This document shows positions 1 through 64,000 of a stretch of DNA of 64,000 nucleotides, one piece after another (positions within the stretch are counted from its first letter, which is position 1; each line of letters begins with the position of its first letter). Source of the stretch: Saxibacter everestensis (lineage in GTDB: Bacteria; Actinomycetota; Actinomycetes; Actinomycetales; Brevibacteriaceae); assembly GCF_025787225.1 (NCBI RefSeq), contig NZ_CP090958.1, positions 620,001-684,000 of the forward strand, given 5' to 3'. The position numbers were made by a program, and so were the translations under genes. The notes under the pieces are model-generated. The model saw only the letters and a list, made by a program, of their open reading frames with translations. It made no database searches and had not been told where the DNA came from.

Positions 1-693
1 GCGGCAGGGTGGGTCGCTCAACCCGTGCCGCAGACCGCTGGGGCGTCGAGCCAGACGCCAACGGCCTCCACCGACAAGCGGTCGGCGCAGGATGTACTCG
101 GTTCGCTGCCGGTTAAGGGACGGGCGCCGAAGGCGGGTTACGACCGAGAAGAATTCGGCGCTGCCTGGAGCGATGTCGATCGGAACGGATGCGATACCCG
201 CAACGACATCCTGAAGCGGGACTTGGAGAACGAGAAGTTCAAGTCGGGCACCCACGATTGCGTCATCCTGACCGGCGTTCTCAGTGACGCGTACACGGCG
301 AAGACGATCGACTTCACCCGGGGCCAGCGCACCAGTACGGCGGTGCAGATCGATCATGTCGTGGCGTTGCTGGATGCCTGGCAGTCCGGGGCGCTGCAGC
401 TGTCCGCGGAGCGGCGGAGGGTGCTGGCGAACGATCCGCTGAATCTACAGGCGGTCGATGGCCCGACGAATGGCCAGAAGCAGGCCTCGAATGCCGCCTC
501 CTGGCTTCCGCCGAACAAGGCATACCGGTGTGTGTATGTCGCGCGCCAGATCAGCGTGAAGGCGGCCTATGGTTTGTGGGTCACCAAGCCTGAAAAATCG
601 GCGATGGAGCGAGTGCTCGACAGTTGCGCCGGGCAGAAGGCGTTCGTCACGACGGTGCCCACCCTCCCGCCGCGGACACCCAAGCATCCTTGA
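1..693 (+). CDS. HNH endonuclease family protein (DUF1524/GmrSD C-terminal type), 5' truncated by window edge
   Basis: The frame is open from base 1, so the true start lies outside the window; the first in-window start is GTG at 25. The core is an HNH nuclease of the DUF1524 type: a DHVVAL motif with an AW-SGA follow-on, then NDPLNL, then N-x-x-K and a WLPPN motif. These are the usual His, Asn and Lys positions of the beta-beta-alpha metal fold seen in GmrSD-like and secreted actinobacterial nucleases. The sequence before the core is Thr/Ser/Ala-rich and low in complexity, which fits a linker after a signal peptide or lipoprotein anchor that cannot be seen here. Secretion is therefore an inference. 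No immunity partner or restriction subunit is visible nearby. Confident on family, not on biological role. Confidence 0.8.
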   Translation, partial: AAGWVAQPVPQTAGASSQTPTASTDKRSAQDVLGSLPVKGRAPKAGYDREEFGAAWSDVDRNGCDTRNDILKRDLENEKFKSGTHDCVILTGVLSDAYTAKTIDFTRGQRTSTAVQIDHVVALLDAWQSGALQLSAERRRVLANDPLNLQAVDGPTNGQKQASNAASWLPPNKAYRCVYVARQISVKAAYGLWVTKPEKSAMERVLDSCAGQKAFVTTVPTLPPRTPKHP

Positions 694-825
694 GCGCCAG
701 GTGGTCGGAGCGCAGCAGAATCGCCCGTTGATGAGGAGCGAGTCCCTGTTGTCCTGTCCACCCTCGGCACTAGCTTGGCCACGGCGCCACGAGCGATCGG
801 ATCAAGCTCATGGTGCCGCGGCCTA

Positions 826-2931
826 CTATCGGATGTTGATTCGGCCGAGTTCTTGAGTCGATCGGGTGAGTGCGACGTAGAGCCGGTTCCGGCCGCGGGG
901 TTCGGCCGCGATGCCATCCGGATCGATCACGAGAGTGGCGTCCCATTCCAGGCCCTTGGACTGAGTCGCGGTGATCACGGGAATGCCATCCATGGCTGCG
1001 CTTAGGGCAGGGATCCGTCCAGCGGCAGCGATGATGCCTACGGTGCCACCAGGCCAGCGTTCGGTCAGTTCCTGGAACGCCCGCGTAGCCTCGACCACCA
1101 GCTCCGCTTCGTCTACGTCGCGCTCCCACGGGTCAATTCCTGACAACCGGACAGCATGCGGTGGTTCGTTGAGGCTGCCAGCCCTTTGCAGGACGGGCCC
1201 GGTCAGTGCCATGACTTCCGCGGGGGTGCGGTAGCCGATGGTCAGCTTGGCTTGAGTCCAGCGTTCGCCGAATACCGCGTTGACGGCTTGGGCCCATGTT
1301 GTGTGCTGGTGCGGAGTTTCGGCTTGGTCGATATCCCCGACTGCTGTGATCGACAGTTGCGGGCTGCGGCGGGCCACCATGTGCCATTGCATTTCAGACA
1401 GCTCCTGGGCTTCGTCAACAATGACGTGTCCGTAGATCCAGTCCCGGCGTGACGCAGCCCGCTCGGAGAGGAACTCTTCTACTGCCGGGTGAATGACGGT
1501 GTCTCCGAGCAAATCAGACATTGCGTCGAGCAGCGGGATGTCGCTAGTCGCCCATCCGGTCTTCCTGGCCGAGACTGCTTCTCGCTCGGCGTCGCTCAGT
1601 TCCGGGGCGAACTGGCGTAGGGATGCGTCGTCACCCAGGAAGCGCTGCAGTTCCTCTTCAGGGTCCAGGATGGGCCACACAGTGCGGATGGTTGAGGCAA
1701 CTTGTGGGTCCTCTGCGATCTTTTCGCGTAGCCTGTCGAGTTCCTCTTCGGAGAGCACTCCATCGGCCTCGCTGCCTTCACCGCCGCCTACCTCCGGGAA
1801 TTCCACGCGCATATGCACGACGTCTTCGAGGCCATCATCGATTCGAGCGAAGAGGTCTTCGTTGCGATCGGCGATGGCCTGGGCGAGTCGGTCGTGCATT
1901 TGGTCGGCGAACACTATGCCCGCACCGTGGTAGGTGCGCCCAGAGATCGCGGCAGCTATGAGACGACCGACGGTGGTAGACGGAATCTCATATCGTTCCC
2001 CCTGCCAGACGAAATCAACTGGCATGCTCTCGGGCGTGAGTGACGCGACGTAACGGGTCAGGGCCTGTTGCCAGAGCGCTCGGCCCTTGATTTCCGCTGT
2101 TGCGCGCGGATCTTCGGCGGTGACGGTGATCCCTGGAACGAGAGCATCGGGTATCGCTGCAACGATCGCGGTCTCACCCAGAGCTGGGAGCACTTGAGCG
2201 ATGTAGTCCAAAAAGCGGCGCGATGGCCCAAGGGTCAGGACTCCTTGGGTTGCGCGTTGTGGGTTGTCGAAGAGCAAGTACGCAGCGCGGTGGAGAGCCA
2301 CCACAGTCTTGCCCGTGCCAGGGCCGCCCTGGACTACAAGTGGCCCTCTGACGTCGGCACGGACCACCTCGTCTTGTTCCCGCTGCAGCGTCGCGGCGGC
2401 AGTGCCCATCTGGCCGGTGCGTCGCTCCCCGAGAGCAGCGAATAGCGCTCCTTCGCCGACTAACCCGCTCGCGTTTGCCACGTCTAGCGGTTCGTCGTCG
2501 ACGCCAGCGACCGTGCGGCCTTCGATGCGAATGTGCCTGCGGCGCGCCTGTCCCAGAGGTTCAACTGGTGTGGCCATGTAGAAGGGGCGAGCGGCATGTG
2601 CGCGCCAGTCGACAACCAGAGGATCGTCATCGTCGGTGGCTCCGGAGATGCCGATCCGCCCGATACGGCGAGTAATCCCGTCCAGAGAGTCAAGGCGTCC
2701 GAAGATCAGGCCGCTCTCCGCGCGCTGAAACTCGGTCCGCTGCCGGGCCAAGCCTCTGTGGCGAGCCTGCTCGACCGCATCCTGCGCCGGAGCCGACAAC
2801 TCTGTATCCAAAGACTGGAGAATTTCAGAGCGACGCTCATGCGCGGTGTCGAGATATACCTGCTCTTCAGCAATGGCATCGTCGCGTGCGGCAGCGTGGT
2901 TGTCCTGCGTCGCAGTGGCCTCGTTGAGCAC
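826..2931 (-). CDS. helR: HelD/HelR-like RNA polymerase recycling ATPase (UvrD/Rep superfamily)
   Basis: A 701-residue superfamily 1 helicase-like ATPase. It opens with an N-terminal helical segment (EEQVYLDTAHERR...), followed by a small beta domain ending in VDWRAHAARPFY, a signature of HelD-type proteins. Then come Walker A (GGPGTGKT), Walker B (VDEAQE) and the C-terminal motifs SKGLEWD and VALTRS. HelD/HelR proteins dislodge stalled RNA polymerase from DNA and, in actinobacteria, can displace rifamycins; that is family knowledge. The start is GTG at 2931, preceded by AAGGAG at five bases. It is divergent from the HxlR gene. I looked for the rifamycin-associated inverted repeat known upstream of some helR genes and did not see it, so a rifamycin role is uncertain. 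The symbol is given on architecture only. Confidence 0.8.
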   Translation of the reverse strand: MLNEATATQDNHAAARDDAIAEEQVYLDTAHERRSEILQSLDTELSAPAQDAVEQARHRGLARQRTEFQRAESGLIFGRLDSLDGITRRIGRIGISGATDDDDPLVVDWRAHAARPFYMATPVEPLGQARRRHIRIEGRTVAGVDDEPLDVANASGLVGEGALFAALGERRTGQMGTAAATLQREQDEVVRADVRGPLVVQGGPGTGKTVVALHRAAYLLFDNPQRATQGVLTLGPSRRFLDYIAQVLPALGETAIVAAIPDALVPGITVTAEDPRATAEIKGRALWQQALTRYVASLTPESMPVDFVWQGERYEIPSTTVGRLIAAAISGRTYHGAGIVFADQMHDRLAQAIADRNEDLFARIDDGLEDVVHMRVEFPEVGGGEGSEADGVLSEEELDRLREKIAEDPQVASTIRTVWPILDPEEELQRFLGDDASLRQFAPELSDAEREAVSARKTGWATSDIPLLDAMSDLLGDTVIHPAVEEFLSERAASRRDWIYGHVIVDEAQELSEMQWHMVARRSPQLSITAVGDIDQAETPHQHTTWAQAVNAVFGERWTQAKLTIGYRTPAEVMALTGPVLQRAGSLNEPPHAVRLSGIDPWERDVDEAELVVEATRAFQELTERWPGGTVGIIAAAGRIPALSAAMDGIPVITATQSKGLEWDATLVIDPDGIAAEPRGRNRLYVALTRSTQELGRINIR

Positions 2932-3014
2932 CGGGTCTCCTTCAATGACTGAACTCGTGGGTCAGGCACCCGATCGTGGAACCGACTGAAATCAGAGCCA
3001 CCATCTGGGCAATT

Positions 3015-3052
3015 CACTAGTAAACCACTAGTACTTGCTGAATCAAAGTACT
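3015..3052. promoter_or_regulatory. Overlapping direct and inverted repeats between helR-like and hxlR-like genes
   Basis: CACTAGTA occurs at 3015-3022 and again at 3026-3033, exactly 11 bp apart (one helical turn). The second copy runs into an inverted repeat, AGTACTT (3030-3036) and AAGTACT (3046-3052), with a 9-bp spacer. This is the most ordered sequence in the divergent intergenic region and a good candidate operator for the adjacent HxlR-family regulator, possibly acting on both genes. Binding is inferred. Confidence 0.55.
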
Positions 3053-3097
3053 CGGATTTCACTTGCAGATTGGTCGAAAAAATGCCCTACTGTACGC

Positions 3098-3442
3098 ATG
3101 GGAAATCTGACGCATTCGGCGAGTTCCACGCGCGAGTCTGGTCTCATAGCCGCGTTCGATGTCCTCGGCAAGAAGTGGAATGGCATCATCCTTGCTGCCC
3201 TTAGCCAGGGGCCGATTAAGTTCTCGGACCTGCGTCGCTCCGTGGGATCGATCACGGACTCCGTCTTGTCTGATCGCCTCGTAGACCTCATCGCCGCAGG
3301 TCTCGTCGAACGGACCGAAACCGGCGTCCGCCCGAGCCACATCACTTATGCGCTATCGCAACAGGGACAAGCAATCCAACCTATTCTTGACCGTCTCGCG
3401 ACCTGGGCGGCCACCAACCTTCAGGCTCCAGGCCATGGCTAG
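3098..3442 (+). CDS. HxlR-family winged-helix transcriptional regulator
   Basis: About 114 residues with the HxlR fold: FDVLGKKWNGIIL (the usual L-x-G-K-W-x-x-x-I-L motif), then the recognition helix region KFSDLRRSVGSITDSVLSDRL, then the wing LVERTETGVRP-HITY. The frame extends upstream to TTG 3035, but the conserved domain needs only the ATG at 3098. That start also leaves the repeat block at 3015-3052 outside the coding region. No cysteine is present, so the thiol-switch sensing of HypR/QorR-type members is unlikely and a small ligand is more probable. Such regulators commonly repress a neighbouring gene; the candidates are the divergent HelD/HelR gene or the TfoX-N gene 58 bp downstream. 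The effector is unknown. Confidence 0.85.
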   Translation: MGNLTHSASSTRESGLIAAFDVLGKKWNGIILAALSQGPIKFSDLRRSVGSITDSVLSDRLVDLIAAGLVERTETGVRPSHITYALSQQGQAIQPILDRLATWAATNLQAPGHG

Positions 3443-3447
3443 CCATT

Positions 3448-3469
3448 TGCCAACTGGAGAGAGTTGGCA
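3448..3469 (+). terminator. Hairpin after hxlR-like gene
   Basis: Perfect 8-bp inverted repeat TGCCAACT - GGAGAG - AGTTGGCA beginning six bases after the stop codon. There is no U-tract, as is common for high-GC actinobacterial terminators. It could instead act as an operator ahead of the TfoX-N gene. Confidence 0.5.
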
Positions 3470-3500
3470 GTGATGAGTTTCCCAGCGGAGGAGGCGTGAA

Positions 3501-3848
3501 GTGACGGGATCACCCGAAGCGCGCGTTGCCGGCAACGCCCTGCTGCACGCCCTCGCCGCCACGTTTCCGGCCGAGCTCGGAGTGAGCAGCGGCCGAATGT
3601 TCAATGGGCAGGGCCTCAAGGCCGACGACAAGTTTTTCGCTTTCGTGAGCAATACCGGCCGACTGGTGGTGAAACTTTCAGAGCGAGACGTGCAAAGGCT
3701 CATCGAGGCCGGTGACGCAGCCCCGGTCACGATGGGCAAGCGAACGATGCGGGAGTGGGTGAGTCTTCCTCAACCGCAGGATGGCGACCCTGCCGGTTGG
3801 CGGGAAGCCCTCGAGGCGGCACACCGGTTCGTCGTCAGCCGCGAGTAG
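3501..3848 (+). CDS. TfoX N-terminal domain protein
   Basis: A 115-residue protein matching the TfoX/Sxy N-terminal domain. Visible motifs are G-R-M-F-N-G-Q-G-L-K, FFAFV, GRLVVKL and MGKRTMREWV, followed by an amphipathic helix ending in RFVVSRE. The start is GTG 3501, preceded by a GGAGGAGG run. In gamma-proteobacteria this domain occurs in competence regulators. Standalone actinobacterial members have no established function and are often annotated simply as TfoX/Sxy family. No competence genes are nearby, so I do not infer a role in DNA uptake. It probably has its own transcript after the hairpin at 3448-3469. Confidence 0.75.
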   Translation: MTGSPEARVAGNALLHALAATFPAELGVSSGRMFNGQGLKADDKFFAFVSNTGRLVVKLSERDVQRLIEAGDAAPVTMGKRTMREWVSLPQPQDGDPAGWREALEAAHRFVVSRE

Positions 3849-3925
3849 CAGCCGGAGGCCGCAGAGTGCCTGGCCCCGTCGGTAGCCATTGCCAGTCCCA
3901 GGTGCAACCGAGAGACTGAGGTCAG

Positions 3926-4345
3926 GTGGCTAGCCCGCCGCTGCACACAACCCGACATAAGGAGAAGACTATTTCCGTCACGTTCAATCACACCATCATC
4001 GCCGCGAAGGACAGAGACAAATCGGCGAAGTTCTTCCGGGATCTGCTTGAGGTGCCAGCGGCACCTTCGTGGGGCATTTTCAGCAATATCCAGCTCGATC
4101 AGGGCGTTTTGCTGCAGTTCGCGGAACCACCCGTGGAGATCCAGATGCAGCACTACGCCTTCCTCCTCGACGATGAGCTGTTTGATCGGGCCTACGCGCG
4201 GCTCACGGAGTGGGGCATCGAGCATTGGGCCGATCCGCAGATGAAGCACTCCAATCAGATCAACAACGAGCACGGTGGCCGCGGTGTCTACTTCAAGGAC
4301 CCGGCCGGTCATGCGATTGAGCTCATCACCCGGCCGTATCTATAG
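3926..4345 (+). CDS. VOC (glyoxalase/bleomycin resistance) family protein
   Basis: A single vicinal-oxygen-chelate domain: VTFNHTIIAAKDRDKSAKFFRDLLE at the start, then QMQHYAFLLDD, and HGGRGVYFKDPAGHAIELITRPY at the end. The last segment carries the family's terminal metal-ligand region. VOC proteins act as metal-dependent isomerases, dioxygenases or drug-binding proteins; the substrate cannot be read here. The start is unclear. GTG 3926 gives 15 extra residues (MASPPLHT...) with no good ribosome-binding site. AAGGAG at 3959-3964 sits six bases before ATT 3971, exactly where family members normally begin, so a rare AUU start is possible. A tandem duplication begins at the stop codon. Confidence 0.8.
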   Translation: MASPPLHTTRHKEKTISVTFNHTIIAAKDRDKSAKFFRDLLEVPAAPSWGIFSNIQLDQGVLLQFAEPPVEIQMQHYAFLLDDELFDRAYARLTEWGIEHWADPQMKHSNQINNEHGGRGVYFKDPAGHAIELITRPYL

Positions 4346-4375
4346 CCAGCCGAACGGGATAGCCAGCCGAGCGGC
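4342..4375 (+). repeat. Two tandem 17-bp units starting at the VOC stop codon
   Basis: ATAGCCAGCCGAACGGG (4342-4358) is followed directly by ATAGCCAGCCGAGCGGC (4359-4375). The first copy contains the TAG stop of the VOC gene (4343-4345). The second reaches almost to the convergent LysE stop. This is one of several stop-anchored tandem repeats in the window. Confidence 0.8.
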
Positions 4376-4378
4376 TGT

Positions 4379-4990
4379 TCAGCGGTCCTGGATGGCGAGT
4401 CGTCCGGCGAGTAGTGCGTATGAGCCGGCGAAACCGCGACGCATCCACGTCACGACGCCGGGCCGCGAAATCACTTGGTTCCTTACTGCCGCGGCGAAGA
4501 TGCCGTAGACCACGAATACCACGAAGGTGAGCAGCATGAAGATGCTACTGAGTTCGAGCATCCGCCACACGGCATCCGGCGCTCCGGGCGTCACGAACTG
4601 AGGCAGGAATGCGAAGAAGAAGATCGTGAGTTTCGGGTTGAGCAGATTAATCAGCACACCGGAGCCGATGACTTTCAGCGCGGTCTTTGGCGCTACCTGT
4701 TCGTCGACGGCGAATGAACTCTTGTCCCGAAGCGTCCGCCACGCCATGTAGAGCAGGTAGGCAACTCCCGCATACTTCACTGTCTGAAAGGCGACCGCGC
4801 TGGTGTGCATCAGCGCCGCGAGGCCTGTGATCGCGGCGATCATGTGCGGCAGGGTGCCCAGCGTGCAGCCGAAGGCGGCGACGATGCCCGCCCGGGTTCC
4901 GCGCGAGATCGCTGCGGCTAGGGTGTACAGCACGCCGGTGCCTGGTGTCGCCACGATCACGAGCGTGGTCAGGAAGAACTCAATGCTCAC
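4379..4990 (-). CDS. LysE/RhtB-family amino-acid exporter
   Basis: About 203 residues, mostly hydrophobic, with five or six membrane segments. The N-terminus carries the LysE-family motif FFLTTLVIVATPGTGVLYTLAAAISRGTRAG; a central LLYMAWRTLRD and a later INLLNPKLTIFFFAFLPQFV (N-P-K) are also family signatures. Members export amino acids or derivatives such as threonine and homoserine lactone. The substrate is unassigned. I placed the start at GTG 4990, preceded by GGAGA, rather than the upstream ATG of the open frame, because the conserved N-terminus begins there. It is convergent with the VOC gene. Confidence 0.85.
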   Translation of the reverse strand: MSIEFFLTTLVIVATPGTGVLYTLAAAISRGTRAGIVAAFGCTLGTLPHMIAAITGLAALMHTSAVAFQTVKYAGVAYLLYMAWRTLRDKSSFAVDEQVAPKTALKVIGSGVLINLLNPKLTIFFFAFLPQFVTPGAPDAVWRMLELSSIFMLLTFVVFVVYGIFAAAVRNQVISRPGVVTWMRRGFAGSYALLAGRLAIQDR

Positions 4991-5101
4991 GTCTGTCTCC
5001 TCGTTGGCCATGGCGGGCACGTACTTGCTCACCGCCCAGTACCATCAACTGGTTTCCGGGTTGAGCGGCCTCGAATCGGCTCTTCGGCTACTGCCGCAAT
5101 A

Positions 5102-5713
5102 CTAGCGAGCGTCGGGGCATGGCCACGGCATTACTTCCAGTTCGGGCCACTGCTGTTTCCACCGAGCAGTCTTTGCCTGGTAAACGGCATGTGGGGCCAG
5201 GACTGGATTGGGTCGAATGACGAGATTGAAAACGTCTGACAGGCCGTGTGGCGCATAAATCCGCCAAGGTTGGCCTTCAACGCCTCTGATTCCCAGGCAA
5301 CAGGTTGTGGAGGCGAAGTTGTCGATCGCGGCCTCTGTCGATTCTAAGGGCGCGAGCGGGACTCCAAATTTTTCCTCGTACCACAGGTGAACCCTCGCCT
5401 CATTCCGGATCTCGACCTCGGCGTCCATACCCTCGAAGACTTTCGTCGCGGCCTCTATCGCCAGGTTCTCAGCATCCCAGGAGAGATCCCGGTCGTCGAA
5501 GTAGAACACGTCGTAGTCGATGATTCCCGCGGATGGCTCCCTGCCGGTTTGCACGTTCCACACTGTCTGAAACAGGCACCCCGCGGTGAGGTACCAATTC
5601 GGTAGTCGCATCGATTCGACTCGACTCAACACCTCGATCAACGTTTCGTTCTGGGACAGTACACGCCGGAACTCAACGAGCTGTTCCGACAGCGGCAGAC
5701 GAGCGATCATCAC
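5102..5713 (-). CDS. Nucleotidyltransferase-like family protein (DUF925 type)
   Basis: A 203-residue protein with the features of the DUF925 nucleotidyltransferase-like family: NWYLTAGCLFQTVWN, an acidic pair within IDYDVFYFDDRD, EVEIRNEARVHLWYEEKFG, and a C-terminal WPELEVMPWP. The acidic motif is compatible with a polymerase-beta-like fold binding a metal-nucleotide. The family has no firmly established substrate. The start at 5713 is the first of two adjacent ATG codons. There is no operon partner; the neighbour at 4990 is on the same strand but more than 100 bp away. Confidence 0.75.
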   Translation of the reverse strand: MMIARLPLSEQLVEFRRVLSQNETLIEVLSRVESMRLPNWYLTAGCLFQTVWNVQTGREPSAGIIDYDVFYFDDRDLSWDAENLAIEAATKVFEGMDAEVEIRNEARVHLWYEEKFGVPLAPLESTEAAIDNFASTTCCLGIRGVEGQPWRIYAPHGLSDVFNLVIRPNPVLAPHAVYQAKTARWKQQWPELEVMPWPCPDAR

Positions 5714-5822
5714 TCCGTCCTATCATGCATCTTTGCCAGAGACGGTGCCGGCAGGTCAGCTGTTAATCTTGGCGGAAGCAGTCGGATCGAGCGGGTCCGC
5801 CGTGAAGGACGGTAGCGAAGAC

Positions 5823-6503
5823 ATGACGACTCGTGCCACACCGAAGACGGCGCCCAGCCGGGTGGCCCAGTTCATCCTCTACGGCAGCCTGCCAATCGCA
5901 GCTGTCATCGTCGTCCTCTGGATCTGGCTCTTGGGCATGGCCAGTGACCGCTTCCTCGTTCTGCTCCTTGTTACTTCCTTCGTTTTCGGAGGTGGCATGA
6001 CGGCGGTGATTTCCCTGGTGACCTTCAGCTGGTTCAAGGAACGCAATGATGCCCGTGCAGCCGCACTCAGCGCCACTTTTCCGCGGTCGTACCTGCTACA
6101 CATCGTCGTCACGCCGTCTTTGCATAAACAGCTACGCACGGCAGCGTCAGTCTTGGGGCTGCCAGCAAGTAAGGTCAGGCGGAATTCGTACGCGACGTTG
6201 GTCAGTGATCCGCAGGCTGTACGTCTGTTCGGCGGCGGACGTAAGCCGAAGCAGGGCATCGCGTTGCCCACTGACAGATTGGTCCAGGTATTTCCTGGAC
6301 CGTATACAAATGGGGTCCGCACCCTGACGGCGCTGAATCTCGGTTTCGCCGCCGAGGGAGGCGTGGTCACGCTCACCATGGTGCCGATTGACGGAAGCGG
6401 CGTGTTCGTCCGTTCCGTGAAGCACGCCGATGTCCTCGAGGAGTTTCCGCGAATGCAGGCCGCGACGCACCCCCAGCAGTCATCGGGCGCGGCACTGTCG
6501 TGA
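5823..6503 (+). CDS. Membrane protein of unknown function
   Basis: About 226 residues. Two hydrophobic segments lie near the N-terminus (FILYGSLPIAAVIVVLWIWLLG and FLVLLLVTSFVFGGGMTAVISLVTF). They are followed by a soluble domain of about 150 residues that includes YLLHIVVTPSLHKQL and VLGLPASKVRRNSY and ends in an acidic stretch. I do not recognise the family. The layout suggests a two-TM anchored cytoplasmic domain. The start is chosen at ATG 5823, since the hydrophobic segment starts soon after; GTG 5802 is also possible, and the open frame runs further upstream without family support. The gene stands alone, followed by a hairpin. Confidence 0.6.
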   Translation: MTTRATPKTAPSRVAQFILYGSLPIAAVIVVLWIWLLGMASDRFLVLLLVTSFVFGGGMTAVISLVTFSWFKERNDARAAALSATFPRSYLLHIVVTPSLHKQLRTAASVLGLPASKVRRNSYATLVSDPQAVRLFGGGRKPKQGIALPTDRLVQVFPGPYTNGVRTLTALNLGFAAEGGVVTLTMVPIDGSGVFVRSVKHADVLEEFPRMQAATHPQQSSGAALS

Positions 6504-6536
6504 TCTCCTGATCGGATCAGTGGAGTAGCAGGAGAT
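6503..6536 (+). terminator. Nested inverted repeats after the membrane protein gene
   Basis: ATCTCCTG (6503-6510) pairs with CAGGAGAT (6529-6536). Inside and overlapping the left arm is a second perfect dyad, CTGATC-G-GATCAG (6508-6520). The two structures are mutually exclusive. It begins in the stop codon and probably ends the transcript. Confidence 0.45.
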
Positions 6537-6670
6537 ACCGGGGCTGGATTCCGCCCGGATAGACGCCCACGCTACGGTGACGGAGTGCCCGTGCTCTGGC
6601 CGTCGCCATCATCTTAGGGATCTGCGCTCTCCGCTGCCCATGGCAGACCGGGGCAATATCTTCGGAGGTT

Positions 6671-7876
6671 ATGTTGACGAGTAGTGGGCGAACGCCGATC
6701 TGGCGTCTGCATGGAATCCTGCCGCTGCTCGTGGTGACCTCTGTCGGGTTTTCCGGGTACGCAGTTCTATTGACGGTGGCACCGCTCTGGGCAGTGGCCG
6801 GGGGATCAGGTAGCGCTGGCGCCGGGCTGGTCAATGGCGTGCTCATGCTGTTCACCGTGCTTGCGCAGGCGTTCGTTCCGGTGGCGCTGCGACGATTCGG
6901 CTGGGGCCCGACCCTAATATCCGGGCTCGTCCTGTTGGGGCTGCCCTCGCCGCTGCATCTGCTCTCCAATGACCTCGGGGTGCTGCTGGGGCTCTCGGCT
7001 GTGCGGGGCCTCGGCTTCGGCGTTCTCACTGTTGCTGGCAGCGCGGCCGTGGCGGAACTCGTTGAACCTAAGCGACGCGGCGAAGCAATCGGCGCCTATG
7101 GGCTGGCCATCGCTGCGCCCCAGCTCGTGCTGCTGCCCTTCTCACCGTGGATAGCCGAGCACCTGGGGTACGGGCTCGCCTTCGCGCTCGGGGCCTGCCC
7201 ACTGCTCGGGGTGGTTTCGGCCGCGATACTCGCCCGGCGGCTGCGCGACCGTGTACCGGAGCAGCATTCCGCGGCCGAGGAAGCGCCCTATGGTGGACGG
7301 CGGGCAGTGCTGGTCGGCTTGTTGCGTCCGGTAATCCTGCTGCTCGGAGTGACAGTGGCCGGCGGTGCCCTGATGACCTTCACCCCGCAGATGAGTGCCG
7401 ATCCGACGGCAACGGTGCTCGGCTTGTTCCTGCTCACCGCGACGACGGCGCTGTCCCGGTGGCGGTTCGGCACCCTCGCCGATCGCTATGGGACAAGGGT
7501 GTTCCTCTGGCCGTTGGTGATCCTTACAGTGATCGGACTCGCCGTCGTCAGCTGGGCCGTCAGGGACTCCTCATCGACCCAGGTCGTCCCGTTGCTGATC
7601 GGCCTTGCGGCAGTCGGGGTGAGCTACGGCGGGTTGCAGAACCTGACGCTCGTGCAGGCGTTCCACTCGGTGCGCCGGCGGGACTACGGGCTGGCCAGCG
7701 CCGCGTGGAACACGGGCTTCGATGCCGGCACCGGTCTGGGGGCGGTCGTGGTCGGCGCGCTCGCGGCAGGGTTTTCGTTCCCTGTCGCTTTGCTCGTGTC
7801 CGCAGGGTTCTCGCTGCTGACGCTCCCGTTGGCGCTGCTTCCGCCGCGGCGGCGTCCTGGTGCACAGCCGGCCTGA
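6671..7876 (+). CDS. MFS transporter
   Basis: A 401-residue, 12-TM major facilitator protein. Visible features are the hydrophobic opening LPLLVVTSVGFSGYAVLLTVAPLWAV, the loop RRFGWGPTLISGLVLLGL in the 2-3 position, VEPKRRGEAIGAYGLAIAAPQLVLLP in TM5, a central loop (ARRLRDRVPEQHSAAEEAPYGGRRA) and a second half with LADRYGTRV. This is the general drug/metabolite efflux layout; no substrate can be assigned. ATG 6671 lies only two bases from a GGAGG; TTG 6674 would have the better spacing, changing one residue. It is convergent with the next gene, whose stop is 8 bp away, so the two share a terminator region. Confidence 0.85.
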   Translation: MLTSSGRTPIWRLHGILPLLVVTSVGFSGYAVLLTVAPLWAVAGGSGSAGAGLVNGVLMLFTVLAQAFVPVALRRFGWGPTLISGLVLLGLPSPLHLLSNDLGVLLGLSAVRGLGFGVLTVAGSAAVAELVEPKRRGEAIGAYGLAIAAPQLVLLPFSPWIAEHLGYGLAFALGACPLLGVVSAAILARRLRDRVPEQHSAAEEAPYGGRRAVLVGLLRPVILLLGVTVAGGALMTFTPQMSADPTATVLGLFLLTATTALSRWRFGTLADRYGTRVFLWPLVILTVIGLAVVSWAVRDSSSTQVVPLLIGLAAVGVSYGGLQNLTLVQAFHSVRRRDYGLASAAWNTGFDAGTGLGAVVVGALAAGFSFPVALLVSAGFSLLTLPLALLPPRRRPGAQPA

Positions 7877-7884
7877 GGCACTGG

Positions 7885-9117
7885 TCAGGGCAGCGTTCTG
7901 TTCCGGGCGGACAGGTAGCCGGAAATGAACTGAACGACCTGCAGGGCAAGCAGAGTGATGAGCGGCCAGGTCCAGCTTCCGGTGGCATCGTGCAGAGCGC
8001 CGAGCAGGATCGGTCCTGCCGCCGCGAGCAGATAGCCAACCGATTGGGCCATCCCGGAGAGCGCGGCGGCCTGAGCGTGATGCCCGGTACGAAGACTAAA
8101 TAAGGCAAGAGCAAGCACAAGAGTGGCTCCGGCGCTCAGCCCTAGCAGCGCGTTCCACAGAATAGCGAGCTCGGGTAGAAAGAGCTGGCCGAGGATTGCC
8201 GCCGCCGGCAGCGGGGCGAAGAGCAGCAAGGTTCCTCGCTGATCCCGATGCCAACGATGCAGGAGAGCGGCGGTTATCAGGCTTCCGGCAATGCCGCAGA
8301 GCTGAAAGAGCCCCTGGTGGAATCCCGCGACTGCTGGAAGCACGCCGTTCGATTCCTCAATCGATGGCCACCAGGTCAACACCACGTAGAAGAGCGTTGA
8401 TTGGGTGCCCATGAAGATACTGACCTGCCACCCCAGGGCGTGCCGCCACGGCGATTGGAACCGGGCAGGCTGCGAGAGCGGGGCGTGGTCGTGGATCGCA
8501 GGAACGGTCCTCCGCCGTAACTGCGGCGAGAAAACCGCGAGCGCGATCAGCGCGGCCCCAGCCCAGAGGCCGAACGCGAGTCGCCAACCACTCGGCGTCA
8601 GGCCCGCAAGTGGGACAGCCAGACCGGACGCAGCGGCAGCCATCGCGGACTGCATCGCCGAGTAGACGCCGGTCAGCCTGCTCGCGTTGCCCGGAAAGTC
8701 ACGCTTCAGCAGCGCTGGCAGGATGACATTCGCGGTCGCGATGGCGATGCCCAAGAGCACGGTGCCGATCCACAATGCTGGAAGCCATGGGACGGATCGA
8801 AGGACGATACCGACAGCGAGGACGGCCAGCGACAGACCAAGGGTGCGCTCCATGCCCAGCCGCTTCGCGAGCGGCGGTGCGAACGGCGAGAAGACGGCGA
8901 AACACAGCACCGGCAGACTTATCAGAGCCGATCCGGCGACCGATGTAAGCCCGAGGTCTGCGCGGACCTCCCCCAAGAGCGGACCGACCACGGTGAGGCC
9001 GGCGCGCAAGTTCGCTGCGACAAGCAGGATGCCGACGATGAGTAGACCAGGCCGGGCCAACGTGGCAGCGGGGTTCGAATCGGAAACGCGGTGCGGTGCC
9101 GCGGTTGGATCAGACAT
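7885..9117 (-). CDS. CynX/NimT-family MFS transporter
   Basis: A 410-residue MFS protein of the CynX/NimT subgroup (cyanate transporter and 2-nitroimidazole exporter relatives). The opening LLIVGILLVAANLRAGLTVVGPLLGEVRADLGLTSVAGSALISLPVLCFAVFSPFAPPLAKRLGMERTL is characteristic of this subgroup, as is the TM4-5 segment ATANVILPALLKRDFPGNASRLTGVYSAMQ. Cyanate transport would normally pair with cyanase or carbonic anhydrase, and neither is present. Export of an organic anion or drug is therefore more likely. Start ATG 9117. It lies 31 bp downstream of the DUF5997 gene on the same strand and may be co-transcribed with it. Confidence 0.85.
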   Translation of the reverse strand: MSDPTAAPHRVSDSNPAATLARPGLLIVGILLVAANLRAGLTVVGPLLGEVRADLGLTSVAGSALISLPVLCFAVFSPFAPPLAKRLGMERTLGLSLAVLAVGIVLRSVPWLPALWIGTVLLGIAIATANVILPALLKRDFPGNASRLTGVYSAMQSAMAAAASGLAVPLAGLTPSGWRLAFGLWAGAALIALAVFSPQLRRRTVPAIHDHAPLSQPARFQSPWRHALGWQVSIFMGTQSTLFYVVLTWWPSIEESNGVLPAVAGFHQGLFQLCGIAGSLITAALLHRWHRDQRGTLLLFAPLPAAAILGQLFLPELAILWNALLGLSAGATLVLALALFSLRTGHHAQAAALSGMAQSVGYLLAAAGPILLGALHDATGSWTWPLITLLALQVVQFISGYLSARNRTLP

Positions 9118-9148
9118 CAGCGTGGTCAGCGGCTAGTCACGGTGCGGT

Positions 9149-9547
9149 TCAGTCGTCTGCTTCGGCCCGGTGCTTCTTCGCGTCGCGCTCCTTGATTCGT
9201 TTCTGCTCCTGCCGGACGGCAGCCTGAGTGGAACGTTCCGCGGTCAGCCACTGCGGACGCTCTTCCAGCAACTGCTTGATCTCATCCGTTGTCAATGCAT
9301 CGGCTATCCCGCCGCGGGCGAGGCCGGAAATCGACACACCGAGTTTCCGTGCGACTTCGGGGCGAGGATGCGGGCCGTTCAGCCGAAGTTCAACCAGCCA
9401 TTCCGGCGGATTCGCGATCAGCTCATTGAGTTCGGAGCGCGACACCGGGTTATTTTGAAACTCCTCCGGCGCGGCCGGAAGGTAGATTCCGAGTTTCTTC
9501 GCCGCTGTGGCGGGCTTCATGGTTTGTGGCGTGGGCTCCGAGGTCAT
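9149..9547 (-). CDS. DUF5997 family protein
   Basis: A 132-residue protein matching the actinobacterial DUF5997 family: MKPATAAKKLGIYLPAAPEEFQ, then PEWLVELRLNGPHPRPEVARKLGVSISGLARGGI, then ALTTDEIKQLLEERPQWL and a highly charged C-terminal helix (RQEQKRIKERDAKKHR). The central segment reads like a helix-turn-helix (ARKLGVSISGLARGG). I therefore suspect nucleic-acid binding, but that is inference; the family is uncharacterised. It is divergent from an HTH-less LysR-type sensor gene, with an inverted repeat between them, a pairing I recall as recurrent in actinobacteria. Confidence 0.75.
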   Translation of the reverse strand: MTSEPTPQTMKPATAAKKLGIYLPAAPEEFQNNPVSRSELNELIANPPEWLVELRLNGPHPRPEVARKLGVSISGLARGGIADALTTDEIKQLLEERPQWLTAERSTQAAVRQEQKRIKERDAKKHRAEADD

Positions 9548-9598
9548 ACCCGAAGCGTATCTGTTGCGTTCGCCGCTCCCAAACGATTCGATCTGTTG

Positions 9599-9630
9599 CT
9601 ACATCGGAGTTCGTGAACCGTCTGATGTAG
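9599..9630. promoter_or_regulatory. Inverted repeat between DUF5997 and LysR-like genes
   Basis: CTACATC (9599-9605) and GATGTAG (9624-9630) form a perfect 7-bp inverted repeat with an 18-bp spacer in the divergent promoter region. The arms are spaced about 25 bp centre to centre, as for a dimer contacting two successive major grooves. Candidate operator for either flanking protein. Confidence 0.45.
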
Positions 9631-9683
9631 TAGCCTAAAACGGCTGTTGCGGCATTCGAATGTCGCGTGGAGGAGGAGTGTCA

Positions 9684-10505
9684 GTGAACGAGCAAGGTGA
9701 CAGTCCGTCCGCTACCACGCCGCTGACCGTGGCATTCGTTCCCGGCGTGACGCCGACCAAATGGTTGCGCCGGTGGAATGAACGTCGGCCAGACTCGCCG
9801 ATCAACACGATTGCGACAGTTCAGGATCAGCAGACTGTGGTTCTGCACGAAGGACGTGCGCAGCTGAGCTTCGTCCGGCTGCCGGTTCAACGCGATGGGT
9901 TGAGTGTCGTTCCGCTGTACCGGGAGCAGCCGTTCGTGGTTGCGCCGAAGGGCCATCTGATCACCGCCGCAGAGAACGTTGCGGTCGAGGAACTCGCGGA
10001 TGAGCATTTGCTTCAGCAGCCGGATGAGGTGCCCGAGTGGCGCGACATCGCGTCGGAGATCCGCTTGGGGACACGTATCCCGGTTCCGCAGTTGCCTTCG
10101 GCAAAGGAGGCTATCGAATTGGTGGCAGCCGGCGCAGGAATTGTCATCGTTCCGCAGTCCATCGCGCGGCTGTACAACCGGAAGGACGTCGTGACGCGCC
10201 CTGTGAGCGGGGTCCCCGAAACCGAGATCGCCCTCGCCTGGATCACCGACAGCGAGAACGCGGACATGGAAGAGTTCTACGGGATTGTTCGCGGGCGTAC
10301 GGAACGAAGCTCGCGAACGCAACGCCCGGCTCCGGCCGATGCCGTCGCTGCGGAGGCCCGGAAACCGCCGCCGAAAAAGCCGCAGCAGCGGAAAAGGTCC
10401 GGGGCAGGGCAGCAGGCTTCCTCGGTTCCGCAGCGCTACCGGCCGCGTCCCGGCGGTTCGGCAGGCAAGCCGGCCAAAAAAGGCAAACGTCGTGGAGGAC
10501 GCTGA
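9684..10505 (+). CDS. LysR-type substrate-binding domain protein without HTH
   Basis: About 273 residues. Residues 12-200 form a complete LysR effector domain: LTVAFVPGVTPTKWLRRW, FVRLPV, LYREQPFVVAPKGH, AKEAIELVAAGAGIVIVPQSIARLY and VSGVPETEIALAWI. No N-terminal winged helix precedes it; the domain starts right after a 10-residue leader. The C-terminal 70 residues are Lys/Arg/Pro-rich and probably disordered, ending in KKGKRRGGR, which could bind nucleic acid. The start is taken at GTG 9684, seven bases after GGAGGAGG; GTG 9678 and ATG 9660 are alternatives. It is divergent from the DUF5997 gene. Together they may form a split sensor/DNA-binder pair (inference). Confidence 0.75.
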   Translation: MNEQGDSPSATTPLTVAFVPGVTPTKWLRRWNERRPDSPINTIATVQDQQTVVLHEGRAQLSFVRLPVQRDGLSVVPLYREQPFVVAPKGHLITAAENVAVEELADEHLLQQPDEVPEWRDIASEIRLGTRIPVPQLPSAKEAIELVAAGAGIVIVPQSIARLYNRKDVVTRPVSGVPETEIALAWITDSENADMEEFYGIVRGRTERSSRTQRPAPADAVAAEARKPPPKKPQQRKRSGAGQQASSVPQRYRPRPGGSAGKPAKKGKRRGGR

Positions 10506-10625
10506 GCGGACCGTTTCTGACTTTCTGCAAACACAGCCGTAACGGCGACAAACGGAAGAGAAGTCGGATAGTTTAGCCATCAACAGGTCTCCGCCGCGGG
10601 ATCGCTGCCTGACGGCGAAACATCG

Positions 10626-11369
10626 ATGGCGGACTCTCCCAGTTCAGGAGTTGCCGTGGTCCCGCTAGATGCACCCCACAAGCAGCGCGTTGTCGTGGTC
10701 GCGCCGCATTCCGACGATGAGTGCCTCGGTGCAGGCGGAACAATAGCCATGCTCGCCGGCCACGGCGCCGAGGTGACAGTTGTGACGATTGCCGCGGACC
10801 TGCCACCGCTGTATCCCGCGGGAACGAAGGAGAAGGTTGAGGCCGAGGCGCTCCGGGCGCACGGGGTCCTTGGCGTCCATGATTCGGTGTTCCTGGATTT
10901 CCCGGCAGTCGACCTTCCCCAGCAGTCAACCGCGGCAATCAACCGCGGGGTGCAGGACGTCGTCGACAGTGTCCGCCCGACAATGGTATTCCTGCCATTC
11001 CCGGACAGGCACGTCGATCATAAGATTGCCTTCGACGCCGGCATGGTGGCGAGCCGCCCGGTGCGTGCAGGTAAGAACATAGCTCTGGTGGCTCTCTACG
11101 AGACCATCTCGGAGACTTTCTGGAATGCTCCCGGAGCGGAGCCGAATTTCGTGCCCAGCTGGACTGTCGATATCACCGAGACTATCGACCAGAAGATCGC
11201 GGCATTCGAGCAGTTCGAAAGCCAGATCAGTCCCTTTCCCGGCCCCAGATCGGCGGAAGCGTTACGCGCGCTCGCGCTGTTCCGCGGCAGCCAGTCCAGC
11301 GTCGGCTATGGCGAATCGTTCCAGATCGCCCGGGCCACCTTTTCCCCGGTCGACCTGCTGTCGGTTTAG
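10626..11369 (+). CDS. PIG-L family zinc deacetylase
   Basis: A 247-residue protein of the PIG-L/LmbE fold. The metal motif AxHxDDE appears as APHSDDE (His28, Asp31), followed by LGAGGTIAMLAGHGAEVTVVTI. The second metal motif HxxH appears as FPDRHVDH. The family removes N-acetyl groups from N-acetylglucosaminyl conjugates, for example MshB and Mca in mycothiol metabolism. This protein lacks obvious features that would make it MshB or Mca, so the substrate is open; surface glycolipid or glycan is possible. Start ATG 10626 has no clear ribosome-binding site. A dyad overlaps the stop codon. The stress-protein gene follows 52 bp later. Confidence 0.85.
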   Translation: MADSPSSGVAVVPLDAPHKQRVVVVAPHSDDECLGAGGTIAMLAGHGAEVTVVTIAADLPPLYPAGTKEKVEAEALRAHGVLGVHDSVFLDFPAVDLPQQSTAAINRGVQDVVDSVRPTMVFLPFPDRHVDHKIAFDAGMVASRPVRAGKNIALVALYETISETFWNAPGAEPNFVPSWTVDITETIDQKIAAFEQFESQISPFPGPRSAEALRALALFRGSQSSVGYGESFQIARATFSPVDLLSV

Positions 11370-11382
11370 GGCCCGAGCCCTA
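11367..11382 (+). terminator. Small dyad overlapping the deacetylase stop codon
   Basis: TAGGGC-CCGA-GCCCTA: a perfect 6-bp stem with a 4-base loop whose left arm contains the TAG stop. It lies in the short gap before the stress-protein gene and may be an attenuating terminator or part of that gene's control region. Confidence 0.35.
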
Positions 11383-11421
11383 GACTTGGGGCAAAGGTCA
11401 TTAACGAGAGGATGTAGTCAC

Positions 11422-12306
11422 ATGGCGAGTTCAGCCGATGAAACGCACGTGGGCGAGGTCTCGGTCGACGCGGTAGTTGTCGGCACGGATGGTTCCGACG
11501 AAGCTCTGCGAGCAGTTGCCTGGGCCGCCAGGGGCGCCGCGGTGATGAAGCGCACCTTGGTCATCGTCCACGCCTGGGTATGGCCGCTCTACAATATCGA
11601 CCTCGGGCCGGTGTCCGGGATCAAGGACAGCGGACTGCAGCGGGCCGCCGAACGAGTGCTGGAAGAAGCCGAAGCCGAGGCCCGGAAGACTGCGCCGGAG
11701 ATCAAGATCTCCACCCGGCTCGTCGTCGGTCGTGCGGGGGACAAGCTGGCCGAAGCCAGCCGGGACGCAAACCTGGTGGTGGTGGCGGATCGTGGGCTCG
11801 GCGGATTTCTCGGGCTACTGCTCGGATCGACGAGCCTTCGCCTGGTGACCGGCTCCCATGCTCCGGTGCTGTTGGTGCGCGGCGCGGATCACGATGGCGG
11901 ACCGGTGGTTGCTGGCGTTGACGGCTCGGCGGAGAGCGACCTGGCGGTACAGCGAGCGGCCGAACTTGCCGACTTCACCGGCAATTCGCTGAACCTGATC
12001 CATGTCGACCGGCTCGGTGCGTATCAGAGCGACGCTGTCAGCGAGGACGGCGAGCCGGCGGAAATGCTGGAGAAGGCCGTTCAGATCGCGAAGCAGACGG
12101 CGCCATCGATCGAAGTTTCGTCATCGGTGGTGTCGGCGAAGTCCGCACCGAAAGCGCTTATCGATGCTTCCGAGACGGCCCGGATCATCGTGGTCGGCTC
12201 ACGCGGGAGCAGCCAGTTCGCCGGCCCGCTCGGCTCGACGACGCACGCCCTGCTACAGCATGCGAAGTGCCCGGTGCTCTGCGCCGTCGCCCCCAAGTCA
12301 GACTGA
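11422..12306 (+). CDS. Universal stress protein, two UspA domains
   Basis: A 294-residue tandem UspA protein. Domain 1 (about 12-150) starts VSVDAVVVGTDGSDEALRAVAWAARGA and ends with the ATP-binding loop ADRGLGGFLGLLLGST. Domain 2 (about 158-292) starts VVAGVDGSAESDLAVQRAAELA and ends VGSRGSSQFAGPLGSTTHALL. Both carry the G-x2-G-x9-G-S/T signature of ATP-binding Usp proteins, cytoplasmic stress and dormancy factors. Start ATG 11422, preceded by GAGAGGA; the open frame extends much further upstream but antisense to nothing conserved. The last residues PKSD plus the stop codon are part of a triplicated 20-bp repeat just downstream. Confidence 0.9.
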   Translation: MASSADETHVGEVSVDAVVVGTDGSDEALRAVAWAARGAAVMKRTLVIVHAWVWPLYNIDLGPVSGIKDSGLQRAAERVLEEAEAEARKTAPEIKISTRLVVGRAGDKLAEASRDANLVVVADRGLGGFLGLLLGSTSLRLVTGSHAPVLLVRGADHDGGPVVAGVDGSAESDLAVQRAAELADFTGNSLNLIHVDRLGAYQSDAVSEDGEPAEMLEKAVQIAKQTAPSIEVSSSVVSAKSAPKALIDASETARIIVVGSRGSSQFAGPLGSTTHALLQHAKCPVLCAVAPKSD

Positions 12307-12353
12307 GGGGCGCCAAGTCAGACTGAGCGCCCCCAAGTCAGACTGAGGGGCGC
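12289..12353. repeat. Triplicated 20-bp unit with alternating arms (likely bidirectional terminator)
   Basis: CAAGTCAGACTGA occurs at 12294-12306, 12314-12326 and 12334-12346, exactly every 20 bp. The linkers alternate: CGCCCC before the first copy, GGGGCGC (12307-12313), GCGCCCC (12327-12333), GGGGCGC (12347-12353). Each linker is the reverse complement of the next, so hairpins 1:2, 2:3 or 3:4 can form, each with CAAGTCAGACTGA as the 13-base loop. The first copy holds the last codons and TGA of the stress-protein gene. It lies between convergent genes. Confidence 0.85.
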
Positions 12354-12382
12354 CAGGGTCGGCTTTTGGCCGGCTGGGCGGG

Positions 12383-12724
12383 TTAGTGGCTGCTGACCTG
12401 CTGTGGCGCGTTCGCCGGTGAATAGACGTCAACTCCGACGCCGTTGAAGCGGGAGGTCCTGCCGTCAGCTCCGCGAACGTCGCGATGATCGGTGTGCTGG
12501 CCGTCGATCCGGACGAAAATGTGCATTGGCAGCAGGTAGGCGAGGCTGACCAGAACGATGCCGGCGGCGAAGATGGGAAGGCCAAGATTCTCGTAGGCAA
12601 AGGCCGTGCCCATGGCATAGAGGCCGGCCGCGAACAGAACCAGGCCGACGACAACACCGATAACACTTATCGAGCTGCTGGACTTGGACGGCTTGCTCGG
12701 GTTAAAGCTGTTCGTTTGAGGCAC
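12383..12724 (-). CDS. Small two-TM membrane protein, unknown function
   Basis: About 113 residues. A Ser/Lys/Pro-rich N-terminus (NSFNPSKPSKSSSS) precedes two hydrophobic segments, ISVIGVVVGLVLFAAGLYAMG and LGLPIFAAGIVLVSLAYLLPMHIFV. A polar C-terminal tail carries a short His/Asp cluster (DGQHTDHRDVRGADG). No family is recognised. I chose GTG 12724 because AGGA lies seven bases upstream; GTG 12757 would add 11 residues but has no ribosome-binding site and abuts the 23-bp repeats. It is on the same strand as, and downstream of, the conserved hypothetical gene, with the 23-bp tandem repeats between them. Confidence 0.55.
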   Translation of the reverse strand: MPQTNSFNPSKPSKSSSSISVIGVVVGLVLFAAGLYAMGTAFAYENLGLPIFAAGIVLVSLAYLLPMHIFVRIDGQHTDHRDVRGADGRTSRFNGVGVDVYSPANAPQQVSSH

Positions 12725-12761
12725 TGCAATTCCTATCTCGCCACGGTCGGTTGCCACTAGT

Positions 12762-12822
12762 CTAAGCCAGCCGGATTCCTGGCCCTAAGCCAGCCGGATG
12801 CCCGGCTCTAAGTCAGCCGGTC
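12762..12822 (-). repeat. Three 23-bp tandem units touching a stop codon
   Basis: On the + strand CTAAGCCAGCCGG starts at 12762 and 12785, and the near-copy CTAAGTCAGCCGG at 12808: an exact 23-bp period. Read on the minus strand, the first unit overlaps the TGA of the gene ending at 12821. Same style as the repeats at 4342 and 12289. Confidence 0.8.
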
Positions 12823-13258
12823 ATGCATCGTCCGGAGTCGCCTCATGACCTGGCCGCCCCGAAGACCGGCGGCGTTCCTTCAGTCGTGCCTCATAGACGT
12901 GACGGACTCCGCCGAGAAGCTGTTCGCGTGCGGCACGTTCGGCGTCCTTAACCCGGCCGTAGTATCCGTCGTCGTATTCTTCAATGATCTGAAACGTCCA
13001 CCGGCCCGCAAGTACATTGCGGCCGACGACATCGTTTTCGATCTGATCGGCAAGCTCCGTACGGCCAGCCGTGCGGAGCTTCTGCACTGCGTCGCCCAGC
13101 TCGAAGTCCGCCTTACCGGTCAACTGGTGGAACGAATACAGGTGTCCGCGCGCGCGTTCAACGGACTCCAGCGCTGCGGTGAGGGCGCCAACCGCCTCCA
13201 CTTCGGCATCCGACACGTCGTCGGCGGGCTGATGGCCAGGATCAGGCAACTCGGTCAT
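12821..13258 (-). CDS. Conserved actinobacterial hypothetical protein
   Basis: A 145-residue soluble, largely helical, charged protein. The central part (ALESVERARGHLYSFHQLTGKADFELGDAVQKLRTAGRTELADQIENDVVGRNVLAGRWTFQIIEEYDDGYYG) is strongly patterned, and I recall similar proteins across actinobacteria without a function. The sequence shows no catalytic motif and no membrane segment. Its ATG (13256-13258) overlaps the stop of the AlkZ-like gene by four bases, so the two are translationally coupled and presumably made together with the ABC exporter upstream. Confidence 0.65.
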   Translation of the reverse strand: MTELPDPGHQPADDVSDAEVEAVGALTAALESVERARGHLYSFHQLTGKADFELGDAVQKLRTAGRTELADQIENDVVGRNVLAGRWTFQIIEEYDDGYYGRVKDAERAAREQLLGGVRHVYEARLKERRRSSGRPGHEATPDDA

Positions 13259-14358
13259 GGAGTCGACCTTAGTAGTTCTACCGTCTGCCGGGTGCCCGGG
13301 GCATCGAATGACAGCAGCTTCAGCGCCTCCCGTTCGATCTGCTCGCTCGCGCGCTTCGAGACCTGATGGAACAGCGTGACGACGGCACGGGCTTCGTCCT
13401 TCTTCTTTACGGTTTCAACGATGCCGACGACGAAACCGTTGACCAGGACCGTGCTTTTGATAATCCCGTTGATGGTGAAAACCAGCTTTTGCATGTCGAG
13501 GTCGATGATCCGTTCACGAGCCGCATGTGAGAGCAGCACATTGTCGAACGGTGCCAGCAGCCTCACCGGGGCTGGGACATCCGCAGCCGGTCGCGGAGCG
13601 TCGGGAAGGTCGAAGAGCTCGGCGCCGTCGGGGCCGGTAAACGGCAGTACGCTAGGCCGCAGTCGTTGGAACACCTCGGTCAGCCGGGTAAGCCCCGACC
13701 ACTGCTGGGCGTCCATCACGCTCGCCGGGCCGTAGGCGCCCAGATATCGCAACACCATGTCGTCGATACTCGGCGCGGGGTGGGGATCCCGGCCGAGCCA
13801 GTGTTCCAAGGTGGTGCCACGCGGCTGCCCGGACCTACCCCAGATGGCGCGCGGCGGTACCTGTACGAATGGCAACATGTTCCGCACGCCGTAAGCCAGG
13901 GACGCCGGATCGCGATCCGGCCAGATTGGTTGGAGCAAGGGCCGCAACTCGGAGATGCTCAACGGTCGTTCTTCAACCAGCCGGCGGCCCGTTGCCGCCA
14001 GCTCGTCGAAGTCGAGTCCTGCCAGGGCCGGAGCGTGCGTGGCATTGCGGACCAAATCCCGTTCGGTGATCACTTTGGTCAATGGCCGAAACGTCAACGC
14101 GTCATCGGCGCTGACCAGGTGGATGGTGCCGCGCATCAGCACCATCCGCAGCGCTTTACGGTCCAGTAGCAGTTGGGCCAGCTCATCCGGTTGGAAGGAT
14201 TTCAGCCGGGTCCACAGCGCAAAGTAGGGAGCCAGTGGCGCCTGTGCCTGGAGCCCGACCAGGTGTTCAATCAACTCGATCGGCGACATCGTGCCGCGAC
14301 TCAGTAGCGACTGACGGGCCAGGGTGGCGCGGTTGAGCTCGCGCAGACTGAGGCTCAT
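13255..14358 (-). CDS. Winged-helix protein of the AlkZ/YcaQ (HTH_42) superfamily, DNA glycosylase-like
   Basis: A 367-residue HTH_42 protein. Near the N-terminus it has VGLQAQAPLAPYFALWTRL; the Q-A-Q (Gln37-Ala-Gln39) matches the Q-phi-Q catalytic motif of AlkZ-type DNA glycosylases, which unhook bulky or crosslinking alkyl lesions (family knowledge). It continues with MVLMRGTIHLVSADDAL, YGVRNMLPFVQVPPRAIWGRSG and a C-terminal FDNVLLSHAARERI block, all typical of the superfamily. The usual database name is 'winged helix DNA-binding domain-containing protein'. Glycosylase activity is inference. The start lies 3 bp after the stop of an ABC exporter gene, suggesting joint export and repair of a DNA-reactive compound. 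Confidence 0.75.
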   Translation of the reverse strand: MSLSLRELNRATLARQSLLSRGTMSPIELIEHLVGLQAQAPLAPYFALWTRLKSFQPDELAQLLLDRKALRMVLMRGTIHLVSADDALTFRPLTKVITERDLVRNATHAPALAGLDFDELAATGRRLVEERPLSISELRPLLQPIWPDRDPASLAYGVRNMLPFVQVPPRAIWGRSGQPRGTTLEHWLGRDPHPAPSIDDMVLRYLGAYGPASVMDAQQWSGLTRLTEVFQRLRPSVLPFTGPDGAELFDLPDAPRPAADVPAPVRLLAPFDNVLLSHAARERIIDLDMQKLVFTINGIIKSTVLVNGFVVGIVETVKKKDEARAVVTLFHQVSKRASEQIEREALKLLSFDAPGTRQTVELLRSTP

Positions 14359-14361
14359 AGC

Positions 14362-16248
14362 TTAAAGACTAGAGGCAGCCTCCGGTTCAGTGGCACCGAA
14401 TTGGCTTTCGTGCAGTTCGCGATAACGGCCGCCGAGAGCGAGTAGCTCGCCGTGGGTCCCACTTTCCACGATTCGGCCTTCTTCGATCACCAGAATCTTG
14501 TCCGCGGCCCGCACCGTCGACAGTCGATGAGCGATCACAAGGGAGGTGCGGCCGATAAGTGCCTGACGAAGCGCCTCCTGCACGGCAGCTTCCGAGGTGG
14601 AGTCGAGCGCGGCTGTCGCCTCGTCCAGGATGACGACGTCGGGCTGCGCGAGCAGTACCCGGGCAATCGTCAGCCTCTGGCGCTCGCCGCCGGACAGCCG
14701 GTAGCCGCGTTCGCCCACGACCGTGTCCAGACCTTCGGGAAGAGCGGCCAGGAACGCCCCGAGCCGGGACCGGCGCAGCGCGTCCTCGAGCTGCTCGTCG
14801 CCGGCGTCCGGCTTGGCCAGGAGAAGATTTGCCCGGATGGTGTCGTGGAACAGGTGACCATCCTGGCTGACCACGCCGATCGTCCGGCGCAGAGACTCGA
14901 AACTCGTGTCGCGGATGTCAATGCCGGCGAGCTTGACGCTGCCAGTGTCAACGTCGTACAGCCGGGGAACCAGCTGCGCGATCGTCGACTTTCCGGCGCC
15001 GGATGAGCCGACCAACGCAACCATCTGCCCGGGTTCGATCCGGAATGACACATCGTGCAGCACCTGGCTGCCTTCCCGGTCGTCGAGCTTGGTCACCTCT
15101 TCGAGCGAGGCCAACGAGACCTTGTCCGCCGAGGGATAGCCGAAGTCAACGGAGTCGAACTCCACACTGACGCCGGACGGCGGGATGGGCGTCGTCTGCG
15201 CCTTTTCGGTGATCAACGGCTTGAGGTCCAGCACCTCGAACACCCGTTCGAAGCTGACGAGCGCACTCATGATTTCCAGCCGGGCGCCGGCGAGCGCCGT
15301 CAGCGGGGCATACAGTCGGGTCAACAACATCGCCAGCGCGACTACGTCGCCCGAATTCAGCTGCCCGGCCAACGCGAATGTGCCGCCGAGTCCGTAGACA
15401 AGTGCGAGCGCCAGCGCGGAAACCAGGGTGAGCGCGGTGATGAAGACCCACTGCAGCATCGCGGTATGCACGCCGATATTGCGCACCCGGCGGGCCCTGC
15501 TCTCGAACTCCGCGGACTCTTCCTCCGGTCGGCCGAAAAGCTTGACCAGGGTGGCGCCGGGAGCGGAAAAGCGCTCAGTCATCTGCGCGCCCATCGAGGC
15601 GTTGTAATCCGCAGCTTCGCGACGCATCTCTGCCAACCTGCTGCCCATCCTCCGTGCGGGCACGACGAAGATCGGAAGCAGGACCAGCGCAATAAGGGTG
15701 ACCTGCCACGACAGAGACAGCATGACCGCGAGGGTGAGCGCGAGCGAAACGATATTGCTGACCACGCCCGAGAGGGTGTCACTGAATGCCCGTTGCGCGC
15801 CGAGCACGTCGTTATTCAACCGGCTGACCAGGGCTCCGGTGCGGGTTCGGCTGAAGAAGGCGATCGGCATCTTCTGCACGTGGTTAAAGACCGCTGTGCG
15901 CAGATCAAGGATGAGTCCCTCGCCGATTCCCGCCGACAACCAACGGTTGACGATGCCGAGTGCCGCTTCTGCCAGCGCAATGACCGCGATGATTACCGCG
16001 AGCTGTACGACGACGGACGGTGCCTCCCGCCCAACGATGGCGTTCACCACCTGCCCGGCCAGCAGCGGAGTTGCCACAGCAAGAGTGGCCGTCGCGACGC
16101 TGAGCGCAATGAAGCCAATCAACTGTGAGCGGTATTTTCTGGCGAAGCCGGCGATCCTGCTCAGCGTTGCCCGCGAGAACGGACGCTTTTCCGTGCGCGC
16201 CGTCATCGAGCTGTAGAGCGAACTCCACGCAGTGCTCTCCATGCTCAT
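14362..16248 (-). CDS. ABC exporter, fused permease-ATPase
   Basis: A 628-residue half-transporter: six-TM domain (about 35-330), then an ATPase with Walker A LVGSSGAGKST, signature LSGGERQRL, Walker B DVVILDEATAALD (catalytic Glu intact) and switch His in VIAHRLSTV. This fits a homodimeric type IV exporter of lipids or drugs. Just before Walker A is a 20-residue insertion (LASLEEVTKLDDREGSQVLHDV) that lengthens the usual approach to the ATPase. Start ATG 16248 follows GAAAGG at eight bases. It is first in the operon exporter - AlkZ-like - hypothetical, and divergent from a two-component system that may regulate it. Confidence 0.88.
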   Translation of the reverse strand: MSMESTAWSSLYSSMTARTEKRPFSRATLSRIAGFARKYRSQLIGFIALSVATATLAVATPLLAGQVVNAIVGREAPSVVVQLAVIIAVIALAEAALGIVNRWLSAGIGEGLILDLRTAVFNHVQKMPIAFFSRTRTGALVSRLNNDVLGAQRAFSDTLSGVVSNIVSLALTLAVMLSLSWQVTLIALVLLPIFVVPARRMGSRLAEMRREAADYNASMGAQMTERFSAPGATLVKLFGRPEEESAEFESRARRVRNIGVHTAMLQWVFITALTLVSALALALVYGLGGTFALAGQLNSGDVVALAMLLTRLYAPLTALAGARLEIMSALVSFERVFEVLDLKPLITEKAQTTPIPPSGVSVEFDSVDFGYPSADKVSLASLEEVTKLDDREGSQVLHDVSFRIEPGQMVALVGSSGAGKSTIAQLVPRLYDVDTGSVKLAGIDIRDTSFESLRRTIGVVSQDGHLFHDTIRANLLLAKPDAGDEQLEDALRRSRLGAFLAALPEGLDTVVGERGYRLSGGERQRLTIARVLLAQPDVVILDEATAALDSTSEAAVQEALRQALIGRTSLVIAHRLSTVRAADKILVIEEGRIVESGTHGELLALGGRYRELHESQFGATEPEAASSL

Positions 16249-16400
16249 TGTGTCTGCCTTTCGAAGAACATTTGTCTGATGCTGCCAGTAGACAAGCTCA
16301 ACAGATGTTTAGGTCAAGTCCGCTGTGACGTCGATCGTTGCTGCAAGCCTAGATTCCGGCACTGACACTGTCGCAGAATTACAGCGTCAGCTAAGGAGAA

Positions 16401-16469
16401 ATGATTCCCGTGAAGGCCGCCGGGAGCGGCAGGTCAGCCGGTGCCGAAACTACGAATGAGGAAGAATGA
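16401..16469 (+). CDS. Possible 22-residue leader peptide coupled to the histidine kinase gene
   Basis: AAGGAG at 16393-16398 is the strongest ribosome-binding site in this intergenic region, yet it is about 70 bases upstream of the kinase ATG. It serves ATG 16401, which opens a 22-codon frame (MIPVKAAGSGRSAGAETTNEEE). Its TGA overlaps the kinase ATG (ATGA at 16466-16469). The ATG is only two bases from the AAGGAG, so initiation may be weak; GTG 16410 is in the same frame. A leader that couples translation is plausible; a functional peptide is not shown. Confidence 0.4.
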   Translation: MIPVKAAGSGRSAGAETTNEEE

Positions 16470-17752
16470 CGGATGTGAGCCCTCGTAGCCTCCCCGCATC
16501 GGCCTGGATAGGGCTGCTTCTTCGCCGCGGCCTCTTCCTGCTGATTGGCGGAATCGTCGCCGTGCCCTACGTGATGCTTGTGTTCTGGGTAGGGCAGGTA
16601 TTCTCGGCACCCGAGATCGGTCCGGCGACATATGTGCTGACGCTCGCCATCGCGCTGGCCGGAATCCTGATTCCGGGCAGCGTCTCGGTGCTACGCGCGC
16701 TGGAGCGCACCGCGGTCAGGGATTTGCTGGGTGTCGACATCGCCGAGCCAGTGGCTCGGACGAGTGCATCCGACGTTATGCGCGGAGGCGTCTGGTTCTA
16801 TTTGCACGTCGTGTGTGGCGCGCTGTTCCTGTTCGTGCTGGCTTTTGCGCTGCCCACAGCGATCGCGGCGTTGCTCGGCCTGTTTCCGTTCGCGCCCAAC
16901 TCCGCGACGGAGATCAGCCGGGTAGTTTTCCCCGGGCTGTCCACCGGGGAGGGCATGGTTCTGACCTTGCTGATCACCACCATCGCGATAGCGCTTCTTG
17001 TCGTTGTGTTCTGGTTGCTGCCGCGCGGCGCGATGCCGCTGCTTGGGCCTTCGGCGGCGAATCGTGTGCTGGCCGCCGAGCGCGAGACGGCGGAGCTCGC
17101 GCGGCGGAATCAGCTGGCAAGAGAACTGCACGATTCGGTGGGCCATGCACTCACGATCACCACACTTCAGGCAGCTGCGGCCCAGCGGATGCTCGCGTCG
17201 AATCCCGAAGGTGCCGAGCGTGCGCTGCTGGCCATCGAGGAGACTGGCCGGTCTGCACTGAGCGACCTCGATTACGCCCTGGGGATCTTGCGGGCGGAGC
17301 CGAAGCGGGATGACGTTGCTGACCGGCGGTCTCCGCAACTCACGCTGCGCGCGCTCGATCGCTTGCTGGCCGACACGCGCAGCGCCGGGTTGCGGATCGA
17401 CGATGACGTCGATCCCGGGATCGCCGAATTGCCGGGTGCGATGTCGCGTGAGGCTTACCGGATAGTTCAGGAAAGCCTCACGAACATTCTCAGGCACGCC
17501 GGAGCCGTGGCGGCCGCCGTGCGGATAGCAATCGCCGACGAGGCGCTGCGGATCGAGATCAGCAATCCGATGCCGGTGCTGCTGGCGCCGGGGGAGGGTG
17601 ACCCGCCCGGCAGATCGCTTCGGCGTTCCGGCGGACGCGGCCTCCCCGGGCTGGCAGAACGGGTGGCGGTTCTCGGTGGCAGTCTTCAGGCGGGCGAGGT
17701 CGACGGAACTTGGCGGGTAGCCGTGGTGCTGCCGATGAAGGGACTACTCTGA
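16466..17752 (+). CDS. NarL-type sensor histidine kinase (HisKA_3)
   Basis: A 428-residue membrane kinase. There are four hydrophobic segments in the first 195 residues (FLLIGGIVAVPYVMLVFWVG, YVLTLAIALAGILI, YLHVVCGALFLFVLAFALP, VLTLLITTIAIALLVVVFWLLP). The dimerisation domain follows with His222 in ARELHDSVGHALTITTLQAAA, and an HATPase domain has EAYRIVQESLTNILRHAGA (N box) and GGRGLPGLAERV (G box). The sensor part has no large extracytoplasmic loop, so it may sense membrane state or drugs, as intramembrane-sensing kinases do (inference). Its stop overlaps the response regulator start by one base. The divergent neighbour is an ABC exporter. Confidence 0.9.
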   Translation: MTDVSPRSLPASAWIGLLLRRGLFLLIGGIVAVPYVMLVFWVGQVFSAPEIGPATYVLTLAIALAGILIPGSVSVLRALERTAVRDLLGVDIAEPVARTSASDVMRGGVWFYLHVVCGALFLFVLAFALPTAIAALLGLFPFAPNSATEISRVVFPGLSTGEGMVLTLLITTIAIALLVVVFWLLPRGAMPLLGPSAANRVLAAERETAELARRNQLARELHDSVGHALTITTLQAAAAQRMLASNPEGAERALLAIEETGRSALSDLDYALGILRAEPKRDDVADRRSPQLTLRALDRLLADTRSAGLRIDDDVDPGIAELPGAMSREAYRIVQESLTNILRHAGAVAAAVRIAIADEALRIEISNPMPVLLAPGEGDPPGRSLRRSGGRGLPGLAERVAVLGGSLQAGEVDGTWRVAVVLPMKGLL

Positions 17753-18411
17753 TGGCTGTTAACCCGATTCGCGTCATGCTTGTCGACGACGAGCCGCTGA
17801 TCCGCGCGGGAATCGCCGCCATCCTGTCAGCGGAGGGCGACCTCGAGATCGTCGCGGAGGCCTCTGACGGGGTGGATGTCGTAGCGCTTGCCGAGGAACA
17901 CCGGCCGGACGTGATTTTGATGGACGTACGGATGCCGAAGATTGACGGCATCGATGCGACCCGAAACGTGCGCCAGCGGATGGCGAAGCCGCCGCGCATT
18001 CTGGTGCTGACAACCTTCGAGAGCGACGACTACGTCTATCAGGCGTTGAAGGCCGGCGCGGACGGCTTCCTGCTGAAGCGGGAGCATCCTCGGCAGATCG
18101 CGCAGGCAGTTCGAACCGTTGCGCTGAGTGAATCGCTGCTGTTTCCTGAGGCGCTGCGCAAGCTTGCGGTATCGCAGTTACCCGGCCGTCGAGGTGACGG
18201 GCTTGCCGGCAGGGGATTGAGCGAGCGAGAGAAGGACGTACTTCGGCGCCTTGCCCAGGGGATGACCAATGCCGAAATTGCGCAGGACCTGTTCCTCGGG
18301 ACGGAGACGGTGAAAACCCATGTCGGCAACATCCTGCTGAAGATCGAGGCGCGGGACCGGACCCAGGCGGTCATCGCGGCCTACGAATCGGGATTCATCC
18401 CGGTCGAATAG
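17752..18411 (+). CDS. LuxR/NarL-family response regulator
   Basis: A 219-residue regulator. The receiver domain has the acidic pocket VDDEP (Asp12, Asp13), phosphoacceptor Asp58 in VILMDVRMPKIDG, and KAGADGFLLKRE for the conserved Lys. The C-terminal LuxR helix-turn-helix reads LSEREKDVLRRLAQGMTNAEIAQDLFLGTETVKTHVGNILLKIEARDR. It starts at ATG 17752 within TGATG, sharing one base with the kinase stop, so the pair is certainly one transcript. The probable target is the divergent ABC exporter operon or its own promoter; no clear operator could be named. Confidence 0.92.
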   Translation: MAVNPIRVMLVDDEPLIRAGIAAILSAEGDLEIVAEASDGVDVVALAEEHRPDVILMDVRMPKIDGIDATRNVRQRMAKPPRILVLTTFESDDYVYQALKAGADGFLLKREHPRQIAQAVRTVALSESLLFPEALRKLAVSQLPGRRGDGLAGRGLSEREKDVLRRLAQGMTNAEIAQDLFLGTETVKTHVGNILLKIEARDRTQAVIAAYESGFIPVE

Positions 18412-18460
18412 GTGTACTGGGCAACTGGCGGCCCGGTCGACAAGCTGCCCCATCCGAGAG

Positions 18461-18525
18461 ATATTTGCACAAAATATGAGAAAAACTCTTTCGGTCACTC
18501 ATATCAACTGATAGTTTCGTGACCG
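18461..18525. promoter_or_regulatory. Cluster of palindromes upstream of the polyol operon
   Basis: Four dyads overlap here: ATATTT-GCAC-AAAATAT (18461-18477, imperfect), ATATGAG (18474-18480) with CTCATAT (18498-18504), CGGTCAC (18492-18498) with GTGACCG (18519-18525), and TATCA-AC-TGATA (18502-18513). The stretch is AT-rich against its surroundings and lies 65-130 bp before the binding-protein gene. It is the likely operator region for the DeoR-type regulator encoded in the operon. Confidence 0.55.
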
Positions 18526-18589
18526 TTGGGCGCGGCAGCAGCTGTGCGATCGGCGTCTGGCAGCTTCTCGACCGCCTCCCGGAGGACCA

Positions 18590-20065
18590 ATGACGAACCT
18601 CGAACCCGCCAGCGGCACCCGCCGGAGTTTTCTCCGCGCGTCCGGACTCGGAATCGGTGCGCTGGCAGCCAGCCCATTGCTTGCAGCATGCAACAACCAG
18701 AACCAGACGACGGCGATGCCCAGGTACACCGGCGGCGACCCGTGGCGACGGTTCGAGGGCACAACCATCAACTTCATCTCGGAGAACACCGCGCCAACTG
18801 CAGCGATTGCCGCGAACCTCAAGCCTTTCACCGAGCTGACCGGGGTCAACGTGCAGATCGTGAACCTCGAACTCACCGCCCTGGTGCAACGCGTCGCCTT
18901 GGATATGGCTTCCGGTCACGCTCAGTACCAAGTGATCTACGCAGATCCCTACCAGGTACTGGCTCCATACAGCGCGGGCCTGGCCGACCTGTCCGAGTTC
19001 GTCGGCGCAGACGGGTACCCGGAACTCGGTCACGGCGGCCTCAAGGATTTCATCCCGACCCAGCTCAACGCGGCCGGCAAATTTGTCGACGACGAGAAAG
19101 TCTTCGCGCTGCCCTATGACTGCCCCACCATGATCTGGCAGTACCGGAAGGACATATTCGACACGTATGGCGGCCGGATGGCCGACGATCTCGGTTTCGA
19201 CATAACCCCCGGTGCCGACCGGACCTGGGAGGAGTACTTCCAGATGGCCGAGTGGATCAACGGCAACGCCGACGAGGTTCCTTACGGCACCGGTCACCAG
19301 GCGAAGCAACACGACTCGCTGATGTGCGACTTCTCGAACCTGCTCTGGGCCTACGGCGGCGACTACTTCGAAAACGGCCAGGACGTAGGCCTGCTGGGCA
19401 CCAAGGACCCCGGCCAATCCCTGCTGAACCAGCCGGAAGCAAAGGAAGCAGCCGCGCTGTACAACAAGCTGGTCGGGATCGCCCACCCCGGATCCCGCGG
19501 CTGGGACTGGGACGGAGTGGCGAATGCGCTGCGAGCCGAGCAGATCGCCATGACGCCGAACTGGCACGAGAACGCCGCGGCGAACGAGTCGGTGCTGCCA
19601 GGCAAGGTGGGCTACGCGCCGCTGCCGAAGGGGCCGAAACGCAACGCGCATATGTACGGCGGCTGCGGGATCGGCATCGCCGACAACAGCCAGGGCGCCG
19701 AGCGAGGCGCCGCCTTCCTGTTCCTGGCCTGGGCGACATCCCAGGACACCCAGCTGGCAAACCTCAAGTCCGAGGCGGGCGGCGGAACCCCGACCCGCAG
19801 CTCGGTCTACGAACTCCCCGAGGTCAGGAAGGCCGAAAACCGGCCAAGCGAACTGCCGAACATGCTCACCGCGGACGCGGTCAACTTCGCCTGGCAGGAG
19901 GCGAACATCGGGCTGCGGCCGAAGATCCCGATGTGGAATGAGTGTGACACTGCCATCTTCACCGGCCTGTCCCAGATGCTCGCCGGCCAGGGAAATCCGG
20001 AGGAGACCATGGACGGCATCAGCGACCACGTTGACCGGATCGTCGAGCGGGGGTGGGTGGCATGA
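18590..20065 (+). CDS. Polyol/sugar ABC transporter substrate-binding lipoprotein (Tat signal)
   Basis: A 491-residue family 1 solute-binding protein. The N-terminus is a Tat lipoprotein signal: TRRSFLRASG (Arg11-Arg12), a hydrophobic run, then the lipobox LAAC with Cys34. The mature protein includes INFISENTAPTAAIAANLKPFTELTGVNVQIVNLE and VYELPEVRKAENRP, in line with sorbitol/mannitol-type (SmoE-like) binding proteins. It would sit on the outer face of the membrane and deliver a polyol to the two permeases encoded next. The start at ATG 18590 follows GGAGG. Four-base overlap with permease 1. No ATPase gene is in the operon. Confidence 0.88.
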   Translation: MTNLEPASGTRRSFLRASGLGIGALAASPLLAACNNQNQTTAMPRYTGGDPWRRFEGTTINFISENTAPTAAIAANLKPFTELTGVNVQIVNLELTALVQRVALDMASGHAQYQVIYADPYQVLAPYSAGLADLSEFVGADGYPELGHGGLKDFIPTQLNAAGKFVDDEKVFALPYDCPTMIWQYRKDIFDTYGGRMADDLGFDITPGADRTWEEYFQMAEWINGNADEVPYGTGHQAKQHDSLMCDFSNLLWAYGGDYFENGQDVGLLGTKDPGQSLLNQPEAKEAAALYNKLVGIAHPGSRGWDWDGVANALRAEQIAMTPNWHENAAANESVLPGKVGYAPLPKGPKRNAHMYGGCGIGIADNSQGAERGAAFLFLAWATSQDTQLANLKSEAGGGTPTRSSVYELPEVRKAENRPSELPNMLTADAVNFAWQEANIGLRPKIPMWNECDTAIFTGLSQMLAGQGNPEETMDGISDHVDRIVERGWVA

Positions 20066-21006
20066 AACCGGACAGCGTAAGCGTCGAGGAACGACCCGCC
20101 GGGGCCCGACCGAGCCAGCAGCCGGAACCTCGACGGCAGCCCCGTCGGTTGCACTTCAGCGCAGGCCTACTCGCCCCGGCCGTCGTAGTGATGGCGATCC
20201 TGTCCGTCATCCCGTTCATCACCCTGATTGTGATGAGCTTCAGCCGGGTCCGCCTCCTCGGTGGACTGCGGCTCGAATTCGCCGGGCTGGACAACTGGGC
20301 CCGCGCGCTGACCGACATCGACCTGTGGACGAGCTGGCTGCTCACCGCGATATTCTTCGTCGCCACGGTGGGATTGGAGATGGTGCTCGGCATCGCGATC
20401 GCCTTCTCGCTGCACAAGGTAATTCGCGGCCGCAGCCTGCTGCTGTCCATCATCCTGTTGCCGATGTTCGTGGCGCCGGTGATCGTCGGCCTGCTCGGCC
20501 GCTATCTCACCGACCCGACCTTCGGCCTCTACGCCCACGTACTGCAGAATCTCGGCATCAAGGAAGACATCCTCGGCAACCCGACCTCGGCATTCATCGC
20601 CGTCACGTTGATGGATGTATGGGAGTGGACGCCGCTGGTGGCCCTGATCGCGCTCGCCGGCTTCTCCAGCGTCAACCCGTCGATCCTGGAGGCCGCGGCC
20701 CTGGACGGCGCCGGTCAGTTCAAGACCCTTCGGCACATTGTGTTCCCGGCCATCTCGAATGTGTTGCTGGTGGCGCTGCTGATCCGCTCGATGGACGCGG
20801 TCCGCTACTTCGACATCATCACCATCACCACCAACGGCGGTCCGGCGAACGCCACCAAGATCGTGCCTCTGCGGCTGTTCGAGACCGCATTCAGGTTCTT
20901 CGACCTGGGTTACGCCGCGGCGATCGGCCTGATGATGCTGATCGTCACCATCCTGATCGCCCAGGTGTTCGTCCGGATGCTGGATAAGAAGGGACTCACG
21001 AAATGA
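20062..21006 (+). CDS. Polyol/sugar ABC transporter permease 1 (MalF type)
   Basis: A 314-residue permease with six membrane segments after a polar, Pro/Arg-rich N-terminal tail of about 35 residues. The EAA loop that contacts the ATPase reads EAAALDGAGQFKTLRHIVFPAI. The start is ATG 20062, overlapping the binding-protein stop (ATGA); the frame extends three codons further but the coupling favours 20062. It forms the membrane channel with permease 2. As neither permease has a dedicated ATPase here, a shared MsiK-type ATPase encoded elsewhere is expected (family knowledge for actinobacterial CUT1 importers). Confidence 0.9.
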   Translation: MKPDSVSVEERPAGARPSQQPEPRRQPRRLHFSAGLLAPAVVVMAILSVIPFITLIVMSFSRVRLLGGLRLEFAGLDNWARALTDIDLWTSWLLTAIFFVATVGLEMVLGIAIAFSLHKVIRGRSLLLSIILLPMFVAPVIVGLLGRYLTDPTFGLYAHVLQNLGIKEDILGNPTSAFIAVTLMDVWEWTPLVALIALAGFSSVNPSILEAAALDGAGQFKTLRHIVFPAISNVLLVALLIRSMDAVRYFDIITITTNGGPANATKIVPLRLFETAFRFFDLGYAAAIGLMMLIVTILIAQVFVRMLDKKGLTK

Positions 21007-21932
21007 CGGCCCCAACGCAGACAACCAGTCCGGGCCAGACCAGCGACGGCAGCCCGCTGGAGACGATCAAGGTCAATCCGAAGCAAGACGCCGGCATCGA
21101 ACGCCGGATGTCCGGGCCCGGCCGGATCGGCGTCTGGATCGTCGTCGTCCTTGCCGGGATCTGGACCGTCGTCCCCTTGCTGTGGATGCTGCTGGGCTCC
21201 TTCAAGAGTTCCGCCGACGTCACCTCGGCCAGCCCGAAGTGGTTCTTCGCACCTTCGCTGGAGAACTATGCCGGCCTGTTCACCGGCGCGAACAATCTTG
21301 GCCCTTATATCGTCAACAGCATGCTGGCGGCAGGTATCTCCGCGATCCTGTCGCTGGTGCTCGGCACACTGGCCGGTTACGGCCTGGCCCGGACCGAGAT
21401 GAAGGGGAAACGGCATCTGGCGTTCTGGATCATTTCCACCAGGATGGCGCCGATCGCCGCCGTTATCCTGCCGTTGTTCCTGATGTTCCGCGTCGCTGGC
21501 CTGATCGACACGCTTCCGGGCCTGATCCTGGCGTATATGACCTTTAATCTGCCATTCGCCACCTGGCTGATGCAGGCGTTCTTCGCCGAGATCCCGCCCT
21601 CCATCGAGGAGTCTGCCAAGGTGGCCGGCTGCACCAACTGGCAGGCGTTCTGGTATGTCGTGCTGCCGCTGAGCAAGTCTGGCCTGGTCACAACCGGTAT
21701 CCTGTGCCTGGTGTTCGCCTGGAACGATTACGCGTTCGCCTCCACCTTCGCCGGGCCCAACTCGCAGACCCTGCCGATCGCGGCCAGCCAATTGGTAACC
21801 CAGACCGGCGTGGACTGGGGACAGCTCACCGCCATCGGTACCATCGTGGTGGTTCCGATGGTGATCGCCGGACTCGCGGTGCGCCGCTGGCTGGTCACCG
21901 GGCTCTCGCTCGGTGCCGTGACAGGAGAATAG
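21003..21932 (+). CDS. Polyol/sugar ABC transporter permease 2 (MalG type)
   Basis: A 309-residue permease of the MalG class. It has a cytoplasmic N-terminal stretch of about 38 residues, the first TM at IGVWIVVVLAGIWTVVPLLWMLLGSFK, and the EAA motif region EESAKVAGCTNWQAFWYVVLPLSKSGL. The run FKSSADVTSASPKWFF after TM1 is typical of this family. ATG 21003 overlaps the permease 1 stop by four bases. Its stop is two bases before the dehydrogenase start, so transport and first oxidation step are made together. Confidence 0.9.
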   Translation: MTAPTQTTSPGQTSDGSPLETIKVNPKQDAGIERRMSGPGRIGVWIVVVLAGIWTVVPLLWMLLGSFKSSADVTSASPKWFFAPSLENYAGLFTGANNLGPYIVNSMLAAGISAILSLVLGTLAGYGLARTEMKGKRHLAFWIISTRMAPIAAVILPLFLMFRVAGLIDTLPGLILAYMTFNLPFATWLMQAFFAEIPPSIEESAKVAGCTNWQAFWYVVLPLSKSGLVTTGILCLVFAWNDYAFASTFAGPNSQTLPIAASQLVTQTGVDWGQLTAIGTIVVVPMVIAGLAVRRWLVTGLSLGAVTGE

Positions 21933-21934
21933 GA

Positions 21935-23044
21935 ATGACTATGTCCGCCGTTGCCGTCGACAGTGTGCCCGCCACGATGAGGGCCAGCGTGCTCACCAGC
22001 CCGGGGGAGGTCGGTATCGAGGATCGGCCGGTGCCGACCGCGCAGGCCGGCGAGGTATTGGTCCGGATCGGTTCGGTCGGGGTATGCGGGTCGGATGTGC
22101 ACTACTACCAGCACGGCAGGATCGCTGACTTCGTTGTGCGCCAGCCACTGGTGCTCGGGCATGAGGCCGGCGGGACGATTGTGGATGTCGGCGCGGGGGT
22201 CCCGTCCGAGCGGCTCGGACAGCGGGTGGCGTTGGAACCCGGCGTGCCATGCCGCGTGTGTGACCAGTGCAAGCACGGCCGCTACAACCTCTGCCCTGAC
22301 GTGCGGTTCCTTGCGACCCCGCCGATCGACGGCGCATTCGCCGAGTACCTTGCAATAGCGGCGGACTTCGCCCATCCCATCCCGGACTCGATATCCGACG
22401 ACGCCGCGGGGCTGCTCGAACCGCTCAGCGTTGGCATCTGGGCCTGCCAGAAGGCGAACGTCGGCCCCGGTAGCACTGTCCTGATCACCGGAGCCGGTCC
22501 GATCGGCATCCTGACAACCCAGGTCGCCAGCGCCTTCGGCGCCACCGACATCACCGTCACAGATGTGTCGGCCGAGCGGTTGAGGGTTGCGAGAACCTTC
22601 GGCGCTACTCGCGTCATCAACGTCACCGAGGACGAGATGCCCGGGCTTTCCGTCGAGTCGTACATCGATTGCTCCGGCGTGCCCTCGGCCGTGGTCGCCG
22701 GCATCCGCAGCACCGCCCCGGCCGGACACATTGTGCTGGTCGGCATGGGCGCCGACGAGATCAGCATCCCGGTCGGCGTGCTGCAGGGCCGAGAACTGAA
22801 GCTGACCGGCGCGTTCCGCTACGCCAACACCTACCCCACGGCAATCGCGATGGCCGAGGCCGGGCTCGTCGATCTGGACGCCCTGGTCACCGCCACATTC
22901 GACCTGGGGCACGTTGTTGAGGCACTCGAGCATTCCCAACTGCCGACCTCGATGAAGGCAATCGTCCGGCCCGGCGGCTTAGCGGATGACGGCAGGCCGG
23001 CGGCCGGCGGGATGGCGGCCAGCGGAAACCTGGCCACCCCGTGA
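21935..23044 (+). CDS. Zinc-dependent polyol dehydrogenase (sorbitol/xylitol dehydrogenase type, MDR)
   Basis: A 369-residue medium-chain dehydrogenase. Catalytic zinc ligands are Cys in VGVCGSDVHYY and His-Glu in LGHEAGG. The structural zinc site is PCRVCDQCKHGRYNLC (four Cys). The Rossmann motif is GAGPIGILTTQ followed by an acidic VTDVS, implying NAD rather than NADP. Family members oxidise sorbitol to fructose or xylitol to xylulose. The start is ATG 21935, with AGGAG eight to twelve bases upstream; ATG 21941 is also possible. The last 20 residues (DDGRPAAGGMAASGNLATP) are a Gly/Ala tail beyond the normal family end. GTGA overlap with the DeoR gene. Confidence 0.87.
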   Translation: MTMSAVAVDSVPATMRASVLTSPGEVGIEDRPVPTAQAGEVLVRIGSVGVCGSDVHYYQHGRIADFVVRQPLVLGHEAGGTIVDVGAGVPSERLGQRVALEPGVPCRVCDQCKHGRYNLCPDVRFLATPPIDGAFAEYLAIAADFAHPIPDSISDDAAGLLEPLSVGIWACQKANVGPGSTVLITGAGPIGILTTQVASAFGATDITVTDVSAERLRVARTFGATRVINVTEDEMPGLSVESYIDCSGVPSAVVAGIRSTAPAGHIVLVGMGADEISIPVGVLQGRELKLTGAFRYANTYPTAIAMAEAGLVDLDALVTATFDLGHVVEALEHSQLPTSMKAIVRPGGLADDGRPAAGGMAASGNLATP

Positions 23045-23844
23045 GCCTGCCGGGCCGTAGTTCCGATGCAGCTGTGCAACAACGGCGCGCCCGGATCGTC
23101 GACCTGGTGCTGGAACGAGGCGAAGCGACGGCGAAAGACCTGAGCCAGGCGCTCGCAGTCAGCGGCGCCACCGTGCACCGCGACATCGAGGTGCTGGTTG
23201 ACGAGAAACTGCTGCACCGGCGCCGCGGCGTCGTCCTCGCGCCGCCCGAGGCCCAAGTGCAGGCGATCCTTGCCTACCGGCTGCGCTCAGAGATGCCGGT
23301 CAAAATTGCCATCGCGCAGGCCGCCCTGCCTTACGTCGCCGATGCGCGGACTGTGCTGATGGACGACTCCACCACCTGTCTGCCGCTGTTCGAGGAGCGC
23401 TGCGCGAGCGGAGAAACGGTGCAGATAGTGACCAATTACGTGCGCGGCGCGCGCGCGATCGGCGGCCTGCCGAGCGCCGAGGTGCACATGCTTCCCGGCC
23501 TCTACAACGCCAAGCTCGATGCCGTGTTCGGCGCGGCCACGATCGAGGCGGTGTCGAAGTGGCACGCCGACGTCGCGGTCTTCAGTGTTCCCGCGGTCTC
23601 CGACGGCCGGCTCTTCCACCTGCTGCCGGACTCCGCGGAGATCAAACGCGCAATGATCGCCGCGGCCCGGACCAAGGTCGTGCTGGTGGACTCGTCCAAG
23701 ATCGGGCGTACCGGCCCACACGTGATCTGCCAGGCGGCCGACATCGACGTTGCCGTGGTCGATGCCCGGGCGCCTGCCGGCGAAATCCAGGTGTTGCGAG
23801 ATGCGGGAGTCGAAGTCGTGATCGTGAAGGAGGTCAATTCGTGA
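23041..23844 (+). CDS. DeoR/GlpR-family transcriptional regulator
   Basis: A 267-residue regulator. The N-terminal winged helix reads RRARIVDLVLERGEATAKDLSQALAVSGATVHRDIEVLVDEKLLHRRRGVVLAP. The sensor domain has MDDSTTCLPLF, VTNYVRGARAIG and VDSSKIGRTGPHVIC, the usual sugar-phosphate pocket elements of DeoR proteins. It starts at GTG 23041, overlapping the dehydrogenase stop by four bases. Being inside the operon, it probably represses the operon promoter (palindromes at 18461-18525) and is released by a phosphorylated intermediate such as fructose- or xylulose-phosphate. That ligand is inferred. Confidence 0.88.
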   Translation: MSLPGRSSDAAVQQRRARIVDLVLERGEATAKDLSQALAVSGATVHRDIEVLVDEKLLHRRRGVVLAPPEAQVQAILAYRLRSEMPVKIAIAQAALPYVADARTVLMDDSTTCLPLFEERCASGETVQIVTNYVRGARAIGGLPSAEVHMLPGLYNAKLDAVFGAATIEAVSKWHADVAVFSVPAVSDGRLFHLLPDSAEIKRAMIAAARTKVVLVDSSKIGRTGPHVICQAADIDVAVVDARAPAGEIQVLRDAGVEVVIVKEVNS

Positions 23845-24608
23845 ATGTTCTCGATGCGTTCAAGTTGGACGGCAAGGTAGCAGCGGTCACCGGTGCCAAT
23901 CGCGGGATCGGCCGGGCACTGGCGCTCGCGCTGGCCGAGGCGGGCGCCGACCTGGCATTGCTGGTCCGCTCGACGGACGAGGCCGAGCCGCTGCTCGTCG
24001 AGATCCGGGCGCTGGGCCGAAAGGCCGAGGCGATCAACGGCGACGTGACGGTTCGTGAGTCGATCGTGCAGGCGGCGACGGCAATCGAGCAATCAATGGG
24101 CGCGGTCGACATCCTGGTGAACAACGCCGGGGCCTGCGTGCACCGGCCGGCGCTGGAGGTGACCGAGGAGGAATGGCACCGGGTTGTGGACGTCAACCTC
24201 AACGGGGTGTGGAACTGCTGCCAGGTATTCGGGGCGCGAATGGCGGAGCAGGGCGGCGGGAACATTGTCAATATCGGCTCGATCTCTTCGATGATCGTCA
24301 ACCGTCCGCAGTGGCAGCCGGCCTACAACGCGTCCAAGGCCGCGGTGCATCAGCTGACCAAATCGCTGGCCGCGGAGTGGGCACCGCAGAACATCCGGGT
24401 CAACGCGCTGGCCCCCGGTTATATCAAGACGGCGATGGCGCCGGTGGACGATCCGCGGTTCAAGCCGCGCTGGATTGACGACGCTCCGATGCAGCGCGCC
24501 GCTACGCCGGACGAACTTGGGCCCACCATCGTTTACCTGGCCAGCGATGCATCGGCCTTCATGACCGGATCGGTGCTGGTGATCGACGGCGGCTATACGC
24601 TGTTCTAG
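23841..24608 (+). CDS. SDR-family oxidoreductase
   Basis: A 255-residue classical short-chain dehydrogenase. Cofactor motif TGANRGIG, stability motif NNAG, catalytic Ser in IGSISSM and Tyr-Lys in YNASKAA, plus ALAPGYIKT. It resembles polyol or sugar-acid dehydrogenases such as arabinitol, gluconate or mannitol dehydrogenases of this fold; the exact substrate is unclear. GTG 23841 overlaps the DeoR stop (GTGA) and has AAGGAGG seven bases upstream. As the last gene it offers a second oxidation or reduction in the pathway. Its TAG stop lies in a CTAG that also supplies the stop of the convergent pdxR gene. Confidence 0.87.
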   Translation: MNVLDAFKLDGKVAAVTGANRGIGRALALALAEAGADLALLVRSTDEAEPLLVEIRALGRKAEAINGDVTVRESIVQAATAIEQSMGAVDILVNNAGACVHRPALEVTEEEWHRVVDVNLNGVWNCCQVFGARMAEQGGGNIVNIGSISSMIVNRPQWQPAYNASKAAVHQLTKSLAAEWAPQNIRVNALAPGYIKTAMAPVDDPRFKPRWIDDAPMQRAATPDELGPTIVYLASDASAFMTGSVLVIDGGYTLF

Positions 24609-26113
24609 CGATTTTGGTCGGCGAACGTCTCTTCTTGGTCGGTGGCGGCTACCGCCGTGATCAGCCGGTCCAGGCCGCGACGAAGATCTGAATCGGGCAC
24701 ACCGCCGTAGCCAATCAGAACTCCTGGTTTGGCCGATTGGCTTTCGTGAGTCCAGTAGTGATCGAGATCGCTGACCAGGACGCCGTGCTCGGCGGCGACC
24801 GCCAGTATCGAGTCCACATTTCTCGGCGGGCTGACCGTGACGACGGCGTGCAGGCCGCCGTCCAGCTGCTGTACATCGAGGCCGTCGACCCCGGAAAGAA
24901 TGTCGATCAACATCCGCCGTCGGTGCAGGTAGTCGCGCCGGACCCGGGCGATATGCCGGCGCAGACCTCCGGTGTCGAGATAGTGCGCCAGGGCATGCTG
25001 CACGTATCCGGACACCGGCGCGCCGAGCTCCTGGCGAGTGCGCGCCATCGTCTCGACCAGATGTACCGGGGCGAGGATGTAGCCTGAGGCCAGCCGGGGC
25101 GTGAGCACCTTGGAGAAAGTGCCGAGGTTGACGACCCGGTCGGAGCTGTCCAGCGAGACCAGCGCCGGTAACGGGCTGCCGACGTAGCGAAATTCGCTGT
25201 CGTAGTCGTCCTCGACTATCAGGGCCCGGTTCGCAGCAGCCCAGTCCAGCAGCGCCATCCGCCGGGTCACCGGCATGCTGCCGCCCAGCGGATACTGATG
25301 GTTCGGCGTCACGATCACGATGTCCGCGGCGTCCGCTCCGGTTTCCAGCGCCGCAACCACCAGACCGTCGGCGTCGACCGGCGTCGGCAACACTTCGGCG
25401 CCAATGCGGCGCAGCACCTGGCGAAGCGCCGGATACCCGGGATCCTCAACTGCCACCCGCAGTGGCCGGCGCGCCGGATCGCGCAGGCTCATCAACAGCA
25501 GGGCGAGGCCCTCCCGGGCGCCGGCGGTGATCAGCACCTCGTCGGGACCGCGATTCAGGCCGCGAACGAGCCGCAGATGCTCGGCAATCGCCGCACGCAG
25601 AATCGGCAGCCCTGCCGGCGGCGGCAGTTCGTCTTCCGGGGAAACCGAGACGGCCGCCCGCCAGGCCGCCCGCCATGAGGGATCGTCGAGCCTTCGGGTA
25701 TCGGGTCGGCCGGGCCGCAGGTCGATCGGCCGCCGGACCGGGGCGGCATCGGGAGCCGGTAACGATCGCCGGCCTGATAGGGCGAGGACCGGCTCGGCGC
25801 CGGGGAAAGCCGCGACAGCGGGAAAAGCAACCTGCGGATGGATGGCGCCCAGCTCCGGGTTGATGATGGTTGCCGAGCCGTGTGCGCTGATCAGGTAGCC
25901 CTCGCCGGTCAGCTGATCATAGGCCGACGTCACGGTGCCTCGGGATACTCCGAGCTGGGCCGCAAGCGACCGGCTCGGCGGTACCCGGTCGCCCGGTGCG
26001 AGCAGGCCCGATCGCACGGCCTCCCGCAGCCCGGCGGCCAGTTGCACCGGAAGTGGCAGGTGCGCGGATCGATCCACGGTGATCGGCAGTACCGGCGCAT
26101 CCGTGCGTCCCAT
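24605..26113 (-). CDS. pdxR: PdxR, MocR-type regulator of pyridoxal phosphate synthesis
   Basis: A 502-residue MocR-family protein. The N-terminal GntR winged helix (about 15-80) reads LREAVRSGLLAPGDRVPPSRSLAAQLGVSRGTVTSAYDQL. It is fused to a fold-type I aminotransferase domain with VEDDYDSEFRY and LGTFSKVLTPRLASGYI, whose Lys would bind PLP. MocR proteins use PLP itself as effector, and PdxR activates pdxST when PLP is low. Divergent placement directly beside pdxS makes the assignment firm. The gene end overlaps the SDR gene end tail to tail through a shared CTAG, so no terminator can sit between them. Confidence 0.92.
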   Translation of the reverse strand: MGRTDAPVLPITVDRSAHLPLPVQLAAGLREAVRSGLLAPGDRVPPSRSLAAQLGVSRGTVTSAYDQLTGEGYLISAHGSATIINPELGAIHPQVAFPAVAAFPGAEPVLALSGRRSLPAPDAAPVRRPIDLRPGRPDTRRLDDPSWRAAWRAAVSVSPEDELPPPAGLPILRAAIAEHLRLVRGLNRGPDEVLITAGAREGLALLLMSLRDPARRPLRVAVEDPGYPALRQVLRRIGAEVLPTPVDADGLVVAALETGADAADIVIVTPNHQYPLGGSMPVTRRMALLDWAAANRALIVEDDYDSEFRYVGSPLPALVSLDSSDRVVNLGTFSKVLTPRLASGYILAPVHLVETMARTRQELGAPVSGYVQHALAHYLDTGGLRRHIARVRRDYLHRRRMLIDILSGVDGLDVQQLDGGLHAVVTVSPPRNVDSILAVAAEHGVLVSDLDHYWTHESQSAKPGVLIGYGGVPDSDLRRGLDRLITAVAATDQEETFADQNR

Positions 26114-26137
26114 GTCGAACTCCTTGGGTCGCGGTTG

Positions 26138-26190
26138 TTAAAAGTGGTCTATTCCGATTCAGTATAAGTGGATCTCGCTATGGGCCACTA
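26138..26190. promoter_or_regulatory. Candidate PdxR operator repeats between pdxR and pdxS
   Basis: AAGTGG occurs as a direct repeat at 26142-26147 and 26166-26171 (24 bp apart, about two turns). An inverted partial copy, CCACTA, lies at 26185-26190. MocR regulators are known to bind paired direct repeats, so this is the expected layout for PdxR. TATACT on the minus strand (26161-26166) could be the pdxR -10 element. Confidence 0.6.
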
Positions 26191-26264
26191 TCGACGGCAG
26201 GCTGGAAGACGAAACCATCCCGGCTGCTTCGGCCGCCACGCCCTCAACGAAAAAGGATTCAACT

Positions 26265-27236
26265 ATGTCAGTTCCAGCAACGTCCGACACGCTTTCCGAC
26301 GCCACTCCACACGCCGCGGCAGGCAATGGTTCGCGGGCTGCCAAAGGCTCCGACGACACCCAGACGTCGACCCGGCTGAACCGAGGCCTGGCGCAGATGC
26401 TCAAGGGCGGCGTCATCATGGATGTCGTCACGCCGGAGCAGGCAAAGATCGCCGAGGATTCCGGTGCCGTCGCGGTCATGGCGCTGGAGCGTGTTCCGGC
26501 CGATATCCGCGCGCAGGGCGGCGTCGCCCGGATGAGCGACCCGGACCTGATCGCCGGCATCATCGACACCGTGTCGATTCCGGTGATGGCGAAGGCCCGG
26601 ATCGGCCACTTCGTCGAGGCGCAGGTACTTGAAAGCCTCAAGGTGGACTACATCGATGAGTCCGAGGTGCTGAGCCCCGCCGACTTCGTCAACCACATCG
26701 ACAAGAGCAAGTTCAAGGTGCCGTTCGTCTGTGGTGCCACAAACCTCGGTGAGGCGTTGCGACGGATCACCGAAGGCGCCGCGATGATCCGCTCGAAGGG
26801 TGAGGCCGGCACCGGCGACGTTTCTGAGGCCACCCGGCATATCCGCACCATCAAAGGCGAAATCGCGGCACTGCGGTCGAAGTCCGCAGACGAGCTGTAC
26901 GTCGCGGCCAAGGAGCTGCAGGCGCCGTACGAGCTGGTGAAGCAGGTGGCTGCCGCAGGTGAATTGCCCGTCGTGTTGTTCACCGCGGGAGGCATTGCCA
27001 CCCCGGCGGACGCAGCGATGATGATGCAGCTCGGCGCGGACGGCGTTTTCGTCGGCTCCGGAATCTTCAAGTCCGGCAACCCGGCCCAGCGTGCCGCGGC
27101 AATCGTCAAGGCCACAACCTTCTTCGATGACCCCGCCGTGATCGCCGAAGCGTCCCGGGGACTCGGTGAGGCGATGGTCGGCATCAACGTCGCCGACCTT
27201 GCCGCCCCGCACCGGCTGGCCGAGCGCGGCTGGTAA
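26265..27236 (+). CDS. pdxS: Pyridoxal 5'-phosphate synthase subunit PdxS
   Basis: A 323-residue lyase subunit that condenses ribose 5-phosphate (or ribulose 5-phosphate), glyceraldehyde 3-phosphate and ammonia to PLP. The family core is unmistakable: [35 protein letters not shown], then [17 protein letters not shown] with a catalytic Lys, then [17 protein letters not shown] and [14 protein letters not shown]. The first 36 residues (Ser/Ala/Thr-rich) exceed the compact core, as often in actinobacteria. The stop shares one base with pdxT (TAATG). Ammonia comes from PdxT. Confidence 0.97.
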
Positions 27237-27880
27237 TGCACGCGGCTGCGCAGGCCGTTGACCGGCCCTCGCCACCCCAATCAGCCAGGCGCCGGATTGG
27301 GGTGCTCGCCCTGCAGGGCGACTTCCGGGAGCATCTAAGCGCCCTGCGATCCCTCGGCGCCGAAGGCGTTGCGATCCGGCGGGAAGCGGAGCTGGATGGA
27401 ATCGATGGCCTGATCATCCCGGGCGGCGAGAGCACCACGATGGGAAAGATCGCCGCGGAGTTGGGTCTGCTTGCACCGTTGCGCGGTGCCATCGACGCGG
27501 GATTGCCAACCTATGGCACCTGCGCGGGGATGATCATGCTTGCCGATCAGATCCGCGACGCTGTGCCGGGGCAGCAGAACATCGGCGGCCTGGACGTGAT
27601 AGTTCGCCGGAATGCCTTCGGCTCCCAGTTGGAGTCGTTCCAGGAGGACCTGATCGTCGACGGAATTGAGGGTTCGGTGCCTGCCGTCTTCATCCGCGCG
27701 CCGGTCGTCGAGGAGTTTGGCGCCGACGTCACGGTGCTGGCCCGGCTGTCGGACGACCGTGTCGTCGCGGTACGGCAGGGGAACATTATCGCCATGGCGT
27801 TTCACCCGGAGATCTCAGGTGATTTACGCCTCCACGAGGCCTTCCTTGAGGTAGTCAACAGTATTAGCGTTGAGGCGTGA
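27236..27880 (+). CDS. pdxT: Pyridoxal 5'-phosphate synthase glutaminase subunit PdxT
   Basis: A 214-residue class I glutaminase. IGVLALQGDFREHL opens the domain, GGESTTMGKI is the oxyanion strand region, YGTCAGMIM carries the catalytic Cys, and AFHPEISGD the His-Glu pair. It hydrolyses glutamine and channels ammonia to PdxS. The first 18 residues ([18 protein letters not shown]) precede the conserved start; translation is coupled to pdxS through TAATG, so I keep ATG 27236. The stop overlaps the next gene by four bases (GTGA). Confidence 0.96.
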   Translation: MHAAAQAVDRPSPPQSARRRIGVLALQGDFREHLSALRSLGAEGVAIRREAELDGIDGLIIPGGESTTMGKIAAELGLLAPLRGAIDAGLPTYGTCAGMIMLADQIRDAVPGQQNIGGLDVIVRRNAFGSQLESFQEDLIVDGIEGSVPAVFIRAPVVEEFGADVTVLARLSDDRVVAVRQGNIIAMAFHPEISGDLRLHEAFLEVVNSISVEA

Positions 27881-29313
27881 CTCCTTCTTCGCCCCGTGGG
27901 GACTACGACGTCATTGTGATCGGTGCCGGCGCGGTAGGCGAGAACGTGGCAGATCGCGCCGTCAAGGGTGGGCTGCGGGCCGTTTTGATCGAGGCGGACC
28001 TGGTCGGCGGTGAATGTTCCTACTGGGCGTGCATGCCATCGAAGGCGTTGCTGCGTCCAGGTGCTGCGTTGAGCGCGGCGCGCCGGGTGGACGGCAGCAA
28101 GCAGGCCGTTGACGGCGTCCTCGATGTCGAGGCAGTTTTCCGGCGGCGGGATTCGTTCACCTCGCACTGGGATGACGCCGGACAGGTGGAATGGGCCGAA
28201 CAGGCGAACATCGACCTGATCCGGGGCGTCGCCAGGCTGGTGGGGGAGCGGACCGTCGAGGTGACGCCGCCGGACGACGAACCGTTCACGCTGACAGCCC
28301 TGAACGCTGTCGTGCTCGCCACCGGATCGCGGCCGGTTGTGCCGCCAATCGACGGTCTGGCCGACATCCCGTTCTGGGGCACCCGGGAGGCGACCTCCGC
28401 GCACGATGTTCCCGGAAGGCTGGCAGTTCTCGGTGGCGGTGTTGCGGGGACGGAGCTCGCCCAGGCATTCGGGCGCCTCGGCTCCCAGGTAACCGTGATC
28501 GCTCGGGGAAAGCTGCTCGGCGGATTCGCCGAGCAAGCGGCATCCCGGGTATTGGATGCGTTGCGGGCCGAGAACATCACGGTTCATCTGGATACCGAAA
28601 CCACGGCTGTGCATTGGCAGCCAGACGGTTCGATCCGGCTTGAGGTGACCGACCAGGACGGCGACGGACGGCAGGTCGTCGCCGATCGCTTACTGGTGTC
28701 GACAGGGCGTCAGTCCGCGCTCGATCAGCTTGGACTCGACTCGGTCGGGCTGGCACCGGACGCCATCACGATTGACAACCATGGCCAGGTAACCGGAACC
28801 GACTGGTTGTTCGCGGTCGGCGATGCGGCAGGCAAGGTGCAGCTCACCCACCAGGGAAAGTATGAGGCCCGCATAGTCGGAGACGTGATAGTCACTCGTG
28901 CCAAGGGCGGGCAGATCGACGACAATTTGTGGTCGCGTCACCTGATGACGGCTAACAGCTACGCCGTGCCTCACGTCGTGTTCACCGATCCCGCAATAGC
29001 GGCTGTCGGCCTGGCGCCCGTGGAGGCCGCGGATCGCTTTGACCGGACCCGGACCGTGGAACTCGAGATTGCGGTCGCCGGTTCGGCACTGCAGGCCGAC
29101 GGGTACTCCGGGTGGGCGCGGGTGGTCGTGGACGAGGAGCGCAGGGTGATTGTGGGAGCCACATTCGTCGGACAGGATGTCGCCGAGATGCTGCATTCGG
29201 CCACGATCGCCATCGTTGGCGAGGTTCCGCTCGAACGGCTGTGGCATGCGGTGCCCGCCTACCCGACCATGAGTGAGATCTGGCTGCGTCTGCTGGAGAA
29301 GTACGGCATGTAG
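27877..29313 (+). CDS. NAD(P)/FAD-dependent disulfide-type oxidoreductase
   Basis: A 478-residue class I pyridine-nucleotide-disulfide oxidoreductase. The FAD motif is VIVIGAGAVGENVADRA. The redox pair is Cys-x4-Cys in GGECSYWACMPSKALLRP. The NAD(P) motif is VLGGGVAGTELAQAFGRLGS, and the C-terminal dimerisation domain ends VPAYPTMSEIWLRLLEKYG. The SYW between the cysteines is an actinobacterial variant, unlike lipoamide dehydrogenase (NxGC). The C-terminal active-site His-Glu of lipoamide dehydrogenase is not evident, so the electron acceptor may be a quinone or small thiol. Starts at GTG 27877, coupled to pdxT. Link to vitamin B6 is positional only. Confidence 0.85.
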   Translation: MTPSSPRGDYDVIVIGAGAVGENVADRAVKGGLRAVLIEADLVGGECSYWACMPSKALLRPGAALSAARRVDGSKQAVDGVLDVEAVFRRRDSFTSHWDDAGQVEWAEQANIDLIRGVARLVGERTVEVTPPDDEPFTLTALNAVVLATGSRPVVPPIDGLADIPFWGTREATSAHDVPGRLAVLGGGVAGTELAQAFGRLGSQVTVIARGKLLGGFAEQAASRVLDALRAENITVHLDTETTAVHWQPDGSIRLEVTDQDGDGRQVVADRLLVSTGRQSALDQLGLDSVGLAPDAITIDNHGQVTGTDWLFAVGDAAGKVQLTHQGKYEARIVGDVIVTRAKGGQIDDNLWSRHLMTANSYAVPHVVFTDPAIAAVGLAPVEAADRFDRTRTVELEIAVAGSALQADGYSGWARVVVDEERRVIVGATFVGQDVAEMLHSATIAIVGEVPLERLWHAVPAYPTMSEIWLRLLEKYGM

Positions 29314-29314
29314 C

Positions 29315-29320
29315 TACAAT
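29315..29320 (+). promoter_or_regulatory. -10 element of a leaderless transcript
   Basis: TACAAT, seven bases before GTG 29328, with no ribosome-binding site. The spacing puts the transcription start at or next to the start codon, as for leaderless actinobacterial genes. A -35 element is not evident. Confidence 0.5.
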
Positions 29321-29327
29321 CTTTCAC

Positions 29328-29930
29328 GTGTTGGATTCCTGGACTGACTTTGAGATGGACACCGCCGATGCCCAAGACGCGGACGCGATCACGGCGCTTG
29401 TGCAATCGGCCTACCGCGGAGATGTGAGCAGGCAGGGGTGGACAACCGAGGCCGACCTGCTGGAAGGTCAGCGGATCGGCCCGGGTATGGTCCGCGAGGA
29501 ACTCAGTGATCCCAATAAGGTGATCCTGCTGTTTCGGGCCGGGGCTGGCTCGGTCGGCGAGGACGGCGAGGCTGGCACTGGCGCGGCGAATGGCCGGCGG
29601 CCGCTCGTAGCCTGCTGCCAGCTGGAGAGGAAGAACGACTCGGCCTACTTCGGGATGTTTGCCGTTTCCCCGAGCCGTCAGGGTGGCGGAATCGGCAAGA
29701 ATGTGCTGACTGGAGCGGAGGCATTCGCGCGTCAAACCTGGGGAGCGACCAGGATTAGCCTTTCGGTGATCAACCTGCGCGCCGAGCTGATCGCCTGGTA
29801 CCAGCGGCGCGGCTATGAACTCACCGGAGAGAGCGAACCGTTCCCCTATGGAGACGACCGTTTCGGTCGACCGACGACCGACGAGCTGAGATTCCTGATG
29901 ATGACCAAGTCGCTGGCCGAGGGCCGCTAG
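29328..29930 (+). CDS. GNAT-family N-acetyltransferase
   Basis: A 200-residue GNAT. The acetyl-CoA loop is SPSRQGGGIGKNVLTGAEAFARQ (R/Q-x-x-G-x-G). It is preceded by the beta4 strand YFGMFAVS and followed by RISLSVINLRAELIAWYQRRGYELTGESEPFPY, a typical C-terminal half. An acidic Gly-rich loop (GAGSVGEDGEAGTGAANGRR) is inserted before beta4. Substrate unknown. The start is GTG 29328, seven bases after TACAAT, and is probably leaderless. It is the last complete gene before the IS fragments that open the 30-35 kb insertion. Confidence 0.83.
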   Translation: MLDSWTDFEMDTADAQDADAITALVQSAYRGDVSRQGWTTEADLLEGQRIGPGMVREELSDPNKVILLFRAGAGSVGEDGEAGTGAANGRRPLVACCQLERKNDSAYFGMFAVSPSRQGGGIGKNVLTGAEAFARQTWGATRISLSVINLRAELIAWYQRRGYELTGESEPFPYGDDRFGRPTTDELRFLMMTKSLAEGR

Positions 29931-29938
29931 CTTCCTGA

Positions 29939-30055
29939 TTCGTTTATTCGTTTTAAGGTATCTGGCGGTGGAGTCGAGGATGTCCTCGGCAGTTTTGGTC
30001 CAGATGAATGGCTGCGGTTCTCGTTTCCAGGCTTTCACCCAGCTCGAGGAGCGTA
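29939..30055 (-). pseudogene. IS630-family transposase C-terminal fragment
   Basis: Read on the minus strand the frame gives WVKAWKREPQPFIWTKTAED followed by ILDSTARYLK, matching the extreme C-terminus of IS630-type transposases (the W-TKTA-x-x-I-L block after the DDE core). Nothing upstream in frame belongs to the transposase, so only about 38 codons remain. A remnant, not an active element. The frame then continues by chance antisense into the GNAT gene. Confidence 0.65.
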
Positions 30056-30077
30056 CCTGCTGAAGCGGGCTTCACCG

Positions 30078-30125
30078 CCTGCCAGCCAGGAGGTGTTCTA
30101 CAATTGTCGGCGCCTCCACTCAGCC
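30078..30125 (+). pseudogene. IS3-family transposase C-terminal fragment
   Basis: In one + frame the sequence reads ASQEVFYNCRRLHSA (from about 30081), matching the terminal FYNRRRLHS motif of IS3-family OrfB transposases. The sequence before and after does not continue the protein. It lies next to the IS630 fragment but on the opposite strand, so two unrelated elements have decayed at the same site. Confidence 0.55.
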
Positions 30126-30290
30126 CATTCGAAAGTCATCAATGCCTCGCCGTGCGGGCCAGCAACTATTGGCTCCAGCAGGCGGGGTGCCGCCACGAGG
30201 CATTTCCAAATGATTCTTCGTTTCCAGCTGGGCGAGCATCTTTGCTGAGTCAACTCGGGGCCTTGACATGATTCAAGTCACCATGCACGA
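30126..30290. other. Non-coding stretch between IS fragments and permease promoter
   Basis: No conserved reading frame. It contains TTGACA at 30263-30268, a consensus -35, with CACGAT 17 bp later as the only -10 candidate. It probably includes further decayed IS sequence on the left and the permease promoter on the right. Confidence 0.4.
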
Positions 30291-30295
30291 TTAGA

Positions 30296-30307
30296 CAAAT
30301 CGATTTG
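30296..30307. promoter_or_regulatory. LacI-type operator 1
   Basis: CAAATCGATTTG, a perfect 12-bp palindrome with a central CG, the standard form of LacI-family operators. It sits 51 bp before the permease ATG and recurs at 35136-35149 before the amidohydrolase. The LacI gene lies between the two sites. Confidence 0.75.
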
Positions 30308-30358
30308 GCCGCTGATATTTCAAGGGCTGAACATGATGTGCTTCAAAGGAGAGGCTCT

Positions 30359-31747
30359 ATGACTGCACCATCCGATGTCACCGAAGGCGTTCACCCCGTC
30401 GATCAGTTCCGACCGATGCACCGGCTCATTCCGTTCGCCATCCAGCACGTCCTGGTCATGGTGGCCACACCGATATCGTCGGTATTCCTCATTGCCAGCG
30501 CACTGGACCTGTCGGAGGAAATTATCTCGGCGGTTCTGTCGGCGGTGTTCGTGTTCTCCGGCCTTGGTTCGATCTTGCAGTCCGTCGGCGTGTGGAAGAT
30601 CGGCGTTCGACTGCCCTTCGTCATGCTCCCGGGTGGAGCGGCCACCATCCTGTTCATTACGATCAGCCAGGGCACCGATATCGAAACAGCCGTGGGAGCC
30701 GTGCTCCTGACGGGTGTGTTCTACATTCTGGCGGTGACTCTCTTCGTCAAACTGCTGAAGTTCTTCCCGCCCCTCGTCATCGGCATTATGGTGATCGTCA
30801 TCGGGGTCAATCTTGTCCAGGTGACCGGCAAGCTCATAGTCGGGGAAGCGGACACCGTGGCCTTCGGGGATCCGCAGAACCTGCTCCTCGGCCTCGTCAC
30901 GGTCGCCATCACCGTGCTGAGCTTCCGCTTCTTGCGCGGAATGCTCGGAAAGCTCTCGATCGCGATCGGACTTATCGGCGGCACCATCGTCGGAACGTTC
31001 TTGGGTGCGACCGATTTCTCCGCGCATGTGAGCGGTCCCCTGCTCGCAGCCCCGACGCTCTTCCCCTTCGGTGCCCCGAAGTTCGATCTCATCGCCGCGA
31101 TTCCGATGCTGCTGTGGGCGCTGGCGTCCATGGCCGAGGCGACGGGGCAGACAATCATCAATGGAGAGATCGTCGAGAAGAAGGTCGAACCGAGCAGGGA
31201 CGTCCCTCGGCTAATCCGCGCCGACGGCATTGTGACCGTCGTCGGTGGGCTCTTCGGAACACCCGCCATGGTCACCAGCGGGGAGAACGTGGGAATTGTG
31301 CGTGCTTCCGGAGTGCGCAGCCGGTTCGTCACCGCCTTCGCCGGAGTCCTTCTCATCCTCATCGGCGTCAGTCCGTTGGCAAGGATTCTCAATGGGATTC
31401 CCGCGGCGGTGGTCGGTGGAACGGCGGTCGTGGTGTTCGCGATCATCGCCGTGCTCGGCATTCAGATGCTTTCCCGAGTGGACTTCAACAAGACGGGGAC
31501 TCTCATCACAGCTACTGTCGGCCTGGCGGCCGGTCTCCTCCCGGTTCTCATCCCGGGCATGTACTCGCAGCTTCCGCCCAATGCGGCATCGCTGCTGGGA
31601 AGCGGAGTGGCCATGGCTGCCTTCGTCTCCGTCCTGCTCAACCTGCTGTTCCACCACACAGGCAAGAGAAATCGACACCCGAAGAGCCGGACTCCGATTG
31701 AGGATCCCAGCAAGTTGGCCCAGCGGCCGCGCGACTACCGGATCTGA
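30359..31747 (+). CDS. NCS2-family purine/uracil-type permease
   Basis: A 462-residue membrane protein of the nucleobase-cation symporter 2 family. Hydrophobic segments fill the protein; LIPFAIQHVLVMVATPISSVFLIA is the TM1 signature (Q-H-x-L-x-M), PFVMLPGGAATILFI is the TM3 region, and the region around MLLWALASMAEATGQ carries the conserved acidic residue of the substrate site. Family members import xanthine, uric acid or uracil with protons. The amidohydrolase encoded in this island suggests an amino-purine or related heterocycle as substrate. ATG 30359 follows AAAGGAG. It is convergent with lacI, one base between the stops. Confidence 0.87.
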   Translation: MTAPSDVTEGVHPVDQFRPMHRLIPFAIQHVLVMVATPISSVFLIASALDLSEEIISAVLSAVFVFSGLGSILQSVGVWKIGVRLPFVMLPGGAATILFITISQGTDIETAVGAVLLTGVFYILAVTLFVKLLKFFPPLVIGIMVIVIGVNLVQVTGKLIVGEADTVAFGDPQNLLLGLVTVAITVLSFRFLRGMLGKLSIAIGLIGGTIVGTFLGATDFSAHVSGPLLAAPTLFPFGAPKFDLIAAIPMLLWALASMAEATGQTIINGEIVEKKVEPSRDVPRLIRADGIVTVVGGLFGTPAMVTSGENVGIVRASGVRSRFVTAFAGVLLILIGVSPLARILNGIPAAVVGGTAVVVFAIIAVLGIQMLSRVDFNKTGTLITATVGLAAGLLPVLIPGMYSQLPPNAASLLGSGVAMAAFVSVLLNLLFHHTGKRNRHPKSRTPIEDPSKLAQRPRDYRI

Positions 31748-31748
31748 G

Positions 31749-32810
31749 TCACTTCGGAGGTCCGGCCGTTGACTCTCTGACGACGAGAGTCGGTGGGATG
31801 GAAGTCGGTGCGACGGGCGACGAGGACTCCGAACTCATTGCGGCAGTGTCGGACGCGATCGGTGGGGAGCCGTCGAGGATCGCCACGAGCCGATCAATCG
31901 CCTCACTCGAGATCTCGTCCAGTCCCAGGTGCACGGCTGTAAGAGGTGGTGTGCTGGTGCGAGCCCGAAGGCCGTCGTACCTCGTCGCAATCAGCAGATC
32001 GTCTCCGATCACCCTTCCTGCTTCGGTTCCCGCCCGCACGGCTCCGGTGGCGAAGGTGTCGATGGGGATAATCAGGGCATCGACCTCCGGATGCTCGGCG
32101 AGGAGCTGCTTGGACGACCGGTATCCTCCGTCTTCGCCTTCGCTTTCATCCGCCTCGGCGATCAATGGGGTGAAGCCGTCCCGGAAGGCCGCGGCCAGGT
32201 AAGCAGTCCGTGCGGCAGCCTGGGATTTGCGCCTGCTCGTTCCTACTATGAGTGCCGGATGCTTCGTCCCGTTCTCTAGCAGGTGAGAAACGAGTAGTTC
32301 CGCGATTTCCGTGTGGTGCAGGTCCACGCTCCGCTCGCTCGCGGGACCGTCAATGGTGACGAACGGTATTCCGCGGTCGGTCAGTGCTGCGGCAATGGGG
32401 TCATCGATGGTGGGTTCGAGGAGGATCGCCCCATCAATGTCGAGCCGGTCGACAGGATTGGCATCGTCTTCCGGTGGCGCCAAGACGAACACGTAGCCCT
32501 TGAGCAGTGCCGTCCGAGCGCATCCCATCGCGAGTTCGGTGAAGAAGCCAAGCTGCGAGGGTCCCGCTGAGACCGCGGATGGCATCGAGGACAGGAGCGC
32601 AAGGGCCTGGGTGCGTCCAGAACGCAGGCCCTGGGCGCGGACGCTGGGCCGATACTTCAGTCGAGCGGCCACCTCTTTGACCTTGTCCCTGGTCTGCGAA
32701 TTGACCTTGCCCAATCCGTTGAGTGCATGGGACACAGTTGTGCGCGATACGCCGGCCTCACGTGCCACATCGGCGATCGTAGCCCGATTCCGGCGCGAAG
32801 TATCTCCCAT
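31749..32810 (-). CDS. LacI-family transcriptional regulator
   Basis: A 353-residue regulator. The DNA-binding head reads ATIADVAREAGVSRTTVSHALNGLGKVNSQTRDKVKEVAARLKYRPSVRAQGLRSGRT, including the hinge helix. It is followed by a periplasmic-binding-protein-like sensor domain with FVTIDGP and LLIATRYDG. It is third in the minus-strand operon amidohydrolase - TauE - lacI. The two CAAATCGATTTG palindromes at the outer promoters (30296 and 35136) are the obvious targets. LacI proteins usually sense sugars, but purine-responsive members (PurR) exist, which would suit this island. Effector not known. Confidence 0.9.
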   Translation of the reverse strand: MGDTSRRNRATIADVAREAGVSRTTVSHALNGLGKVNSQTRDKVKEVAARLKYRPSVRAQGLRSGRTQALALLSSMPSAVSAGPSQLGFFTELAMGCARTALLKGYVFVLAPPEDDANPVDRLDIDGAILLEPTIDDPIAAALTDRGIPFVTIDGPASERSVDLHHTEIAELLVSHLLENGTKHPALIVGTSRRKSQAAARTAYLAAAFRDGFTPLIAEADESEGEDGGYRSSKQLLAEHPEVDALIIPIDTFATGAVRAGTEAGRVIGDDLLIATRYDGLRARTSTPPLTAVHLGLDEISSEAIDRLVAILDGSPPIASDTAAMSSESSSPVAPTSIPPTLVVRESTAGPPK

Positions 32811-32861
32811 GGTGCCAGACTACTGGTTGGCCTGGATTTCGCCTTGCCCGCCTCGGCGGGA

Positions 32862-33572
32862 TCAAGCTTGGACGATCACGACGGCTCCGGAGATGATCGC
32901 GAAGCCAAGCACGATGTACCGCAATACCGGTCCGTCGAGCCTGTGATGAACGAATCTGCTGAGTAACGATCCGACGGCCAGGAAGGGCAGCATGGAGGCG
33001 GTGAACAGCAGCGTCGGTCCGGTTATTTGTCCACTAATGGCGAGCACGATGAGCGAGATGACCTCCCCTACGAGGAAGCACACCGCGACCGTTGATCTCA
33101 GTTCCGGACCGGGGCTGTGTTGGTAGGCCAGTGCATACGGTGGCCCACCGACACCCGTCGAGGTTTCCGTGACACCGGTGATCAGACCGACGATGGCCAG
33201 GAACGGCTTGTTCGGTGTGAACTTCGGGGCGACAAGCGCGATGACGGCCGCAACCAGCGTCGACCAGCCGATCAGCAGCGCCAGTTGATGCAGGTTGACG
33301 ATGACAAGAATCCATAGCCCAAAGAACGTTCCGGCGAAACGCCCGACACTGATCCATTTCACCCCGTGCCAGTGGATGTCGGCCCTCTCTCTGGCCGCGA
33401 CATAGAAGTTCAGCGGGATCATCAGTACAAGCAGCATCACCGGTATGAGGCTCGGGTCGATGAAGCTGACGACGGGGGCGGTGATCATCGCGAAGCCCAT
33501 GCCGGTCGACCCCTGCACGAAGGCGGAGAGCAGAACTGTCACCGCGACGATGATGAAGGCGACTAGGGTCAT
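32862..33572 (-). CDS. TauE/SafE-family membrane transporter
   Basis: A 236-residue membrane protein of about eight segments. It opens MTLVAFIIVAVTVLLSAFVQGSTGMGFAMITAPVV, with the internal repeat LAIVGLITGVTETSTGVGGPPYALAY; both halves carry the G-x-G-G-P/A signature of TauE/SafE proteins. Relatives export sulfite, sulfoacetate or other small organic anions. Here it could expel a breakdown product of the deaminase substrate. I start at ATG 33572, which overlaps the amidohydrolase stop (ATGA); ATG 33593 would add seven residues. It is second in the operon. Confidence 0.83.
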   Translation of the reverse strand: MTLVAFIIVAVTVLLSAFVQGSTGMGFAMITAPVVSFIDPSLIPVMLLVLMIPLNFYVAARERADIHWHGVKWISVGRFAGTFFGLWILVIVNLHQLALLIGWSTLVAAVIALVAPKFTPNKPFLAIVGLITGVTETSTGVGGPPYALAYQHSPGPELRSTVAVCFLVGEVISLIVLAISGQITGPTLLFTASMLPFLAVGSLLSRFVHHRLDGPVLRYIVLGFAIISGAVVIVQA

Positions 33573-35047
33573 CGACTGCGCTCGCTCATCCACGCGGCGC
33601 GGTGTTCACTCGCTGCAGGATCGACCCGGGTGATGGGCGAGCTCGCGACGACGTGGTCAGAGAGATTGCGAGCTTCTTCGATGAGGGCGCGACCGTCCCA
33701 ATCGACTGGCCACCCTCGTTCGAGGCGGAGTCTGCCGTCGACGATCACGGCTTCGATCTGGTCGCGGTTTGCGATCCGCACGAGTTCCCAGGGCACGTCC
33801 CACGAGGGCACGAACTCTGGCACGTCGAGGTCGACGACGAGCAGATCGGCATGTGCTCCGGGCGTGATCTCACCGACCATCCCAGCGAGTCCCACGGCGT
33901 CGGCTCCGCCTCGTAGTCCCTGTTCGAGCCAGGTCCATCCGCCGCCGCTGGAGGAGTCGCCGACATTCGTTCCCACGGTCAGTCGTTGTGCGGTCTCTGC
34001 GGCATCGAGCAGTCGGAATGCGTCCGACCGTGTTCCGTCGGTGCCGAGTCCCACTCGCACTCCTAGCTCATGCATGAGGAGAGCGGGCGCCACCGCATTT
34101 CCCTTCCACGAGCTCGCCACCGGATTGTAGGCAACCGCTCCTCCGCTGTCCATGAGAAGTCGGATCTCCCGGGGCGTCAGGAGGGTCGCGTGTGCGGCCA
34201 GGAGTTCGGGCCCAAGGGCGCCGAGGCGGGCCAGGCGTTCCAGTGGACGTTGCCCGGTCGCGACGAGAGACCGTTCGACCGCTGCGAGATGTTCATTGAG
34301 ATGCGTCTGGAACGGTACTCCTGCCTCTCGAGCGAGGCCGGTGATAGCCACAAGGGCTTCGTCCGAAGCGACTTCGGGAATCGAGACCGCCAGCGAGGGG
34401 TGGACCAAACCTTCGGCGTCCCACCTTCTCAGGTGATACTCGGCCGCCGCGACCACTTCGCCGAGTTCGGCAGTCTGAGCGCCGCCGCCCCGATCGTTGC
34501 AGATCACACCGAGTACGCATCGCAGTCCCAACTCGGCGGTGACATCTGCGATTGCGGAGACGTCGACGCTGGAGCGGGTCCCGGCGTCCGCCACCGTGGT
34601 GAACCCCCCGCGCAGGGATTCCCAGGCAGCGAGACGGGTGGCGACGTCGATAGCCCCTGCGCCCATGTTCGCCTCCATCGGCACCCAGACGCGCTGGAAG
34701 ATTTCAGATGGTTCGCCGAACACGAGCGATTTGCCGAAGGTCTGCGTCAGATGATGATGCGCGTCGATGAACCCCGGCATGAGGAGGCGTCCGGGCAGGT
34801 CGATGCGGATGACGTCGTCAAGGGCTGTGGATTCCCGGATCATGGTGTTGACCGGTTCCTGGGAAGTGTTGTCGACCGCGGAAGGGACCCGACGTGCGTC
34901 GGCGGCGACCGAGTCGACGGGCCCGACAGCAACGATGCGGCCGTTGTCGACAAGCACCGCGTGACCGCACTTGGGGCCTTCGGGAAGCAGGACCTTTTCG
35001 GGGACGAGCAGCGTCGGAGCCTGGTGCAGAGTGCGAAGCTGTGTCAT
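33569..35047 (-). CDS. Amidohydrolase, 8-oxoguanine deaminase / TrzN-like
   Basis: A 492-residue metal-dependent amidohydrolase of the cytosine deaminase-like clade. Metal ligands: His97-x-His99 in MPGFIDAHHHLTQTFGK, a His in FQTHLNEH, a His in LLAAHATLL, and Asp in GLGTDGTRSDAF. The HLNEH block (catalytic His/Glu) marks aminohydrolases acting on heterocycles, such as 8-oxoguanine deaminase, guanine deaminase and triazine hydrolases. With an NCS2 permease the likely substrate is an oxidised or aminated purine or a triazine-like compound; this is inference. The start is ATG 35047 after AAGGA; the open frame extends 22 codons upstream without support. First gene of the operon, preceded by operator 2. 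Confidence 0.83.
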   Translation of the reverse strand: MTQLRTLHQAPTLLVPEKVLLPEGPKCGHAVLVDNGRIVAVGPVDSVAADARRVPSAVDNTSQEPVNTMIRESTALDDVIRIDLPGRLLMPGFIDAHHHLTQTFGKSLVFGEPSEIFQRVWVPMEANMGAGAIDVATRLAAWESLRGGFTTVADAGTRSSVDVSAIADVTAELGLRCVLGVICNDRGGGAQTAELGEVVAAAEYHLRRWDAEGLVHPSLAVSIPEVASDEALVAITGLAREAGVPFQTHLNEHLAAVERSLVATGQRPLERLARLGALGPELLAAHATLLTPREIRLLMDSGGAVAYNPVASSWKGNAVAPALLMHELGVRVGLGTDGTRSDAFRLLDAAETAQRLTVGTNVGDSSSGGGWTWLEQGLRGGADAVGLAGMVGEITPGAHADLLVVDLDVPEFVPSWDVPWELVRIANRDQIEAVIVDGRLRLERGWPVDWDGRALIEEARNLSDHVVASSPITRVDPAASEHRAAWMSERSR

Positions 35048-35135
35048 GTCGTCCTTCGTGGTAGCAGGGCCGGCCTTGGTTACCCTGAAAATCAAAGTGG
35101 TCAAGCGGGCCATGTCAGTTCAGCTCTATCAGCGA

Positions 35136-35149
35136 CCAAATCGATTTGG
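35136..35149. promoter_or_regulatory. LacI-type operator 2
   Basis: CCAAATCGATTTGG, a perfect 14-bp palindrome, 89 bp before the amidohydrolase ATG. The minus-strand sequence after it (GGTCGCTGATA ... GAGCTGAAC) closely matches the + strand sequence after operator 1 (GGCCGCTGATA ... GGGCTGAAC), so the whole operator-leader unit is duplicated. Confidence 0.75.
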
Positions 35150-35383
35150 CCTCTGAAAGCTTATGGTGTGGACGAAAGGGCGTCAACTCGCACGACTCTC
35201 TTCTGACAGGGTGTGCCCACTTCCGGGATTCGTTTCAAGTCTCGTCTGCGCTCCCAACGGGAGGTCAGTAAATGGTTCACCGTCTCTGTGCCGGCTCGCG
35301 GTCGTCTGTTCCGTGGCCTCGCTCGTTTGAGCTTGGCCGGCAGCTCACATGATAGGGTCGGCGAAAAACCGGCTGGCAGACCC
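35150..35383. other. Non-coding region at the right edge of the insertion
   Basis: About 230 bp without a supported gene between operator 2 and the mannitol dehydrogenase gene. Short frames exist on both strands but none resembles a known protein. It must hold the promoter of the dehydrogenase gene and the right boundary of the 30-35 kb insertion. I find no transposase motif here. Confidence 0.5.
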
Positions 35384-35396
35384 GAGGATGGCACCG

Positions 35397-36884
35397 ATGC
35401 AGAAGCTCAATGACGACGCGCTGGGAAGGCTCCCCGACACCGTGTCCGTTCCACGCTATGACCGCGGGGATGTCACCGCAGGCATAGTGCACTTCGGCGT
35501 GGGCGGATTCCATCGTGCCCACCAGGCGATGTACCTTGATCGGCTGATGAACCAGGGCAAGGCACACGATTGGGGCATCTGTGGCGTCGGCGTTCTGCCG
35601 TCGGACCAGCGAATGAAAGCCGTGATGGACGAGCAAGACTGTCTGTACACCCTGGTGACCAAGAATCCCGATGGAAGCCGCGAGGGCCGGGTCATCGGCT
35701 CAATCGTCGACTACCTGTTCGCGCCGGCGGACCCAGAAGCGGTGATCGAAAGAATGGCCTCCGAGCAGATACGAATTGTTTCGCTCACCATTACGGAGGG
35801 CGGCTACAACTTCAACCAGGTGAGCGGAGAGTTCGACGAAACCAATCCGGACGTTGTGCACGACCTGGCTGCTGGGGCGACGCCGAAAACCAGCTTTGGA
35901 CTGATCACCGAGGCGCTTGCTCGCCGCCGCGCCCGGGGCGGCGCAGCGTTCACGGTGATGTCGTGCGACAACATCCAGGGCAACGGCGACGTGGCCCGTA
36001 AGATGCTGACCGCCTTCGCCCGGCTCAAAGATCCCGGCCTCGCGGCATGGATCGAGCAGAACCTGTCCTTCCCCAACTCTATGGTGGACCGGATCACCCC
36101 GGTGACGACGGACGACGATCGCAGCAGTATCGCCGACGAGTTCGGGGTGACAGACGCCTGGCCGGTAGTCTGTGAGCCATTCGAGCAATGGGTATTGGAA
36201 GACGATTTCGTTAACGGACGGCCGGCTTACGACCAGGCCGGGGTCCAGCTCGTCGACGATGTCGAACCGTACGAGCTGATGAAGCTCAGGCTGCTCAATG
36301 CGAGCCATCAGGCACTGTGCTACTTCGGCTATCTTGCCGGGTACCGCTACGCCCATGAGGTCTGTCAGGACGAGTTGTTCGTGGCTTTCCTGCTCGACTA
36401 CATGAATGCCGAGGCGTCGCCAACCCTTTCGCCAGTTCCGGGTATTGATCTCGACGAGTACAAGCACACGCTGATCGAGCGTTTCGGGAACGAGTACGTG
36501 CGGGACACCCTGGCCCGGCTCTGCGCCGAGAGCTCTGACCGGATACCGAAATGGCTGCTGCCGGTGGTCAGAATCAACCTGGCGAACGGCGGCGAGATCA
36601 AAACGTCTGCCGCAATCGTTGCCAGCTGGGCTCGCTACGCCGAGGGCGTCGACGAAGAGGGCAAAACAATCGAGGTGGTCGACCGGCTCAAGGAATCGGT
36701 GACGGCGGCCGCGGCGCGGCAGAGGACCGATCCGCTGGCCTTCCTGGCCAGCCGGCAACTGTTCGGGGACTTGATCGACGATGAGCGATTTGTGACGGAG
36801 TATTCCAGGGCGCTAGAGCTGCTGCATACCGTCGGTGCCCGGGCAACCGTCGAAGCGCTGGTGTCGCCCGGCGCCCAGCGCTGA
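35397..36884 (+). CDS. Mannitol/D-arabitol dehydrogenase family protein
   Basis: A 495-residue long-chain polyol dehydrogenase of the mannitol dehydrogenase family. The N-terminal Rossmann motif is GIVHFGVGGFHRAHQAMYLD. The catalytic block K-x4-N-x2-H appears as KLRLLNASHQALCYFGYLAGY. The central segment CDNIQGNGDVARKML is also characteristic. Members oxidise D-mannitol to fructose or D-arabitol to D-xylulose. The convergent xylulokinase gene makes D-arabitol an attractive substrate, but mannitol is as likely from sequence alone. The start is ATG 35397 with GAGG nine bases upstream; ATG 35388 and 35349 are also in frame. A repeat surrounds the stop codon. Confidence 0.88.
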   Translation: MQKLNDDALGRLPDTVSVPRYDRGDVTAGIVHFGVGGFHRAHQAMYLDRLMNQGKAHDWGICGVGVLPSDQRMKAVMDEQDCLYTLVTKNPDGSREGRVIGSIVDYLFAPADPEAVIERMASEQIRIVSLTITEGGYNFNQVSGEFDETNPDVVHDLAAGATPKTSFGLITEALARRRARGGAAFTVMSCDNIQGNGDVARKMLTAFARLKDPGLAAWIEQNLSFPNSMVDRITPVTTDDDRSSIADEFGVTDAWPVVCEPFEQWVLEDDFVNGRPAYDQAGVQLVDDVEPYELMKLRLLNASHQALCYFGYLAGYRYAHEVCQDELFVAFLLDYMNAEASPTLSPVPGIDLDEYKHTLIERFGNEYVRDTLARLCAESSDRIPKWLLPVVRINLANGGEIKTSAAIVASWARYAEGVDEEGKTIEVVDRLKESVTAAAARQRTDPLAFLASRQLFGDLIDDERFVTEYSRALELLHTVGARATVEALVSPGAQR

Positions 36885-36925
36885 CCGGACCGGTGACCGG
36901 GGCTGACTGCCGGTGACCGACCGGG
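36880..36925 (+). repeat. Tandem duplication at the dehydrogenase stop codon
   Basis: CCGGTGACCG occurs at 36890-36899 and 36910-36919, 20 bp apart. Each is preceded by GCTGAC (36880-36885 and 36902-36907). The first unit contains the TGA stop (36882-36884). A fourth example of a stop-anchored duplication, in the gap between convergent genes. Confidence 0.65.
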
Positions 36926-36939
36926 AACCAGATCGGGAC

Positions 36940-38340
36940 TCAGACGCCGTAGACCCGTTGGCGCGCGGCGACATAGCGTGCCCGCACCTCGGCGCCCCAG
37001 TCACCCTCAGGCTGATAACTTGCGTCGATTTCACGTCGCCAGTCGGGGAATTCGCCGTGCGCCGTCCAGGCAGCCTGGCGGGCCGCCCCGAGCGCGACGT
37101 ACTCCCTTATCGCCGGCACTTCTACCGGCACACCAAATATCGATGCGGCGGCGGCCCGCAGTGACCGGGATTTCGACCCTCCGCCGATCAACAGCACCTT
37201 CCGCACGTCGATCCCGTGCCCGCGCAGGCTTTCCAGGCCGTCCGCCAACGAGTTCAGCACCCCGAGCACCGAGGCACGAGCCACATTCCCGGCTGTCATG
37301 TTCGACCGGGTCAGGCCGAGAAGTGTCCCCGACGCGTTCGGCAGATTCGGCGTGCGCTCGCCATCCAGGTACGGCAGCAGGGTAAGGCCCTCGGCATCCG
37401 GAGCGGCGTCACGCGCAAGCCGGTCGAAGGTCTGCAGGTCGACATCGAGCATTGCCGCGCCGGCAAACATCACCCGCGCCGCGTTCAATGTCGCCAGCAA
37501 TGGCAGATGATTTCCGGTCGCGTCGGCGAAGCCAGCAACCGCACCTGTCGGATCGTGTGCCGGGATTGGCGAAGTGGTGAAGACCGTGCCTGAGGTGCCT
37601 ATCGAAACAACGACTTCACCGTTCTCCAGGCCCAGTCCGAGTGCGGCCGCGGCATTATCTCCTGCGCCCGGAGATACGATTGCCGCGTCGTTGCCCCAGC
37701 CGGCCAGAAGTGAGCCGGCAGCCTCGTGACTGCCAAGCACTTTCGGCAGTTCCGGAACTCGCCCGAAGTACTGTTCCAACAGCTTCGGCTGGTAGCGGTT
37801 GCTCAGCGGAGAAAAGTAGCCGGTGCCGGACGCCTCGCTGCGATCTGTGCTGTATTTCCCGGTCAACTCGTGGTTGAGCCAGTCGTGGGGTAGCACGACC
37901 CGGGCTACCCGCTCGGCCAGTTCCGGTTTGTTCTCTGCGAGCCAGGCCAGCTTGGTGATTGTGAATGAGGCGACCGGAACCAGGTTTGTCGCCTCCAACC
38001 AGGCCTCGTTGCCCAGTTCTTCCCGCATTCGATCGGCCTGGCCTGCGCTGCGAGTGTCGTTCCACAGCAGGGCGTCGAAGACCGGCCGGTCGCGGTCGTC
38101 CAGGGCGACCATGCCGTGCTGCTGGGCGGCGACTCCGGCGCCGATCACCTGCGTGCCGAGGGAACGAATTCCGGCGCCATCCCAAGCCTCATGCAGGGCC
38201 GTGGACCAGACCCGTGGGTCGATTGCGGTGCCGTCGGGATGGGCGGCCACGCCGGATGACCTGACCTCGCCGGTTTCGGCCTCAACCGCCAGGACTTTGC
38301 ACGATTGCGTGGAGGAATCCACGCCGACGACTGTGCTCAT
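36940..38340 (-). CDS. xylB: Xylulokinase
   Basis: A 466-residue FGGY-family kinase. The N-terminal phosphate motif is VGVDSSTQSCKVLAVEAETG. Also visible are VAAQQHGMVALDD, LLWNDTRSAGQADRM, LPHDWLNHELTGKYSTDRSEASGTGYF (the FGGY signature region) and VLLIGGGSKSRSLRAAAASIFGVPV in the ATP-binding half. This agrees with xylulokinase in length and motifs. It would phosphorylate D-xylulose for the pentose phosphate pathway. It lies 35 bp downstream of the SorC regulator on the same strand, so the two are probably co-transcribed, and it faces the polyol dehydrogenase gene. Confidence 0.9.
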   Translation of the reverse strand: MSTVVGVDSSTQSCKVLAVEAETGEVRSSGVAAHPDGTAIDPRVWSTALHEAWDGAGIRSLGTQVIGAGVAAQQHGMVALDDRDRPVFDALLWNDTRSAGQADRMREELGNEAWLEATNLVPVASFTITKLAWLAENKPELAERVARVVLPHDWLNHELTGKYSTDRSEASGTGYFSPLSNRYQPKLLEQYFGRVPELPKVLGSHEAAGSLLAGWGNDAAIVSPGAGDNAAAALGLGLENGEVVVSIGTSGTVFTTSPIPAHDPTGAVAGFADATGNHLPLLATLNAARVMFAGAAMLDVDLQTFDRLARDAAPDAEGLTLLPYLDGERTPNLPNASGTLLGLTRSNMTAGNVARASVLGVLNSLADGLESLRGHGIDVRKVLLIGGGSKSRSLRAAAASIFGVPVEVPAIREYVALGAARQAAWTAHGEFPDWRREIDASYQPEGDWGAEVRARYVAARQRVYGV

Positions 38341-38375
38341 CGGTTCTCCGGGTTCTGTTCGAGGATCATTGCTAC

Positions 38376-39329
38376 TTAAGCTCTCTGCTCAACGGTGCGG
38401 CTCAACTCGGCGGTGAGCTCGTCGTCGGCGACCAGTGTGGTGATGATGCCGGCCTGCGCCGCGGCCAAGACGCCCCGCGCCGCCGCTGCGCCGTGAGCGA
38501 CGCCGATCACGGTTGGCGTGCTTATCAGCTGTTCGAGAGTCACCCCGATGACCCGCGAGTCGAGGTTCGTGCGTACCGGCGAGCCAGTGGAGTCGAAAAG
38601 CCGGGCCGAGCATTCCGCTATGGCGCCCGCCGCGCTGGCCTCGCGCCTGTCCTTGTTGCCGACCGTGTCCCAGACCGTGGATGCCTGACGTTCCCACCCG
38701 CCAATGGCAACGACGGCGACGTCGAGTGAATCGGCCTTCCTGAGGGCTGAGGCGATTTCCGGCTGCCGGCGCAGGCCCGCAGCGGTGGCCGAATCGTCGA
38801 CCACCAGCGGCGCCCAGATCGGCCAGGTCTCGCCGCCGGTGATCCGGCCGAGTTGCTGGACGAGTTCCACCGAGTTTCCGCTTCCCGGAACAGGAAGGGC
38901 CCCGGCAAGTTGCACCAGGTCACACGCGGGCAGCCGGGAAACCCGCTCGGCGGCGGCATCCATCGTGCGCGACCAGGAGATGCCGATCGTTGCACCGGCG
39001 CTGGCACGAGCCGTAAGCTCTTCGGCCACCGCTTGCGCCAACAGATCACGTCCGGTCCCTGCTGCTGGCCTGCCGGGGGTGACGATAATTCGTTCGAGGC
39101 CAAGCCGCTGCTGAAGCTGCTCGGAATCAGGCGGTCGGCCGGCGCTCGGTGGATGAATTTCGATCGTGACGATTCCGGCGTTCCGCGCCTCGTCGAGCAG
39201 TCGGGCGACCTGGAATCGGGAAATCCCGTGTGCCTTGCCGATGTCGACCTTGGACTGGTTCTCCAGGTAGTACTGCCGGGCAACGCTGGCCAGACGGTCC
39301 TCGTGACCGGGTTGGTTCATCGCCGTCAC
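38376..39329 (-). CDS. SorC/DeoR-family sugar-responsive regulator
   Basis: A 317-residue SorC-type regulator. The HTH at residues 14-50 reads ARQYYLENQSKVDIGKAHGISRFQVARLLDEARNAGIVTIEI. The sugar-phosphate sensor domain follows with IGISWSRTMDAAAERV, VQLAGALP and VIGVTLEQLISTPTVIGVAHGAAAARGVLAAAQAGIITTLVAD. Such proteins respond to phosphorylated sugars such as xylulose 5-phosphate. It is encoded upstream of xylB and preceded by a perfect palindrome (39364-39377). GTG 39329 is kept as start; ATG 39320 has an equally good upstream AGGTGA. Confidence 0.9.
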   Translation of the reverse strand: MTAMNQPGHEDRLASVARQYYLENQSKVDIGKAHGISRFQVARLLDEARNAGIVTIEIHPPSAGRPPDSEQLQQRLGLERIIVTPGRPAAGTGRDLLAQAVAEELTARASAGATIGISWSRTMDAAAERVSRLPACDLVQLAGALPVPGSGNSVELVQQLGRITGGETWPIWAPLVVDDSATAAGLRRQPEIASALRKADSLDVAVVAIGGWERQASTVWDTVGNKDRREASAAGAIAECSARLFDSTGSPVRTNLDSRVIGVTLEQLISTPTVIGVAHGAAAARGVLAAAQAGIITTLVADDELTAELSRTVEQRA

Positions 39330-39350
39330 CTGCCCTCTCCATCTCAGCTG

Positions 39351-39377
39351 TGCTCATCTATGTTGCTCATTTGAGCA
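39351..39377. promoter_or_regulatory. SorC operator
   Basis: TGCTCA-TT-TGAGCA (39364-39377) is a perfect 14-bp palindrome, with an extra TGCTCA half-site 13 bp before it (39351-39356). It lies immediately ahead of the SorC gene, and the TGCTCA half-site is typical for this family. Likely autoregulation plus control of xylB. Confidence 0.7.
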
Positions 39378-39406
39378 TAGCCTGTGGCGGTGTGAGGTAA
39401 GGGCGG

Positions 39407-40615
39407 TCAGCCCGCGTGGGCCAGGTTCTTGCTCACCATCCGGTTGACGGTTTCCGTGGTCAGCGCATGGTCGATGACCAGTTTGCTAGCCCCGATGATG
39501 CCGACCTGTTCCTTGCCCTCTGAAAGTACGATCTTCAGGTTCTCCGTCGCCAAGGGTAGGGAACGGCCGTAAACCACCTCGCGAACGCCGGCGATCAGGT
39601 GCTCGCCGGTGAGCGCAACACCGCCGCCGAGCACGATGGTGGACGGGTTCAGCAGGCTGACGCAGGTGGCCAGCACCTGGCCGATGTCGCGGCCGGCCTG
39701 GCGCACGGCCTGGATTGCGGCGATATTTCCGGAGCCGATCAGCTGGGTAAGTGAATCGGACGAGGGCTGATCGATAACCCGCTGTTCGGTCAGTGAGGCC
39801 AGGATTGCCGGGCCACTTGCCAGTGCCTCCAGGCAGCCGGTCATGCCGCACCGGCAGGTCACATCCCGGCCGTGTGGCACCCGCACATGTCCGAGGTCAC
39901 CGGCGGTTCCCTGGGCGCCGCGCTGCAGGTGGCCGCCGCTGATGATGCCGGCGCCGATGCCGGTCGCCACTTTGACGAACATCAGGTCGGAGTCGTGCGG
40001 GTACGCGACCGAATGTTCACCGATCGCCATGATGTTGACGTCGTTATCCACAAGCACCGGCACCGGGTACTGCTCCTGAACGGCACCGGGTACGTCGAAG
40101 CCATCCCAGCCCGGCATGATCGGCGGATTGTTCGGCCTTCCGGTCTTGAACTCGACCGGGCCGGGCAGGCCAATCCCGATACCGAGCAGGTCCTGCTTGT
40201 TCCGGCCCGCCGCTTTGAGCAGTTTTCCGGTCGTGGTGAGAAGCCAGGTCATCGCAGCCAGCGGACCACACTCGATATCCAGTGCTTCTTTCTCCTCGGC
40301 CAGAATCGAGCCGCCGAGGTCTGTGATCGCGGCACTCACGTGGTGGGCGCCGAAGTCCGCGCCGAGCACAATTCTGGATTCTGGGTTGAAACCGATCCGC
40401 GAGGCCGGTCGTCCGCCGGAGGAGGCGGCAGCCGTGGTCGGCGCCACCAGGCCGGTTGCCAGGAGCTGCTCGACGCGCAGCGCGATGGTGGAGCGGGCCA
40501 GTCCGGAGAGTTCCGCCAACTCCGCCCGCGTACGCGGCTGGCTATTGCGCAATAGCTGGAATAGTGCACCGGGCCCGGCGCTGTGCGGGGAATCGGGATT
40601 GGCGAGAGCTGGCAT
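39407..40615 (-). CDS. ROK-family transcriptional regulator
   Basis: A 402-residue ROK repressor. The N-terminal winged helix includes RTRAELAELSGLARSTIALRVEQLLATGLV. The sugar-kinase-like domain has VLGADFGAHHVSAAITD, VLVDNDVNIMAIGE, and the zinc motif TCRCGMTGCLEALAS (CxCGxxGCxE), preceded by GH. The start is ATG 40615; the frame reaches TTG 40627. It is divergent from the isomerase/dehydrogenase/importer cluster and presumably represses it. A perfect palindrome (ACTTTCGAAAGT) lies 20 bp before its start. The ligand is probably the imported sugar or a derivative. Confidence 0.9.
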   Translation of the reverse strand: MPALANPDSPHSAGPGALFQLLRNSQPRTRAELAELSGLARSTIALRVEQLLATGLVAPTTAAASSGGRPASRIGFNPESRIVLGADFGAHHVSAAITDLGGSILAEEKEALDIECGPLAAMTWLLTTTGKLLKAAGRNKQDLLGIGIGLPGPVEFKTGRPNNPPIMPGWDGFDVPGAVQEQYPVPVLVDNDVNIMAIGEHSVAYPHDSDLMFVKVATGIGAGIISGGHLQRGAQGTAGDLGHVRVPHGRDVTCRCGMTGCLEALASGPAILASLTEQRVIDQPSSDSLTQLIGSGNIAAIQAVRQAGRDIGQVLATCVSLLNPSTIVLGGGVALTGEHLIAGVREVVYGRSLPLATENLKIVLSEGKEQVGIIGASKLVIDHALTTETVNRMVSKNLAHAG

Positions 40616-40635
40616 GAAAGTAGTCAATCATCCGC

Positions 40636-40647
40636 ACTTTCGAAAGT
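40636..40647. promoter_or_regulatory. Candidate ROK operator
   Basis: ACTTTCGAAAGT, a perfect 12-bp palindrome in the divergent region. A related but spaced arrangement, AAAGT-CCGGACA-ACTTT, is found at 42754-42770 before the second promoter of the cluster. Confidence 0.55.
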
Positions 40648-40678
40648 CACGTACGAGGTAGGGCCGACTTTTACTTAT

Positions 40679-40714
40679 CTTTTGCTTGACGGTCGGCAGA
40701 AGTGCGCTTACATT
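40679..40714 (+). promoter_or_regulatory. Promoter 1 of the isomerase/dehydrogenase cluster
   Basis: TTGACG (40686-40691), a 17-bp spacer, and TACATT (40709-40714). The block from 40679 to 40703 is almost identical to 42768-42792 (24 of 25 bases), including most of the spacer. Conservation of a spacer implies that a regulator binds between the two elements. Confidence 0.65.
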
Positions 40715-40865
40715 CGTGATATAGCTCACGGCACGGTCAATTCCCTATCCTCAGCTAAAGCACGCGCTCATGGGCGGGAAGAGTCGGCTTGCTGAGGTCG
40801 ATTTGCGCGAGGCAAGTACACCAGATCGGCGACGAGATTCAGCAAGGAACCAGTTAAGGAGAACT

Positions 40866-41600
40866 ATGACAGCCCCGATGCAGATCTCGGTTCAGCTCTA
40901 TACCGTGCGGGAGGCGATGGAACGGGATGTTGCCGAAACCCTGCACCGGATCGCGGGACTCGGCTACACAAATGTCGAACCCTACGGAATCCTCGACATT
41001 CTGGATGAGCTGGTTTCCGGTCTGGCCGTGAACAACCTGAAGGCACCCTCTGTGCACGCCCCGCTCCTGTCGGGAGACCAGGCGACCCTGTTCTCAGCCG
41101 CCGAAAAGCTCGGAGCGCAGATCGTCATCGATCCTTTCGTTGGCCAGGAGAACTGGACCAGCCTGGAGGGTATTCGAGAAATCGCCGGGGGCCTGAATGC
41201 AGCGGCACGTGCCGGTGCGAAGCGGGGCCTGACGGTCGGCTACCACAACCACGACTGGGAACTCAGCATAAAAATTGACGGCCGCCATGCGCTTGAGGTG
41301 CTCGTCGACTATCTGGACGATCAGGTCATTCTGGAGATCGACACTTATTGGGCGATCGTCGGCGGCGCAAACGTTCCCGGACTGCTCGCCCGCCTCGGCA
41401 ACCGCGTGCAGCTTGTGCATCTCAAGGATGGAGACGGCAGTCCCGACACAAAACAGCAAACGGCGCTCGGCGATGGTTCCGTCGACCTGCCTGCTGTGCT
41501 CGAGGCAGCTAGGAACGTCCGGTACGGAGTCGTCGAGCTGGATGACACCAAGGGCGACATCTTCGACGCGCTCGCAGCATCGCTTCGATATCTCGGCTAA
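40866..41600 (+). CDS. Sugar phosphate isomerase/epimerase-like TIM barrel 1
   Basis: A 244-residue xylose-isomerase-like TIM barrel. It opens MQISVQLYTVREAMERDVAETLHRIAGLGYTNVEPYG. Metal-site residues are visible in VGYHNHDWEL, LEIDTYW and VQLVHLKDGDG, with a final Glu in GVVELDD. Members act on unphosphorylated or keto sugars as isomerases, epimerases, lyases or dehydratases despite the name. The start is ATG 40866, with AAGGAGA upstream; longer in-frame extensions are ignored. It is the first gene after promoter 1, followed 29 bp later by barrel 2. The reaction is unassigned; see the cluster finding. Confidence 0.82.
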   Translation: MTAPMQISVQLYTVREAMERDVAETLHRIAGLGYTNVEPYGILDILDELVSGLAVNNLKAPSVHAPLLSGDQATLFSAAEKLGAQIVIDPFVGQENWTSLEGIREIAGGLNAAARAGAKRGLTVGYHNHDWELSIKIDGRHALEVLVDYLDDQVILEIDTYWAIVGGANVPGLLARLGNRVQLVHLKDGDGSPDTKQQTALGDGSVDLPAVLEAARNVRYGVVELDDTKGDIFDALAASLRYLG

Positions 41601-41629
41601 TTCTCAATTGACACGAAAGGGATAGACAA

Positions 41630-42634
41630 ATGGGACGTCCGTACACGCTATTCACCGGCCAATGGGCAGATCTGTCGTTCGAAGAGGTTGCTCAACTCGC
41701 CGCGGGTTGGGGCTACGACGGGCTGGAGATTGCCTGCGGACCGCACTTCGACCCGCGCAGAGCGGCTCTTGATGACGAGTACCTCCGATCGCGGCTTGAC
41801 ATCCTGGACCGGAACGGGCTGCGAGTGTATGCCATTTCGAACCACCTGACCGGGCAGGCGGTATGCGACAACCCGATCGACTTTCGGCACAAGGCAATCG
41901 TGCCGACCGCCGTTTGGGGCGATGGCGAACCGGAGGGGGTCCGCCGACGCGCGGCCGAAGAACTCAAGGACACTGCGAGGGCTGCACAGCGACTAGGGGT
42001 CAAGACTGTCGTCGGGTTTACCGGCTCGTCCATTTGGCCGTACGTCGCGATGTTCCCGCCGGTGCCAGGCGAAGTGATCGATGCAGGTTTCGCTGACTTC
42101 GCCGAGCGCTGGAACCCAATTCTTGACGTGTTCGACGATTGCGGGGTCCGCTTCGCCCATGAGGTGCATCCGTCCGAAATCGCCTACGATTTCTGGACCA
42201 CTCGCCGCGCACTGGATGCCATCGGCAACCGGGAAGCGTTCGGACTGAACTGGGATCCCTCGCATTTCATCTGGCAGGATATCGACCCGGTTTCGTTCAT
42301 CACTGACTTTGCCGACCGGATATATCACGTTGACTGCAAGGACATCCGGGTGCGGATCACCGGCCGCAATACCCGACTGGGTTCTCATTTGGCTTGGGGT
42401 GACCCACGGCGCGGCTGGGATTTCGTCTCCGCTGGCCGGGGAGACGTGCCGTGGGAGGACTGCTTCCGGGCGCTCACTGCAATCGGTTACCAGGGACCGA
42501 TCTCGATTGAGTGGGAGGATGCCGGCATGGACCGCCTGTTCGGTGCGCCTGAGGCGCTGGCGCACATGCGCAAGTTCGACTTTCCCACCTCGACACAGAG
42601 CTTCGACGCCGCTTTTAGCACTAAGGGCGACTGA
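41630..42634 (+). CDS. Sugar phosphate isomerase/epimerase-like TIM barrel 2
   Basis: A 334-residue TIM barrel of the same superfamily but a different, longer branch. Key blocks: [57 protein letters not shown] (Glu and His ligands), [16 protein letters not shown] (Asp, His), [10 protein letters not shown] and [12 protein letters not shown] (final Glu). The metal site is complete, so it should be active. This branch is common beside Gfo/Idh/MocA dehydrogenases that make 3-keto sugars. ATG 41630 follows AAAGGGA. It ends promoter 1's transcript; a non-coding stretch of about 375 bp follows. Confidence 0.82.
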
Positions 42635-42751
42635 ACGCCCGATATGTACGTTCGGCTGGTCCGAAGACACTGGATCGGCCCACGGAACCTCTCATCCATC
42701 GCGGGTTCCCACTGTCTTTTGCGAGCCTGGAGCGCGACGTTTCAGTGTTAC
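42635..42751. other. Non-coding stretch after barrel 2
   Basis: No conserved reading frame and no clear U-tract terminator. The gap up to 43009 holds promoter 2 in its middle and an untranslated leader of about 200 bases before the dehydrogenase gene. Confidence 0.4.
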
Positions 42752-42753
42752 CA

Positions 42754-42803
42754 CAAAGTCCGGACAACTTTTGCTTGACGATCGGCAGAAGTACCCCTAT
42801 CTT
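42754..42803 (+). promoter_or_regulatory. Promoter 2 of the cluster, twin of promoter 1
   Basis: TTGACG (42775-42780), 17-bp spacer, TATCTT (42798-42803). Positions 42768-42792 repeat promoter 1 with one mismatch. Upstream is AAAGT-CCGGACA-ACTTT (42754-42770), an inverted repeat containing the palindrome GTCCGGAC. The predicted start leaves a leader of about 200 bases before ATG 43009, in which I see no riboswitch. Confidence 0.65.
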
Positions 42804-43008
42804 GATGTGAAGGGGATCACTCGGACCTCACAAGGGCCGAGAAGATCCAGCATCCTCAACGAAGAGGTAGTCGGACCAACGGAACAAACCTCCGCGACAC
42901 ACGGCCACAATCTCCCGCAATCGCAGCTAGGAATGTCAAGGCCCAGGCGCGTTAGACGCCGTCGAGGATGGCCAGTTTTCGCGAATCCGATCGATACAGA
43001 AGGAAGTT

Positions 43009-44130
43009 ATGAAGTACACATCAGAAACCCCCGCCGGAATCGGAATTATCGGTTGCGGAAATATCTCCCAGCGCTATATCGAGGGGATGGCCCGGTTCCC
43101 TGAAATCAAACTGCTCGGCTGTGCCGACCTCATCACCGAACTGGCCGAGAAGGCCGCAGCAGGGGCCGGGGTGAAAGCGTACTCATCGATTGAGGAGCTC
43201 CTCGCGGATCCCGCTATCGACATCGTGGTGAACATAACTCCACCAGTCGCACACGCTCCGGTAACGATCGCAGCCCTGAACGCCGGCAAGAACGTCTACG
43301 TGGAAAAACCCATCGCGGTCACTCTGTCCGCCAGCGAGGGGATGATTGAGGAGGCGCAGTCGTCAGGCAAGCTGCTCGGATCCGCCCCTGATACCTTTCT
43401 CGGCAGCGCGGGGCAGACTGCGCGGGCGGCAATCGATTCAGGAGTAATCGGCGAACCGATCGGTGCGGTCGCGTTTGTCACCCATTCCAAGGCTGAAACG
43501 TGGCACCCCAACCCAACCTTCCTCTTTCAGCCTGGTGGCGGTCCCGCACTGGACATGGGTCCTTACTACATCACCACACTCGTAAACTCGCTGGGCCCCG
43601 TGGCCAGTGTGAGCGGCTTCAGTCGGGTGGGTGCGCCCTTGAGGACCGTCACTGCACCCGACCGTCAGGTTGACTCGATTGAGGTAAATACCCCAACTCA
43701 CGCGGGAGCGACCTTGAAGTTCGACTCTGGCGCTATTGCCACTCTCATGCTCAGTTTTGACGCCTGGGATACCCACCTTCCATTCATCGAGATCTACGGG
43801 CATCGCGGCACACTGAGCGTTCCCGACCCCAATCAGTTCGACGGAGTCGTCTCGGTACGTCTCCACAACGACGAGGAATGGCGGACGTTGAATCCGGTCG
43901 TTCCCGTATCGGGGGAACCTGACACGGATGTTCAGATGCTCCGCGGCGCAGGGGTGGCAGACCTCGTTGGAGCTTTGAATGGCCTACCGCATCGGGCAAG
44001 CGCAGATCTCGCGCACCATGTGCTCGAAGTGCTGGAGGCGATCGAGACTTCTAGCCAGACCGAAACCGTCATCCACATCAACAGCAGGGTCGGGCGTCCA
44101 GCCCCCTGCCCAACCAGCGAGGAAGTCTAA
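43009..44130 (+). CDS. Gfo/Idh/MocA-family oxidoreductase 1
   Basis: A 373-residue dehydrogenase. The Rossmann motif is GIGIIGCGNISQRYIEGMARF; the catalytic Lys lies in NVYVEKPIAVTLSASEG. The region that usually supplies a catalytic His (D-x-x-x-H) reads LDMGPYYITTLVNSLGP, a Tyr variant seen in part of the family. The C-terminal domain includes HLPFIEIYGHRGTLSVPDPNQF. Substrate unknown; it could oxidise a sugar at C3 or reduce a keto sugar. ATG 43009 follows GAAGGA. Its stop shares a base with barrel 3 (TAATG). It opens the promoter 2 transcript that includes the importer. Confidence 0.85.
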   Translation: MKYTSETPAGIGIIGCGNISQRYIEGMARFPEIKLLGCADLITELAEKAAAGAGVKAYSSIEELLADPAIDIVVNITPPVAHAPVTIAALNAGKNVYVEKPIAVTLSASEGMIEEAQSSGKLLGSAPDTFLGSAGQTARAAIDSGVIGEPIGAVAFVTHSKAETWHPNPTFLFQPGGGPALDMGPYYITTLVNSLGPVASVSGFSRVGAPLRTVTAPDRQVDSIEVNTPTHAGATLKFDSGAIATLMLSFDAWDTHLPFIEIYGHRGTLSVPDPNQFDGVVSVRLHNDEEWRTLNPVVPVSGEPDTDVQMLRGAGVADLVGALNGLPHRASADLAHHVLEVLEAIETSSQTETVIHINSRVGRPAPCPTSEEV

Positions 44131-45116
44131 TGCCCACTACACCTGAATATGGCGTCGACCTGATCACGTTCTACGATCCGTCATTCTGGGGCGTGAACAG
44201 CTATGACGAGATCATGGAGATACGGCACAAGAACCCGGTGCAGATTTGGACCACGATCTTCGATGCCCTGTCCGAAGCAGGCATAACCGCTATCGAGATG
44301 ACCTTTCCGCCTGCCGATGTCAGCTCCGCACTGGACGCTTTCGGTTCCGCCGAGGGTTTCAAGACGGAACTTCAGCGGCGGGGGCTGAAGCTCAAGAGTA
44401 GTTTCCATATGGGCTCCGGCTGGGGGCCAGGCGGCGATCGTAACGCAGAGGTCGCCAAGGCGGTAGAACATGCAACTTTCCTAGCCGAAGCCGGCGGAGA
44501 CACCCTCGTGGTCGGGCCGCCGATGCGGAAGTCACGCGATGCGAATCCGCCGCTGTTCATCGATCATGCGTTCGCCAGCGCGGTGGCAGATACCGCTCAC
44601 GCGGTCGGGAACGCTACTTTGCGACTCGGAGTGAAGACCGCCCTGCACACGGAAGCACATTCCATGTTCTGCACCCGCCGTGACATCGATCTGTTGCTTG
44701 GGCTTACCGACCCGGAGTACGTCTTCTTCTGCCCGGATACCGCACACATCACCCTGGCCGGCGGAAATCCGATCGACGCAGTAGTCGCCCATTCCGAGCG
44801 AGTGGTCATTGCGCACTGGAAGGACGCGGTCGGTCCAATGCCCGCAGGCCTTCCAATCGAAGGCGAAAAAATTCACGAACTGCACCAGGGATACATGTGC
44901 ACCCTCGGAGAAGGGGTCGTGGATTGGGACCGCTGGATCACCCTGTACGACAAGACTCAGGGCAGCGATGTGCGGCTCCTTGAGCTTGACGCGGTCGCCG
45001 ACCCCATCAAGGAAATGAAGGCAGCGAAAGCCTTTGTGGAGAACGCCAGCGCACAGAACGCGGCGAGCGGATCATCGCCCGGCCAAGCATCACAGGCACA
45101 CGAAAAGCGGAGTTGA
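44130..45116 (+). CDS. Sugar phosphate isomerase/epimerase-like TIM barrel 3
   Basis: A 328-residue TIM barrel of the xylose-isomerase-like superfamily. It has ITAIEMTFPPADVSSALDAFG near the start, LGVKTALHTEAHSMFCTRRDIDLLLGLTDPEYVFFCPDTAHITLAGGNP (Glu, His, Asp, His ligands) and VVIAHWKDAVGP. The C-terminal 30 residues are Ala/Ser/Gln-rich and look disordered. It is a third sequence branch, different from barrels 1 and 2, so gene duplication within the cluster is not the origin. Translation is coupled to dehydrogenase 1. Role in the pathway is inferred only. Confidence 0.82.
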   Translation: MPTTPEYGVDLITFYDPSFWGVNSYDEIMEIRHKNPVQIWTTIFDALSEAGITAIEMTFPPADVSSALDAFGSAEGFKTELQRRGLKLKSSFHMGSGWGPGGDRNAEVAKAVEHATFLAEAGGDTLVVGPPMRKSRDANPPLFIDHAFASAVADTAHAVGNATLRLGVKTALHTEAHSMFCTRRDIDLLLGLTDPEYVFFCPDTAHITLAGGNPIDAVVAHSERVVIAHWKDAVGPMPAGLPIEGEKIHELHQGYMCTLGEGVVDWDRWITLYDKTQGSDVRLLELDAVADPIKEMKAAKAFVENASAQNAASGSSPGQASQAHEKRS

Positions 45117-45121
45117 TTGCC

Positions 45122-46510
45122 ATGTTTCCATTAGCCTCCATAAAGCCTCGTACACCCTTGTTCGCGTACCTCGCAGTTCCGGCAGCAGCCCTGGCGCTTG
45201 TCCTCAGCGGCTGTGCCACCGAGGAACAGGCCAGCGGGGGAGCGACGGGTGGCACGGACCTGGACGCGAAACTCGTTGATGCTGCCCAAGCCAAAGCTAA
45301 AGAAATCATGGGCGACGAGCAGCTGGACGGATCGATCTCGATCATCGGCGATAACAGCGGCACCGAAGGTGCCCTGATCGAGGCCTTCTACAAGCCGTTC
45401 ACCGAAGCGACCGGGGTGAAGATCAACTACACGGGCAGCGCCGACTCTCTGAGCCTCATCCAATCGCGCGTCGCATCCGGCAGCCCGCCCGATCTCGTGA
45501 CGTCATCACCGGGCGTGATGGCCGAGTATTCCCGTAGTCACAAGCTGCTCAATCTCAGCAGCTTAATGGGCGACGACCTGAAAAAGAACTACAGCGCATC
45601 GGTGTTGGACACTGCTTCCATAGACGGATCGGTCTATGGCGTGTATCAGGGGTTCAACAACTACATGATGTGGTTCAATCCAGAGGAATACACCGGACCT
45701 AAGGCTGGCTCCTCCTGGCAGGACGTGGCTGACTGGACCGAGAAAAAGGCGGCTGACGGTACCCCGACGTGGTGCAATGCCCAGGGTTCCGGAGCGAGTA
45801 GCGGGTGGCCCGGCGAAGCGTTTATCGAAACGCTGTTCGCCAAGAAATACGGTCCTGCCCTGACTGAGGAGTGGGGTACGGGCAAACTCTCCTGGACCTC
45901 ACCCCAGGTGAAGGATGCCTGGCAGATGTTCGGCGCGATCGCTGCCAAGGACGCCAATGTGGCCGGGGGCGTCAAGGGATCGCTGACTCAGGACATCGGA
46001 ACCGGCTCAAATGGCTTGGTCACCGACCCGCCGACCTGCCAGGCTGAGGTATGGGGCAGCTGGACGAGCGGGTTGATCACAAGCTCGGCAGAAGGCGTCA
46101 AGCCGGGAGAGAACCTCGACTTCATGCGTGTGCCGGCGAGTGAACCGAAGTTCGAGAACACCGAGTCCTATTCAGCAACGGTCACCTACGCGTTCAAAGA
46201 CTCACCGGAGGTTCGGGCGTTTGCGCGGTACATCGCCTCAACTGAAGCACAGACGTTGCTGGCGTCGGCGGACCACTGGCCGGTATCAAATATCAACGTT
46301 CCGGTCTCGACTTACAAAGACCCGCTCCTGCAGAAGATGGCCAAAACGTACTTCACTGACGACGTTGAGCTGGCCGCTGGTCCGGCCAACCTGGCGAAGA
46401 CGGCCGTGCTCACCCAGGCGGACAAGGGCGTGATGTCGTATCTGCAAGATCCTTCGAAGCTCGATGAGATCTTGCAATCGATCCAGAAAGTGCAAGAGGG
46501 CAAGAGTTAG
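45122..46510 (+). CDS. ABC sugar transporter substrate-binding lipoprotein
   Basis: A 462-residue family 1 binding protein with a Sec lipoprotein signal: positively charged start, AYLAVPAAALALVLSGC with Cys31 in the lipobox. It is followed by a Gly/Ala linker and the domain ISIIGDNSGTEGALIEAFYKPFTEATGVKINYTGSADSLSLIQSRVASGSPPDLV. The overall layout matches spermidine/putrescine- and oligosaccharide-type binding proteins. The start is ATG 45122, nine bases after GGAG; TTG 45113 is in frame. Only 5 bp separate it from barrel 3. It supplies the sugar for the two permeases that follow. Confidence 0.87.
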   Translation: MFPLASIKPRTPLFAYLAVPAAALALVLSGCATEEQASGGATGGTDLDAKLVDAAQAKAKEIMGDEQLDGSISIIGDNSGTEGALIEAFYKPFTEATGVKINYTGSADSLSLIQSRVASGSPPDLVTSSPGVMAEYSRSHKLLNLSSLMGDDLKKNYSASVLDTASIDGSVYGVYQGFNNYMMWFNPEEYTGPKAGSSWQDVADWTEKKAADGTPTWCNAQGSGASSGWPGEAFIETLFAKKYGPALTEEWGTGKLSWTSPQVKDAWQMFGAIAAKDANVAGGVKGSLTQDIGTGSNGLVTDPPTCQAEVWGSWTSGLITSSAEGVKPGENLDFMRVPASEPKFENTESYSATVTYAFKDSPEVRAFARYIASTEAQTLLASADHWPVSNINVPVSTYKDPLLQKMAKTYFTDDVELAAGPANLAKTAVLTQADKGVMSYLQDPSKLDEILQSIQKVQEGKS

Positions 46511-46563
46511 AGGTAAGAGCGCGAGCGGCAACCGGCAAACCAGATCCACCCAAGGACATGACC

Positions 46564-47541
46564 ATGAATGCGATACTTTCAAGCGCGCCAGCACTCATCC
46601 TCATTGGGGCGATAGCAATCCCCATCCTGGTCTTTGCGGTACTGGGGACGGGCGAGAAAATCATTGAACAACTCCGCCCACGTAGCGCTCGCAAGGTGCG
46701 CCCCTGGTTTTGGCTTTTGTTGCCGCTCGCGCTCATCACCCTCATCTTGATTTACCCGATGATCGACACTGTCGTCTCCGCGTTCCGCAGCAGTGACGGC
46801 TCGGCATGGGTCGGTCTGCAGAACTTTGCGTGGGCCTTCGCCGGCAGCATGCTGGGCGTGCTTGGAAATAACGTGATCTGGCTGATTGTGTTTCCACTCG
46901 GCACGCTAGTACTGGCACTAATAGTGGCGGTCCTGTTCGACAAAGTGCGGTATGAACGATTCGCGATGACCCTCGTGGTCCTGCCCACCGCGATTTCGTT
47001 CACCGCCGGCTCGATCATCTGGCGGCAGGTCTACGATTACAAGGCTGCGGGCTCGCAGACAGGCCTGCTCAACGCCCTCTGGACCTTGATTCCCGGCAAC
47101 CAGCCGGTGCCATGGTTACAAACCGAAGTCGTTAATACGCTGTGCCTGATCATCGTCGCAGTTTGGTCGAGCCTGGGGGTCGCTGCACTGATCCTTTCTG
47201 CCGCAGTCAAGAATATGCCGAGCGAGTTGGTCGAAGCCGCGCGTCTTGATGGCGCTAACGAATGGCGCATTTTCTTCTCCGTCACGCTGGCGCACATCAC
47301 CCCGACACTCCTGGTCGTAGCTACGACTGAGGTCATATTCGCGCTCAAGATCTTCGACATCGTCTACGTGATGACGAACGGGAATTTCAACACGGACACC
47401 ATCGCCAACCGAATGTACTTTGAGCTCTTCTCGGCCAGAGACCTTGGGCACGCTAGTGCAATCGCGGTGATCCTGCTCATCGTGGCGATCCCTGTGGTGG
47501 TCGTCAACATCCGCCAATTCCGGGCTGAGGAAGGCCACTGA
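46564..47541 (+). CDS. ABC sugar transporter permease 1
   Basis: A 325-residue permease of the MalF class. It begins with an extra hydrophobic segment (APALILIGAIAIPILVFAVL) and a charged linker before the typical TM1 (WFWLLLPLALITLILIYPMIDTVVSAF). The EAA loop reads EAARLDGANEWRIFFSVTLAHI. AAGGA at 46552-46556 favours ATG 46564 (seven bases) over ATG 46558 (one base). It pairs with permease 2, whose start is two bases after its stop. Confidence 0.88.
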   Translation: MNAILSSAPALILIGAIAIPILVFAVLGTGEKIIEQLRPRSARKVRPWFWLLLPLALITLILIYPMIDTVVSAFRSSDGSAWVGLQNFAWAFAGSMLGVLGNNVIWLIVFPLGTLVLALIVAVLFDKVRYERFAMTLVVLPTAISFTAGSIIWRQVYDYKAAGSQTGLLNALWTLIPGNQPVPWLQTEVVNTLCLIIVAVWSSLGVAALILSAAVKNMPSELVEAARLDGANEWRIFFSVTLAHITPTLLVVATTEVIFALKIFDIVYVMTNGNFNTDTIANRMYFELFSARDLGHASAIAVILLIVAIPVVVVNIRQFRAEEGH

Positions 47542-47542
47542 C

Positions 47543-48460
47543 ATGTCCACGACAAACACGCTTCCCGCGAACACCGCGTCGCAAGGCCAGGAGAGAGCAC
47601 ACCGGATGACTCATGTTCCGCGCCGGCGGCTCAGGTGGGGAAGGCCGATTGTCCACCTAATCGTCGTCGTCTTCATGATCGTGTGGTTTACGCCAGTGCT
47701 CGGGCTCTTCGTCGGCTCCTTCCGCACCCAGTCGGATAGCGCGGCGACAGGATGGTGGCACGCGTTGATCGCGCCGCTCTTTACCGGATACAACTACCAA
47801 CAGGCCCTGGACGTGATTGGAATCGGCCCCAGTCTGGCCACCTCGCTTGCGATCACGATCCCCACTACCGTGCTCACCACAATCCTGTCCGCGATAGGTG
47901 CATACGCCCTCACCCGGATGGCATTCATCGGGCGAACCGTTCTTTCGTTGCTGCTCGTTGCGCTGCTGATCACCCCGCCGCAGGTCACGCTCGTCCCGAT
48001 GCTCAAGTTCTTCGACTTCACTGGGCTCAATGGCACCGTTCCCGCCCTATGGATATACGAAGTAGGGTTCACCATCCCCTTCGGGATCTTCCTCGTCCGG
48101 GGGTTTATCAGCTCCATCCCGGGGGAGCTGTTTGAGTCTGCACACCTGGACGGCGCCTCGCAGCTACGGACCTTTATCTCCATCGTCCTGCCACTCTCGG
48201 CACCAGTCCTCGCGTCACTGGCAATCATGCAGTTCCTGTGGGCGTGGAACGACTTGCTCTCGCCATTGCTTTTCCTTGGCGGATCTTCCGTCGCGCAGCC
48301 ACTCACCGTAAACGTTGCCGGCCTCGTAACAGCTACCGGGGGAAGCCAGGCTCAGCTTATGGCGGCGACATTTATCTCGGTGCTGCTCCCGCTGATCATC
48401 CTGATCACCATGCAGCGCTTCTTTGTCCGGGGCATCCTCGGCGGCTCGGTCAAAGGCTGA
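47543..48460 (+). CDS. ABC sugar transporter permease 2
   Basis: A 305-residue MalG-class permease. A polar N-terminal tail of about 35 residues precedes TM1 (IVHLIVVVFMIVWFTPVLGLFVGSFRTQ). The EAA region reads ESAHLDGASQLRTFISIVLPLSAPVLASL. The final segment LLPLIILITMQRFFVRGILGGSVKG is the usual family end. As with the polyol importer, no ATPase gene is nearby, so a shared ATPase is expected. About 80 bp separate it from dehydrogenase 2. Confidence 0.9.
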   Translation: MSTTNTLPANTASQGQERAHRMTHVPRRRLRWGRPIVHLIVVVFMIVWFTPVLGLFVGSFRTQSDSAATGWWHALIAPLFTGYNYQQALDVIGIGPSLATSLAITIPTTVLTTILSAIGAYALTRMAFIGRTVLSLLLVALLITPPQVTLVPMLKFFDFTGLNGTVPALWIYEVGFTIPFGIFLVRGFISSIPGELFESAHLDGASQLRTFISIVLPLSAPVLASLAIMQFLWAWNDLLSPLLFLGGSSVAQPLTVNVAGLVTATGGSQAQLMAATFISVLLPLIILITMQRFFVRGILGGSVKG

Positions 48461-48542
48461 GCCATGCTCTACCGAAAAACTCCCCATCGGTCAGCCACTC
48501 TACGAACCCGCAACCCCACGGTCTCAACCCTCTAGGAACCAC

Positions 48543-49715
48543 ATGATGAACAGCAAAAAAAGCAACGACAGTGCTAGGCCCCTGGGCGTGGCGATGATCG
48601 GCTACTCATTCATGGGCAAGGCCCATTCGAATGCCTGGCGCAATGTCGCGGCCTACTTCGAAGTCCCAGCCTTCGAGCGGCGTGTCCTAGTCGGCCGTGA
48701 TGCCGACGGCGTTGCGGCCGCCGCCGCGAAGTACGGTTGGCCCGAGTCCGCCACAGACTGGCGCAGCGTCCTGGATCGCGACGACGTTGACATCGTGGAT
48801 ATCTGCGCACCCGGCTTCATGCACGCTGAAATCGCTATCGCTGCGCTGGAGGCGGGTAAGCATGTGCTCGTGGAGAAACCATTGGCCAACACCGTGGCCG
48901 AGGCCGAAGCAATGGCCCGCGCAGCCACGGCGGCGCGGGAACGCGGCATCCAGTCCATGGTTGGGTTCAATTACCGACGCGTGCCAGCACTCATGCTGGC
49001 ACGCGAACTGATCTCTGAGGGTCGAGTCGGCACTGTCCGCCACGTCCGGGCCGCCTATCTGCAGGATTGGCTCGCCGATGAAACCGCGTCGATGAGCTGG
49101 CGGCTGGACAAAGCCACGGCGGGCTCCGGCGCCCTGGGGGATATCGCCTCCCACGCGATTGACCAGGTGCTCTTCCTGCTCGGGGACCGGGTTACCGAGG
49201 TTTCCGGGCGCACACACACGTTCACCACCCGCCGACCCGGCGCGGATGGCCTGGAAGAAGTCACGGTCGATGACGCAGCATGGGCTACTCTCTCCCTGGG
49301 CTCCGGCGCAATCGCTTCTGTTGAGGTCTCACGCGTCGCCACCGGGCAGAAGAACTCGCTCAAACTAGAGGTCTACGGTGACAAGGGCTCCATCCTTTTC
49401 GACCTGGAAGACCTCAACGAGCTGGGTTTCCTGGACGCTACACTCCCGGTCCGGGAACAGGGCTTCCGCCGGATCCTGGTCAACGAGCCCATGCATCCTT
49501 TCCTGGAGGCCTGGTGGCCCCAGGGACACATCCTCGGTTGGGAACACACTTTCACCCACCAGATCCGCGACTTTCTGCAAGCCATCGCCGCCGGAGGACA
49601 TCCCTCGCCATCATTCGAGGAAGGTCTGACGGTTCAACGGGTGCTGGCCGCCGTCGAGGAAAGCTCGGCCGCGAAGAGCGCGATCATTCAGCTGACCGAA
49701 CCGGACGCTCCGTGA
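48543..49715 (+). CDS. Gfo/Idh/MocA-family oxidoreductase 2, levoglucosan-dehydrogenase-like
   Basis: A 390-residue dehydrogenase. The Rossmann motif is VAMIGYSFMGKAHSNAWRNV, with the catalytic Lys in HVLVEKPLANT. The substrate-domain blocks MVGFNYRRVPALMLARELISEG, VRAAYLQDWLADE and GSGALGDIASHAIDQVLFLLGD supply the catalytic Asp and His (D-x-x-x-H). As I recall the family, the FMGKAHS opening together with NYRR and YLQDW is shared with NAD-dependent levoglucosan 3-dehydrogenase and related glycoside 3-dehydrogenases. It should oxidise a sugar C3 hydroxyl; levoglucosan itself is unproven. The start is one of two adjacent ATGs (48543, 48546) after AGGAA. Last gene of the cluster. Confidence 0.85.
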   Translation: MMNSKKSNDSARPLGVAMIGYSFMGKAHSNAWRNVAAYFEVPAFERRVLVGRDADGVAAAAAKYGWPESATDWRSVLDRDDVDIVDICAPGFMHAEIAIAALEAGKHVLVEKPLANTVAEAEAMARAATAARERGIQSMVGFNYRRVPALMLARELISEGRVGTVRHVRAAYLQDWLADETASMSWRLDKATAGSGALGDIASHAIDQVLFLLGDRVTEVSGRTHTFTTRRPGADGLEEVTVDDAAWATLSLGSGAIASVEVSRVATGQKNSLKLEVYGDKGSILFDLEDLNELGFLDATLPVREQGFRRILVNEPMHPFLEAWWPQGHILGWEHTFTHQIRDFLQAIAAGGHPSPSFEEGLTVQRVLAAVEESSAAKSAIIQLTEPDAP

Positions 49716-49753
49716 GACGGAGAAGCTTGACCTGCACCAAGGGCGAGTGATCG

Positions 49754-50584
49754 CTAGGCGGTTTTATCGCGTTTTGACTTACGCGCCGGCTGCTTTTTGC
49801 CCTTTTTGGCGCTGGTTTCCTTGACGCTTGCCTCAAGTGCCGCCATTAGGTCCAGAACCTCGGCATCCTCACCTTCGTCGGCAGGAGCCTCTTCCTCGGC
49901 GGGCTTGGCGCCCTTGAGCTTCTTCTTGACCAGATCCTGCAGCTGTTCCTGATACTCATCGGTGTATTCGTCCGGGTCGAAATCAGAAGAGAAGTTCTCC
50001 ACCAGCGATGACGACATCTCCAGTTCCTTCTTCTGGATCCGGACATCGCCGTCGAGGGAGGCGAACTCGGCTTTACGCAACTCGTCGCCCCACAGCAGGG
50101 TCTGGATCACCAGCACGTCACCCTTGACCCGGAGCGCGGCCAGGTGGGTGCGCTGACGCAGGGCAAACTTCACGACGGCGGTGCGGTCGGTCTGTTCCAG
50201 TGTGCGTCGAAGCAGCACATATGCCTTCGGGGACTTCGAATCCGGCTCGAGGTAGTACGACTTATTGAAGTACACCGGATCTATCTGTTCCGTCGGCACA
50301 AAGGCCATCACTTCGATTTCGTGACTCTTCTCGGACGGCAGACTTTGGAAATCCTCGGCTGTCAGGATTGCGGTCTTACCGGAGTCCGACTCGTATTCCT
50401 TATCAATATCGCCGTAACTTACGACCTTTTCGCATTTCTCGCATTTGCGCTGGTAGTGGATCCGGCCGCCGTCCTTGCCATGCACCTGGTGAAACGACAC
50501 GTCGTGTGAATCGGTCGCCGAATAAAGCCTGACCGGCACGTTGACGAGGCCGAAGGTCAGGGATCCTTTCCATATGGAACGCAT
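49754..50584 (-). CDS. ku: Ku, DNA end-binding protein for end joining
   Basis: A 276-residue bacterial Ku. It opens RSIWKGSLTFGLVNVPVRLYSATDSHDVSFHQVHGKDGGRIHYQRKCEKCEKVV, includes IDPVYFNKSYYLEPD, and a C-terminal part with EYQEQLQDLVKKKLKG. The tail is Lys-rich (ETSAKKGKKQPARKSKRDK), as in actinobacterial Ku proteins, where it aids DNA binding and threading. Ku forms a homodimeric ring on double-strand ends and recruits LigD, encoded divergently 62 bp away. Start ATG 50584. Confidence 0.96.
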   Translation of the reverse strand: MRSIWKGSLTFGLVNVPVRLYSATDSHDVSFHQVHGKDGGRIHYQRKCEKCEKVVSYGDIDKEYESDSGKTAILTAEDFQSLPSEKSHEIEVMAFVPTEQIDPVYFNKSYYLEPDSKSPKAYVLLRRTLEQTDRTAVVKFALRQRTHLAALRVKGDVLVIQTLLWGDELRKAEFASLDGDVRIQKKELEMSSSLVENFSSDFDPDEYTDEYQEQLQDLVKKKLKGAKPAEEEAPADEGEDAEVLDLMAALEASVKETSAKKGKKQPARKSKRDKTA

Positions 50585-50646
50585 ACCTCCATGATGGTGC
50601 TAACTATTACGCTGTCAATGGCGGGTGCGAGAGGAGCCTTCGAAAA

Positions 50647-53055
50647 GTGGCGAGAACGACGCAGGTGAAAATCGGCGGGCATCGGCTTGGGCTCACCCAC
50701 CTGGACAAAGTGCTCTACGCCGAAACCGGTACCACCAAGGCCGATGTGCTGCGCTATTACGCGGAGATCGCCGAGCTGGCGATGCCACATCTTCTCGGCC
50801 GGCCGGTGACGCAGAAGCGCTGGCCCGACGGCACCGATCAGCAACCGTTCTTTCAGAAGAACCTTGCCGACTCGACCCCTGACTGGATTGACCGGGTGTC
50901 ACTCGAGCATTCGGATCGCATCGTGACCTATCCGCTGGTGACCTCCCCGGCGACCTTGGCCTGGTTCGGCCAGAACGCCGCGCTCGAACTGCACACGCCG
51001 CAGTGGCGAATCAATTCGAAGGGCGAACCGGGCAATCCGGACCGCCTGGTTCTCGACCTCGACCCCGGCGACGGGGTGACCCTGGCGGACTGCGCGAAGG
51101 TGGCGTTGGAGGCCCGTGGTGTCCTCGCGGATCACGGCCTGGACGGCTTTCCACTAACCAGCGGGTCGAAAGGTATCCACCTGTACTGCGCGCTGAGTCC
51201 CAACCGGACGTCGGAGCAGATCTCAGAGCTTGCCCTCGATGTCGCCCGGATCCTTGAGGAACGGATGCCGGAAACCGTGCTGTCGAAAATGAAGCGCTCA
51301 CTGCGGGGGGGCAAGGTGTTCGTCGACTGGAGCCAGAACAATAGCAAGAAGACGACGATCGCGCCGTATTCGTTGCGCGGGCGGGATCAGCCGACCGTGG
51401 CTGCTCCGCGCTCCTGGGATGAACTGGAAGACCCGGAACTCGCCCAGCTGACCTATGATCAGGTGCTTGAACGGGCCGCACGAGACGGTGATCTGCTGCA
51501 GGCATTGACCCGGAAGAATGATCGGCTTGCCACCTACCGCTCGATGCGCGATGCCGCGAAGACACCTGAACCGGTGCCGGACGGAACCGAGGATAACCTC
51601 CCACACGGAAATGACGACACCTTCGTCATCCAGGAGCACCATGCCCGCAGGCTGCATTGGGACTTTCGGCTGGAACACGATGGGGTTCTGGTTTCCTGGG
51701 CGTTGCCGAAGGGTGTGCCGGAAACAACGAAGAAGAACAACCTGGCCGTGCACACCGAGGACCACCCGCTCGACTACGCCAGCTTCGACGGCACGATTCC
51801 AAAGGGCGAGTACGGCGGCGGCGAGGTCACGATCTGGGACCGCGGCAGCTATGAGCTGGAGAAGTGGCGCAAGGACGAGGTCATTGTGATCTTGCACGGA
51901 CAACGCGCCACCGGCCGCTATGTGCTGTTCCAGACAGACGGCAAGAACTGGATGATTCACCGGACGAAAGACCAGCCGGACATCGACGTGTTCCAGCCGA
52001 AGGACGCATCCCAGCCAAGGCAGCCGGGCCAGCAGTCGGACGCCGCCACAGCTCAGCCGAAGCGAAAGGTAGCCGACGCGCCTGGGCCGATGCTGGCGCA
52101 GTCCGGGGAACTCGACGACATCGATGACATGCGCGACTGGGCGTTTGAGATGAAGTGGGACGGGGTCCGGGCGATTGCCCATATCCGGAACGGGTCCGTG
52201 CAGTTGCTGAGCCGGAACGGTAATGACGTCACGGCCCAGTACCCCGAGTTCGCCTCGCTCGCCGGTTCGGATGGCGTCGCCGGCCTGCCGCACGACACGG
52301 TGCTGGACGGGGAGATCGTCGCCTTCGGAAGCAACGGCGCCCCCGACTTCGGCCGGCTGCAGCAGCGGATGAAGCTGAGCAACCCTGAACAGATCAAGGC
52401 AACCGGCGTACGGGTTCACCTGATGCTTTTTGACCTGCTTCGTCTTGACGGTGAGTCGCTGCTTCGGAAGAGCTGGGAAGAGCGCCGGGCGGCACTGATC
52501 GAACTGCAGCCTCCCGGCGATGCGGTCCAGATTCCCTCGGTCTTCCTTGCCCATGGCCACAAGGCGATGGAGACCAGCGCTAAGCATTACCTCGAGGGTG
52601 TTATCGCCAAGCGGCGGGATTCCAGCTACCAGCCCTCTAGACGGTCCGGAAAATGGATAAAGGTCAAGCACGAGGCGATGCAGGAAGTCGTGGTCGTGGG
52701 TTGGCGACCGGGCGCGGGACGCCGCGCCGGTGGGGTCGGATCACTGCTCGTCGCCGTGTATGACGACGGAGAACTACGCTACGCAGGCAGAGTCGGCACT
52801 GGCTTCAGCGATGCCGCCCTGGCCGAATCGGCTGAGCGGTTCCGGCCACTTGCACGGAAGACCTCGCCGGTGAAGAACAGCATTCCGGCGGCGGACGCGA
52901 AGGACGCACACTGGGTGCGACCGAGTCTGGTCGGCGAGGTGAGCTACGCGAACTGGACGTCGGACGGTCGGCTGCGGCAGCCGTCCTGGCGCGGATTCCG
53001 CCCGGACAAGGACGCCACGGACGTCGTTATCGAGTCGTCCGGACGGCGGCCCTAG
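50647..53055 (+). CDS. ligD: LigD, multifunctional ATP-dependent DNA ligase (POL-PE-LIG)
   Basis: An 802-residue three-domain end-joining enzyme in the order polymerase (about 1-295), 3'-phosphoesterase (about 315-450), ligase (about 480-795). POL metal residues Asp137 and Asp139 lie in RLVLDLDPGDG. PE residues His331, His337, Asp339 and His373 have the spacing known for the family (HARRLHWDF and HTEDHPLDY). Ligase Lys503 lies in FEMKWDGVRA. This is the mycobacterial domain order, different from Pseudomonas (PE-LIG-POL). The linker at about 455-478 is Gln/Ala/Pro-rich. Start GTG 50647. Shares a divergent promoter region with ku. Confidence 0.96.
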   Translation: MARTTQVKIGGHRLGLTHLDKVLYAETGTTKADVLRYYAEIAELAMPHLLGRPVTQKRWPDGTDQQPFFQKNLADSTPDWIDRVSLEHSDRIVTYPLVTSPATLAWFGQNAALELHTPQWRINSKGEPGNPDRLVLDLDPGDGVTLADCAKVALEARGVLADHGLDGFPLTSGSKGIHLYCALSPNRTSEQISELALDVARILEERMPETVLSKMKRSLRGGKVFVDWSQNNSKKTTIAPYSLRGRDQPTVAAPRSWDELEDPELAQLTYDQVLERAARDGDLLQALTRKNDRLATYRSMRDAAKTPEPVPDGTEDNLPHGNDDTFVIQEHHARRLHWDFRLEHDGVLVSWALPKGVPETTKKNNLAVHTEDHPLDYASFDGTIPKGEYGGGEVTIWDRGSYELEKWRKDEVIVILHGQRATGRYVLFQTDGKNWMIHRTKDQPDIDVFQPKDASQPRQPGQQSDAATAQPKRKVADAPGPMLAQSGELDDIDDMRDWAFEMKWDGVRAIAHIRNGSVQLLSRNGNDVTAQYPEFASLAGSDGVAGLPHDTVLDGEIVAFGSNGAPDFGRLQQRMKLSNPEQIKATGVRVHLMLFDLLRLDGESLLRKSWEERRAALIELQPPGDAVQIPSVFLAHGHKAMETSAKHYLEGVIAKRRDSSYQPSRRSGKWIKVKHEAMQEVVVVGWRPGAGRRAGGVGSLLVAVYDDGELRYAGRVGTGFSDAALAESAERFRPLARKTSPVKNSIPAADAKDAHWVRPSLVGEVSYANWTSDGRLRQPSWRGFRPDKDATDVVIESSGRRP

Positions 53056-53075
53056 CGGCAGTCTGGAGCGGACAG

Positions 53076-53969
53076 CTACCCGCGGAACGCGTCCGCGGGC
53101 CGGCCGCTCACGCCGGTCTCCACGGCGTGAACGTAGCCGGCCTCAGGTTCGGCCGCGCGCTGGGCATCGCTGAAATTCTCTTGTGACGTGGTGATGAACA
53201 GCGTGGACATGCTTGGGCCGCCGAACGCCACGCTGCTGACCTGGCTTGCCTGAACCTCGACGCGGGCGAGTAATTCGCCGTCGGGGGAGTAGCGATGTAC
53301 GGCCGCACCGTTCCACAAGGCGACCCAGAGACAGCCCTCGTCGTCGATGGTCATGCCATCCGGCGAGCCCAGGTCGGGATCGATCCGGATTGCCGGCTCT
53401 CGGCTCTCGATGACGCCGTCTGCGGAGAGCTGTACCCTGTCTATCCGGTGGGTCGGCGTGTCGATGTAGTACATCGTCCGCCCATCCGGCGTCCAGGCCA
53501 TGCCGTTGGAAATGGTTACCGAGCCGATGGACACCCGTGGCTCGGTGCTCATGCTGTCGAGCAGGTAGAGCTTGCCCGCGCCCGGTGTCTCAGAATAGGA
53601 CATGCTGCCCGCCCACATCCGGCCGAGCGGATCACATTTGCCGTCATTCATCCTGGTTTCCGGCCGGCGGCCGAGTTCGGGCTCTGCGAGCACGTGCAGC
53701 TCTCCGGTTTCGCTCAGGGTGCCGAAGCCGAACTCGGTGGCCAGCAGCCAGCCGCCTTCGGTGTTCGGGACGACCGCGCCTACCTGTTGGCCGATATCGT
53801 GCGTGCCCAGCAGCGTGAGTGTGCCGTCGGGATTCACCGAGGAACGATGTACGTGACCGTTTGGAATGTCCACCCACAGCACCTCCTGCCGGCGGGCATC
53901 CCACATCGGGCCTTCGGCATGTTCGGCACGATTGGCGGACACCGGGCGTGCGGAGAAGTTGTGCGGCAT
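53076..53969 (-). CDS. SMP-30/gluconolactonase-family protein
   Basis: A 297-residue six-bladed propeller of the SMP-30/gluconolactonase/LRE family. Metal-site residues: Glu in HAEGPMWDARRQEVLWVDI, Asn/Asp in TRMNDGKCDPLGRMWAGSM, Asn in ISNGMAWTPDGRTMYYIDTPTHRI and Asp in LGSPDGMTIDDEGCLWVALW. All four ligands are present, so lactonase activity on a sugar lactone is likely. Its ATG shares one base with the stop of the ABC exporter gene upstream (TGATG), making it the third gene of that operon, an unusual partner for a drug-type exporter. Confidence 0.88.
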   Translation of the reverse strand: MPHNFSARPVSANRAEHAEGPMWDARRQEVLWVDIPNGHVHRSSVNPDGTLTLLGTHDIGQQVGAVVPNTEGGWLLATEFGFGTLSETGELHVLAEPELGRRPETRMNDGKCDPLGRMWAGSMSYSETPGAGKLYLLDSMSTEPRVSIGSVTISNGMAWTPDGRTMYYIDTPTHRIDRVQLSADGVIESREPAIRIDPDLGSPDGMTIDDEGCLWVALWNGAAVHRYSPDGELLARVEVQASQVSSVAFGGPSMSTLFITTSQENFSDAQRAAEPEAGYVHAVETGVSGRPADAFRG

Positions 53970-55876
53970 CAGACCAGGCTCTTTTTCCAGTTCGAGTGCA
54001 GGGTGGCAAAGCGGCCATGCTCGGCGATCAACTGTTCGGGTGTTCCGTCCTCGACGATCCGCCCGCGGTCCATCACCAAGACCCGGTCCGCAATAGCCAC
54101 TGTAGACAACCGGTGCGCGATGATCACTGCGGTGCGTCCGCGCAGAACTGTCTCCAACGCCGCCTGGACCAGGCGTTCGCTGGGGATATCCAGGCTGGAG
54201 GTTGCCTCGTCCAGGACCACGACCGACGGTGCGGCCAGGAATACCCGGGCAAAGGCGACCAGCTGCCGCTGGCCGGACGACAGCCTGCCGCCGCGGCGGC
54301 GAACATCGGTTTCGAAACCTTCAGGCAGCTGCCGGACGAAGTCGTAGAGTCCAACGGCGCGGGCGGCATCGTGAACCTCCTCGTCAGTCGCATCTGGTCG
54401 GCCGAGCCGGATGTTGTCTGCCACCGAGCCGCTGAACAGGAACGACTCCTGAGTGACCATCACAATATTGCGGCGCAGGTCCTGATCGGCAAGCTCGCTC
54501 AGCGGGATGCCGTCCAGCGTGACGACACCCTCGGATGGGTCGTAGAACCGGGCAAGCAGCTTCGCCAGCGTCGACTTCCCGGCCCCGGTGGCACCGACCA
54601 GGGCAATCACCTGACCGGCCGGCACGCTCAGTGAGAACGTCGGCAGGATGTCATCGGAATCCTCCGAATAGCGGAACCGGACGCCTTTCAGCGCCATCGC
54701 GCCCTCGGCGGTGCCGATCGGCACCGGGTTGCTGGGCGCAACCACGTCCGGATCCTCCTCAAGCACACCGGAGATCTTCTCCAGCGCGGCAGCCGCCGAC
54801 TGGTAGGCGTTGAACACCTGCGCCAGCTCATCCAGTGGACCGTAGAACTGGCGTAGGTAAAGCAGGAAGGCGGCGAGGACGCCGATATTGGTGTCACCCT
54901 CGATAACCCGCCAGCCACCGACAACCAGGATCAAGGCCGTCGTCACATTGCCGACCACGCGCAGCACACCGATGTAATTGCCCATCCCGCGGAAAGCGTC
55001 GGTGTTCGCCTTGCGGTACTCGAGATCTTCCGCGGCCAGGATCGCGTCGTTGCGCGGTTCCCGGCGGAAGGTTTTGACCGCGCGGATGCCGCCCATCGAC
55101 TCCACGAAGTGCACGATGACCTTGGCGATCGAAGCTCGGGTTCGCCGGTAGCCGGTTCGCTGGTAGCGCTGCGCCCATCGGGTGACGAAGATCAGCGGGA
55201 CGAACCCGGCCAGCACAACCAGCGCAAGTGGCGCGTCGAGGTAGAGCATGATGGCGGCAATCGAGACCAGGGACAGGATTGCGCCGAGTGCATCGTTGAG
55301 GGCCGATTCGAGCAATTGCTGCAGCGATTCGAGATCGCTGGTCAGCCGGGAAATGATCTTGCCGGACGTGTAGCGCTCATGGAACGACACCGAGAGTCGC
55401 TGAACGTGCCTGAACACCCTGCGGCGCAGGTCGAAAATGATGTCCTGGCTGAGTCGTCCGGACACCTTGAGGAAGAAGAAGGTGGTGGTCGCGCCCAGCA
55501 ACGCCGAGCCGATGAAGCCACCGATGGCAATAAACATCGGCCCGAAGTCGCCGGTCTTCGCGCTGGCCACTCCGGCATCCAGCCCCAGCGCGATGAACAG
55601 CGGCCCGGCAACCATGGCCAGGTTGTCCAGGATGATGATCGCCAGAGCCAGCACCGAGCGCTTCCGGTAGGGACGCAGCAGGGACTTCAGCAGCCGGCGG
55701 GATCGGGCGGCGAGCGCCAGGTTCCCCGAGGTGGTGACCTCGGCGTCCTCGTTGCCGACCCCACGCCAGTCGGAGTGCTGCTGCTGTCCGGGGGCCGGGT
55801 GCGTTCCGGTAGTGTCGTTCGGTGCAGCGGGTCCGGTCTTCGGCTGCCCCGTCGTGGTATCTGTCTGGTCAGACAT
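53969..55876 (-). CDS. ABC exporter half, canonical ATPase site (heterodimer subunit B)
   Basis: A 635-residue half-transporter. It has a polar N-terminal tail of about 65 residues rich in Thr/Gln/Pro, six TM segments, and an ATPase with Walker A LVGATGAGKST, signature LSSGQRQLVAFARV (Ser in place of the first Gly), Walker B VVVLDEATSSLD with the catalytic Glu, and switch His in IIAHRLSTV. Paired with the upstream gene it forms a heterodimeric exporter. ATG 55876 overlaps the upstream stop by eight bases. Substrate unknown; drug, lipid or peptide are options. Confidence 0.9.
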   Translation of the reverse strand: MSDQTDTTTGQPKTGPAAPNDTTGTHPAPGQQQHSDWRGVGNEDAEVTTSGNLALAARSRRLLKSLLRPYRKRSVLALAIIILDNLAMVAGPLFIALGLDAGVASAKTGDFGPMFIAIGGFIGSALLGATTTFFFLKVSGRLSQDIIFDLRRRVFRHVQRLSVSFHERYTSGKIISRLTSDLESLQQLLESALNDALGAILSLVSIAAIMLYLDAPLALVVLAGFVPLIFVTRWAQRYQRTGYRRTRASIAKVIVHFVESMGGIRAVKTFRREPRNDAILAAEDLEYRKANTDAFRGMGNYIGVLRVVGNVTTALILVVGGWRVIEGDTNIGVLAAFLLYLRQFYGPLDELAQVFNAYQSAAAALEKISGVLEEDPDVVAPSNPVPIGTAEGAMALKGVRFRYSEDSDDILPTFSLSVPAGQVIALVGATGAGKSTLAKLLARFYDPSEGVVTLDGIPLSELADQDLRRNIVMVTQESFLFSGSVADNIRLGRPDATDEEVHDAARAVGLYDFVRQLPEGFETDVRRRGGRLSSGQRQLVAFARVFLAAPSVVVLDEATSSLDIPSERLVQAALETVLRGRTAVIIAHRLSTVAIADRVLVMDRGRIVEDGTPEQLIAEHGRFATLHSNWKKSLV

Positions 55877-57656
55877 CTATCGATCCCATCACGTAGCGGT
55901 ACCGTGCGGATGTTTCCAGCAGGTGTTCGTGCGTTCCGGTTGCCACGATCGTCCCTTCATCGAGCAGGGCAACCCGGTCGGCGAGCGAGGCGGTGGACGG
56001 CCGATGCGCGACCAGAAGGGTGGTCGAGTCGGGCAGCACCCTGCGCAGTTCGGCCTGGACCTTTTCCTCCGTGTTGACGTCGAGCGCCGACAGCGGGTCG
56101 TCGAGCACCATGATTCTGGGCTTGCCAAGCACGGCCCGGGCCAGGGCGAGGCGCTGGCGCTGACCTCCGGAGAGGCTGAGGCCCTGCTCGCCGATTCGGG
56201 TGTCAAGCCCCCACGGCAACTCATCGACGAATCCGCTGGCCTGCGCGATGTCCAGCGCTTCCCGGATCTCGGCCAGCGTGGCGTCGGGCTGGCCCAGGGC
56301 GACGTTCTCCCGAACGCTGGCCGAGAACAACACCGGTTCTTCGAAGGCGACGGTGACCAGGCTCCGCAGCTGTTCTACCGGAATATCCCGGATATCGGTT
56401 CCATCGATGCAGATCGCGCCGGCGGTCACGTCGTACAGCCTTGGCACCAGGTTCGTCAGCGCCGTTTTGCCCGAGCCGGTGGCGCCGACCAGGGCCACGG
56501 TCTCGCCGGGTTCGATGCTGAGCGTGACGTCGTGCAGCTGGTCGCGGTCGGCATCCGGGAAGGCGAACGACATCCGGTTGAAGCTGAGCCGGCCGCGGAT
56601 CGGCTCTTCAAGTGGTTGTGCGCCAGGACGGTCCGTGATGCTGACCGGCGTGTCGATGATCTCCCAGTAACGGTCGGCCGCGGTCGCGGCGTTATTGGCT
56701 TCGGCGAGCAGGAACCCGAACGATTCAACCGGCCAGCGCAGGAATGTTGCCATCGTGATCGCTGCGACGAGCGTTCCGGGGGTCAGGTCGCCGCGTGCTA
56801 TCGACCAGGTGCCGATGCCGAGGATCAGGCCGATGGCGATTGCAGGGATCCCGATTACCGACGACCAGAGCACGGCGTCATAGCGCACCTTGAGCAGTTC
56901 GCTGGTGCGGACCTGTCGGGATTGCCTGATGAACGTCATTCCCAGGTGGGCGCTGCGACCGAACGCCTTGAGCACCCGGATTCCCTGCACCGATTCCTCG
57001 ACAGTTGTGGCGACATCACCGGTCTGGTCCTGCGCCCGCCGGGAAACGACCTTGTACTTGTTCTCGAACTGCACGCAGATCAGGAAAAGTGGAATCGAGG
57101 CGAGGAAAACCACGAGTCCGAATTCCCAGTGCAGGACGGTAAGGACAGTCAGGCCGGCAACCACTGTGACACTGTTGATGATCATGAACGGCATCGCGAA
57201 AGCTGTGAATCGGCGGATGGTCGACATGTCCTGGATGGCTCGGGAGAGCAGCTGGCCCGAATCCCAGCCGTCATGCTCGCCGACCGAGATGGCCTGAAGT
57301 TTCCGGAACAGCTTGGCCCGTAGATTCACCTCGAGTTCGCTGCTCGGCCGGGCGATGATGATTCGCCGTGCCCAGACCCCTGCGGCATCGATCAGGCCAA
57401 GCAGCAGCACGAGTGCTGCCGGCAGCCAGATACCGCCGAAATCGCCGTGCGCAATCGGTCCGTCGATGATGTGCTGCGTCACCAACGGAATGACCAGCCC
57501 GGTGAGCGTGGCCAGCACCGAGAAGGTGATCGAGCCGATGAAGTGCCATTTGAACGGGCGCACATCCGGCCAGAACCGCAACAGAGCCTTGACGCTGGGC
57601 CCGGTTCGTGCCGGAGTGCGCCGATCCGCCGCGACCGGGGCTTCTACGACGGACAA
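55869..57656 (-). CDS. ABC exporter half, degenerate ATPase site (heterodimer subunit A)
   Basis: A 595-residue half-transporter with six TM segments and an ATPase with Walker A LVGATGSGKTALTN and a perfect signature LSGGQRQRLALARA. Its Walker B is RIMVLDDPLSALD, where Asp replaces the catalytic Glu. That substitution marks the non-catalytic site of heterodimeric exporters such as TM287/288 and BmrCD (family knowledge). The start is placed at TTG 57656, five bases after AGAAGG; the frame extends 12 codons further without support. First gene of a three-gene operon with subunit B and the SMP-30 protein, divergent from kynA. Confidence 0.88.
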   Translation of the reverse strand: MSVVEAPVAADRRTPARTGPSVKALLRFWPDVRPFKWHFIGSITFSVLATLTGLVIPLVTQHIIDGPIAHGDFGGIWLPAALVLLLGLIDAAGVWARRIIIARPSSELEVNLRAKLFRKLQAISVGEHDGWDSGQLLSRAIQDMSTIRRFTAFAMPFMIINSVTVVAGLTVLTVLHWEFGLVVFLASIPLFLICVQFENKYKVVSRRAQDQTGDVATTVEESVQGIRVLKAFGRSAHLGMTFIRQSRQVRTSELLKVRYDAVLWSSVIGIPAIAIGLILGIGTWSIARGDLTPGTLVAAITMATFLRWPVESFGFLLAEANNAATAADRYWEIIDTPVSITDRPGAQPLEEPIRGRLSFNRMSFAFPDADRDQLHDVTLSIEPGETVALVGATGSGKTALTNLVPRLYDVTAGAICIDGTDIRDIPVEQLRSLVTVAFEEPVLFSASVRENVALGQPDATLAEIREALDIAQASGFVDELPWGLDTRIGEQGLSLSGGQRQRLALARAVLGKPRIMVLDDPLSALDVNTEEKVQAELRRVLPDSTTLLVAHRPSTASLADRVALLDEGTIVATGTHEHLLETSARYRYVMGSIDV

Positions 57657-57795
57657 CGTGACCTTCTTTCGGTGATGGCTGACTGGCAGCAACTGGTGGC
57701 AGGAACGAATCTGACTTCGAATTCGATCATGTCAGCTGGCTCTGACAGTGCTCAACCGATTTACCGGCGAGCCGGGTCGATTACAGTTAGATTCC

Positions 57796-58659
57796 GTGAA
57801 TGACAACGACGTACAGGCACCGGCGGATAACACCCGCTCGCTGGAGAAAGAGATAGTCCAGGACCTTCGTGGCTCGACGTACGGCGACTATCTGCAGCTG
57901 GAGACCCTGCTCTCGGCCCAGCAGCCGGTCTCGGGGCACCACGATGAAATGCTCTTCATCATCCAGCATCAAACCACCGAGCTGTGGCTCAAGCTACTGA
58001 TTCACGAGCTGAAGTCAGCTTGTGAGCACATCGGACGCGATGACCTTCGTCCGGCGCTGAAACGGCTGGCCCGGGTAAAACACATCCAGAAGCAGCTCGT
58101 CGAGCAGTGGTCGGTGCTCGCGACCCTGACGCCGGCCGAATACAGCCAGTTTCGCGGCGAGCTGGGCGAGGCCTCCGGATTCCAGTCGGCGCAGTACCGG
58201 GAGCTGGAATTCCTGCTCGGTAACAAGAACGCAGCGATGATCAAGGTGTTCGACCATCACCCGGAAAACCAGCGGGTGCTGCGCGAAACCCTCGAGGCGC
58301 CAAGCCTTTACGACGTCGTGCTCAGGTACCTGGCCCGGCGTGGCTACGCCATCCCGCGCGAACTGCTCGAACGCGACGTCACGGTTGCGCACACGCACAA
58401 CGACGCACTGGTCCAGGTTTTCAAGACCGTCTACGAGCACCCCGATGACCACTGGGATGTGTACGAGACCTGCGAGGAGCTGGTCGATATCGAGGACACT
58501 TTCCAGACCTGGCGCTTCCGGCACTTCCGCACTGTCGAGCGGATTATCGGTTTCAAGCGGGGAACCGGCGGCTCATCCGGGGTGCCATTCCTGAAGCGAG
58601 CCCTGGACCTGACGTTCTTCCCCGAGTTGTACACAGTCCGAACCGAGGTTGGAGAGTAA
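57796..58659 (+). CDS. kynA: Tryptophan 2,3-dioxygenase
   Basis: A 287-residue haem dioxygenase converting L-tryptophan to N-formylkynurenine. The substrate pocket motif is [28 protein letters not shown]. The haem-ligand His lies in [57 protein letters not shown] is the usual N-terminus, which supports GTG 57796 over the longer open frame. TACAGT and TTAGAT just upstream and the lack of a ribosome-binding site suggest a leaderless transcript. Its TAA stop overlaps the kynureninase ATG by one base. Confidence 0.95.
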
Positions 58660-59939
58660 TGGCACTCAGCCGCGCCGACGCGAGGTCACTTGACGCACAG
58701 GACCCGCTCGCCCCGTTCCGAAGTCGTTTCATTGAGCAGCCGGATGACGTCATCGCCTACCTCGACGGCAATTCGCTCGGCCGGCCGCTGAAGGCGATCG
58801 ACCAGACATGGAACACCCTGGCCACCCAGGTATGGTCGCAGCGGCTGATCAGGGGCTGGACCGACGACGCCGACGGCGGGAACTGGCTCGAGTTGCCTGA
58901 GATCGTCGGCGACGAACTTGCCGCCGCTGCACTGGGCGCGGCGGCCGGGCAGACAGTGATCGCGGACTCCACCACGGTGAACTTCTACAAGGCGATGCGT
59001 GCGGCCGTGAACCTGCGACCGGGCCGGAAGAAGATCATTGTCGACCGGGAGAACTTCCCTACCAACCGGTACATCGCTGAATCTGTTGCTTCAGACCTCG
59101 GCCTGGAGCTGGTCTGGTTGCGGCCGGATCTGGCAACCGGGGTGAGCGCTGACGACGTCGCGGCGGTTCTCGACGATGACGTCGCCGTGGTCACGTTGAG
59201 CCATATCGCCTACCGTTCCGGCTTCCTGGCAGATATGTCCGCCATCACCGCGCTCGCGCATCGGCACGGCGCTTTGGTGGTGTGGGACTTGTGCCATTCG
59301 GTCGGAAGCTTTCCGATCACGCTGGACGCCGACGACGTCGACTTCGCTGTGGGCTGCACCTACAAATTCGTTGGTGCTGGGCCCGGAGCGCCGGCATTCA
59401 GTTACGTGAACCGGCGCCATCACGCCGATTTGAACCAGCCGATCTGGGGCTGGCTGGGACGCGCGGATTCATTCGAGATGGAGCAGGGCTATCGGCCGGC
59501 CGCCGGAATCCGGTCGATGATTTCCGGGACCCCGCAGATTCCCGGCATCCTGGCCGTGCGCGAGGGCGCGCGGGTGATCGGCGAGGCGGGAATCGACACA
59601 ATTCGGGCTAAGGCCGTTCGGCTCGGGGAGATGGTGATATCGCTGGTGGACGAGTGGCTGGGGCCCCAGGGATACCGGCTCGGCTCTCCGCGGGATTCGG
59701 ACCAGCGCGGAGCACACGTCAGCATTCTCAGACACGACGCCCGGCAGCTGAACGACGCACTGATCGGCGCCGGGGTGATCGGCGACTTCAGGGCGCCGGA
59801 CGCGATCAGGCTTGGGCTGTCTCCGCTGGCCAACAGCTACGAAGAGGTGTGGTCGGCACTCGAGGTGATCCGGGACCTCGACAGGGCCGAGTACCCCGGC
59901 CAGGACAGGCCTGCCGAGTACTTCGACAGGGCCGAGTAG
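58659..59939 (+). CDS. kynU: Kynureninase
   Basis: A 426-residue PLP enzyme cleaving kynurenine to anthranilate and alanine. It includes IAYLDGNSLGRPLKAI near the start, the conserved HIAYRSGFLADM, WDLCHSVGSFPI, and the PLP Lys236 in GCTYKFVGAGPGAPAFSYV; most relatives have N-G-G in place of V-G-A after the YK. The C-terminal tail DRAEYPGQDRPAEYFDRAE is repetitive and arose from a DNA repeat around the stop codon. No formamidase gene is adjacent; that step must be encoded elsewhere. Coupled to kynA by TAATG. Confidence 0.93.
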   Translation: MALSRADARSLDAQDPLAPFRSRFIEQPDDVIAYLDGNSLGRPLKAIDQTWNTLATQVWSQRLIRGWTDDADGGNWLELPEIVGDELAAAALGAAAGQTVIADSTTVNFYKAMRAAVNLRPGRKKIIVDRENFPTNRYIAESVASDLGLELVWLRPDLATGVSADDVAAVLDDDVAVVTLSHIAYRSGFLADMSAITALAHRHGALVVWDLCHSVGSFPITLDADDVDFAVGCTYKFVGAGPGAPAFSYVNRRHHADLNQPIWGWLGRADSFEMEQGYRPAAGIRSMISGTPQIPGILAVREGARVIGEAGIDTIRAKAVRLGEMVISLVDEWLGPQGYRLGSPRDSDQRGAHVSILRHDARQLNDALIGAGVIGDFRAPDAIRLGLSPLANSYEEVWSALEVIRDLDRAEYPGQDRPAEYFDRAE

Positions 59940-59959
59940 CCTGCCGAGCAGCCCGGCAG
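59879..59959 (+). repeat. Repeats creating the kynureninase C-terminal tail, with hairpin
   Basis: CGACAGGGCCGAGTA occurs at 59879-59893 (followed by C, Tyr codon) and at 59924-59938 (followed by G, stop codon TAG), 45 bp apart; CCTGCCGAG is repeated at 59910 and 59940. The tail therefore reads as repeated D-R-(P)-A-E-Y. CTGCCG (59941-59946) pairs with CGGCAG (59954-59959) to give a short terminator-like hairpin. Confidence 0.7.
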
Positions 59960-59973
59960 GTGACGAAGCCCGC

Positions 59974-61224
59974 TCAGGGCGTGGTCGCCGCGCGATAGCC
60001 GGATTGCAGGCGGCGTACCAGCCGTACCGCCGGAGCAGGCAGCGCCGTTCTGATCTCTGCGCGGACCCGGCGGATCCGAAGCTTCCGTACCCTGGATGCC
60101 GTCTCGGGGAGAGCGCCGGTCCGCGAGCTTGCTGCCAGCCGTTCGAAGGCGTCCTGCAGCTTCGAATCCGCCGGGTGGAAGTAGTTTTCGCCGAGCCACT
60201 CCCTGGCCGCATATCGAAATCGGCCGGCGGCCAGGTCGGCCAGGCTGCCAACACAGCCGCTGCCGATGAACGGAGTGTTCAGCATCTCGTCGTTGACGCC
60301 GAAGTCATCGACGATCTGGACGGGCAGTTGCGCATCGATCGCCTCGAGTGCCGCGGTCGAACTCACGGTGGCAAGCACCGTGCCCTCGCCGAGGTGCGCC
60401 GACATCGGACCGTCGACGAACCGTAGCTCGTCGCCGCGGACTTCGCCGCGCCGTGCCAGGTGCGTCCACAGCTCGTCGTAAGGGTGATGCTCGAGGTGGG
60501 TTTGTGCTTCGCCTGGCCGCGCCCGCAGCTTGATGTCGACGTCGGTCGAGGGGGATCGGCGCTTGCACGCGGCGAGGGAGAGCAGGATCTTTTCCCGGTC
60601 AGCGACGGCCACCGGCACCTTGGCCTGAGCGGCGAATACAACCCGGTCGGGCGCGGGTGCGTCTCCCTGTGGGAAGTTGGCGTGATCGACGTCGGCGGTC
60701 AGGAATGGCAACCTGGACAGCAGAATGTCCACCGGCAGTTGCAGCGACGCCGCGCGCTCGCGGAATTGCCGTTGTTCGGCGTAGCTGTGCGTGATGAATG
60801 CGTCGCTTAATGAACGGTATCGAAGTGCTTTGAAAGTTGCGGGCAGCGCGACGCCGGGCAGTCCGGTTACCAGCGCCGGCCTGTGTTCGATCCGGGCAGC
60901 ACTGACCAGGATCTGTTCGGCGACAGGCCCGGTCGCTGCCGCCAGCACCAGGTCCGGCCCGCGCCTCGCCAGCTCGGCGCCGAGCCTGGCCCGTTCGATC
61001 ACGGCGGTCGGTTTGTCCTGCTGGAAGGTTCCTGTCGTCGCGGCGGCAATCTGAGCTCCGGTCGGCAGGATCGGCGTTCTGAGCAGAAGGACGTCGCGTC
61101 GCCAGTCCGCGGGAAGCGCGTCAAGGGTCGCGCAGCCCCACTTCAGATAGGAGTCGCTATCGCAGACGGCTAGTATGCTCGGTTGGCGGTCCGGGAAGCG
61201 CCGGGATTCGGGCCGTGCGGTCAT
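59974..61224 (-). CDS. DUF6716 putative glycosyltransferase
   Basis: A 416-residue soluble protein. It opens SILAVCDSDSYLKWGCATLDALP and has GPDLVLAAATGPVAEQIL, VTGLPGVALPATFKALRYRSLSDAFITHSYAE and VLATVSSTAALEAIDAQLPVQIVDDFGVNDEMLN. The last block resembles the C-terminal nucleotide-sugar half of GT-B enzymes. This matches what I know of the DUF6716 family, which accompanies polysialyltransferase-like genes in actinobacteria. The start is ATG 61224, overlapping the previous stop (ATGA). Last gene of the surface polysaccharide operon. The acceptor and donor are unknown. Confidence 0.7.
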   Translation of the reverse strand: MTARPESRRFPDRQPSILAVCDSDSYLKWGCATLDALPADWRRDVLLLRTPILPTGAQIAAATTGTFQQDKPTAVIERARLGAELARRGPDLVLAAATGPVAEQILVSAARIEHRPALVTGLPGVALPATFKALRYRSLSDAFITHSYAEQRQFRERAASLQLPVDILLSRLPFLTADVDHANFPQGDAPAPDRVVFAAQAKVPVAVADREKILLSLAACKRRSPSTDVDIKLRARPGEAQTHLEHHPYDELWTHLARRGEVRGDELRFVDGPMSAHLGEGTVLATVSSTAALEAIDAQLPVQIVDDFGVNDEMLNTPFIGSGCVGSLADLAAGRFRYAAREWLGENYFHPADSKLQDAFERLAASSRTGALPETASRVRKLRIRRVRAEIRTALPAPAVRLVRRLQSGYRAATTP

Positions 61225-62261
61225 GCCTGATTGTCGCAGAGGGTACTGCCGAGATGGCTGCGCAGCGCTGCCGAGGCGTCCGATGTCCACCAGTGTTCGG
61301 GCACGGTGCGCGGTTCAAGCGCGACGCCGGTCGAGCCGAGGATCAGTTTGAGCGAGACGAACGCAGTTGTCGGCAGGCAGACGACTTTCTGCGGCGGTTG
61401 CAGGCCGCGAAGCCGCATTTCGACCGGCAGATTGTGGCTGGCGACGTTGATGTTCGGATGCGCGGCGAGATCGAGCAGCATCTGAGCTGATTCGCGCCGG
61501 TGCGGGAAGTACCGCAGCTCGGAGCGGTCGGCGATGCTGATGATCCAGGCCAGATAGGATTCGGCGTCAATCAGTCCGTCGGCCGGCATCGCCGAGCCGA
61601 TCACGATCGTGGGTTCCGATACGGATTCGGTCACCGGCTGCTCCGCCAACCAGTCGAAACGGTGCGAAATCAGCCTGCCGCCGAGAGCCCGGAATGCCTG
61701 GGCAGTGGCCGGCGGTACCGGGCACGCAGTGAATACAGTCAGCCGGTTCGCCATCGCGAGGCGGCGTAACTGGCGCCATGCCGCCAGGCCCAGGCCGATC
61801 CGGGACGGAGTCGGCCGAACCCGCGGCCGGATCAGCGGCGTCGGCCGGGAGGCCGTGATGGTGCGCAGCAGATTCAGCGTCGCGAGCCCGTCATCGAGGA
61901 TCACGACGGAGTCGGCAGCCACGCCCCGGGCCAGTTCGAGCTGCACCCTGCCCGAATAAGCATCACCGACGGACCAGCAACTCGAGCCCACATCGCGTGG
62001 CGATGGGAGGGCAAGCGTGGGTGTGGTGAACAGCAAACCATCGGGCATCGAACGTCTGAGCAGTGAATCAAGAGCGGCGGGCATGCCGGTCGAATCCCGC
62101 CGCGGATGGACCAGGGTGCTCCGGCCCAGAACCCCCGCGGTGTGTGCCTCGACGGCGCTCAGTAGCTGAAGCGGAGATTCAACCCAGGCCGACGCCCGTC
62201 CGACGCCGATCGGGAGGTCACGGTTACTCATCGAACCCCTGGCCACTGTTGGTGTGCTCAT
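61221..62261 (-). CDS. Putative glycosyltransferase of the polysaccharide operon
   Basis: A 346-residue soluble protein. AWVESPLQLLSAVEAH near the N-terminus and DSVVILDDGLATLNLL further on resemble GT52/polysialyltransferase-like proteins, and RYFPHRRES is a likely donor-site segment (H-R near a Pro). PKVVCLPTTAFVSLKLILGSTG near the end echoes the conserved C-terminal region in which such enzymes contact CMP. Similarity is modest, so the call is tentative. Start ATG 62261; ATG 62231 with AGGGG upstream is an alternative. It sits between the polysialyltransferase-family and DUF6716 genes. Confidence 0.6.
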   Translation of the reverse strand: MSTPTVARGSMSNRDLPIGVGRASAWVESPLQLLSAVEAHTAGVLGRSTLVHPRRDSTGMPAALDSLLRRSMPDGLLFTTPTLALPSPRDVGSSCWSVGDAYSGRVQLELARGVAADSVVILDDGLATLNLLRTITASRPTPLIRPRVRPTPSRIGLGLAAWRQLRRLAMANRLTVFTACPVPPATAQAFRALGGRLISHRFDWLAEQPVTESVSEPTIVIGSAMPADGLIDAESYLAWIISIADRSELRYFPHRRESAQMLLDLAAHPNINVASHNLPVEMRLRGLQPPQKVVCLPTTAFVSLKLILGSTGVALEPRTVPEHWWTSDASAALRSHLGSTLCDNQA

Positions 62262-62320
62262 GGTCTAAACCTAAAGCCGCTGGATTGCCTGCCGGTGTCT
62301 TTCAAGTGACGGGCAGATGA

Positions 62321-63664
62321 CTACTGAGGAGTCCTTCGAGTGCGCGGGATGTCCTTGCCACGTGCCAGCGTGGTTGGGACCCTGCCGATGAGCCGACGCC
62401 GGACGGCGCCCAGCTGGGCGCGCAGTGTGCGCCGCCGGGAGATCGTGACAAGTCCGAGTGACTGCAGGCGGCGTCGCTTGAAGTAGCGCATGTCCGCAGT
62501 GCCGATCGCCCCGCTCACATACTCTTCGGCGCGGGGTTGCAGCTCGTGTAGGTTGTCCGGCTGCATGCAGTACGACACCGCCTCGATCAGCGGCTGCAGA
62601 CCAGCGACGGGTTTATCCCGGGCAATCAGGGCGTCGACGATGGTTACCGGAATCCGGTTGCTGTTCTCGTACGGCGCGAGTCGTTCCAGCAACAACTCGG
62701 TGCCGACCGCGATCGGCTCGATGCCATAGATGGACCGGGCGGTTGCCAGCGCAGTGGAGAAACAACCGACGACGCGGCCCGGCTTCAGCCGCTCCATCAG
62801 CACCTCGGCTGGCATAGGCAGCGTGACAACCGAGAGCTCGACACTCAGCCTCGAGGCTGCGGCGCGTAACGGTTCGAGCGATGCGGCCGGCGCGCCGGGA
62901 TGCGGCTTGAACACCACCCGGCTGCTGCCGGCTGCCACGGCTGACTCAATCATTCGTACATGCAGCGTGCTTTCCTCGTCCTGGGTGAGGATGCCGAGTG
63001 ACGAGAGGTACTGGCCGACCACAAGGGCGGTGGCGCCATCGGGGGCCGGGAGACCGATTCGGTCCAGCTCGGTGGCCAGGGCATCGGTGATCTGCCCGAT
63101 CGCTTTCCGGAACGGGTCAGGTCCGAGCGGGACCATGTCGACCCGGCATTCCCGGAGCAGCACCGGATCAAGCCCGGGCACCAGCTCGAGATAGATCAGC
63201 TTTTCCAGTCGTTGCTCGACGCTCAGAGGTACCGGGTTCCGGGTCGGCCCGAAGCTCATCAGGCCGTCGGAATGGATCGTAATCAGGCTGTCGTGGAACA
63301 CCCTCGCCAGCGCGATGGCGGGGTTGACCTGAATCGATTCCAGCACCAGTTCGACCGGCTGATTGCCGAGGCGCCATTCGGTGCGCAGCAGGCGTTGCAG
63401 AAGTGACAGGTCGGCGTCCCGAGGCGACCAGTCGTTAGGGTGCTGCGGCGCCAGCGTCTCGTTGAGCTGAACGACCCGGTCGTACCGGTTCAACACAGCT
63501 TCGGCACCAGGCACGTCGTGCAGCGCGTCGGTCAGTTCCGGCGCATACGAATTGTTGGCCACCAGGAGTACCCGCTCATCCGCGTCGCCGAGCAGTCCCT
63601 CATCGATGGCTGCTGCGACCGACACGGCCTGGAACAGCGTGGAGGCAAGGATCAGCTGAATCAT
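62321..63664 (-). CDS. Alpha-2,8-polysialyltransferase family protein
   Basis: A 447-residue protein of the bacterial polysialyltransferase family. It opens MIQLILASTLFQAVSVAAAI, then LLVANNSYAPELTDALHD, and carries VVFKPHPGAPAASLEPLR (the H-P motif involved in CMP-sialic acid binding) and VVGCFSTALATARSIYGI (the Ser-Thr motif near the donor). Family members extend sialic acid or related polymers; in actinobacteria the product is undefined. The C-terminal 60 residues are Arg-rich. ATG 63664 overlaps the stop of the upstream gene (ATGA). Sialic acid synthase and cytidylyltransferase genes would be expected beyond the right edge. Confidence 0.8.
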   Translation of the reverse strand: MIQLILASTLFQAVSVAAAIDEGLLGDADERVLLVANNSYAPELTDALHDVPGAEAVLNRYDRVVQLNETLAPQHPNDWSPRDADLSLLQRLLRTEWRLGNQPVELVLESIQVNPAIALARVFHDSLITIHSDGLMSFGPTRNPVPLSVEQRLEKLIYLELVPGLDPVLLRECRVDMVPLGPDPFRKAIGQITDALATELDRIGLPAPDGATALVVGQYLSSLGILTQDEESTLHVRMIESAVAAGSSRVVFKPHPGAPAASLEPLRAAASRLSVELSVVTLPMPAEVLMERLKPGRVVGCFSTALATARSIYGIEPIAVGTELLLERLAPYENSNRIPVTIVDALIARDKPVAGLQPLIEAVSYCMQPDNLHELQPRAEEYVSGAIGTADMRYFKRRRLQSLGLVTISRRRTLRAQLGAVRRRLIGRVPTTLARGKDIPRTRRTPQ

Positions 63665-64000
63665 GCGCTTCGCCTTCCCACGGTTCGGCCGAGCATCGGC
63701 CGTCCGGAGCCGGCGGCGCGGCTCCACCAACCGCGGTTGCCGGTGGCGATGGCACGAACCATGGCGAAGCGCTTCTGATCGAGCTCAGACAGGGCACGAT
63801 CGAGCACATCCGCGGGCATCAGCCGGCAGAGATTGGCCGCCCGCTCCTGAAGTTCACGCCGCACAGCCCCGGTCATCTGTTCGCTGCGGCCGACCTGATG
63901 GGCAAGGATCGCCAGGAAGTTCCGCGCAGCTTTCGGCCAGAACGTCCCGGCGTCGTCGTCCGCTGCGACGAGGGCAAAGACGCCGGCAAAAGCCGGAATG
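63661..64000 (-). CDS. Partial gene at right edge, polysaccharide operon
   Basis: The C-terminal 112 residues or so of a protein whose start is outside the window; the frame is open to base 64000. It ends in the Arg-rich sequence GRPMLGRTVGRRSA. The visible part is helical (FWPKAARNFLAILAHQVGRSEQMTGAVRRELQERAANLCRLMP) with no recognisable motif. The first ATG in the window (63876) is therefore internal. The stop overlaps the polysialyltransferase-family start by four bases, so it is an upstream member of the same operon. Confidence 0.65.
   Translation of the reverse strand, partial: IPAFAGVFALVAADDDAGTFWPKAARNFLAILAHQVGRSEQMTGAVRRELQERAANLCRLMPADVLDRALSELDQKRFAMVRAIATGNRGWWSRAAGSGRPMLGRTVGRRSA

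Follow-up and report, generated by a model that had tools for sequence, protein, structure and literature searches.

Between the gene of a universal stress protein and its convergent neighbour in Saxibacter everestensis, a tandem array was found in which a 15-nt core occurs three times and the spacers alternate with their own reverse complement. With about even confidence, we regard this array as a local minisatellite derived from a single hairpin at a gene's 3′ end, which would serve as a U-less two-way terminator or as a stabiliser of 3′ ends made by Rho. The feature seems to be of an ordinary kind, and the alternation makes its geometry unusual. All positions refer to the window, the whole stretch of 64,000 nucleotides that was analysed.

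Layout of the array and its neighbouring genes

The array begins inside the open reading frame of the stress protein (11422-12306, plus strand; PF00582 in two stretches, E 2.9e-42) and extends towards a small gene without a Pfam match on the minus strand (12383-12757). The stop codons of this convergent pair are 76 bp apart. Repeats were detected by two tools and their positions were confirmed by script. Reading from the left, the spacer CGCCC (12288-12292) is followed by core 1 (12293-12307), the spacer GGGCG (12308-12312), which is the reverse complement of CGCCC, core 2 (12313-12327), again CGCCC (12328-12332), core 3 (12333-12347) and a last GGGCG (12348-12352); the cores are given for the plus strand, and no strand is assigned to the spacers. 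The core CCAAGTCAGACTGAG is exact in all three copies, which are spaced at 20 bp and span 12293-12347, and TRF reported a period of 20 with 3.2 copies and a score of 105. After the last spacer three letters, CCA, follow before the sequence diverges from the repeat. The segment 12288-12315 is identical to 12328-12355, at an offset of 40 bp and without a mismatch.

The original prediction had described three identical cores of 13 bases, separated by linkers that are reverse complements of each other. Number and identity of the cores are correct, whereas their length is 15 nt, and the linkers alternate as described over all four spacers. It also stated that both strands of the array read almost alike. 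This is a fair description, as the array and its reverse complement agree at 50 of the 65 positions (77%; 500 mononucleotide shuffles gave a mean of 25.9 and a maximum of 34). The placement between convergent genes is right too, but the array overlaps the left gene: 14 bases of core 1, comprising the last codons and the stop codon TGA (12304-12306), belong to the stress protein gene, and with the first spacer the overlap amounts to 19 bases. The middle spacer differs from its neighbouring spacers at three of five positions, each change restoring pairing. Stop codons were located by script in all six frames inside the array, since the period of 20 is not divisible by 3 and both TGA and TCA are repeated. 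They follow from the spacing and need not reflect selection.

A separate small hairpin, GGTCGGCTTTTGGCCGGCT (12357-12375, no strand assigned; read from the sequence and its predicted fold), sits between the array and the right gene and is not followed by a U-tract on the plus strand. Further to the right, a second minisatellite is located between two minus-strand genes (12762-12820; 23 bp in 2.6 copies, beginning with CTAAGYCAGCCGG). In two slightly different stretches its folding is weakly better than that of shuffles, with z -1.9 and -2.6 on the minus strand and z -2.0 and -0.9 on the plus strand. The motif AAGTCAG is common to both arrays, possibly by chance. The core of the second array, CTAAGTCAGCCGG, has 124 matches with at most two mismatches compared with 230 in the control and therefore does not represent a dispersed family.

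Predicted folds and termination signals

According to the original prediction, each core can be the loop of its own hairpin, and these hairpins exclude one another. Such hairpins are indeed predicted for one core with its two spacers (-14.4, -17.6 and -17.6 kcal/mol for cores 1 to 3 on the plus strand; -15.6, -19.5 and -19.5 kcal/mol on the minus strand), and they share their arms. However, the predicted optimum on both strands is one three-unit rod, in which core 1 is paired with core 3, core 2 forms the loop and the last spacer forms the right end. The pairing of cores 1 and 3 is possible because the core contains AGTCAGACT, which is almost its own reverse complement. For the region 12280-12385 we obtained -61.3 kcal/mol (z -4.1) on the plus strand and -60.2 kcal/mol (z -5.4) on the minus strand, with none of 200 shuffles as good in either case; these z-scores are inflated by the repeats themselves. 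In growing plus-strand transcripts, folded to equilibrium at each length and not kinetically, the first hairpin is predicted to give way to the central hairpin and then to the rod. The rod is complete at 12352, 46 nt past the stop codon at 12306. A ribosome terminating at this stop would mask the first hairpin, whereas those further downstream would remain accessible.

The convergent position, the strong predicted folds on both strands and the closing of the rod shortly after the stop are compatible with a two-way 3′-end element such as the bidirectional terminator that had been proposed, but a U-tract is absent. In the 8 nt after the rod there is one T on the plus strand and none on the minus strand, and the array therefore does not have the make-up of a classical intrinsic terminator. 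From the canonical L-shaped form it has the GC-rich hairpin at or after the stop codon, both in the single hairpins (-14.4 to -19.5 kcal/mol) and in the rod, and it lacks the adjoining U-tract. A terminator scan of 11000-14500 gave one site only, at 13381, and none at the array, and in the whole window no Rfam match reached the gathering score. What is present are stable hairpins within 80 nt of the stop without a U-tract, as in U-less terminators or hairpin clusters, together with strong predicted structure on both strands between convergent genes, as in bidirectional terminators. The genome contains a rho gene. The array may be a terminator without a U-tract or one assisted by Rho, or it may be an RNA stabiliser. 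Termination in both directions would be a reasonable reading, provided that it is U-less or helped by Rho.

For Streptomyces clavuligerus, more structured ends without U (353) than U-rich ends (182) were reported, and the ends lacking U were interpreted as I-shaped terminators or Rho-dependent ends (PMC8269248). A computational study on 13 genomes describes hairpin clusters as common termination units for which poly-U is not necessary, and 98% of its correctly identified sites are located within 80 bases of the stop (PMC8355165). Against a U-less terminator, the mycobacterial RNA polymerase reportedly requires a U-tract at intrinsic terminators (Czyz 2014, cited in PMC12288462), and about 54% of the ends in Mycobacterium tuberculosis are given as Rho-dependent (PMC12288462).

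Gene ends were compared in a 464-kb genome sample, which consists of the 64-kb window and 400 kb of further stretches (L071-L090). Strong folds, defined as -22 kcal/mol or lower in 40 nt, were obtained for 20% of 136 convergent 3′ ends, in comparison to 11% of 82 ends before same-strand gaps of at least 80 nt and 7% of 129 close pairs. A T-rich stretch (6 of 8 T) within 120 nt is rare everywhere in this sample, with 7 of 136 convergent ends, 8 of 82 same-strand gaps and 6 of 129 close pairs. By 40-nt folding the two ends of the array rank 28th (plus) and 25th (minus) of 136, which is good and not exceptional; by 70-nt folding with both strands summed, its gap is the 4th of 68 convergent gaps.

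Repeats elsewhere in the genome and in relatives

When repeated cores whose spacers are exact reverse complements were searched for strictly, this array was the sole match in the 464-kb sample. With a relaxed spacer match of 80% it was again alone there, compared with two hits in five random 464-kb sets, and no match was found in 200 kb each of two relatives. The core itself is confined to one locus in the genome, with three exact matches. The stem GGGGCGC(4-16 nt)GCGCCCC was considered as a genome-wide signature and rejected, since its count of three places per strand equals that of the control.

No conserved locus, and with it no orthologous array, was detected in the genomes compared: in 58 other genomes, those relatives that score best against the stress protein have 35-37% identity, and the 181 bases around the array matched one of these genomes only, over 33 bases inside the right-hand gene. 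For the small convergent protein, weak relatives occur in 10 other genomes (59 searched). The tandem-core pattern had no match in genome_contigs or viral_contigs and the array none in the plasmid collection, and when genome_contigs was scanned at the protein level, five loci appeared, all distant; in all of these collections the source genome's own records are possibly excluded. In a limited survey of the literature, which is no proof of absence, no description of an alternating-spacer array was found.

Short tandem arrays are frequent in the genome sample. We counted 53 in the 464-kb sample (11.4 per 100 kb), of which 27 are coding, 23 intergenic and three at stretch ends, with genes called by a simple home-made script based on codon usage; two relatives have 8 in 200 kb each (4.0 per 100 kb). 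The density is thus nearly three times that of the relatives, and about half of the arrays are coding. Among the intergenic arrays, 8 of 23 lie in convergent gaps, which make up 17% of the intergenic bases (P 0.033 in a binomial test). The lean is weak, as it falls to 7 of 22 (P 0.07) once the present array is removed. When these seven were folded, one clearly surpassed its shuffles, two reached z -1.7 and -1.4 on one strand and four were no better than their shuffles. The clearly structured one, at L081:16999-17121 (z -3.6 and -2.3), reaches both stops of a convergent pair. Repeats with a period of 60-61 bp containing GGGATCATCCCCGCGCG were noticed at L087:11702-11910 and 13079-13232. They resemble a CRISPR array, putatively of type I-E.

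Origin, rival explanations and unit number

As the origin of the array, we suggest slippage expansion of a single CGCCC-core-GGGCG hairpin that already straddled the stop codon. Transcription from either side would then produce a stable hairpin, at predicted equilibrium one three-unit rod, which probably defines or protects the 3′ ends of both convergent transcripts. This could be achieved either by a U-less hairpin terminator or by a point at which exonucleases stop trimming once Rho has ended transcription. As the source of the inverted middle spacer, a template switch between inverted repeats was considered; related work deals with spacer inversion (PMC8604942) and with hairpin creation (PMC8794818). 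If the segment between GACT and AGTC had been inverted, the three bases flanking the spacer on each side would have been flipped as well, and by inspection these are unchanged. The array was detected in none of the other genomes examined, and therefore nothing shows selection on it.

The strongest rival, less probable than our preferred reading and still to be taken seriously, is a neutral minisatellite: a hairpin at the gene end was multiplied by slippage, and the additional units have no effect beyond that of one hairpin or of none. The abundance of short tandem arrays in this genome, about half of them coding, the missing conservation in the genomes searched and the poor folding of most other arrays in convergent gaps argue for it. 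On the other hand, an exact alternation that keeps all stems paired on both strands is not a plain product of slippage, and no second array with such an alternation is present in the 464-kb sample. The classical two-way intrinsic terminator with a U-tract is hardly credible and the least probable of all: its GC-rich hairpins follow soon after the stop codon, yet almost no T is found behind the rod and no terminator-like site at the array.

At the level of DNA, the three cores might be protein-binding sites about two helical turns apart, or the array might be extruded as a cruciform or DNA hairpin. The spacing of 20 bp would place the cores on nearly one face of the helix, and single-stranded DNA is also predicted to form a rod, with energies of -22.8 and -23.0 kcal/mol at z-scores of -6.3 and -6.1. 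However, the array lies between gene ends, where a promoter is not expected, and its core occurs nowhere else in the genome, which leaves this explanation unlikely. Slightly less probable still is a degenerate member of a dispersed REP-like palindrome family, for example the 52-bp palindrome of genus g2 with AAGTCAGACTGAG arms. This palindrome was observed at 16 sites in six genomes, with 1 to 5 sites each (L004, L005, L007, L009, L011 and L012; around position 1501 in each). A word of 12 to 13 bases is common to both elements: the 12-mer is present in 5 of 59 genomes, own included, and 7 of its 9 places in four relatives fall in the dispersed palindrome of g2, a genus of the same family as the source genome. 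But 9 places are few in view of 3 for the reversed control, and the palindrome search missed the array and had its sole match in this genome (E 0.007) elsewhere. Furthermore, core sequences with up to three mismatches occur at 53 other places, compared with 72 for the reversed control. The many dispersed copies typical of REP or BIME elements are thus not found here, and the core is restricted to one locus.

We return to the minisatellite with a role at 3′ ends, for which the number of units may matter. In in-silico folding of the plus strand, arrays built from one, two, three, four and five alternating units reached -13.2, -14.7, -43.0, -44.5 and -72.8 kcal/mol, whereas units with identical spacers gave -13.2, -25.3, -36.3, -48.4 and -59.4 kcal/mol. 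The predicted stability rises in steps of two units because the spacers alternate. That terminator strength depends on unit number, as originally suggested, is plausible on this model; a search of the genomes and the contig collection gave no case with a different number of units. A further step would be to see the array as a counting switch, that is a phase-variable two-way terminator in which slippage flips read-through between the stress protein gene and its convergent neighbour. If one unit were lost (three to two), the predicted rod of -43.0 kcal/mol would collapse to a structure of -14.7 kcal/mol, and a gain to four units (-44.5 kcal/mol) would alter its stability little. We give very little credence to this idea.

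Compared with known systems, the array resembles the U-less ("I-shaped") terminators or hairpin clusters reported for high-GC bacteria, which likewise have GC-rich stems no further than 80 nt from the stop, lack a U-tract and place several hairpins close to each other (PMC8355165, PMC8269248). In contrast to these clusters, its predicted hairpins have arms in common and are mutually exclusive, and the array as a whole is predicted to fold as one rod. As a short direct tandem repeat in intergenic DNA, it corresponds to bacterial minisatellites or VNTRs, of which the 464-kb sample offers the 23 intergenic arrays counted above, but its every second spacer is inverted. The regular unit spacing with alternation is also known from BIME arrays of REP palindromes, for which an alternating REP orientation and usually more than 100 REP copies per genome are described (PMC2817692), whereas in our array the orientation of the core is constant, the spacers alone alternate and one locus is occupied. 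The alternation is the one unusual point of the array, and it gives the two-unit step in predicted stability.

If the array is inactive, it illustrates how a minisatellite can grow from a gene's 3′-end hairpin in a repeat-rich genome. If it is active, it would provide a compact natural test of two questions: whether transcription in high-GC bacteria is ended by hairpins that lack a U-tract, and whether the strength of termination is set by a predicted stability that changes stepwise with the number of units.
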